Positions 1 through 29,865 of a stretch of DNA of 29,865 nt are shown in pieces. Below the pieces are notes generated by a model. It worked only from the letters and a program-made list of their open reading frames with translations. It had not been told where the DNA came from and made no database searches. Position 1 is the first letter of the stretch, and every line of letters starts with the position of its first letter. Made by a program: the position numbers and the translations under genes. The DNA is from a virus. The DNA is taken from positions 1-29,865 of IMG/VR virus record IMGVR_UViG_3300035682_000133. One strand, 5' to 3'.

Positions 1-741
1 TTAAAAGAGGAGATACCTGTAATGATCAATGGTGATATGTTCTGTTTAATGCAAGGGAGGGGAGATAACAGGAGAAATAAATCTGATATTAGACCTGAGC
101 ACAATAATGCAAGGTATTTAGATAGTATAGTAGAGACAGCTGTGGAGTGGTTCCTACCCTATGCCCACATCATTAAGCTAATAGGATACGGTAACCATGA
201 GACTGCTATAATTAAATTTCAAGAAACTGATATCCTGCAGAGATTTGTAGATATCCTAAACTTTAAAGCAGGATCTAATGTGCAAGTAGGTGGTTATGGT
301 GGATGGCTAATAATAAAGCAAACATCACAAAGCAATAGCACTGCATCCTTTACCACTAAGATCAAGTACTTCCATGGTTCAGGTGGTGGTGGTATAGTTA
401 CCAAAGGTGCTATCAATTTAACCAGGGCTCTAGAGCTTTATGAAGGCTTTGATGTATTTGTGATGGGCCATATCCATGAAAATTCATGCAGAAATGATGT
501 AAGGGATACAGTAGAAAGCCATCCACAATCAGGCTATACACTTAAGCAGAAGCAATTGCACCTCATGCTCACAGGTACCTACAAAGAGGAGTACGGTGAT
601 GGATCCCATGGGTGGCATGTAGAGAGAGGTGCACCCATTAAGCCATTAGGTGGAAGGATACTTACTATTAAATGTGTGAGAGACTCTACTAAAGAAAGAA
701 AAAACCACAAATACATAGATAGTATCAAATTTAATATGTAA
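1..741 (+). CDS. Metallophosphoesterase, 5'-truncated by window edge (variant A)
   Basis: This is the C-terminal 246 residues of a calcineurin-like metallophosphoesterase. The open frame runs from base 1, before the first ATG at 22, and matches the full-length gene at 28893-29765 from its residue 46 onward. Visible metal-binding motifs are NGD (the second aspartate motif), GNHE, FHG and GHIH; the first motif (SDLH) lies outside the window on this side. It differs from the full copy by a one-codon insertion (QTSQSNSTAS versus QTSDSTTSS) and a few substitutions such as Gly/Gln and Asn/Thr near the C terminus, all outside the metal motifs. It is a window-edge fragment and probably a strain variant of the same gene, not a decayed pseudogene. 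Confidence 0.85.
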   Translation, partial: LKEEIPVMINGDMFCLMQGRGDNRRNKSDIRPEHNNARYLDSIVETAVEWFLPYAHIIKLIGYGNHETAIIKFQETDILQRFVDILNFKAGSNVQVGGYGGWLIIKQTSQSNSTASFTTKIKYFHGSGGGGIVTKGAINLTRALELYEGFDVFVMGHIHENSCRNDVRDTVESHPQSGYTLKQKQLHLMLTGTYKEEYGDGSHGWHVERGAPIKPLGGRILTIKCVRDSTKERKNHKYIDSIKFNM

Positions 742-772
742 TTTTGCACTAGGTTTCGTATTAGAAACTCAG

Positions 773-816
773 CCCCTCTGCATCTTTGGTTAGTTTGGCA
801 GGGGGGTATTTTTTTT
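773..816 (+). terminator. Rho-independent terminator after the metallophosphoesterase gene
   Basis: A 9-bp stem pairs CCCCTCTGC (773-781) with GCAGGGGGG (798-806), including one G-U pair, around a 16-base loop. It is followed by TA and a run of eight T (809-816). It lies 32 bases past the stop codon at 741 and is duplicated exactly at 29797-29840. It probably ends the long late transcript. Confidence 0.85.
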
Positions 817-863
817 GTCACAAATCTTTGTATAATTGTACCTGCTTATTTTACTTTGTTGGT

Positions 864-923
864 TATAACTAACATAGTAGCTAGAATGGTGGCTTAATGT
901 ATAATATAACTAACATAATAGCT
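864..923. repeat. Pair of 19-base direct repeats
   Basis: TATAACTAACATAGTAGCT at 864-882 recurs at 905-923 as TATAACTAACATAATAGCT (18 of 19 identical), 41 bases apart start to start, or about four helical turns. The pair sits between the late terminator and the first early promoter. That position suits a regulator-binding site or operator, but no binding protein can be named. Confidence 0.6.
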
Positions 924-1027
924 ATTTTTTGTCAAGTATATTTAAGGTTATCACCTTACTTCTCATGTATAAATTCAGGCTATTCCTTTACATTCCTTAT
1001 TTAGAATGATTATAAATTACACAATAG

Positions 1028-1060
1028 TTGTAAACAATTCATTGTAAGTACGTATATTTG
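1028..1060 (+). promoter_or_regulatory. Host-type early promoter
   Basis: TATATTTG at 1053-1060 matches the Bacteroidota -7 consensus TAnnTTTG. A TTG at 1028-1030 lies 22 bases upstream as a possible -33 element. Transcription would start near 1067 and give a short A-rich leader into the ATG at 1085. The extended region TAAGTAcGTATATTTG and the leader element AAACTAACCAAT are shared with the promoter at 7402. Confidence 0.7.
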
Positions 1061-1084
1061 CAACACTAATTAAAACTAACCAAT

Positions 1085-1264
1085 ATGAATGATCAAAAAC
1101 AAACAGCTGTTGAGTACCTACTCCAGCAAATTAACTCAGGCACATCCTTTACAGAAGAGAAATGGAAGTGCATCTGTGATGTGGCTCTAGCCATGGAGAA
1201 ATCACAAACAATTCAAGCAGAAATTAAAGCAGTAACAGAAATCTACAAAATTCAAAAGAAATGA
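1085..1264 (+). CDS. Small protein, possible TAV-x-x-L family, 59 aa
   Basis: The first gene after the early promoter; it begins MNDQKQTAVEYLLQQI and ends with a lysine-rich tail. ATG is the first codon after the leader, and the stop overlaps the next start as ATGA. The N-terminal TAV-x-Y-L pattern followed by an ALAMEKSQ segment resembles the proteins at 1893 and 7016 (TAV plus an E-[KR]-EQI segment), suggesting one family of small phage proteins present in several copies. It is predicted soluble and mostly helical. Function is unknown. Confidence 0.65.
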   Translation: MNDQKQTAVEYLLQQINSGTSFTEEKWKCICDVALAMEKSQTIQAEIKAVTEIYKIQKK

Positions 1265-1398
1265 AAAAGAAACTAACCGACCTTATCTATTACTTTACAC
1301 CCCTCACTGATGAGCATAGAGACATTTTAAGCACCTCTGCTGTGTTTATATTGTTTTGGGTGAGTGTTTATACCTTAGCTTACATTACTAACCTTTAA
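1261..1398 (+). CDS. Small single-pass membrane protein, 45 aa
   Basis: It starts in a 4-base ATGA overlap with the previous gene, which supports translational coupling. The N-terminal half is basic then polar (MKKKLTDLIYYFTPLTDEHR), and residues about 25-45 form a hydrophobic segment (STSAVFILFWVSVYTLAYI) typical of one transmembrane helix. No family is recognised. Its place in the early operon suggests an accessory or host-takeover role, but that is only inferred. Confidence 0.55.
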   Translation: MKKKLTDLIYYFTPLTDEHRDILSTSAVFILFWVSVYTLAYITNL

Positions 1399-1409
1399 AA
1401 CGCTTTAAA

Positions 1410-1742
1410 ATGAATTTAGAAGATTTAGAAGTACAGAAGTACACAGCATCCATTTGGTATGAGGTGGATCATATAGAATTTATACTTGATTTTGAGTGGA
1501 TATTTACCTCATTTGATGAGGAAACTAATGAAACCACAGTAGGTATTTGGCTAGATAAAGGCCAACAGTGGATTAATAATATATGCCATGACTACACCCC
1601 TAACTCAGAAGAGCTAAAAGAATTAAAGACAGCTATTGAAGATAGCATACTAGAAGATCCTGATAGATTTGATGTATGGCAGTGGCACCTGGATAATAAA
1701 GAATATTATAACGAACTAAATAATGATAGAGATGACAGATAA
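1410..1742 (+). CDS. Acidic hypothetical protein, 110 aa
   Basis: Begins MNLEDLEVQKYTASIWYEVD and is rich in aspartate, glutamate and tryptophan, with a strongly charged C terminus (NNDRDDR). No membrane segment or known motif is visible. The start at 1410 follows 11 bases after the previous stop, with A-rich upstream sequence (AAACGCTTTAAA) as expected for Bacteroidota. The 3' end overlaps the next gene by 11 bases. The acidity would be compatible with a DNA-mimic or inhibitor type protein, but nothing specific supports that. Confidence 0.6.
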   Translation: MNLEDLEVQKYTASIWYEVDHIEFILDFEWIFTSFDEETNETTVGIWLDKGQQWINNICHDYTPNSEELKELKTAIEDSILEDPDRFDVWQWHLDNKEYYNELNNDRDDR

Positions 1743-1896
1743 TACAGCACCAGTACCCACTAATTTTAGCTTGCAGGCTAAGATGGAGTGGTGGAAAAAT
1801 AAAAAGAGTGAGGGTGATAAGGGAGGAAGCTTCAACTTACAATTATACCTAGACTACCTCAGCACATTAGATAATCAAATAAAAAAAGACAAATGA
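1732..1896 (+). CDS. Small hypothetical protein, 54 aa
   Basis: Starts at the ATG at 1732 inside the end of the preceding gene, and its TGA overlaps the next ATG (1893). The protein begins MTDNTAPVPTNFSLQAKMEW and ends in a lysine-rich tail (NQIKKDK), with no membrane segment. The overlaps on both sides fit the compact early operon and are the main support for this being a real gene. No family is recognised. Confidence 0.55.
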   Translation: MTDNTAPVPTNFSLQAKMEWWKNKKSEGDKGGSFNLQLYLDYLSTLDNQIKKDK

Positions 1897-2153
1897 AGAC
1901 AGCAGTACAGCAAGTATTCTCTGAACTAGAGGAACTGCACCCCAACTTATTCAATGTGTACACCACAGAAGGCAAAGAGTTTATTAATCACTTTCATAAG
2001 TATCTAGCAATCGAGAGAGAGCAGATTATTGAGGCATGCGAAAACACAATAAAAAGTTTTGAATTAGACAAAGATAAAACGGGATTGTTTGTAATGGGTG
2101 GAGAAGGTTACTACAATAAAACATATAAACCTGAGAGCAATGAAACGCTTTAA
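1893..2153 (+). CDS. Small phage protein, TAV/EREQI family, 86 aa
   Basis: Begins MKTAVQQVFSELEELHP, then carries AIEREQIIEAC around residues 43-53 and a C-terminal GGEGYYNKTYK. The protein at 7016 has the same architecture (TAV, EMEKEQIVNAY, DGEQYYKETY), so the two are probable paralogs. This family is familiar among small proteins of Bacteroidota phages, but no function is known to me. The ATG overlaps the upstream TGA as ATGA. Confidence 0.7.
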   Translation: MKTAVQQVFSELEELHPNLFNVYTTEGKEFINHFHKYLAIEREQIIEACENTIKSFELDKDKTGLFVMGGEGYYNKTYKPESNETL

Positions 2154-2301
2154 AGTAACCTATAACTATTTTGATGGTGGTAAAAAGAGGATAGCTGTCA
2201 GAATACTAGAAGCCCTGGATAGAGACCATGCAATAATGTTAATGGCTATGTGGCCAAAACTAATTTTAAAAGTAGAACAGTATGATAGCAGAAGTAATTA
2301 G
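2140..2301 (+). CDS. Small basic hypothetical protein, 53 aa
   Basis: Begins MKRFKVTYNYFDGGKKRIAV. The start at 2140 is preferred to the in-frame ATG at 2098 because it gives a 14-base overlap with the upstream gene instead of 56, follows a purine-rich GAGAGCA, and the extra residues from 2098 have no character of their own. The order of alternating hydrophobic and basic residues suggests a small beta-rich fold. The 3' end overlaps the HNH gene by 20 bases. Function unknown. Confidence 0.6.
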   Translation: MKRFKVTYNYFDGGKKRIAVRILEALDRDHAIMLMAMWPKLILKVEQYDSRSN

Positions 2302-2896
2302 AAGGTACCCATTTGAAAGCACTGCTCTTATAGCTCAGGATCTAGGAATAAGCAGAAGCAAGGTGTATAATATAGCCTATAGATATAAGCTGCTAAAGGA
2401 TCCTGTATATCTTAAGACTGCATCAAGTGGTAGATATGAGGCAGGGATGAGAAATGGTGAGGCCTTCCAATTTAAGCCAGGGCACACTCCATACAATAAG
2501 GGTAAGCAGATGCCTGCAGAAACTTATGAGAAGGTAAAAAAGGCAATGTTTAAACAAGGGCACAAGCCACATAACACAAAGCCCATTGGAACCATCCATG
2601 TAAGAGCTGATAAAACAGGTAGACTGTACCAATATGTAAAGATTAAAGATAGCCACTGGGAACTATTACAACGGCATGTATGGACTCAGGCAAATGGTGA
2701 GATACCTGCAGGATGTGTTATCAATTTTATAGATGGTAACTACCTGAATTGTGAGCTCAGTAACTTACAAGTAAAGACCAGGGGAGAAATGGCAATAATG
2801 AACAGTATACACAGATACCCTGCAGAGGTTAGGGATCTAATTAAATTAACTAATAAATTAAAAAGTAGAACAAATGGCAAACAACAAACTAAGTGA
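2282..2896 (+). CDS. HNH-type endonuclease-like protein with N-terminal HTH, 204 aa
   Basis: Residues about 10-37 form a helix-turn-helix (ESTALIAQDLGISRSKVYNI). Two zinc-ribbon-like or DNA-contact repeats follow: FKPGHTPYNKGK (about 63-74) and FKQGHKPHNTKPIGT (about 90-104). The HNH_3-like region is WELLQRHVWTQANGEIP followed by CVINFIDGNYLNCELSNLQV. In the usual HNH_3 pattern the centre reads HHxDGN; here it is NFIDGN, so one or both central histidines are replaced, while RH and the N...NL positions remain. The architecture is common in Bacteroidota phages. It may nick DNA or act as a DNA-binding protein with weakened catalysis. It overlaps genes on both sides. Confidence 0.8.
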   Translation: MIAEVIRRYPFESTALIAQDLGISRSKVYNIAYRYKLLKDPVYLKTASSGRYEAGMRNGEAFQFKPGHTPYNKGKQMPAETYEKVKKAMFKQGHKPHNTKPIGTIHVRADKTGRLYQYVKIKDSHWELLQRHVWTQANGEIPAGCVINFIDGNYLNCELSNLQVKTRGEMAIMNSIHRYPAEVRDLIKLTNKLKSRTNGKQQTK

Positions 2897-3116
2897 TTTA
2901 AGAGATCATATCTTTATGGCATTAGAAAGATTAGCAGATGAGGGGCTAACAAGTGAGCAGGTAATGCAAGAGGTGGATAAGGCTAAAGCAATAGCTCAGT
3001 TATCATCTACCATCATAGCCAGTGCAAAGGTTGAGATAGATTATATCAATGCAGTAGGATTAATAGACAGTCAAAGTGAGCTGTTTAAATCAGTAAACCC
3101 TAAACTAATATCATGA
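2874..3116 (+). CDS. Small helical phage protein, 80 aa
   Basis: Begins MANNKLSDLRDHIFMALERL and continues with KAKAIAQLSSTIIASAKVEIDY. This pattern (LRDHLF.ALE.L ... A.AI...a..ii..AKvEvdy) is shared by a widespread family of small phage proteins next to replication or HNH genes; the family has no function I can name. It overlaps the HNH gene by 23 bases and the next gene by 4 (ATGA). Predicted all-helical and soluble. Confidence 0.7.
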   Translation: MANNKLSDLRDHIFMALERLADEGLTSEQVMQEVDKAKAIAQLSSTIIASAKVEIDYINAVGLIDSQSELFKSVNPKLIS

Positions 3117-3475
3117 CCAGACTAGAAGAGGTGCAATACATCATAGATAAATTTGACCTAAAAGAGAAAAGCAGGTATATGCCTGTGCTATATCGGAGAT
3201 ACTACCTGTATCATGTGCTCCAAAAGGATGGTATGACCTTATCACAAATTGGTAGGCTGTTTAATCAGAGCCATGCAACAGTGATAAATGGTATGACTAA
3301 GCACAACATCTACTCAAAGCAAAAGGATCCTGCTTACATGATGCATACTAAGGAACTAAGGGAGCAATTTGTGCTCCCACAGTACTACAAGCCACTTAAA
3401 CAGCGTATCCTGGAGTGCTACACTATTGAAAAATTAGAGAAACTTAAAGAGCAGATCAGATGCAATTACTACTAA
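3113..3475 (+). CDS. DnaA domain IV-like HTH protein, candidate replication initiator, 120 aa
   Basis: Residues about 41-65 read MTLSQIGRLFNQSHATVINGM followed by TKHN, which closely follows the DnaA C-terminal DNA-binding signature (lpeIGr.Fg.rdhtTVlha..ki). There is no AAA+ ATPase domain, and the whole protein is only 120 residues. The gene is the last of the early operon and lies directly upstream of the repeated GTGCAAAGT sites and the primase-helicase gene. The position suggests it binds these repeats to start replication or to regulate the primase operon. The family resemblance is by eye; the initiator role is inference. Confidence 0.7.
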   Translation: MTRLEEVQYIIDKFDLKEKSRYMPVLYRRYYLYHVLQKDGMTLSQIGRLFNQSHATVINGMTKHNIYSKQKDPAYMMHTKELREQFVLPQYYKPLKQRILECYTIEKLEKLKEQIRCNYY

Positions 3476-3727
3476 ATGTGCAAAGTGAAAATAGGAGTAC
3501 AAAGATTGCACAGAACATTGCACAAAAAATGGTGTTGATTATCAAAGACTTAAGGGCAAAAGTGCAAAGTTTTGGAAAAAAGGCCCTATCCTATATATAA
3601 TGTACTACCACTTGAGAAAAAAAAAAGTAAAAAAAAAGTCAAAGTTTGCACAAAGCCACGCCAGTATTAGGGCAAGGTGTGCAAAGTGGGGTGCAAAGTT
3701 GATTAATTACAAAAAAAGATTGCACTA

Positions 3728-3760
3728 TTTGTATTAGTATTGAATTATTATATATATTTG
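3728..3760 (+). promoter_or_regulatory. Host-type promoter for the primase-helicase operon
   Basis: TTTG (3728-3731) and TATATTTG (3753-3760) lie 21 bases apart and match the Bacteroidota -33/-7 consensus well. The expected start near 3767 gives a leader of about 100 bases before the ATG at 3866, long for this genome. The -33 element adjoins the last GTGCAA-like repeat (TTGCAC at 3720), so a protein bound there could block or help RNA polymerase. Confidence 0.75.
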
Positions 3761-3792
3761 TCAAGATAATCACCCTGATTAACAAAAACATT

Positions 3793-3848
3793 TGAGAGTT
3801 TAAACCCCTGCCATTCTATCATAGGGTGATTTATCGGCGGGGGCTCTC
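3793..3848 (+). promoter_or_regulatory. Leader RNA hairpin upstream of primase-helicase
   Basis: CCCCTGCC (3804-3811) can pair over 8 bp with GGCGGGGG (3836-3843), with one G-U pair. The flanking GAGAG (3793-3797) can extend the stem with CTCTC (3844-3848), leaving a 6-base bulge. No T-run follows, so it is not a standard terminator. It lies in the untranslated leader, 17 bases before the start codon, and could control translation, RNA stability or primer formation. Confidence 0.55.
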
Positions 3849-3865
3849 TTTAACATACATAAAAT

Positions 3866-6220
3866 ATGAACTTAATTGATTTTGCTAATGAGCTACAAAG
3901 TGAAGGACTTAACCCCTTACCACTTAAAGATAATAAAGCACCTATGCTGGAAGCAGGGCACAACTTTTTATATGAGCCTATTGATAATATAGAAAAGAGA
4001 TTTGCTAATGCTCAAAAAATAGGGATAGCTTGTGGATTAGTTAGTCAATTTTACTGTATTGATTTTGATGCTCATAACGAAGAGAATATAAGTGAGATAT
4101 ATAATGATTTTATTACTGTACCATTTATAACACATCTAATAAAGCAAGGTATACTATCCTGCTACACTACTGCAGGTGGTGGATATCATGTATATTTTAG
4201 AAGTAAGGATAAGATTAACGGCCAGGTGTTTGCTAAATATAGTACAGGATCAACAATGGTGGAGCTTAGAGGCCATGGACAGTATGCTGCCTGCTATCCA
4301 TCTGCAGGATATACTCACACTAGTGGTAATGATTACATTAAATTAGAATACTATGAGGATGATATTGATAATTTATTTGATTTCATTAAGTCCTATAATC
4401 AGCACCACTCAGTTAGCCTACCTCACAAAAATACTACTGATAAAAAGTGGGCAGAGACCTGGAAGCTTACAACCCCTGATGGAAAGTATAACCTAGAATG
4501 TGAAGAGGAGGCAAAGGATCTATTGAGAGGAATAGGATGGCAATTTTGTAAGACTAGAGCAGATGGTTCTGAGTATTGGACTAGGCCAAACAAAGATATT
4601 AAAGATGGTTTCTCTGCTACCTTTGGCCATCAGAAAAGCATGTTCTATATTTTTAGTGAGGATGGCAGCTCAATACATCCATTTAAGGCAAAGCAAAGCT
4701 ACTCCCCATTTAACATCTATACTCTAATAAAGCACGATAATAATTGGAAGGAAGCAAAGGAAGCTTTGAATGTTAGGTACAATATGACTAATGATGATTT
4801 TTGGAGTACTACCCAAAATGGAGCTTATATACTTAACAACTTTAAATTCAAACAATTCCTTAATAATAATGACTTTTTTAAGAATAGCCCTGAGCCTAAT
4901 GGTACTTTTCAGATGATTAAAAAGGAAGGAATATTTTTAAACCAGGTATTTGAGAAGGATGTAAAGGATTTTGTGCTAGATTACATTGAAAGTAATAATA
5001 AGCCTGAGGGAGTTTATAATTTAATGAGTGGTAACCTTAAGTTTTTTAAACGTGAATTTCTAGGGATCCTAAAAAATAGAGATATATCCCTGCTAAAAGA
5101 TACAAAGGAATGTGCTTACTTATTTTATACAAACTGCATAGTTAAGATTACAGAAAACCAAAAAGAGATACTATCTTATTCTGATATGGATTTATCTATA
5201 TGGAGGGACCAGGTAATCAGTAGAGATTTTGTAAAAGTAGATCACCATAAGTCTGAATTTCGCACTTTTATATGGAATATATCGGGAAAGGATAGAGATA
5301 AGTACAAAGCATTTCAGACTGTTATTGGTTACCTTCTGCACAGCTATAAGGATAGGAGTAATAACAAAGCTATTATCTTTAATGATGAGGCAATTAGTGA
5401 TGTACCTAATGGTAGAAGTGGAAAGGGATTGTTTTGGAATGCAATGGGCCATCTTAAAAAGGTGCAGAGCTTAGATGGTAAGCTATTTGATTTTCAGGAT
5501 AAATTCCCCTACCAAAATGTAAGTACTGATTGTCAAATACTTGTGTTTGATGATGTTAAAAAGAGATTTAACTTTGAGAATTTGTTTAGTGTAATTACAG
5601 AAGGTATTACTATTGAGTACAAAGGTAAGGATAGCATTAAGCTGGATGTAACTAACAGCCCTAAGATAATCATTACAACTAACTACACCATTTCAGGTAA
5701 CAGTGCTTCCTTTAATGCTAGAAAGTATGAGGTAGAGATGGCAAATACTTTTAGTGACAAATTTACTCCTGTGGATCTATTTGGCCATGAGCTTTTTAAT
5801 GATTGGGATGATCATGAATGGTCAAAATTTGACAACTATTGTCAAGAGTGCATACAGATCTATCTTAACAAAGGACTTATAGCAATGCCTACTAAGAATT
5901 TAGAATACAGAAAGATACTAGATGATATCAGTGCTGAGATGTATTTCTTTTTTGAGGATCTTAAGGCTAATACTTTCTACTCAGTTAAAGAGGAGCTCTT
6001 TGATAGCTTTAATAGTCGATACCCTGAAAAGAAAAGCTACACTACACAGAATAAGATAACCATTAATTTTAGAAAGTGGTGCGAATATAAAGGATATGAG
6101 CCTGATGATAATAGGAATGGTGGTAGCACTAAGCTATCTTATATAATACCTGAAAAAAAAGAACAGGTACAGGATATATGGGACGAATTAACAGATAAAT
6201 CAAATAATATAAACAATTAA
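3866..6220 (+). CDS. Primase-polymerase / SF3 helicase fusion, 784 aa
   Basis: The N-terminal part is a bifunctional primase-polymerase (prim-pol) domain: NPLPLKDNKAP near residue 16, the catalytic-type DFDAH at about 66-70, GGGYHVYFR at about 103-111 and ELRGHGQYAACYPS at about 132-145. A linker region with a C-x-W-rich stretch follows. The C-terminal half is a superfamily 3 helicase: Walker A NGRSGKGLF (GRSGKG at 516-521), Walker B ILVFDDV (about 557-563) and motif C KIIITTNY (about 600-607). The combined enzyme would prime and unwind DNA at the phage origin. It sits after the candidate origin and leads the replication operon. Walker A ends in GKG where GKS/T is usual. Confidence 0.9.
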   Translation: MNLIDFANELQSEGLNPLPLKDNKAPMLEAGHNFLYEPIDNIEKRFANAQKIGIACGLVSQFYCIDFDAHNEENISEIYNDFITVPFITHLIKQGILSCYTTAGGGYHVYFRSKDKINGQVFAKYSTGSTMVELRGHGQYAACYPSAGYTHTSGNDYIKLEYYEDDIDNLFDFIKSYNQHHSVSLPHKNTTDKKWAETWKLTTPDGKYNLECEEEAKDLLRGIGWQFCKTRADGSEYWTRPNKDIKDGFSATFGHQKSMFYIFSEDGSSIHPFKAKQSYSPFNIYTLIKHDNNWKEAKEALNVRYNMTNDDFWSTTQNGAYILNNFKFKQFLNNNDFFKNSPEPNGTFQMIKKEGIFLNQVFEKDVKDFVLDYIESNNKPEGVYNLMSGNLKFFKREFLGILKNRDISLLKDTKECAYLFYTNCIVKITENQKEILSYSDMDLSIWRDQVISRDFVKVDHHKSEFRTFIWNISGKDRDKYKAFQTVIGYLLHSYKDRSNNKAIIFNDEAISDVPNGRSGKGLFWNAMGHLKKVQSLDGKLFDFQDKFPYQNVSTDCQILVFDDVKKRFNFENLFSVITEGITIEYKGKDSIKLDVTNSPKIIITTNYTISGNSASFNARKYEVEMANTFSDKFTPVDLFGHELFNDWDDHEWSKFDNYCQECIQIYLNKGLIAMPTKNLEYRKILDDISAEMYFFFEDLKANTFYSVKEELFDSFNSRYPEKKSYTTQNKITINFRKWCEYKGYEPDDNRNGGSTKLSYIIPEKKEQVQDIWDELTDKSNNINN

Positions 6221-6232
6221 AAACAAACAATT

Positions 6233-6517
6233 ATGAAAAAAGGAACAGCAACTAGAAAATTAACTAAGGAATTTATATCAGCAAATATCTTAGAGACAAC
6301 AGTAGAACACAATGGATATCAGGGAGGAGATGCAGGGCATGGTGGATTTGTAAAAATAACATTTAGAGATTTAGGTTCTACTTCTATGTATGTTAATGAT
6401 ATAGATTTTTGTGGAAGTGATTTTAGTATAACTTTTAAAGGAACTACTGAACGGGATACACTTATAGAGTCTTTGGAAATGGTCTTAGATGAGTTAAAAA
6501 ATAATAAGAGGGTATAA
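6233..6517 (+). CDS. Conserved-looking hypothetical protein, 94 aa
   Basis: Contains a glycine-histidine-rich segment, EHNGYQGGDAGHGGFVKITF, at about residues 25-44, followed by alternating hydrophobic residues suggesting a beta-sheet and a helical end (LIESLEMVLDELKNN). I recognise no family with a function. It sits between the helicase and a nuclease, with a 1-base overlap with the latter, so a replication accessory role is plausible but unsupported by motif. Start follows an A-rich stretch (AAACAAACAATT). Confidence 0.65.
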   Translation: MKKGTATRKLTKEFISANILETTVEHNGYQGGDAGHGGFVKITFRDLGSTSMYVNDIDFCGSDFSITFKGTTERDTLIESLEMVLDELKNNKRV

Positions 6518-6978
6518 TGAACAAAGAAAACAAAGCTAGATTAAAAGAGCTAGAAATTAAGTACATGAGCTACAGGTACCCATCAGCACCAGGGCACATC
6601 ATACCACTAACTAAGTACTCAGATGCTACGGCTAATGGCTTGACTAAATGTATCAAAGACTTCCTAAACTTCTCACAGCATCAAGCTGAAAGGATTAATA
6701 CAATGGGAGTATTCAGGCAAAGCTATAGAACAGATGGTAGTAAGACTGCAGGGCAGTGGACTAAGGGTACAGGAACTCCAGGATCTGCAGATATCTCTGC
6801 TACTATTTATGGGAGATCTGTTAAGATAGAAGTAAAGATAGGTAAGGATAAGCAGTCAGTGGTGCAGAAGGAATACCAACAGATGATTGAAGCTGCAGGA
6901 GGAGTGTATATAATCTCTAAGAGCTTTGATGATTTTGTGCAGTGGTATGATATCTTTAGCCAAAACTATAAAGCATAA
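6517..6978 (+). CDS. VRR-NUC / PD-(D/E)XK-type nuclease, 153 aa
   Basis: The core is GTPGSADISATIYGRSVKIEVKIG in the middle of the protein (about residues 86-110): G..D.....G....EvK is the nuclease signature. It is followed by QKEYQQMIEAAGGVYIISKS, the conserved Q...q......GG.y.i helix-strand of VRR-NUC proteins. Putative catalytic residues are the Asp of SADI and the E and K of IEVKIG. Such enzymes act on branched DNA (Holliday junction or flap processing). The place next to the primase-helicase and upstream of ERF/exonuclease genes suits replication-coupled recombination. Confidence 0.8.
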   Translation: MNKENKARLKELEIKYMSYRYPSAPGHIIPLTKYSDATANGLTKCIKDFLNFSQHQAERINTMGVFRQSYRTDGSKTAGQWTKGTGTPGSADISATIYGRSVKIEVKIGKDKQSVVQKEYQQMIEAAGGVYIISKSFDDFVQWYDIFSQNYKA

Positions 6979-6995
6979 GGGGTAAAAGTTGCCCC
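6979..6995 (+). other. Short intergenic hairpin
   Basis: GGGGTAA (6979-6985) pairs with TTGCCCC (6989-6995) over 7 bp with one G-U pair and a 3-base loop, starting on the base after the nuclease gene's stop codon. There is no T-run after it, so it is not a clear terminator. It may protect the upstream mRNA end or attenuate transcription. Confidence 0.4.
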
Positions 6996-7015
6996 ATTAA
7001 TTAAATAGAAATGAT

Positions 7016-7213
7016 ATGAAACAAACAGCAGTAGATTATATTAAGGAAAAATTGCAGGGTTATGGATTTGATTTTGGATATGTACTTGATGTAGCCAAAG
7101 AGATGGAGAAAGAGCAAATTGTAAATGCTTATAACGATTGCGAATGGACTGGTGACCATGAAGATGGAGAACAATACTATAAAGAAACATATGAAAGCAA
7201 CACTAGAATTTAA
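7016..7213 (+). CDS. Small phage protein, TAV/EKEQI family, 65 aa
   Basis: Begins MKQTAVDYIKEKL, then AKEMEKEQIVNAYNDC around residues 27-42 and DGEQYYKETYES near the C terminus. It has the same layout as the protein at 1893 and partly that at 1085, so these look like paralogs spread over two operons. The family is common in Bacteroidota phages; its function is unknown to me. It overlaps the next gene by 23 bases. Confidence 0.7.
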   Translation: MKQTAVDYIKEKLQGYGFDFGYVLDVAKEMEKEQIVNAYNDCEWTGDHEDGEQYYKETYESNTRI

Positions 7214-7394
7214 CCTACCTGAGGATCAGGAGCACTTCAACCATGCAACCAATGGCTTTAACTATTATATGGCACTTGTAGAGATGGATGAGTGGTTACG
7301 AGGTGAGTACAAGTACAATGGTAAAGAGGAAATGTGGGAGGTAAGGGAGAAGCTAAGAGAAATAATTTCTGAAAATAATGTGAAAATAGAATAA
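7191..7394 (+). CDS. Conserved small hypothetical protein, 67 aa
   Basis: Begins MKATLEFNLPEDQEHFNHAT with a later YMALVEMDEWLRGEYKY. The sequence (FNLPED...AtnG..y...l.emD.WLR) is a pattern I know from small proteins of Bacteroidota phages without known function. The ATG at 7191 is preferred to an in-frame ATG at 7125 because family similarity begins there and the overlap with the upstream gene falls to 23 bases. Predicted soluble and helical. Confidence 0.65.
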   Translation: MKATLEFNLPEDQEHFNHATNGFNYYMALVEMDEWLRGEYKYNGKEEMWEVREKLREIISENNVKIE

Positions 7395-7409
7395 TAAGTA
7401 GTATATTTG
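7387..7409 (+). promoter_or_regulatory. Host-type promoter for the recombination operon
   Basis: TATATTTG at 7402-7409 matches the Bacteroidota -7 box. No clear -33 TTTG is visible. The upstream TAAGTA and downstream AAACTAACCAAT (7422-7433) match the promoter region at 1053, so the two probably fire together. The expected start near 7416 leaves a leader of about 16 bases to ATG 7432. Confidence 0.65.
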
Positions 7410-7431
7410 TAAACAATTAATAAACTAACCA

Positions 7432-7983
7432 ATGGAAAAAACAACTACAAAGGCTGTAAAGCCTCAGGAGGTTGAGCAGCAGCCTGCTCCCTTCTATGTT
7501 CGCCTTCACCAGGCAAAGCAACTAATCGGTAAAGTACATAAGAATGCTACTAACCCCCACTTTAAGAAATCTTATGCAGATATCAATAGTATCTTAGAAG
7601 CTGTTGAGCCTATTCTATTACAGCATGATCTACTTTTATTACAGCCTATAGATGGTGGTAGTGTTTGTACTCAGCTTGTTTGTATTTATACTGGCTTTTC
7701 TATCTCTAGCTGTATGGCACTTGACTTATCCCTAGATGCACAGAAGCAGGGATCACAAATTAGCTACTTTCGCAGGTACACCATCCAAAGCCTGCTCACG
7801 CTTCAAGCAACTGATGATGATGGCCACGTAGCATCTACTGCAAAGCCTAAGATAGATGCAAAGAGATTTACTGAGGCTCTTAAGACTATAGCAGATGGTA
7901 AATTCACCATAGAGAAATTAAAGGATAGCTTTGATCTTACAGAAACTCAAGAGAAAGCACTACTATTAATACCTATGATATGA
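7432..7983 (+). CDS. ERF-type single-strand annealing recombinase, 183 aa
   Basis: Matches the ERF superfamily: NPHFKKSYADINSILEAVEP at about residues 41-60, and SQISYFRRYTIQSLLTLQAT followed by DDDG at about 107-130, the two hallmark blocks. ERF proteins anneal complementary single strands during phage recombination and genome circularisation. It overlaps by 4 bases the exonuclease gene that follows, the usual exonuclease/annealase partner pair. The C-terminal third (from about 140) is a short lysine-rich helical region. Length is near the lower end for the family. Confidence 0.88.
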   Translation: MEKTTTKAVKPQEVEQQPAPFYVRLHQAKQLIGKVHKNATNPHFKKSYADINSILEAVEPILLQHDLLLLQPIDGGSVCTQLVCIYTGFSISSCMALDLSLDAQKQGSQISYFRRYTIQSLLTLQATDDDGHVASTAKPKIDAKRFTEALKTIADGKFTIEKLKDSFDLTETQEKALLLIPMI

Positions 7984-8651
7984 AAATAAGATGTTCAGCT
8001 ATAGGTAAGATAATGACATCTCCTAAGACAAAAGGGGAGGTACTATCTCAGACTACCAAGACGTATATCCAGGGCCTAGCCCTGGCACACGTTTATGGTA
8101 TCAGAAAAGAGTTTACTAGTAAGTACACTGACAAGGGTAATGAGTGTGAGGATATGTGCCTCAGCTTTGTAATGGATGTAATTGATAAAGGTTTCTTATT
8201 TAAGAATGAGGAGAACTTTAGTAATGAGTGGCTAACAGGTACTCCCGATGTAATTACAGATCAGGTGCTAGTGGATGTTAAAAATTCATGGAGTGGCAGC
8301 ACCTTCCCCTGGTTCGATACTGAATGCCCTAATAAAGATTACTACTATCAATTACAGGGCTATATGTGGCTAACTGATAAACAAGAGGCCTTACTATGCT
8401 ACTGCCTAACCAATACACCACATGCAATAGTAGAGCAGGAGGTAAAGAGTGCACACTATAAGTTAGGGCTAATGGAGGAGAGTTTAGATCTTAGAGACCA
8501 GGTGCAGAAACAGCACAGCTTCGACCATATCCCTGATGCTAAAAGAGTAAAGACTTTTGTAATACAAAGAGATGAGGAGGTGATAGAGGCTATCAAGGTG
8601 AGGGTAGAACAGTGCAGAGATTATTTTAATGAATTAATACAGCAGTTATGA
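7980..8651 (+). CDS. Lambda/YqaJ-type exonuclease (PD-(D/E)XK), 223 aa
   Basis: Begins MKIRCSAIGKIMTSPK, as in phage exonucleases of this fold. The putative catalytic core is TGTPDVI (about 86-92) and LVDVKNSW (about 96-103), with an upstream acidic helix KGNECED (about 52-58) and YYYQLQGYMWLT (about 121-132), the conserved Q...Y motif. It would resect double-stranded DNA ends to produce the single strands annealed by the ERF protein just upstream. ATGA overlaps on both sides indicate coupled translation. Confidence 0.85.
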   Translation: MKIRCSAIGKIMTSPKTKGEVLSQTTKTYIQGLALAHVYGIRKEFTSKYTDKGNECEDMCLSFVMDVIDKGFLFKNEENFSNEWLTGTPDVITDQVLVDVKNSWSGSTFPWFDTECPNKDYYYQLQGYMWLTDKQEALLCYCLTNTPHAIVEQEVKSAHYKLGLMEESLDLRDQVQKQHSFDHIPDAKRVKTFVIQRDEEVIEAIKVRVEQCRDYFNELIQQL

Positions 8652-8839
8652 GCGAAGTTTTAAACATATACTTTATGGAGGTAACTATTATAGATAATAG
8701 TAAATATTCTTTTAGAATTGAAACCTTAAAAAGTTTTGAGGATATGGGAACTTATACTAGAATTTACCTAGATGATAGAAGCTTTGATATTAAGGAAGAT
8801 TATCAAGAATTTGTAACTAGATTAAAACAATATAAATAA
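8648..8839 (+). CDS. Small hypothetical protein, 63 aa
   Basis: Begins MSEVLNIYFMEVTIIDNSKY, followed by short alternating hydrophobic/charged runs and a C-terminal helix (EDYQEFVTRLKQYK). It starts in an ATGA overlap with the exonuclease gene. No family is recognised. The small size and strand-rich pattern resemble accessory proteins in this operon but give no function. Confidence 0.55.
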   Translation: MSEVLNIYFMEVTIIDNSKYSFRIETLKSFEDMGTYTRIYLDDRSFDIKEDYQEFVTRLKQYK

Positions 8840-8845
8840 CTAACT

Positions 8846-9025
8846 ATGAGATCAAGAGAAGAGTTTAAAGAGGATGCTATCCTATTAGCCATGCAGGCAC
8901 TTATAAACAACGGTGCAGGCGTATCAGCTAAGTATATAGCCAAAGAGGCCATTAAGTATGCAGAAGAGCTTACATGCAGGCTGTATGGTGAAGAGTTACC
9001 TATCATTAAAGAACGTAGGTTATGA
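8846..9025 (+). CDS. Small helical hypothetical protein, 59 aa
   Basis: Begins MRSREEFKEDAILLAMQALI and is almost entirely helix-forming, with AKYIAKEAIKYAEELTCRLYG in the second half. Start at 8846 follows AACTAACT, the same leader type seen before other genes here. The TGA overlaps the next ATG as ATGA. No family with a known role is recognised. Confidence 0.6.
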   Translation: MRSREEFKEDAILLAMQALINNGAGVSAKYIAKEAIKYAEELTCRLYGEELPIIKERRL

Positions 9026-9108
9026 TTATCCTACTATCAATACTACTAGCCCCTGCCATAGTGTGGGGGTGGTACTGTACTATCATGTACTTATTTACTA
9101 AGTTATGA
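9022..9108 (+). CDS. Very small membrane protein, 28 aa
   Basis: Encodes MIILLSILLAPAIVWGWYCT plus eight residues, one hydrophobic helix spanning most of its length. Both its start (ATGA with the upstream gene) and its stop (ATGA with the downstream gene) form 4-base overlaps, which is the main reason to accept so short a gene. Role unknown; possibly a membrane-active peptide. Confidence 0.5.
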   Translation: MIILLSILLAPAIVWGWYCTIMYLFTKL

Positions 9109-9479
9109 AGAGCTACAAAAGGGATGGGTATGAGCTGCTATTATCTTACAACCCATGTGAAATATTCCATTACTACAACGTAACAGAAATGCATGGGCTA
9201 AATAAGGTGGCTTGTGAGCTGTACGATAATAATGCACAAGATGCATACTTTGCAGGGTGGTGTAACTTTATACCTGGCACCCTTCACAAATATGTATTCA
9301 TTAACTTAACAAGGTGCACAGATCAGATACATACTTTTGGCTTAATCATGCATGAACTAATGCACCAGAGCATTGATAGATTTGAGGAGGATCTATTTAT
9401 GGAGGAGGAGATAATAACATGGGCTGAACTAGAAGCCTATGAAGTATTTAAAATAGTTATTAACAATTTAAAACAGTAA
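9105..9479 (+). CDS. Putative zinc metallopeptidase-like protein, 124 aa
   Basis: Carries MHELMHQS at about residues 85-92, a match to the HExxH zinc-binding motif, with acidic residues downstream (EEDLFMEEEIITWAELEAYE) that could supply the third ligand. The protein is shorter than most secreted peptidases and has no signal peptide, so it would act in the host cytoplasm. It lies between recombination and SSB-like genes, next to small membrane proteins. The motif is seen directly; enzymatic activity is inferred. A similar arrangement occurs in uncharacterised phage proteins. Confidence 0.55.
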   Translation: MKSYKRDGYELLLSYNPCEIFHYYNVTEMHGLNKVACELYDNNAQDAYFAGWCNFIPGTLHKYVFINLTRCTDQIHTFGLIMHELMHQSIDRFEEDLFMEEEIITWAELEAYEVFKIVINNLKQ

Positions 9480-9485
9480 TAAACA

Positions 9486-9728
9486 ATGGAAACAAAGAAC
9501 AACACAGGAGCTATCTTTAAAAATGATAAAAAGACAGCAGAGACTCAACCCGATTACAAAGGGAAGGTAAACGTTAACGGTAAAGAGATGGAGGTAGCTC
9601 TATGGCTTAAAACATCACAGTCAGGTATGAAGTATTTTAGTGCTACTTTTCAAGAGCCTTATGTTAAGCCAGCAGTATTAACACCACCTGCAGAACCATT
9701 TGCACAGGATGATGATCTACCGTTCTAA
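9486..9728 (+). CDS. Small protein with SSB-like acidic tail, 80 aa
   Basis: Begins METKNNTGAIFKNDKKTAET, then a short beta-rich body (KVNVNGKEMEVALWLKTSQS, GMKYFSATFQ), and ends FAQDDDLPF. The tail resembles the DDxPF tail of bacterial single-strand binding proteins, which recruits repair and replication partners. The body is too short for a full SSB OB-fold (usual SSB about 110 residues before the tail). It resembles a small phage family annotated as hypothetical. A role in ssDNA handling alongside ERF, exonuclease and primase is inferred. Confidence 0.55.
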   Translation: METKNNTGAIFKNDKKTAETQPDYKGKVNVNGKEMEVALWLKTSQSGMKYFSATFQEPYVKPAVLTPPAEPFAQDDDLPF

Positions 9729-9737
9729 TTAATTTAC

Positions 9738-9745
9738 TATATTTG
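9738..9745 (+). promoter_or_regulatory. Host-type promoter box abutting a start codon
   Basis: TATATTTG at 9738-9745 lies only 4 bases before ATG 9750. With normal spacing transcription would begin at or just inside the start codon, so the message would be leaderless for the gene at 9750 and serve mainly the genes behind it, including the sigma-like gene at 10164. Confidence 0.6.
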
Positions 9746-9749
9746 AGCT

Positions 9750-9998
9750 ATGATATTATTAGCTCTTATACCTTTAGCTTGGTGGTTTACTAATTTTGAA
9801 CCAATACAGGCAACTATAGACTACTTTTTTAAGTACAATACCAGGTACCCAATAGCCATACATATACACTCTGCACTAGGATGTATTAAATGTGTGGCTT
9901 TTTGGTTTACTTTACTTTTTACCTTTGATTTTATCCTGGCTTGTCAGGCTGCACTGCTTGCTTTTATATTAGATGAATGTTTGAACAAACTGAGATAG
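9750..9998 (+). CDS. Membrane protein with CxxC segment, 82 aa
   Basis: Begins MILLALIPLAWWFTNFEPI; a second hydrophobic stretch covers about residues 45-75 (GCIKCVAFWFTLLFTFDFIL and beyond). The CIKCVAFW motif resembles the C-x-x-C-x-x-FW pattern of small DUF1360-like membrane proteins, which is common in Bacteroidota phages. Two or three transmembrane helices are likely. Function unknown. No other methionine is available as a start, so the ATG at 9750 is used although the promoter box lies only 4 bases upstream. Confidence 0.65.
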   Translation: MILLALIPLAWWFTNFEPIQATIDYFFKYNTRYPIAIHIHSALGCIKCVAFWFTLLFTFDFILACQAALLAFILDECLNKLR

Positions 9999-10192
9999 AC
10001 CGTATAGCTGAAATAGAATTGTTACCTGAGAACATCAGGTACTCTAAGCACAGCTGTGTAGCTTTATATAAGATTAGAACTAAGTATGATGGGGTGCAAC
10101 CTAGAGAGTGCTTCTGTGCATCTGTTAGGAGAAGGATATGGTACAAAGATTTTATGATATGGTATGAAAAAGCTCTTAGACAACTACATTAG
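9977..10192 (+). CDS. Small basic hypothetical protein, 71 aa
   Basis: Begins MFEQTEIDRIAEIELLPENI and ends with CFCASVRRRIWYKDFMIWYE. The C-terminal half is basic and aromatic, with three cysteines (two as CFC) that could bind metal or DNA. It overlaps the upstream membrane protein gene by 22 bases and the sigma-like gene by 29 bases. This is a pattern seen in phages of this group just upstream of sigma-like genes; no function is known. Confidence 0.6.
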   Translation: MFEQTEIDRIAEIELLPENIRYSKHSCVALYKIRTKYDGVQPRECFCASVRRRIWYKDFMIWYEKALRQLH

Positions 10193-10706
10193 CAGGGCAT
10201 ACCCTGAGGTGAGAGCTTATACGGCTTACTTTCTATCTAAGATGGGGAGCTACATAGACGCTGATACAGTCATTAACAACAGTTACATCCATGTGCTTAC
10301 TATAAATGATTACACAGCAGATGAGGATAAGGTAAAAGCATACCTGCTGAACACAATTAAGTATCAGATCCTTTGGAGTACATCAAAGAGCCACAAAGAT
10401 GATAGGGTAACAGCTATAATAGATAACACTCCTGATAGAATAGAGGATGATGAGCTAGCAGATAAGATAAGGGAGGACAAATTGTACTCTTTTAACAAGG
10501 GATTAATAGAGATATATAGATCAGAGATAGTGGACCAGGTGCAGAGGATAGTATTTGAGGCATATATAGATAAAGGGTACATAACTTCCCGGGCACTGGC
10601 TACCTATTTTGGTATTACCCATACCTCAGCTTACTACCTGATCAAAGAATTAAAACAAAACCTAAACAAATTACAATATAGGTATGAAACCGAGTCAGTT
10701 TATTAG
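10164..10706 (+). CDS. Sigma-factor-like transcription regulator, 180 aa
   Basis: Begins MKKLLDNYISRAYPEVRAYT. The N-terminal half is helical with AYLLNTIKYQILWSTSKSH at about 72-90, resembling sigma-70 region 2 of short (ECF-type) sigma factors. The C-terminal part has a helix-turn-helix, SRALATYFGITHTSAYYLIK followed by ELKQNL at about 143-168, at the position of region 4. Size fits an ECF-type factor. It directly precedes the first copy of the AAACA-N14-TATAATATAGGT motif, which begins inside its last codons, so it is the natural candidate to recognise that motif and drive late genes. A plain HTH regulator is the alternative. Confidence 0.6.
   Translation: MKKLLDNYISRAYPEVRAYTAYFLSKMGSYIDADTVINNSYIHVLTINDYTADEDKVKAYLLNTIKYQILWSTSKSHKDDRVTAIIDNTPDRIEDDELADKIREDKLYSFNKGLIEIYRSEIVDQVQRIVFEAYIDKGYITSRALATYFGITHTSAYYLIKELKQNLNKLQYRYETESVY
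10653..10683 (+). promoter_or_regulatory. Putative late promoter 1 (packaging genes)
   Basis: AAACA (10653-10657), 14 bases, then TACAATATAGGT (10672-10683) directly before ATG 10684. Same elements and exact spacing as at 12788, 19966 and 25066; the second element matches the consensus except for one base. It lies in the last codons of the sigma-like gene and would drive the packaging genes. Confidence 0.65.
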
Positions 10707-10860
10707 TATCTTGTCACTGCTTACAGCTCTGAGCTGTGGACTTGCTTTGTTTACCCTAGATTATGTTTGGGCTAGCAGAGCAGCAGGAATTTGGATAGCA
10801 TTATATTACACTTTTTTAATTTTATTACAGTATGAAGATAAAGACGGAACACCTAGGTAA
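10684..10860 (+). CDS. Small two-helix membrane protein, 58 aa
   Basis: Begins MKPSQFISILSLLTALSCGL and has a second hydrophobic segment AAGIWIALYYTFLILLQYED. Two transmembrane helices with a short loop are predicted. The start is placed at 10684 because it directly follows the late-promoter motif, overlapping the end of the sigma-like gene by 23 bases. Ends 29 bases inside the next gene. Holin-like in shape, but a more convincing holin exists at 27350. Function unknown. Confidence 0.55.
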   Translation: MKPSQFISILSLLTALSCGLALFTLDYVWASRAAGIWIALYYTFLILLQYEDKDGTPR

Positions 10861-11041
10861 GTATATTACTATGTATCATGGCAATTATGAGACCAGCTTT
10901 ACAGTAACAGAAGAGACTGCTAAGGATCATAAGTATTATACCTCTAAAGGATTAGGCTATCTATTTGAAGAGAGCACTCCTAAGGCAAAGTATAAAGGGG
11001 TAGATAACGAAGAGAAAAAAGAGAAAGATGCCGAGGCCTAA
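10832..11041 (+). CDS. Small hypothetical protein upstream of terminase, 69 aa
   Basis: Begins MKIKTEHLGKYITMYHGNYE and ends in a charged tail (NEEKKEKDAEA). The central TSKGLGYLFEES is strand-like. This type of protein (K.eyLGk ... lg.lf..) is often seen just upstream of the terminase small subunit in Bacteroidota phages and may be structural, but no function is known. It overlaps both neighbours. Confidence 0.6.
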   Translation: MKIKTEHLGKYITMYHGNYETSFTVTEETAKDHKYYTSKGLGYLFEESTPKAKYKGVDNEEKKEKDAEA

Positions 11042-11441
11042 ACTGATAGAAACTCCTGAGAAGTTAATGGAGATATTTGAGGAGTATAAAGCATATTGTG
11101 CTGCTAACCCTAGGACTAAATGGGTGCTATCTCAAAAGACTGCTGAGATGGTAGCAGAACCTTTAAGAGTACCTTTGACTAATGAGGGCTTTGAGATATT
11201 CTGCTATAATAATTACTCTGATGTACATAACTATTTTGATAATGCTGAGGGTAGATATTCTGAATACAAGACAGTCTGTACGCACATAAAGAAAGAGATC
11301 CGTAACGATCAAATTACAGGAGGGATGGTAGGACAATTTAACCCGTCCATAACTCAGAGACTAAATGCACTGAAGGAGCACACAGATGTAACCAGTGGTG
11401 ATGAGAAGATATCTGCTATAACTGTTACTATAGTTAAGTAG
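11028..11441 (+). CDS. terS: Terminase small subunit, 137 aa
   Basis: Begins MPRPKLIETPEKLMEIFEEY with KAYCAANPRTKW, followed by PLTNEGFEIFCYNN (about 50-63) and the C-terminal block GMVGQFNPSITQRLNALKEH (about 99-118). This is the form of terminase small subunits that bind the packaging site and recruit the large subunit. It lies 50 bases upstream of the large subunit gene, the canonical arrangement. No cos or pac site could be identified by eye. The 50-base gap downstream holds an AAT-repeat (ATAATAATAATAATAACT) with no clear signal. Confidence 0.8.
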   Translation: MPRPKLIETPEKLMEIFEEYKAYCAANPRTKWVLSQKTAEMVAEPLRVPLTNEGFEIFCYNNYSDVHNYFDNAEGRYSEYKTVCTHIKKEIRNDQITGGMVGQFNPSITQRLNALKEHTDVTSGDEKISAITVTIVK

Positions 11442-11491
11442 TATAATAATAATAATAACTATATAGTATCTAACTAGGTACTAGCTTTGCT

Positions 11492-12640
11492 ATGGATATA
11501 AAAGCGACTGCCATCTTTGAGAAGAACTATGAGGCCATCTTAAGTGATAAGAGGTTTATCATTAATGAGGGTGGTAGTAGGAGCTCTAAGACTTACAGCC
11601 TTTGTCAACTCATGATCATCTACTGCCTGCAGAACAACAACAAGGTAGTGTCAGTGATACGTAAGACCTTCCCTGCCCTACGTGCTACAGTGCTCAGGGA
11701 CTTCATAGAGATACTAAAAGATATAGGGCTATACAAGCAGGAGAGCCACAATAAGTCTGAGCACATCTACACCTTCGGCAATGGTAGCATGGTGGAGTTT
11801 TTCTCTGTGGATGATGAGCAAAAGATAAGGGGTAGGAAGAGAGATATAGCCTGGTGTAATGAAGCTAATGAGCTGTACTTCGATGACTTCACTCAGCTTA
11901 ACATGAGAACAGAAGATAAGCTAATCTTTGACTACAACCCATCTGATAGTGTATCATGGCTGTATGAGCTTCCTGCTAATGAGAGCACCCTGATCAAGTC
12001 TACCTACAAAGATAACCCCTTCCTACCGGATAGCATTAAGGCACAGATAGAGGACCTTAAGAGAACAGATGAGGCACTGTATCAGATCTATGCCCTAGGT
12101 GAGAAGGCAACAAGCAAGAGTAACATCTACAGCAACTGGTCCTTTGTAGCTCATAGGCCTGCTAAGTTTGTTAAGTACGTGTATGGCTTAGACTTTGGAT
12201 ACAACCACCCCACAGCTCTGATGAGGGTGTACTACTGTGATAATGATATCTACATAGAGCCTGTGATATATGAGAGCTACCTCACCACTACTATGCTCAT
12301 AGAGAAGTTAGGCACCCTAAACATAGAACAGACCGTTACCATCCTAGCAGATTACTCACGTCCAGAAATCATACAAGAAATGAACATAGCAGGGTATGAT
12401 GTTCAGAATGCAAACAAGGTGGTGAAGAAAGGCATAGACAACCTTAAGACCTTTGGCGTAATATGTCAAGATGATAAGGCAGTCAAGAGAGAATATGAGA
12501 ATTACAAATGGAAGAAGATAGGGGACTTCATAACAGATGAGCCTGTCAAATTATTTGATGATGCTATGGATGCAATAAGATACGCCACTACTCACATAAG
12601 GCAGGAGTATTACACTGATGATAGTTACTATGCATTCTGA
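11492..12640 (+). CDS. terL: Terminase large subunit, 382 aa
   Basis: ATPase part: Walker A GGSRSSKT (27-34) and Walker B DIAWCNEANE (118-127). Nuclease part: YGLDFGYNHP (Asp 234), TILADYSRPE (Asp 287) and a late acidic motif FDDAMDAIRYATTH near 360-373, the RNase H-like metal-binding set. This PBSX/Terminase_3-type enzyme pumps DNA into the prohead and cuts it. Length is short but within the range for this type. The following gene overlaps by 23 bases. The packaging mode (headful or site-specific) cannot be told from this alone. Confidence 0.93.
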   Translation: MDIKATAIFEKNYEAILSDKRFIINEGGSRSSKTYSLCQLMIIYCLQNNNKVVSVIRKTFPALRATVLRDFIEILKDIGLYKQESHNKSEHIYTFGNGSMVEFFSVDDEQKIRGRKRDIAWCNEANELYFDDFTQLNMRTEDKLIFDYNPSDSVSWLYELPANESTLIKSTYKDNPFLPDSIKAQIEDLKRTDEALYQIYALGEKATSKSNIYSNWSFVAHRPAKFVKYVYGLDFGYNHPTALMRVYYCDNDIYIEPVIYESYLTTTMLIEKLGTLNIEQTVTILADYSRPEIIQEMNIAGYDVQNANKVVKKGIDNLKTFGVICQDDKAVKREYENYKWKKIGDFITDEPVKLFDDAMDAIRYATTHIRQEYYTDDSYYAF

Positions 12641-12830
12641 TACGCTACATAAGATACAGGTGGTGCAGGCATACATCCACCATAAGACAGGCAAGCATGT
12701 TAGGATAGTATTCAACAACCCTATGAGGGCGCAACAACATCTAGCCATGTTAGATCATGCCTACCTCATCGCAATGGGTGGCTTTAAAAACAATAATAGT
12801 AATGACGCTAATATAGGTAAAGACAAGTAA
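12618..12830 (+). CDS. Small basic hypothetical protein, 70 aa
   Basis: Begins at ATG 12618 (MIVTMHSDTLHKIQVVQAYI) or possibly at 12630 (MHSDTL). The first has a GGAG 11 bases upstream and is used here. It is histidine-rich and basic, with HHKTGKHVRIVFNNPMRAQQ in the middle and an asparagine-rich tail. It ends with a 1-base overlap with the next gene (TAATG). The second late-promoter motif lies inside its 3' end. No family is recognised. Confidence 0.55.
   Translation: MIVTMHSDTLHKIQVVQAYIHHKTGKHVRIVFNNPMRAQQHLAMLDHAYLIAMGGFKNNNSNDANIGKDK
12788..12818 (+). promoter_or_regulatory. Putative late promoter 2 (tail genes)
   Basis: AAACA (12788-12792), 14 bases, then GCTAATATAGGT (12807-12818). 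It ends 11 bases before ATG 12830 and is the only copy not touching a start codon. That makes a translation-signal explanation unlikely and a promoter explanation more likely. It would drive the tail genes from 12830. Confidence 0.65.
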
Positions 12831-14305
12831 TGGCATTAGTAGCACAAGCAACCCCACAAGTAATAGTCCCTGCATATAACCCTGTGAAGTACATCTACAG
12901 CAGTAGTAATGTAAACCTGCAGGGCTTCAAGTTTATCTATGATATCTATGAGAGTGGTACCACAAATAAGATAGCAGAGTACAGGGTGCTGCCAACTTAC
13001 TCCACTGGCTTTGGTGAGATAGATCTATCGAAGCTGTTACAGGCTAAGGTAAGCTATGACCTAAACTTGAATAACACCTCAGTATACAACGCACCTAACA
13101 GCCACTACAAATATGATGTAAGGATAGGGGAGGAGTACTTGACTACCACTAGTTACACTGCAGCACTTACTCAATGGGTAACAGCTCCATACAATGGAAG
13201 GGTGAGAATAAACGTAGCTAACACATTTGTGGTAGGTGATCAGATTAACATCACTCAAACAGGTGCAGGTGTAACCAACCCCAACTTAGAAGGACTCTTC
13301 ACTGTCTTAGTAGCTAACCCTGCTTACATAGTAGTGAACAGCTTATGGTCTCAGATAGTCAATGCCAATAAGGATGGAGATATCACTTATGCAGATGGGA
13401 GAAAGACAGTTGTACGTAACCTAGCCTCAGTGCTAAATAGATACGTGTTTAATGGTGCCATCAAATGGGCTGAGTGGCCAAGCTATAACTATCAGGATTT
13501 TATGCTGAATGGCATTACTGATAGGTTCCTGACTAACTACCCTGCAGGTAACAAGAATATGTATGCTACCCTATCTCAGGATATGTGGGTGAACTGCATA
13601 GCTAATGGATCCCCAACGGCACCAGATACAATGGTCTTTGCTAATGATGGTGGTAACATCTTTGAAAAGAACGTAACAGCTGTGGACCATCTTAGTGGTG
13701 TATCAGTAGGGCCTAACAACTTTGGAGTGCTTACCCTGGTCTTTGGTTCAGGTAACTTGATAGAGCCTACCACTGAGTACTATGACTTTCACTATGAACG
13801 TAATGGAGTGATGAGCTCAGCAAGGTACAGGGTAAACATAGATAGAAGGATTAGAACCACTGAGTACAGCATCTTATTCCTAGACAAGCTAGGCTCATGG
13901 AACAGCTTTGCCTTTAGCCTTAACAGCTATGAGAAAGGTAACGTAACCCGGGAGCAGTTTAACCAGGATGTGCCTGGCTTTATCAATGGTAGTAACCACT
14001 GGGACTATGCACTTACTGAGAGAGGTATGACTAACACCTATGTAAGCACTGACACTACCATAGATCTAGCTACCAACTTCATGACTATGGATATGGCTAA
14101 CTACTTCACTGAGCTCATCAGCTCACCGTTCACATATGTTAAGCTAAGTAGTTATGCAAATGATTGTGATCTACCTGTAAGTGAGGAGTACATAAGCTGT
14201 AATATCATGACTAGTGACTACCAAGTCTACAACCAAAGGAATAAGAATTTAATTAAGCAGAACGTAACTATTAAGCTAGCTAATAACAATATCGTAAATG
14301 GTTAA
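12830..14305 (+). CDS. Putative tail structural protein, 491 aa
   Basis: Begins MALVAQATPQVIVPAYNPVK. Beta-rich sequence with few charged runs, no signal peptide and no membrane segment, in the style of virion proteins. It lies between packaging genes and the 959-residue tail protein and overlaps the latter by 8 bases. Segments such as TTEYYDFHYERNGVMSSARY and NCIANGSPTAPDTMVFANDG look like beta-sandwich strands. I recognise no named family; similar large beta-rich proteins sit upstream of tape measure genes in Bacteroidota siphoviruses. A distal tail or tail-surface role is inferred. Confidence 0.6.
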   Translation: MALVAQATPQVIVPAYNPVKYIYSSSNVNLQGFKFIYDIYESGTTNKIAEYRVLPTYSTGFGEIDLSKLLQAKVSYDLNLNNTSVYNAPNSHYKYDVRIGEEYLTTTSYTAALTQWVTAPYNGRVRINVANTFVVGDQINITQTGAGVTNPNLEGLFTVLVANPAYIVVNSLWSQIVNANKDGDITYADGRKTVVRNLASVLNRYVFNGAIKWAEWPSYNYQDFMLNGITDRFLTNYPAGNKNMYATLSQDMWVNCIANGSPTAPDTMVFANDGGNIFEKNVTAVDHLSGVSVGPNNFGVLTLVFGSGNLIEPTTEYYDFHYERNGVMSSARYRVNIDRRIRTTEYSILFLDKLGSWNSFAFSLNSYEKGNVTREQFNQDVPGFINGSNHWDYALTERGMTNTYVSTDTTIDLATNFMTMDMANYFTELISSPFTYVKLSSYANDCDLPVSEEYISCNIMTSDYQVYNQRNKNLIKQNVTIKLANNNIVNG

Positions 14306-17177
14306 GATACAACTAAGCACAGGCTTCCTAGATGTTAAAGAGGGCACTGCCTTCCCTTTGAATTTTCAGGTAGGAGATATTAGAGATATTAGTAAGAGAC
14401 AGGGTAACTTCTCTAAGACCATCACGCTCACTGGCAGTAAGAATAATAACAACTTGCTTAACCATTACTACGATGTGAATATAGTGGAGGGCACCTTCAA
14501 TATCAATGCTCTTACTACTTGTTCTGTTATTCAGGATGGCCTACCAATAATGGAGGATTGCTCAATGCAACTAACAGGGGTAGTAAAGACTCAGGTAACA
14601 GATGGCTATGAAGAGCAGGTAACCTATGAGGTGCTAATCAAAGATAGCAAAGCAGATTTCTTTACAGCCATTGCTAACAAGGAACTAACTGATATAGACT
14701 TCTCAGATTACAACCACCCATACGATGCATTTAATGTGGTGGCTAGATTTAGTAACACTGTAGCTAATGGCTTTAAGTATTTTCTCCCTGGATCAGGTGA
14801 TGCTGTCTATAACACTCAGGAGTTTAAGCCTGCCATCTTTGCTAAGAGTTACTTTGATAGGATATTTGAGGATGCTGGCTTTACCTACACATGGCCTACG
14901 ATGTCTTATGATAGATTTCAGCAGCTGCTTATACCTTACAATGGAGGCACTGATAACTTTGATTATAATGACTACCTAGTCAAAGCAGAAAAGACAACAC
15001 CCACTACTATCAATGGAGCTAATAACTGGGCAGGCTTTTCTAACATAGCACAAATATTAACTAATGTTTTACCTGCCACTAAGATTAATATAACAGGGTG
15101 GACTGAGCTAGAGGATCCACAGAATATCTTTACTCCTGCTACAGGTGTATACTCTACACCATTTATCATAAGCTCAGCAAATGCTCAAAGCTATGACTAC
15201 AGCGTTACTATGACTTACACTTTAAACCTGGTGAATACATCAGGAGGTGTATTGTATGGTAGTGCTCCAGGTGGTGTGGCAGCCAATGTATATTACAAAC
15301 CGGCTATAGGAGTAAGTGCAGGTACACAGCCTATAATCTTTAGTAATCTTTATACTAATACATCACCAATAGCTACATTGTTAGGTGTGCAAAATGCTGT
15401 TCAATCTCCTTTAACTATTCCTAATGGTACAACTACTATTTTAACACAAACAGTACAAACGACTATACCACTTAGTTACAATTTACTTAATAACTTATCA
15501 TCTGCTACTATAGGATTAAATGTAAATCAACAATTTGCTGTTATAGGTAACGCTGCATCAGTAAGAAGTTGGAGGAAAACTTCCCCATCAGGGGTGGCTC
15601 CTGCTTCCGGACAATTACTAATACAGGCTGTTATCTCTAACATTCAAATTAGCATTGTACCTAGCAGTACAGTATATGCTATAGGTGGTACAATAGAGGT
15701 AAATGATTACGTGCCTAAGAAGATAAAGCAAAGTGATTTCATTAAGGCTATCTTTAACATGTATAACATCTATGCTCAAGTAGATAGCACCCAACCCAAC
15801 AAGCTACTGCTACAGAATAGGGATGACTTCTACGATAGTGGTGCTGAGGTAGATTGGACTGCTAAGCTAGCTAAGGACCAGGAGCAGAACTTATCATTTC
15901 TCCCTGAGCTCACAAGTAAGAAAATGATACTTACATATACAGCTGACAAGGATAACCCTAACACCACTTACAGCAATGCTACTAATAATATCTATGGGCA
16001 AGCTGAGGTTATCTTTGATAATGAGTATGTAAAGGAGGTGACTACTAAGCCTATATTGTTTAGCCCTACTCCTGTGATTAAAACTATCTTTGGTGCCTTT
16101 GTACCAATGCTAGCAGGTGCAGCACCTGAGACTAACATAAGGATACTATATGATAAGACTACAGCAGGACAGCCACTAGCTACCTGTGGACAGTTTTACA
16201 TATATGACTATGGTAGTGTAGGACAAATTAACTTAACCAACTATCCATTGGTAGGCCACTTTGATGATCCCCTCACTCCTACCTTTGATATTAATTTCGC
16301 CATCTGTGATTACTACTACTACCAACCATCTAGCCTAACAGAGAATAACCTGTACAACAGATACTGGAGGAGGACCATGGGCCAGATTAACAATGGTAAG
16401 ATGCTTACTGCTTTGTTTAATCTTAAGGAGCCTGACATCCAGGCAATGAAATTAAATGATAAGATTAGGATAGATAACTCATGGTGGAATATCAATAAGG
16501 TAATTGATTACGATGCCAATGCTCACAAGCTCACAAAGGTGGAGCTCATCAGTATTGATAGTGAGATTAACTTTACACCCTTCATGGGACCTAGTGGTCC
16601 TAACATACCTAACCCTCCTGCAGGAATAGGCCCAATACAAATGTTAGCAATGAGTAGTATTAACACTACTAGAATGACTACCTCTAATGTATTCTCTAAT
16701 CAGGCAACAGCTATGGTTATGGGTAGAGGCAATGTGATAGTGGGTGGAACTAGATCAGTGATAGCAGGAGATGATCGTATCATAAGTGAAACTACTTTAG
16801 CAGGTGATCACTTAGTGGTTAATAGTTTAAATGGAGTACCTACAGGCACAGTGCCATTAATCTACATAGCCAACTTAACACAGGCAGGAATAACAGATCC
16901 TATAGTGCAGGTTAAAAATGATAGCTTAGGTGGAGTAACCTGGACTAGAACAGGAGTAGGTACATATGAGGGATACTTAGATGCTTACGAGCCTTCACTT
17001 ATCTCTAGTACTAATGTCCCTACGATAATGATAAGCAATGTTAATTTTGACGGAGTTATCTCAGCACAATACTCCACAAGCTCTAACACAGTATCAGTTA
17101 CCACCACTCAAATAGGAGTAGGCTTTGTAGATGGATACTTAGACGGAACCACAATAGAAATTAAATACTACATATAA
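14298..17177 (+). CDS. Large putative tail/baseplate protein, 959 aa
   Basis: Begins MVKIQLSTGFLDVKEGTAFP. The first third has KRQGNFSKTITLTGSKNNNN (about 34-53), a pattern familiar from tail-tip or baseplate proteins in Bacteroidota phages. The central region (about 300-480) is low-complexity Thr/Ser/Asn/Ile-rich and may be a variable insertion. The C-terminal 200 residues, after a Pro/Gly linker (GPSGPNIPNPPAGIGPIQ near 765-782), are beta-rich (RGNVIVGGTRSVIAGDDR) like a fibre or decoration domain. It lies directly upstream of the tape measure gene with a 1-base gap. Confidence 0.6.
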   Translation: MVKIQLSTGFLDVKEGTAFPLNFQVGDIRDISKRQGNFSKTITLTGSKNNNNLLNHYYDVNIVEGTFNINALTTCSVIQDGLPIMEDCSMQLTGVVKTQVTDGYEEQVTYEVLIKDSKADFFTAIANKELTDIDFSDYNHPYDAFNVVARFSNTVANGFKYFLPGSGDAVYNTQEFKPAIFAKSYFDRIFEDAGFTYTWPTMSYDRFQQLLIPYNGGTDNFDYNDYLVKAEKTTPTTINGANNWAGFSNIAQILTNVLPATKINITGWTELEDPQNIFTPATGVYSTPFIISSANAQSYDYSVTMTYTLNLVNTSGGVLYGSAPGGVAANVYYKPAIGVSAGTQPIIFSNLYTNTSPIATLLGVQNAVQSPLTIPNGTTTILTQTVQTTIPLSYNLLNNLSSATIGLNVNQQFAVIGNAASVRSWRKTSPSGVAPASGQLLIQAVISNIQISIVPSSTVYAIGGTIEVNDYVPKKIKQSDFIKAIFNMYNIYAQVDSTQPNKLLLQNRDDFYDSGAEVDWTAKLAKDQEQNLSFLPELTSKKMILTYTADKDNPNTTYSNATNNIYGQAEVIFDNEYVKEVTTKPILFSPTPVIKTIFGAFVPMLAGAAPETNIRILYDKTTAGQPLATCGQFYIYDYGSVGQINLTNYPLVGHFDDPLTPTFDINFAICDYYYYQPSSLTENNLYNRYWRRTMGQINNGKMLTALFNLKEPDIQAMKLNDKIRIDNSWWNINKVIDYDANAHKLTKVELISIDSEINFTPFMGPSGPNIPNPPAGIGPIQMLAMSSINTTRMTTSNVFSNQATAMVMGRGNVIVGGTRSVIAGDDRIISETTLAGDHLVVNSLNGVPTGTVPLIYIANLTQAGITDPIVQVKNDSLGGVTWTRTGVGTYEGYLDAYEPSLISSTNVPTIMISNVNFDGVISAQYSTSSNTVSVTTTQIGVGFVDGYLDGTTIEIKYYI

Positions 17178-17178
17178 A

Positions 17179-19536
17179 ATGAATGAAGTAGAAATACCCA
17201 TAAAAGTCTCTGGCCTCGGTGCCATTAAAGCAGAACTAAAAGCACTCAAAGGTGAGATTGCTAATGCTACAGATCCTGCAGATATTGCTAGACTGTCTCA
17301 GGCAGCAGGGCAGTTATCAGATCAGATAAAGGATGCTAATGAGGCAGTGGCTATCTTTGCTACAGGATCTAAATTTGAGCAGGTTAGTAATGGCTTAGGT
17401 GGTATCAAAGAAAGTTTGATGAGCCTTGATTTTGAAGAGGCAGCTGCTAAGTCTAAGACTTTTGCTACAGCTTTGGGTAGTGTGAACCCTAAAGAGTTAG
17501 CTGCAGGAATGGGTAACCTTACTAAGACAATCACTACTATGGGTGGTGCCTTTATGAAGTTAGGAGCTCAGATATTAATGAACCCTATCTTTTTATTGGT
17601 AGCTGTTATCGTGGCTATTGTGGCTGCAGTAGCTTTAGTGTTAAATAAATTTGGATTATTAAAAGGGGTAATAGATGCTTTAATGATGCCTGTTAATGCT
17701 TTGATAGCTGGCTTTGAGATGCTAACAGATTGGATGGGACTTACTGATAATGCAGGGGAAGAGAGAGCTCAAAATGAAATGGCTAGGATGGATAGAGAGG
17801 GAGCCGCAAGTGAGAAGAGAATGCAGAGATTAGATGCTGCTAACAAGTCTGAGATGGGTGACTATGATAGGAAGATAGCACTGGCTAAAGCTGAGGGCAA
17901 GAGTACTGTTGAGTTACAAAAGGCTAAGGTAAGAGCTTCCATTGCATATCAGACAGCAGTAATAGCAGAGAATAGATTAAAACTACAGACCATCTATCTT
18001 AACCTTCAGGAGCTACAAACATTAAACATAGATGATGCTGAAAAAAAGAAGAGACAAACAGAAGGCAATAAAGCAATGGCAGAAGCTAGGGCTCTTATCA
18101 CATCTATGGGTGAGGCTAGAAAGAACAGCTTTAATGAGCTTAAGCTAATAGACCTTGCAGAAATAAATGCACAAAAAGCAAAAGTATCAGAAGGTAAAAA
18201 AGGTACAGGTGCAAATAAGAGTAATCTTAAAGAGCAACTAGATGATATCAAAGCATTCAATGCAGATAAAGAAAAGCTAGAAGCTATGACTATTCAAAGT
18301 ACACTTAACCTTATGGCTAGTGGTATGGAGAAAGAGAAAGCTGTAAGAGAGCAGGCCTTTGTAGACTACCAAAAAACTTTCATAGATGAGAGATTAAAGA
18401 AAGAGATAGAGGGATTAGATAAGCAATTCTTAGCTAAGAAATTAACTGAGGATCAGTACAACGCTAAACTAGCTGAGCTAAGATTAACAGCTACAAGTAA
18501 ACTATCTGCAGAGGAGTTACTTATCTTAAAAAATGCAGAGACTTTAAAGAACACTGAACTAGAAGCTATCAAAGCTACCTATGCTCAGAACTTAATCAAT
18601 GGTAATCAGATGATAGCAGATGCTAGGTTCGCTGCCATGGAGGAAGGAACTGAAAAGGAATTACTAGCACAGGCTGCAGGATATGAGAAACTAAGAGCAG
18701 ATGCACTAGCTAATGTTACCCTAACAGAAGAGCAGAAAAAATCATTGATAGCTATATATGATGAGCAAGAGAAAGCACAGATAGCAGCACAAGTAGCTGA
18801 AAAGAAAAAGACTCAAGAGGATCTATTGCTTACTCTACAGGATGAGGCAACGCAATTAAGGGAAGCAGAGAACGCTCAATTTGCATTAGATGTACAGGCT
18901 GCTAATGGTAACTATGAGACACTAGAGCTACTTGAGAAAGCTCACAAAGATAGATTACTGAACATAGATATTGAGGCCTCTAATGCTAAGGTAGCAGAAG
19001 CACAAAAAGAAAGGGATGCTAAACTAGGATTTGCTAAGGATACAGTTGACGGCCTTACCAATTTAGGAGGCATGCTTATTAAGGACCAGAAGAAACTAGA
19101 GAAATTTAACAAGGCCAGTGCTCTTATTCAAATAGGTATTGATACTGCTAAGGCTATCTCAGCTTTGGTAGCAGCTGCTAATACTAACCCTGCCAATGCT
19201 GTTACTGCAGGTGGTGCAGGTATTGCACAATTCGCTGCAGGTATTATACAGATTGCTACAAACGTAGCTAAGGCTAAACAGATACTATCATCCCCAGGTA
19301 CCACTCCTAGTGCAGGTGGTGGTGGTGGAGGTGATGCAGGTGGAGGAACTGCTGCAGCCACAGCTTTACCACAGGCAGCCCAATTATTTGGCAGTGCTAA
19401 CACAGGTGGAACCATGAGTGCAGGAGGTAGCTCTAGTGAGTCAGGCAATATGACTGTAACAGCTATAGTATCAGAGACTCAAGTAACATCCACCCAACAG
19501 AAAATAAACCGTATAAATAAATCAGCAGAACTATGA
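17179..19536 (+). CDS. Tail tape measure protein, 785 aa
   Basis: Begins MNEVEIPIKVSGLGAIKAEL. Long helical coiled-coil regions (about 25-70 and 200-640), a strongly hydrophobic stretch at about 130-155 (MNPIFLLVAVIVAIVAAVAL), and a Gly-rich spacer near 705-720 are typical of siphovirus tape measure proteins. By the rule of about 0.15 nm per residue the tail would be roughly 115-120 nm. It sets tail length and helps DNA entry. Bases 17807-18461 inside it contain no CG dinucleotide. The 3' end overlaps the next gene by 4 bases (ATGA). Confidence 0.85.
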   Translation: MNEVEIPIKVSGLGAIKAELKALKGEIANATDPADIARLSQAAGQLSDQIKDANEAVAIFATGSKFEQVSNGLGGIKESLMSLDFEEAAAKSKTFATALGSVNPKELAAGMGNLTKTITTMGGAFMKLGAQILMNPIFLLVAVIVAIVAAVALVLNKFGLLKGVIDALMMPVNALIAGFEMLTDWMGLTDNAGEERAQNEMARMDREGAASEKRMQRLDAANKSEMGDYDRKIALAKAEGKSTVELQKAKVRASIAYQTAVIAENRLKLQTIYLNLQELQTLNIDDAEKKKRQTEGNKAMAEARALITSMGEARKNSFNELKLIDLAEINAQKAKVSEGKKGTGANKSNLKEQLDDIKAFNADKEKLEAMTIQSTLNLMASGMEKEKAVREQAFVDYQKTFIDERLKKEIEGLDKQFLAKKLTEDQYNAKLAELRLTATSKLSAEELLILKNAETLKNTELEAIKATYAQNLINGNQMIADARFAAMEEGTEKELLAQAAGYEKLRADALANVTLTEEQKKSLIAIYDEQEKAQIAAQVAEKKKTQEDLLLTLQDEATQLREAENAQFALDVQAANGNYETLELLEKAHKDRLLNIDIEASNAKVAEAQKERDAKLGFAKDTVDGLTNLGGMLIKDQKKLEKFNKASALIQIGIDTAKAISALVAAANTNPANAVTAGGAGIAQFAAGIIQIATNVAKAKQILSSPGTTPSAGGGGGGDAGGGTAAATALPQAAQLFGSANTGGTMSAGGSSSESGNMTVTAIVSETQVTSTQQKINRINKSAEL

Positions 19537-19967
19537 ACAGTCTACAAGCCATAACAAACCACATCATTGCTTTTTACACAGCTCACAAACAAGTATTCAA
19601 AGTAGGCAGTGACTTTAAAGAACAGCTCTATAACTTTGCTACTCAAAATGAGAAGTATCCATTAGTGTATATTGTACCTAGTGGTGTGGTGCCAACTGAG
19701 AACACTACAGAATTTAACTTTGATATATACTGTTATGATATCATACAAAAAGATAGAGCTAACATCATCACAATTTTAAGTGATACGCAACAGATCCTTA
19801 GTGATTTGAATGTATACTTTAATGACAGCTCAGACTTTAGCTTTGATGTGGTAGGAGTGCCAACATTCTCACCCCTCAATAATGATCTACTAGATTACGC
19901 TGCAGGATATCAGATGAGTATTACCTTAACAGTAAATGATTGGACTGATTGTGCTGTGCCAATTTAA
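19533..19967 (+). CDS. Putative tail completion protein, 144 aa
   Basis: Begins MNSLQAITNHIIAFYTAHKQ, with mixed helix then strands (YPLVYIVPSGVVPTENTTEF) and a C terminus SITLTVNDWTDCAVPI. It has the size and helix-strand pattern of tail terminator or tail completion proteins, which in other phages precede the tail tube gene. Here it follows the tape measure gene with an ATGA overlap, so the functional assignment is weak. The AAACA of late promoter 3 overlaps its stop codon. Confidence 0.5.
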   Translation: MNSLQAITNHIIAFYTAHKQVFKVGSDFKEQLYNFATQNEKYPLVYIVPSGVVPTENTTEFNFDIYCYDIIQKDRANIITILSDTQQILSDLNVYFNDSSDFSFDVVGVPTFSPLNNDLLDYAAGYQMSITLTVNDWTDCAVPI

Positions 19968-19996
19968 ACATTTAACTTTTAAAATATAATATAGGT
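19966..19996 (+). promoter_or_regulatory. Putative late promoter 3 (fibre-like gene)
   Basis: AAACA (19966-19970), 14 bases, then TATAATATAGGT (19985-19996) immediately before ATG 19997. It overlaps the stop codon of the preceding gene. It shares more with promoter 5 than the core: both read TAAACATTT followed by R-A-C-T at the same places. Confidence 0.7.
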
Positions 19997-20707
19997 ATGG
20001 CTAATGGATGGTGGGGTGATTGGAGGCCCTCTTTACCTGCTCACACAGGAGACTTACAGGCAACAGATTTGATAGAGTGTACTTCCATTATAGGAGGGGT
20101 GCCTGTCAATACTGCTATTACAGGTACTCAAATAATAAACGCTGCCAGTGGTGGTGCTGCTACATGGGGAGCTATCACAGGAACGCTATCAGCTCAGACT
20201 GATTTACAAACAGCTTTAAATGCTAAGCAGAATAAGACTGTACTACAGTCATACTCTACAGTAGTAACAGTAACAAATAATACTAGTGAAGTAAATGTAA
20301 TATCTGTAGCTATCCCTACCACAATAACTAATGCAATGCTTAGATGTTCTTTTACTGTAAGGGTAGTTACATTAGGTGGAGCTTCTCCTAGAACCAGAAT
20401 AAGGATGAGTACATTTCCTAACCCTACCAATGCACAATTAACTGCTGCTACTCAAATAGCTACTAATGCCATAGGTTCTGCAGGTATGGTATCCATCTAT
20501 AGGACTATGCCTATAATAGGAGGTGCATCAGGAAATATAAAAGCCTTTGCTACAGCAAGTAATGCTAATGCAGATTACGGACAGTTAGCAGCCTTTGATA
20601 TAGTATCTAAAGACTTTACTACTCAGCAGTACTTACACTTTACAATTCAGAATAATACACTAACAGCAAACACTCAAAGCTATGGGGTGCTAGTAGAAAA
20701 TTTATAA
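19997..20707 (+). CDS. Putative tail fibre or receptor-binding protein, 236 aa
   Basis: Begins MANGWWGDWRPSLPAHTGDL. Residues about 53-75 carry TWGAITGTLSAQTDLQTALN, the short WG.ItGtls.QtDLq.aL.aKq segment found in many phage fibres, usually a trimerisation or neck element before a receptor-binding head. The rest (about 80-236) is Ser/Thr/Asn-rich beta sequence suited to a distal domain. It starts right after late promoter 3. Receptor binding is likely but inferred from position and composition only. Confidence 0.65.
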   Translation: MANGWWGDWRPSLPAHTGDLQATDLIECTSIIGGVPVNTAITGTQIINAASGGAATWGAITGTLSAQTDLQTALNAKQNKTVLQSYSTVVTVTNNTSEVNVISVAIPTTITNAMLRCSFTVRVVTLGGASPRTRIRMSTFPNPTNAQLTAATQIATNAIGSAGMVSIYRTMPIIGGASGNIKAFATASNANADYGQLAAFDIVSKDFTTQQYLHFTIQNNTLTANTQSYGVLVENL

Positions 20708-20709
20708 TA

Positions 20710-21162
20710 ATGGGTAGATACGCAAACACTGGAGAATTTAATGTGCTATATCCTACTAGGAGAAGGATGGCAACTATATTGAAAAGGATATTAAGAAATG
20801 ATATAGTAGATGGTGAAGGTACCCTAGTAGAAAGTATACGTATCAATGCTAAGATTACAGGCTTTGAAAAGCTAGAGATACAGATAATAGCTATGTACTA
20901 TTTTATATTTCTTAATAATGGGGCTTTCTTATGGAATGGTGGTGTAATTACTCCTAGAGATTACGTAGCACAATTTACAGCTGAGCTAAACTCTGCAGGT
21001 ATCACTGCTGAGATATATTCCCAGTACACTGAGTGGCTTAGCAAAAGGTTTCCTATTTTAGATGTGGTGGAAGTCCTAGAAAAAAACCAAAGAATAGTTT
21101 ATACATTTGAAGCACTAGATCCTCCTGCAGGATTTACACCTGGCTTCCCATTAGACGTATAA
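20710..21162 (+). CDS. Hypothetical protein near the tail genes, 150 aa
   Basis: Begins MGRYANTGEFNVLYPTRRRM. It contains FLNNGAFLWNGGVITPRDYV at about residues 73-92 and TEWLSKRFPILDVVEVLE further on, with an otherwise helical body, and no membrane segment. It starts 2 bases after the fibre-like gene, so it is probably co-transcribed with it. The stop (TAA, ending 21162) directly abuts the stop of the converging minus-strand gene. No family is recognised; virion or assembly role only by position. Confidence 0.5.
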   Translation: MGRYANTGEFNVLYPTRRRMATILKRILRNDIVDGEGTLVESIRINAKITGFEKLEIQIIAMYYFIFLNNGAFLWNGGVITPRDYVAQFTAELNSAGITAEIYSQYTEWLSKRFPILDVVEVLEKNQRIVYTFEALDPPAGFTPGFPLDV

Positions 21163-21900
21163 TTATATCTCTAGTTCTTTCTTCATACCCATCATATTGA
21201 ATACGTAGGTAAGGGGTAGAGCTCCTATCTTATCAGACTTAGTTAGATCATTATTGCACAGGCCGTAGATCATACGCTCCCAACTCCACTTGCTATCTTT
21301 CTTAGCATCCTCCTCCTCTTTCAACTCCTCAGGTGTGAGCTCTGCTTTCTCTTCTGCTGTTAGCTCAGCTAACTCCTCACCTTGAAATAAGTTTTGGTAG
21401 GTGGTTAGAAAATTCTCCCTGAACTTTAGGAACTCATTAATAATACCATACACATCTGTAATGGGTAGATCTAAGAACTTATCTGCTCTAATAGTACAGT
21501 CATACTCATACGGCTCTATTATCTCTTCTCCCCACTCATTAAGTTTACTTTGCCTGTACAGCACCCCACATATATTTGCAAGGTTAGTAATGTAGTTATG
21601 GGTGAAGTAATAGTCAAGGTCTATGTACTCATAGAGGCACAACTTATTAAAGGGCTTTACCTTCATACCTAGAAGCTCTGACTTGTATTTATTGGATGGC
21701 TGTGATAGTGCCCATTTGCACTGGTCCACATAAGCATTAAGCTCATCTATATCCATATCTTCTATTACATCTGTTGGCTCATTTGTAATGATAGAAAGTA
21801 TCTCACTATTATAGTGGTAGGCACCCTGCTCTTTATCTATCTCAGCAATCTCCATGAACTGCTCAAGACTTACCTCACTCCACTGTTTCGGTAGGTACAT
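21163..21900 (-). CDS. Putative tail assembly chaperone-like protein, 245 aa
   Basis: Second gene of the minus-strand pair. Begins MYLPKQWSEVSLEQFMEIAE, whose P-x-x-W/I-x-E-[VL]-[ST]-[LI]-EQF-x-x-I pattern matches the N terminus of its upstream neighbour (IPNRIEELTIEQFEAITD), so the two look related. The body is helical and acidic, with LAELTAEEKAELTPEELKEE at about 178-197. Tail assembly chaperones of siphoviruses often come as an overlapping pair, one as a frameshift product; here the two frames overlap by 26 bases. No chaperone motif proves the role. The -1 slippery pattern XXXYYYZ was not seen. Confidence 0.5.
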   Translation of the reverse strand: MYLPKQWSEVSLEQFMEIAEIDKEQGAYHYNSEILSIITNEPTDVIEDMDIDELNAYVDQCKWALSQPSNKYKSELLGMKVKPFNKLCLYEYIDLDYYFTHNYITNLANICGVLYRQSKLNEWGEEIIEPYEYDCTIRADKFLDLPITDVYGIINEFLKFRENFLTTYQNLFQGEELAELTAEEKAELTPEELKEEEDAKKDSKWSWERMIYGLCNNDLTKSDKIGALPLTYVFNMMGMKKELEI

Positions 21901-22441
21901 GCTCTATAGTTTCTGCAGGCACATCCTCTACTTGCTTTTTAATTTTGTTAGCAACAAACATAATGTAAGGGATGCATAACTCTGCTTTCAATTTTCTGAT
22001 TAGCTTAGACTTTAACTTAAGGTGAGCTTCTGCATAGTGCTCTGCAGTAGTTAGGTGATCTGCTTTAAACATTACAGCCATCATATCTGAGATGTACCCC
22101 TTCTGTTTGTGGATGGCTATCTTTTCTATTAACTTAGTTTCACGTACTGTTAGCTTAAGCTCTGCAGTATATGTAAAGCCATCTAGCTCTAGTGTACCTA
22201 CAGGCTCACTTTGTGCCATTGGATCCTGAGCAGAATTAAACTCTTTAACAATCTCAATAAAATCTGCTATATCAAAGTCAAAAAATTCCTTTTCAGGGAT
22301 GCCTAAGAACTCAAAGATTTGTAGGTGCCTGTCTACAGGATCTATCTCTTTGTTATTGTTAATATCTGTAATTGCTTCGAACTGTTCTATTGTCAGCTCT
22401 TCAATTCTGTTGGGGATCTCCCTTCCTAAAATAGTTACCAT
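21875..22441 (-). CDS. Putative tail assembly chaperone-like protein, 188 aa
   Basis: First gene of the minus-strand pair, beginning MVTILGREIPNRIEELTIEQ and ending with KKQVEDVPAETIEHVPTETV. Helical and acidic, without membrane segment. The TAELKLTVRETKLIEKIA part (about 89-106) is basic-acidic amphipathic. Its start lies 15 bases from a host-type promoter box on the same strand (22463-22456). Shares its N-terminal pattern with the 245-residue gene and overlaps it by 26 bases in another frame. Likely a tail assembly factor expressed separately from the late genes; role inferred from pair structure and position between tail and head genes. Confidence 0.5.
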   Translation of the reverse strand: MVTILGREIPNRIEELTIEQFEAITDINNNKEIDPVDRHLQIFEFLGIPEKEFFDFDIADFIEIVKEFNSAQDPMAQSEPVGTLELDGFTYTAELKLTVRETKLIEKIAIHKQKGYISDMMAVMFKADHLTTAEHYAEAHLKLKSKLIRKLKAELCIPYIMFVANKIKKQVEDVPAETIEHVPTETVE

Positions 22442-22452
22442 AGTTAATTTTT

Positions 22453-22483
22453 TTACAAATATATGAATAATTATAATATAGGT
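22453..22483 (+). promoter_or_regulatory. Putative late promoter 4 (head genes)
   Basis: TTACA (22453-22457; the ACA is shared with the other copies), 14 bases, then TATAATATAGGT (22472-22483) directly before ATG 22484. The upstream element overlaps the divergent host-type box at 22456-22463. It decides the start of the protease gene at 22484 instead of the in-frame ATG at 22463, which lies inside the promoter. Confidence 0.65.
22456..22463 (-). promoter_or_regulatory. Minus-strand host-type promoter box for the chaperone-like pair
   Basis: Plus-strand CAAATATA at 22456-22463 reads TATATTTG on the minus strand, a match to the Bacteroidota -7 box. Transcription would begin near 22449 and give a leader of about 8 bases to the ATG at 22441. 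A TTTG at 22491-22488 is 24 bases upstream, somewhat far for a -33 element. The box overlaps late promoter 4 of the plus strand. Confidence 0.65.
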
Positions 22484-23440
22484 ATGGCAAAAGATAATTT
22501 ACCTGTTTACAAGATTACTATAGATCCTGAATACTCTGAAAATGGGGAGGACTTAGGTATAGAACAAATAGCTTTTACATCCACTCCTGCTATCAAAGTA
22601 ATGGGTATGGCTTTCAATAGCCAGGTTAAGCCTATGATATTTACAGATGATCTTAAGTATCGCATAGTAGCACCTGCTCTTATCCCTATGGAGATATACC
22701 GTAAGGATGATGAGGATGGTAAAGAGTACTATGTTAAGTTTTCAATTGAGGAGATAGAGAAGATACATTCAAAGTTTATGAAAGACATGTCTAACAAAGA
22801 CTTGTTTAACCTAGAGCATGATACTGATAAGACTGTACCTGCTTATGTATTGGAAGCATGGATAGTAGATACACCCAAAGAGGATAAGGCCTATTCTAGT
22901 TTTGGGATAGAAGTACCTGAAGGTACGCTAATGGTAACAGCCCAGGTAACTGACAAAGAGTACTATGCTCAACTGGTAGCAGATGGGCAGGTAGGTTTCA
23001 GCATAGAAGGATATCTAGGCATGAAGCTCAAAGAACAGCAACAACTAAAATTAAATAATATGAACAAATTACCTGATGGTGAACACTTAATTGACGGCAA
23101 AATCTACGTTGTAGTTGATGGTGAAATCACTGAAATTAGAGAAAAAGAAGAGGAAGTAGTAGTAGAAGAAGAGGCAATGTCTGATACTGTTGTAGAAGAG
23201 GAAGTAGTAGAAGAGGAAACAATGGCTGTAGATCCTGCATTAGATGCAGAAGCAATACTAGAGATAGTACGTCCATTTATTACTGAGCAAGTAGATGCAC
23301 TTGTGGCTATGATAGCTGATTTAAAAAATCAATTTGAAGAGTCTCTAGTAGTTGATACAGAAGAAGAGGTGTTGGAGGAGGCTGTAAAGATGAGCGTACA
23401 GCAAAAATTAAGTAAATTCAATAAATTTAATAATCAATAA
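22484..23440 (+). CDS. XkdF-like prohead protease / scaffold fusion, 318 aa
   Basis: Residues 1-180 resemble the XkdF-type putative serine protease: FNLEHDTDKTVPAYVLEAWI (His 112) and GQVGFSIEGYLGM (Ser 173) supply the probable catalytic His and Ser, with FGIEVPEGTLMVTAQVTD between. The C-terminal 120 residues are very acidic, with Glu/Val repeats (EEEVVVEEEA, VVEEEVVEEE) and a helix before a basic end (QQKLSKFNKFNN), as in scaffolding domains. It would cleave scaffold during capsid maturation. It precedes the capsid gene by 15 bases. The start at 22484 is chosen because the late promoter ends immediately before it; 22463 is the longer alternative. Confidence 0.75.
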   Translation: MAKDNLPVYKITIDPEYSENGEDLGIEQIAFTSTPAIKVMGMAFNSQVKPMIFTDDLKYRIVAPALIPMEIYRKDDEDGKEYYVKFSIEEIEKIHSKFMKDMSNKDLFNLEHDTDKTVPAYVLEAWIVDTPKEDKAYSSFGIEVPEGTLMVTAQVTDKEYYAQLVADGQVGFSIEGYLGMKLKEQQQLKLNNMNKLPDGEHLIDGKIYVVVDGEITEIREKEEEVVVEEEAMSDTVVEEEVVEEETMAVDPALDAEAILEIVRPFITEQVDALVAMIADLKNQFEESLVVDTEEEVLEEAVKMSVQQKLSKFNKFNNQ

Positions 23441-23455
23441 ACAAAAAAACAAACA

Positions 23456-24418
23456 ATGAGAAAACTAAGATTTGATTTAAACATTGATGCTTCTGCATTA
23501 TTGGCACCAAACGCTGATGCGTTTTATGCACAGGCTTACCTTTCAGGTAGTGAAATTCCTGATAACTTCCGTACTTTACCTGGTATCAAGTACAAGACTA
23601 AAATTGGTACAGTTACTTTTGGTACAGGCTTACTAGCTGCATCCCCTTGTAACTTCCCTAACCTTAACACTGATGATTTAAGCTCTCATGAAGTAGACGT
23701 ATGTGCTCTTTCTGCTATGGCTCAAGTTTGTCAATTTGACTTAGAGCAGTCTTTTGTATCTTTACAAATGGCAGCAGGATCTAATGGTGATTTCACAGTA
23801 GCTTCTTTCTTCAACTTCTACTGGTCTGAAATGGCTAACGCTATTGCTGGACAAATTGAGTCTTTAAGATGGCAAGGTGATACAGGTGGTGCTGCTCCCC
23901 TTAATTTATGTGATGGTTACGAGGTTCAACTTACTGCAGGTTTACCTCCTCCAATTCCTGTACCTGGAACTAATTACGTTATCAATGGTGGTACAGGTGC
24001 TATCAATACATTCTCAGGTGTTGGTGAATTAGCTGATGCTTTAGAAACTGCATTTGCTTTGGTTCCTGCAGCTATTGCTTCTAGAACTGCTGACTTGCGT
24101 ATCTACATGCCTACTCAATTGGTTAATATTTACCGTTTAGGTGTAGCTTCAGGTAACACTAATGCATTTATCACACAGGATTTAGCTCTTACTTACTTAG
24201 GTATTAAGATTGTACTTTGTCCAGGTATGTCTAATAACACTTTTGTAATTACTTTGAAAGATAACCTTATCTATGCTTTTGATGGTGAAGGAGACTCTTC
24301 TGATTTACGTGCTGTAAACTTAGCTGACACTGTAGCTGAGCCAGTTATCAGAACTCGTGCTAACATGAAGGTAGGATTTAGCTTTGTTAATCCACAGGAT
24401 ATCGTATTCTATTCTTAA
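23456..24418 (+). CDS. Major capsid protein, 320 aa
   Basis: Begins MRKLRFDLNIDASALLAPNA. Position directly after the protease/scaffold gene, size and beta-rich sequence with a helical stretch (QLVNIYRLG, FVITLKDNLIYAFDG) fit an HK97-fold capsid protein; sequence identity to a named family is not obvious by eye. Codon use stands out: 10 Arg codons are 5 CGT and 5 AGA with no AGG, and no ATA codon is used in 320 codons although ATA is common in neighbouring genes, as expected for a highly expressed gene. An A-rich leader (AAACAAAAAAACAAACA) precedes the ATG. Confidence 0.85.
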   Translation: MRKLRFDLNIDASALLAPNADAFYAQAYLSGSEIPDNFRTLPGIKYKTKIGTVTFGTGLLAASPCNFPNLNTDDLSSHEVDVCALSAMAQVCQFDLEQSFVSLQMAAGSNGDFTVASFFNFYWSEMANAIAGQIESLRWQGDTGGAAPLNLCDGYEVQLTAGLPPPIPVPGTNYVINGGTGAINTFSGVGELADALETAFALVPAAIASRTADLRIYMPTQLVNIYRLGVASGNTNAFITQDLALTYLGIKIVLCPGMSNNTFVITLKDNLIYAFDGEGDSSDLRAVNLADTVAEPVIRTRANMKVGFSFVNPQDIVFYS

Positions 24419-24431
24419 TATTAATTCATAG

Positions 24432-24447
24432 AGGGGGGCAACCCCCT
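24432..24447 (+). other. GCAA-loop hairpin after the capsid gene
   Basis: AGGGGG (24432-24437) pairs with CCCCCT (24442-24447) around a GCAA tetraloop, 14 bases past the capsid stop. A short weak T-run (TTTATA) follows. It may be a partial terminator, or protect the 3' end of capsid mRNA to raise its level relative to downstream genes. Confidence 0.6.
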
Positions 24448-24467
24448 TTATATAAAACTTAAAAAAT

Positions 24468-25010
24468 ATGCCAGCTACATGTCAAGCCCTCGAGGCCATT
24501 GTAAAAAGTTGCGATAATAACAGTGGGGGTATCTATGGAATATGGATTAACCAACAGGAAGAAATCGCATCAATAGCACCAACTGACCCATCTGCGGGAA
24601 CAGGATGGTCTATCACAGGTATTACCCTAGCAGGTACTACTTTATTTGAAAACTATTACATCCGTAGAAATACATCTAGTTTTACAGAAGAGGCTGCTAT
24701 TGATTTAATCAATGGTTCATCTTTTGTTACTTCTACTATCTCTTTGATGTTTCAACGTAGAGAAGCTGCTAAGTCTAGAGCTATCAAAATTTTAGGATCA
24801 GGACAGCAGTATCTTACTGCTATTGTTTTGGATGCAAATGGTCTTTATTGGTACTTCCCTTACTTACAAGTTACAGGTGTAGCTGAAGGTTCAGGGACTG
24901 CTAGAGCAGATGGTTCTAAATATGCAGTTACTTTGTTAGGTGAAAATGAGTACTTAGCTTATGAGGTTAATATGACCCCTACAGCTTTAGGCCTTATCGG
25001 AGTATCTTAA
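24468..25010 (+). CDS. Probable major tail tube protein, 180 aa
   Basis: Begins MPATCQALEAIVKSCDNNSG. It is beta-rich, with a long central strand-helix-strand segment (AAKSRAIKILGSGQQYLTAI) and a C-terminal TLLGENEYLAYEVNMTP, a style common to putative tail tube proteins in Bacteroidota phages. It follows the capsid gene and ends before a terminator. Like the capsid gene it avoids ATA (about 2 of its isoleucine codons) and uses no AGG, indicating high expression. A head decoration protein is the alternative. Confidence 0.65.
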   Translation: MPATCQALEAIVKSCDNNSGGIYGIWINQQEEIASIAPTDPSAGTGWSITGITLAGTTLFENYYIRRNTSSFTEEAAIDLINGSSFVTSTISLMFQRREAAKSRAIKILGSGQQYLTAIVLDANGLYWYFPYLQVTGVAEGSGTARADGSKYAVTLLGENEYLAYEVNMTPTALGLIGVS

Positions 25011-25032
25011 TACATTTAACACGCTTAAAATT

Positions 25033-25059
25033 AGCCCTGCAAATTGTGGGGCTTTTTTT
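25033..25059 (+). terminator. Rho-independent terminator after the tube gene
   Basis: AGCCCTGC (25033-25040) pairs with GTGGGGCT (25046-25053) over 8 bp including two G-U pairs, with a 5-base loop, and runs into a T-tract (25053-25059). It lies 22 bases after the stop at 25010 and just before late promoter 5, so it separates the capsid/tube unit from the portal unit. Confidence 0.8.
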
Positions 25060-25065
25060 ATTTCT

Positions 25066-25096
25066 AAACATTTGACTAACATCATATAATATAGGT
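25066..25096 (+). promoter_or_regulatory. Putative late promoter 5 (portal and lysis genes)
   Basis: AAACA (25066-25070), 14 bases, then TATAATATAGGT (25085-25096) immediately before ATG 25097. It follows a terminator by 6 bases, the typical terminator-promoter boundary of a new transcription unit, which supports the promoter reading. It would drive portal, connector and probably lysis genes. Confidence 0.75.
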
Positions 25097-25447
25097 ATGA
25101 TATACATTGAACAGGGAACTATTAACCAGGTAGTGCTAACTTTGACAGAGGTTACTACTGTACCTACCCCTCATTATCTATTTGCTTTCACTAATGAAAT
25201 GAATACTCTATCAGTTACTCAGTTATTTACTACTGCAGATACTAGCTTATACCCTGAAAGATACAATCTTTTCGTGTTAAATGAGCCTGTAGATATTATT
25301 TTAAAACAAGGGCAGTTCATTTATCAGATTTATCAGAGCTCAGTACCCTATGTACTACCTTTAACCATTGCACAATCAACAGGTGTAGTGATAGAAGAGG
25401 GTAGAATGGTGGTTAGTGGGCCAGTAGGCACCTCAATATATGATTAA
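25097..25447 (+). CDS. Putative virion accessory protein, 116 aa
   Basis: Begins MIYIEQGTINQVVLTLTEVT, mostly beta-strand pattern, with GQFIYQIYQSSVPYVLPLTI near residues 74-93 and a C terminus VIEEGRMVVSGPVGTSIYD. This resembles small proteins found near portal genes in Bacteroidota phages, of unknown role. It starts directly after late promoter 5 and ends 2 bases before the portal gene. A structural (head, neck or tail) role is inferred. Confidence 0.6.
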   Translation: MIYIEQGTINQVVLTLTEVTTVPTPHYLFAFTNEMNTLSVTQLFTTADTSLYPERYNLFVLNEPVDIILKQGQFIYQIYQSSVPYVLPLTIAQSTGVVIEEGRMVVSGPVGTSIYD

Positions 25448-25449
25448 TT

Positions 25450-26787
25450 ATGGCATGGTATAGTAACTTTTTTAAGAAAGAGAGCACAGCTCCAGAAGTG
25501 GTGGAAGGCTATCAATCTTTTAGCACCCCCTTCCTACCTGTAGGTAAAGGTAACCTAACACTTCCTTATGTAAATGGTAGATATTCTACTAATATGTGGG
25601 TAAGATTTGGTGCAGATAACCTGTATCCTGAAATGCTTAATCAGATGTATTTCTCTAGCCCTTTGCATGGTGCCATAGTGGATTACAAAACTAATGCAGT
25701 TATCGGTGGTGGCTTTGCTTTGGCAACTGACAAGCTAACTACCCCTGAGAAGCTAGAGCTTTACATGTTTGAAAGAAAAATTAAAATAAAGCAAACAGTT
25801 AAGGCAGTAACACGTCAATTAATTGTACACAATAGAATATACTTTAAACTTTGTTTTGACAGCACTAAGAAATTAGTTAAGATAGAGAATGTATCACCTG
25901 AGAAAGTAAGGATATCTAGGTATAAAGATATGTACTATCTATGTGAGGACTGGAGTACTAATATAGATGTAAGAGAAATTAAACCTTACCACGTTACATG
26001 CTCAGACTATGAGCAACTTTATTGCTATGAGATTAAATCACTAGGGCAGGATTACTACTCATTACCACAATACACCTCAGCACTTAACTTTGCTTTCTTA
26101 TCAGGTGAGCTTAGCTACTTTGCAAAAAGTAACATACAAAATAGTGTATTCCCATCCTTTGCTATGATGTTCCCTAAGAGGCCACAATCAGAAGAGGAGA
26201 AGCACATGATTAAAGAAACTATTGATAGGTTAAAAGGTGCTGCTAATGCAGGGAAGGCTGTTGCTTTCTTTGCTAATAGCCAGGATCAGTTACCTAAGAT
26301 AGAAGCACTGCCGAATAATGGTAATGATAGTCTCTTTCAGGAGGCCTCACAGCTTAACACAGAACAGATTTGCTTTGCTCACACAATAGATCCTATCTTA
26401 ATGGGAGTACGAACTACAGGTAGCCTTGGTGGTGGTGCAGATATTAAGCAGGCTTATGTGATATTTGAGAAAAATGTAGTAATGGAGCTAAGAGCTTGTG
26501 TACAGCATATCTTTAATGAGCTATTAACCATCTCAAAAATACCTGCAGAATTTACTATCAATAACTTTCAGATAATTAATGAGTCTATCGTAGAACTAGA
26601 AGCTGAGAGCTCCAAAGTAAATGATGCAATTAACTCACTAAGCCCATTGGTAGCTAACAAAGTATTAGAGACTATGACTATTAACGAGGTGAGAGCTTTG
26701 GCTTCCCTTCCTCCTATAGAAGGTGGTGATATGACTCAGAGTGCAGCAGCTGCTATAGTAGTAACCCCAACAACAACCCCTGTATAA
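25450..26787 (+). CDS. Portal protein, 445 aa
   Basis: Begins MAWYSNFFKKESTAPEVVEG. The body has the mixed helix/strand order of PBSX/SPP1-type portal proteins: RFGADNLYPEMLNQMYFSSP near residues 52-71, a long helix after FFANSQDQLPKIEALPNN, and the typical end-of-domain pattern TINEVRALASLPPIEGGD near 414-431. The protein forms the dodecameric channel through which DNA enters and leaves the head. It follows the capsid gene here, the reverse of the usual portal-protease-capsid order. The stop shares its last base with the next ATG (TAATG). Confidence 0.85.
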   Translation: MAWYSNFFKKESTAPEVVEGYQSFSTPFLPVGKGNLTLPYVNGRYSTNMWVRFGADNLYPEMLNQMYFSSPLHGAIVDYKTNAVIGGGFALATDKLTTPEKLELYMFERKIKIKQTVKAVTRQLIVHNRIYFKLCFDSTKKLVKIENVSPEKVRISRYKDMYYLCEDWSTNIDVREIKPYHVTCSDYEQLYCYEIKSLGQDYYSLPQYTSALNFAFLSGELSYFAKSNIQNSVFPSFAMMFPKRPQSEEEKHMIKETIDRLKGAANAGKAVAFFANSQDQLPKIEALPNNGNDSLFQEASQLNTEQICFAHTIDPILMGVRTTGSLGGGADIKQAYVIFEKNVVMELRACVQHIFNELLTISKIPAEFTINNFQIINESIVELEAESSKVNDAINSLSPLVANKVLETMTINEVRALASLPPIEGGDMTQSAAAAIVVTPTTTPV

Positions 26788-27353
26788 TGCTATATTTCAT
26801 AACTGAAACTTATTTAAAGGTTAATACACCCATCACTGCTAATGTGGATGTAACAGATGTAACACCATACATAGCTACACAGGCAGCATTAAGAGTACAA
26901 CCTATACTAGGTACTACTTTCTATAATTATTTGCTTACTCAGTATAATAACCAGGCACTACTTCCTGATGAGGTAGATCTAGTAGAATTTATACAGCCTG
27001 TAATAGCTTGGAGAAGTGCTGAGGATGCAGTATTCGGCTTGACCTACCAACTTAAAAACAAAGGATTACAAACACAGTCAGGTGATTACTCTGCTAGTGT
27101 ATCACGTAATGAGGTGGCCTTTGGTATGGAGCACTATGCACAGAAGGCTAGCTTTTTTGAGCAAAGATTAATCAGATGGTTACTTGCTAACAAAAATCTC
27201 TTCCCTCTTTTTACATCTACCACTAACATGGATACAGATCTACGGCCTATGTTTAATAACTGTAGCTGTATCAATCAATTTCAGAGTGTATGCACTGGCA
27301 TGTGTGGTAACCTTAGAGAGAATGGATATAACAACGCTATTCTAATACTATGA
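26787..27353 (+). CDS. Putative head-tail connector protein, 188 aa
   Basis: Begins MLYFITETYLKVNTPITANV, then helical DVTPYIATQAALRVQPILGT and VIAWRSAEDAVFGLTYQL, the pattern of neck/connector proteins of the gp6-like/DUF6712 kind found after portal genes in Bacteroidota phages. A cysteine-rich end (NCSCINQFQSVCTGMCGN) is unusual and may bind metal or form disulfides. Overlaps the portal stop by 1 base and the holin start by 4 bases (ATGA). Confidence 0.65.
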   Translation: MLYFITETYLKVNTPITANVDVTDVTPYIATQAALRVQPILGTTFYNYLLTQYNNQALLPDEVDLVEFIQPVIAWRSAEDAVFGLTYQLKNKGLQTQSGDYSASVSRNEVAFGMEHYAQKASFFEQRLIRWLLANKNLFPLFTSTTNMDTDLRPMFNNCSCINQFQSVCTGMCGNLRENGYNNAILIL

Positions 27354-27841
27354 GAATGCAGTTAGCCATCTTACTAGCCTCAATTAAACAATCTTTTACA
27401 CAATTATTAGCAGTGATAGGAGCTTTCTTTTTACCTATATCAGGGATACTATTTTTAATTGGATTTGCTATTGTGGTGGATACATTAACAGGGCTATGGA
27501 AGGCTAAGAAATTAAAGATTAAAATTACATCACGCAAGCTATCTGCTATCATATCTAAGCTAATGCTTTATGAGGTGGCTGTAATTGGTTTCTACCTTAT
27601 AGACTTCTGGATCCTTAATGATATTATTTTAAAGTTCTTTTCAGTGCCATTAATGCTCACCAAAATTCTATCTTTAGTACTTTGTAGTATAGAGGTTATC
27701 TCTATCTCAGAAAATTACAAGGCTGTAAAAGGCATAGATATATGGTCAGCTTTTAAGCAGTTACTACAGCGTTCAAAAGAAATTAAACAAGATATAGATG
27801 GAGTTAGATATAAGCAAGATAGTTCAACACCGATTATCTAA
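27350..27841 (+). CDS. Holin, phage_holin_4 type, 163 aa
   Basis: Begins MRMQLAILLASIKQSFTQLL. It has three to four hydrophobic segments (about 18-45, 68-88, 90-110) and the family signature VDTLTGLWKAKKLKIKITSR (D.ltG.w.A.k) at about 43-62. Holins of this type open the inner membrane for the endolysin at the end of infection. It overlaps the amidase gene by 44 bases and is the first of the lysis cassette holin-amidase-spanin. An alternative start two codons further (27356) is possible. Confidence 0.8.
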   Translation: MRMQLAILLASIKQSFTQLLAVIGAFFLPISGILFLIGFAIVVDTLTGLWKAKKLKIKITSRKLSAIISKLMLYEVAVIGFYLIDFWILNDIILKFFSVPLMLTKILSLVLCSIEVISISENYKAVKGIDIWSAFKQLLQRSKEIKQDIDGVRYKQDSSTPII

Positions 27842-28445
27842 GGATCAATTTGTAGATGAGCTTACAGACAAGAGACAAATCTATTTACACCATACAGCAG
27901 GTGGACCTGATGCAGTATCTGTAGCTAAATTCTTTAATCAGAAAGTAGGTAAGGTAGCAACTGCTTTTATCATTGGTTCCAAGGGTACAATAGTGCAGTG
28001 CTTTAGCTCTAAAAATTGGGCTTATCACCTAGGACTTAAACAGGAAGTATTTACAGAAGCAGGGGTAACTTATAGAGGCCTGGATAGATTATCTGTAGGG
28101 ATAGAGATTTGTAACTATGGACCATTAACCAAAAGGAATGGATACTACTATAACTATGTAGGTGGTAAAGTAGATTACACTCAGCTAACTATCTTAGACA
28201 AACCATACAAAGGGCACATCTATTGGCAAATGTACACAGATGCACAAATAGAATCTACTCGGCAGCTGCTAGTTTACCTTTGTGATCAGTACAACATCCC
28301 TAGAGATTACTTTGCTAGCATATTTGATATTGATAAACGTGCTTTGAGGGGTGAGCCAGGTATATTTACTCACAATAGTGTCAGAAAAGATAAGAGTGAT
28401 ATCTACCCATGCCCTAGAATGATACAAATGCTACAGAATTTATGA
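27798..28445 (+). CDS. Endolysin, N-acetylmuramoyl-L-alanine amidase, 215 aa
   Basis: An Amidase_2-type enzyme: zinc ligand block IYLHHTAGGPD (His 31-32), TAFIIGSKGTIVQCF, NWAYHLG, VGIEICNYG, and the last ligand block FTHNSVRKDKSDIYPCPR near 188-205 (H and C/D). It cleaves the bond between N-acetylmuramic acid and L-alanine in peptidoglycan. No signal peptide is visible, so it depends on the holin for export. The ATG at 27798 is the only one before the catalytic core. It overlaps the spanin-like gene as ATGA. Confidence 0.88.
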   Translation: MELDISKIVQHRLSKDQFVDELTDKRQIYLHHTAGGPDAVSVAKFFNQKVGKVATAFIIGSKGTIVQCFSSKNWAYHLGLKQEVFTEAGVTYRGLDRLSVGIEICNYGPLTKRNGYYYNYVGGKVDYTQLTILDKPYKGHIYWQMYTDAQIESTRQLLVYLCDQYNIPRDYFASIFDIDKRALRGEPGIFTHNSVRKDKSDIYPCPRMIQMLQNL

Positions 28446-28888
28446 AATACATCCTACCAATTATAGCACTATGCCTATTAGGCTCCTGCTCAGATGCTAA
28501 AAAGGCACAGTACCACTATAAAAAAGCTGTTAAATTTGGCTTAGAGCTTGTCCAGGATAGCGATACTATCAGAATAATCTCAGTAGACAGCGTGCCAGTG
28601 GTAGTAAATGATACTATCATATGGGAGAAGGTGATCACTACCAAAGATACTGTTATCTTTTTTAAGAATATCTATGTACCTAAGACCAGGTGGCAAACTA
28701 GAATTGAGTACAGGTATAAAACGCAACTTGTAAAACAGGATGTACTCAAATATAAGTACATATACAAAGCAGAAAAAAAGCAAAAAGCCAAAACTAATTG
28801 GCTGCTCTTTATAATAGGATTTGGCTGTGGGATAGCTCTATTCTTTATTCTTAGATTACTAGATAAACTATACAACCCCTTTAAATAA
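28442..28888 (+). CDS. Probable unimolecular spanin, 148 aa
   Basis: Has an N-terminal lipoprotein signal (MKYILPIIALCLLGSCS, lipobox LGSC with Cys 16) and a C-terminal transmembrane segment (NWLLFIIGFGCGIALFFILR, about 119-138), with a basic, strand- and helix-forming middle. This is the architecture of u-spanins, which link outer and inner membranes and fuse them after peptidoglycan loss. It directly follows holin and amidase with an ATGA overlap. No homology is needed for the reading, but it rests on architecture and place alone. Confidence 0.7.
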   Translation: MKYILPIIALCLLGSCSDAKKAQYHYKKAVKFGLELVQDSDTIRIISVDSVPVVVNDTIIWEKVITTKDTVIFFKNIYVPKTRWQTRIEYRYKTQLVKQDVLKYKYIYKAEKKQKAKTNWLLFIIGFGCGIALFFILRLLDKLYNPFK

Positions 28889-28892
28889 CTTT

Positions 28893-29765
28893 ATGATTAG
28901 ACATGGTAAGAATGTTCACGAGCTTGTGTTAGCAGGTAGTGAGGTAAAAGTAGCTATTCTTAGTGATTTGCACTGGGATAACCCACACACTGATAGAGAG
29001 CTAATCAAAAGGCACCTAGACTACTGCTTAAAAGAGGAGATACCTGTAATGATCAATGGTGATATGTTCTGTTTAATGCAAGGGAGGGGAGATAACAGGA
29101 GAAATAAATCTGATATAAGACCTGAGCACAATAATGCAAGGTATTTAGATAGTATAGTAGAGACAGCTGTGGAGTGGTTCCTACCCTATGCACATATCAT
29201 TAAGCTAATAGGATACGGTAATCATGAAACTGCTATAATTAAATTTCAAGAGACTGATATCCTGCAGAGATTTGTAGATATCCTAAACTTTAAAGCACAA
29301 TCTAATGTGCAGGTAGGAGGTTATGGTGGATGGCTAATAATAAAGCAAACATCAGACAGCACTACATCATCTTTTAGCACTAAGATTAAATACTTCCATG
29401 GATCAGGTGGTGGTGGTATAGTTACCAAAGGTGCTATTAATTTAACCAGGGCTTTGGAGCTGTATGAAGGATTTGATGTATTTGTGATGGGCCATATCCA
29501 TGAAAATTCATGCAGAAATGATGTAAGGGATACAGTAGATAGCCATCCACAAACAGGCTACTCACTTAAACAGAAGCAATTGCATCTCATGCTAACAGGA
29601 ACCTACAAAGAGGAGTACGGTGATGGTTCCCATGGATGGCATGTAGAAAGAGGAGCACCCATTAAGCCATTAGGTGGAAGGATACTCACCATTAAATGTG
29701 TGAGAGACTCAACTAAAGAAAGAAAAACTCATAAGTATATAGATAGTATCAAATTTAATATGTAA
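28893..29765 (+). CDS. Metallophosphoesterase, full length, 290 aa (variant B)
   Basis: A calcineurin-like phosphoesterase with the full motif set: ILSDLHWDN (Asp 25, His 27), MINGDMF (Asp 57), IGYGNHETA (Asn 110, His 111), YFHGSGG (His 169) and MGHIHENS (His 201, His 203). These bind two metals and hydrolyse phosphomono- or diesters; the substrate is unknown (DNA/RNA ends, nucleotide or lipid). It begins 4 bases after the spanin-like gene and ends before a terminator, so it is the last gene of the late unit. Copy at the left end of the window is the same gene in a diverged version. ATG is preceded by AACTTT with no Shine-Dalgarno. Confidence 0.85.
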   Translation: MIRHGKNVHELVLAGSEVKVAILSDLHWDNPHTDRELIKRHLDYCLKEEIPVMINGDMFCLMQGRGDNRRNKSDIRPEHNNARYLDSIVETAVEWFLPYAHIIKLIGYGNHETAIIKFQETDILQRFVDILNFKAQSNVQVGGYGGWLIIKQTSDSTTSSFSTKIKYFHGSGGGGIVTKGAINLTRALELYEGFDVFVMGHIHENSCRNDVRDTVDSHPQTGYSLKQKQLHLMLTGTYKEEYGDGSHGWHVERGAPIKPLGGRILTIKCVRDSTKERKTHKYIDSIKFNM

Positions 29766-29865
29766 TTTTGCACTAGGTTTCGTATTAGAAACTCAGCCCC
29801 TCTGCATCTTTGGTTAGTTTGGCAGGGGGGTATTTTTTTTGTCACAAATCTTTGTATAATTGTAC
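29028..29865. repeat. Right copy of the terminal duplication
   Basis: The counterpart of 1-841, with one 3-base deletion and roughly 6 percent substitution in the coding part. It is identical to the left copy over the last 127 bases (29739-29865), ending at the window edge. It holds the complete end of the metallophosphoesterase gene and its terminator. Confidence 0.85.
29797..29840 (+). terminator. Rho-independent terminator (right copy)
   Basis: Identical to the terminator at 773-816: a 9-bp stem (29797-29805 with 29822-29830), 16-base loop and eight T. It closes the last late transcript. Confidence 0.85.

Follow-up and report, generated by a model that had tools for sequence, protein, structure and literature searches.

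Repeats of a candidate replication origin are inherited with a Prim-Pol primase-helicase gene, and not with the adjacent DnaA-like gene, in freshwater phages

Genes and repeats at the locus

The DNA analysed here, hereafter the window, is one 29.9-kb virus record from a Bacteroidetes-type freshwater phage, and was compared with about 100 relatives. Its ends (1-841 and 29028-29865) lie in a metallophosphoesterase gene and overlap each other over 841 bp, with 94.5% identity, so that the window is close to a complete phage genome. The overlap points to circular permutation, or to a chimera assembled from two close strains, and not to an exact terminal repeat. A phage collection searched at near-DNA level gave no match to this phage group. 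The features of the locus are listed below.

3113-3475, + strand: DnaA domain IV-like mini-protein, 120 aa; phage backbone, just outside the exchanged cassette
3476-3865, intergenic: candidate origin region with iterons, AT-rich core, promoter and leader; left part of the exchanged cassette
3478-3486, + strand: iteron 1, GTGCAAAGT, exact
3503-3511, - strand: iteron 2, GTGCAATCT
3515-3523, - strand: iteron 3, GTGCAATGT
3562-3570, + strand: iteron 4, GTGCAAAGT, exact
3583-3609, + strand: origin core GCCCTATCCTATATATAATGTACTACC, followed by A-tracts at 3617-3637; candidate unwinding element
3643-3651, - strand: iteron 5, GTGCAAACT
3679-3687, + strand: iteron 6, GTGCAAAGT, exact
3691-3699, + strand: iteron 7, GTGCAAAGT, exact
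3717-3725, - strand: iteron 8, GTGCAATCT, immediately before the putative -33 element
3728-3760, + strand: putative Bacteroidetes-type promoter, TTTG N21 TATATTTG, read from the sequence
3768-3848, + strand: pseudoknot-like leader, between promoter and primase gene
3866-6220, + strand: Prim-Pol primase / helicase-like protein, 784 aa; proposed initiator
6233-6517, + strand: ORF of 94 aa, right end of the exchanged cassette

An earlier, sequence-only reading had placed a candidate iteron origin between the 120-residue protein and the primase-helicase gene, where an intergenic region is indeed found, and had pointed to four exact GTGCAAAGT sites accompanied by partial or inverted copies. The exact sites are confirmed, all on the + strand (3478, 3562, 3679 and 3691), and four more copies, degenerate inverted versions of GTGCAAAGT, lie on the - strand. 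The eight sites have the consensus GTGCAA(A/T)(G/C)T. They surround an AT-rich core with A-tracts, both of which had also been noticed; the strand order is + - - + for the four sites before the core and - + + - for the four after it. As the repeats are on both strands and flank the core, this is not a simple array of direct repeats. The window has 23 GTGCAA cores, counted on both strands, and 8 of them fall within the 390 bp of 3476-3865 (binomial P = 3e-10); dinucleotide shuffles of this region (n=5000) contained 0.4 such cores on average and 4 at most, compared to the 8 observed. As had been remarked, the repeats are unlike the standard DnaA box: no TTATNCACA with up to one mismatch is present in 3476-3865, and canonical DnaA boxes are not enriched.

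The putative promoter follows the published consensus TTTG/TAnnTTTG (PMC7366714). The transcript downstream of it could form an H-type pseudoknot, with a first stem pairing 3768-3777 to 3822-3831 and a second pairing 3805-3812 to 3836-3843, plus GAGAG/CTCTC at 3794-3798/3844-3848. None of 200 shuffles of the window leader (3761-3865) was as stable. Among 15 leaders, 10 reach a stability seen in at most 1 of 200 shuffles, and the other five one seen in 1.5-2.5%. The stems are made of different yet complementary bases in the lineages of the window, L072 and L100. Similar leaders occur in L072, L100, L102, L109, L112 and L121, the second stem being followed by a U-rich stretch as in the window, and those of L119, L126, L180 and L181 share another form, with GCGGTTAGCTGCCC. 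The cassettes encoding 774-aa or 824-aa primases (see below) do not have the pseudoknot-like leader. A search of Rfam gave no match to the leader at gathering scores, and one chance-level match to the MS2 hairpin. The leader may serve to attenuate the replication operon.

An HNH endonuclease gene, whose product has an N-terminal helix-turn-helix, lies at 2282-2896, two genes upstream of the origin. Rival origins can be targets of free-standing nucleases encoded next to phage origins (compare Odn, PMC8263062).

Proteins encoded next to the repeats

The 120-aa protein matches Pfam PF08299 (Bac_DnaA_C) with E = 5e-6, below the Pfam gathering score, and NCBIfam DnaA with E 5e-6 over its last 80 residues, a weak profile match. 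A model built from 31 relatives (pLDDT 88) has DnaA DNA-binding domains as its best structural matches, with VIA Z scores of 10.1 for 3pvp and 10.0 for 1j1v and a superposition of about 87 residues at an rmsd of 2.9. Only the C-terminal DnaA profile matches, and the AAA+ ATPase domain III is missing from the protein. From the profile and structural matches we conclude that it is DnaA domain IV-like without an ATPase; the DnaA-type helix-turn-helix lacking an ATPase domain that was read from the sequence is thus borne out, also at the level of predicted structure. The base-contact residues of its recognition helix are S-H-A-T, where DnaA has D-H-T-T at the corresponding contacts. Since this region differs from DnaA, a target other than the DnaA box is plausible. 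A palindromic element, TGTTGGTTATAACTAACA, is present at 852-924, with a second, partial copy, and TATAACTAACATARTAGCTA occurs at 864 and 905. The element precedes a TATATTTG promoter and the first early gene, and is variable in relatives; it is possibly an operator, and a candidate target of the DnaA-like protein.

The N-terminus of the 784-aa protein matches Pfam Prim-Pol (E 9e-9), and the best structural match of its N-terminal part is pRN1 ORF904 (Foldseek E 1.6e-7). The helicase-like region, examined for a superfamily 3 helicase domain, has conserved NGRSGKG, VFDDV and ITTNY motifs, no Pfam helicase match, and a poor model. The C-terminal model is a helix-helix-helix-strand-strand arrangement at residues 677-760 (mean pLDDT mostly 70-85), which we take as a predicted winged helix covering about these residues; when solved structures were searched by sequence with the primase alignment, no meaningful match was obtained. 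The segment is 67% identical between the two GTGCAAAGT lineages and 31-35% identical to lineages with other repeats, where identity elsewhere is 55-79%. It is the primase domain most diverged between repeat types.

Of the loci that keep the repeats, 6 of the 9 window-type and 16 of the 23 L072-type ones do not have the remaining gene of the exchanged block, the 94-aa ORF. It was rejected as a reader of the iterons because most loci with the same iterons lack it.

Inheritance of the repeats with the primase-helicase gene

Close relatives of the DnaA-like protein (77-99% identity) are encoded on 48 viral contigs. Among these, GTGCAAAGT repeats were found only where the next gene is the same primase. 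The other contigs have a shorter intergenic region with different repeats: AACTTGTCAT or TTTGCGTCAT precedes a primase of 774 aa, and ATCGTAGTGAT one of about 824 aa. Both primases are about 28% identical to that of the window, and belong to the BT4734/PriCT type, not to Prim-Pol. In all 35 informative relatives with a different primase, homology with the window breaks off at the stop codon of the DnaA-like gene (3475-3477). Where the contig reaches the right side, homology resumes at 6502-6517, where the next gene starts, and all that lies in between (repeats, core, leader and primase gene) is replaced. Relatives with the same primase are collinear with the window; nine are so throughout and keep the repeats, and a tenth (L026) is so as far as its contig extends. 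These breakpoints and collinear relatives show that repeats and primase gene form one cassette, with the DnaA-like gene outside it.

The two neighbouring genes can thus be told apart. DnaA-like proteins 98-100% identical to each other occur with three unrelated repeat classes: those of L065 and L147 are identical, yet the repeats are GTGCAAAGT in L065 and TTTGCGTCAT in L147, and the proteins of L137 and L001 are each 99% identical to that of the window, with unrelated repeats. Conversely, in the L072 cluster GTGCAAAGT is kept with a primase 79% identical to the window's, and the DnaA-like protein is only about 30% identical. Locus pairs (n=1711) were also compared; as they are not independent, the figures are descriptive of this set and do not amount to a formal test. 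The repeat class was the same in 686 of 686 pairs with a primase identity of at least 70%, and different in 840 of 840 pairs below 40%. Repeat class was predicted with an AUC of 0.99 by primase identity versus 0.71 by DnaA-like identity, and 39 pairs had different repeats at a DnaA-like identity of at least 95%. The DnaA-like domain had been supposed to recognise the repeats; close relatives that keep the gene and lack the repeats (L001, L137 and L147) speak against it, an observation that the sequence-only reading had itself named as refuting. Because the repeats are inherited with the primase-helicase gene and not with the DnaA-like gene, the DnaA-like protein is very probably not their reader. 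Of the sequence-only reading, the candidate iteron origin is supported, and its service by the mini-protein is not.

More distant Prim-Pol origins have GTGCAAAGT, GTAGACTTT, GAAATATTTC or AAACTTT repeats depending on the lineage, and the core stays. Within each of these origins all repeat copies change together, at matching places, which is what a diverging binder would impose. The plan is common to 16 Prim-Pol-type origins: repeats, a core around CCCCTAT..CTATATGAACATAC, A-tracts, more repeats, the TAnnTTTG promoter element, the leader and then the operon. Their alignment showed that the position of the core is kept, and its sequence partly, across differing iterons, and that the -7 element of the promoter is retained. 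Several copies of a short repeat next to a replication gene, an adjacent AT-rich candidate unwinding region and co-variation with the probable initiator, all found here, are hallmarks of iteron origins, and the candidate origin resembles this known type. In L100, L101, L102 and L107 an extra ORF separates the iteron origin from the primase gene, about 900 to 1400 bp upstream of it, and in the L100 cluster the origin remains directly behind the DnaA-like gene despite this ORF.

The match between repeats and primase is not strict within the 774-aa cassettes, as the GTCAT-type variants AACTTGTCAT and TTTGCGTCAT follow no segment of the BT4734-type primase. A signal separating the two at residues 331-390 and the C-terminus was rejected, as it vanished with the recombinants L152 and L159, which pair one GTCAT-type variant with primases typical of the other. 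These pairings suggest that repeat reading may be tolerant, or partly uncoupled, in such cassettes. Some Prim-Pol relatives, L108 and the L114 cluster, showed no repeats over the 600 bp that precede the primase gene. L188 has 14 copies of CAAGTTGGC, which may be coding repeats, some 240-511 bp ahead of the primase gene; their spacing is mostly a multiple of 15 bp.

Proposed initiator, alternatives and known systems

We consider it likely that 3476-3865 is an iteron replication origin whose initiator is the downstream Prim-Pol/helicase protein, and not the DnaA-like protein. The primase-helicase is proposed as the reader because it alone is always co-inherited with the repeats, because its predicted winged helix diverges with them, and by analogy with P4 alpha, SaPI Rep, Cch2 and PLE RepA. 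It would bind the iterons in cis on both sides of the core, probably through the C-terminal winged helix, assemble as a helicase on the melted AT-rich core, and then prime synthesis. It would probably also limit its own synthesis, since the last iteron borders directly on the putative -33 element. Origin region, leader and primase gene travel together as a single cassette, bounded on the left by the stop codon of the DnaA-like gene. Several observations weigh against the primase-helicase as reader: the GC skew is monotonic, with no switch near 3500 (which in this case is neither for nor against an origin), the AACTTGTCAT and TTTGCGTCAT sub-variants follow no primase segment, L108 and the L114 cluster are without upstream repeats, the model is poor over the helicase-like region, the winged helix is a prediction, and Prim-Pol/SF3/winged-helix proteins such as pRN1 ORF904 have been proposed to use a downstream stem-loop instead of iterons (PMC4234260).

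The position of the last repeat against the -33 element could also mean that the repeats are operators only, at which the primase-helicase or another cassette product, the 94-aa ORF being present in the exchanged block, represses the primase promoter, replication starting elsewhere. We find this unlikely: eight copies that flank a conserved AT-rich core and reach as far as 250 bp ahead of the promoter exceed what an operator needs, and the 94-aa ORF is absent from most window-type and L072-type loci that keep the repeats, as counted above.

In a bipartite origin, the primase-helicase would read the iterons and the DnaA-like protein would bind the invariant core or A-tracts, or bend the DNA without sequence demand, and so aid melting for any cassette. 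The DnaA-like gene does keep its place next to the origin in several primase lineages, including those of two unrelated primase families, and a k-mer comparison of the swapped origins found A/T-rich words and A-tracts as the only words in common. The same comparison found no common specific site for the protein, and the gene was not detected in the available DNA of the primase clusters L060, L108, L114, L200 and L206, so that we hold a bipartite origin to be very unlikely. That the stand-alone DnaA domain IV-like protein itself acts as initiator or loader, recognising GTGCAAAGT in the origin next to it, is hardly tenable, for all its DnaA fold, its place beside origins of several lineages and a base-contact region that makes another site plausible: it is rejected by the double dissociation (near-identical proteins with three unrelated repeat classes, proteins about 30% identical sharing GTGCAAAGT), its gene is outside the exchanged block, and only A/T-rich k-mers are common to swapped origins.

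The reading with the primase-helicase as initiator provides an origin, together with a probable initiator, for a phage group without a near-DNA-level match in the phage collection. The swapping of repeats against constant neighbours is a natural experiment that discriminates between two candidate reader proteins, and it cautions that adjacency to a DnaA-like fold is insufficient for assigning an initiator. The cassette variants are ready-made cognate pairs for mapping how the winged helix of a primase-helicase chooses its origin. A broader scenario, which we think improbable, is that in closely related freshwater phages one backbone is kept and whole replicons (origin, leader RNA and one of two unrelated primase-helicase families) are exchanged at a fixed boundary, with the mini-protein as universal partner of any cassette, and with exchange driven by escape from origin-directed attack (by satellites or nucleases) or by incompatibility.

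DnaA domain IV has the same fold as the 120-aa neighbour, which differs from DnaA by the missing AAA+ domain, by its changed contact residues and, very probably, by not reading the repeats. Among primase-helicases, P4 alpha uses a winged helix to bind repeats at its own origin (PMC4234260), as is proposed for the window protein; its primase is of the TOPRIM type, whereas that of the window is an archaeo-eukaryotic Prim-Pol without TOPRIM, and the repeats differ. SaPI Rep and SCCmec Cch2 are self-loading helicases whose C-terminal domain binds short repeats beside their own gene (PMC7581432), with the origin downstream of the gene, whereas in the window it is upstream, between the DnaA-like gene and the primase gene. 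pRN1 ORF904 has a Prim-Pol domain, as the window primase does, together with an ATPase/helicase region and a C-terminal winged helix, for which the window protein has a helicase-like region and a predicted winged helix; its proposed origin, a stem-loop without iterons, is downstream, whereas the candidate origin described here has iterons and is upstream. In PLE RepA of Vibrio satellites, the DNA-binding domain and the iteron origin co-vary and are swapped as a module (PMC8263062), in otherwise alike elements, as the window cassette is. RepA is however of the RepA_N type, without primase or helicase, whereas the exchange at the window locus brings in a whole primase-helicase of an unrelated family.
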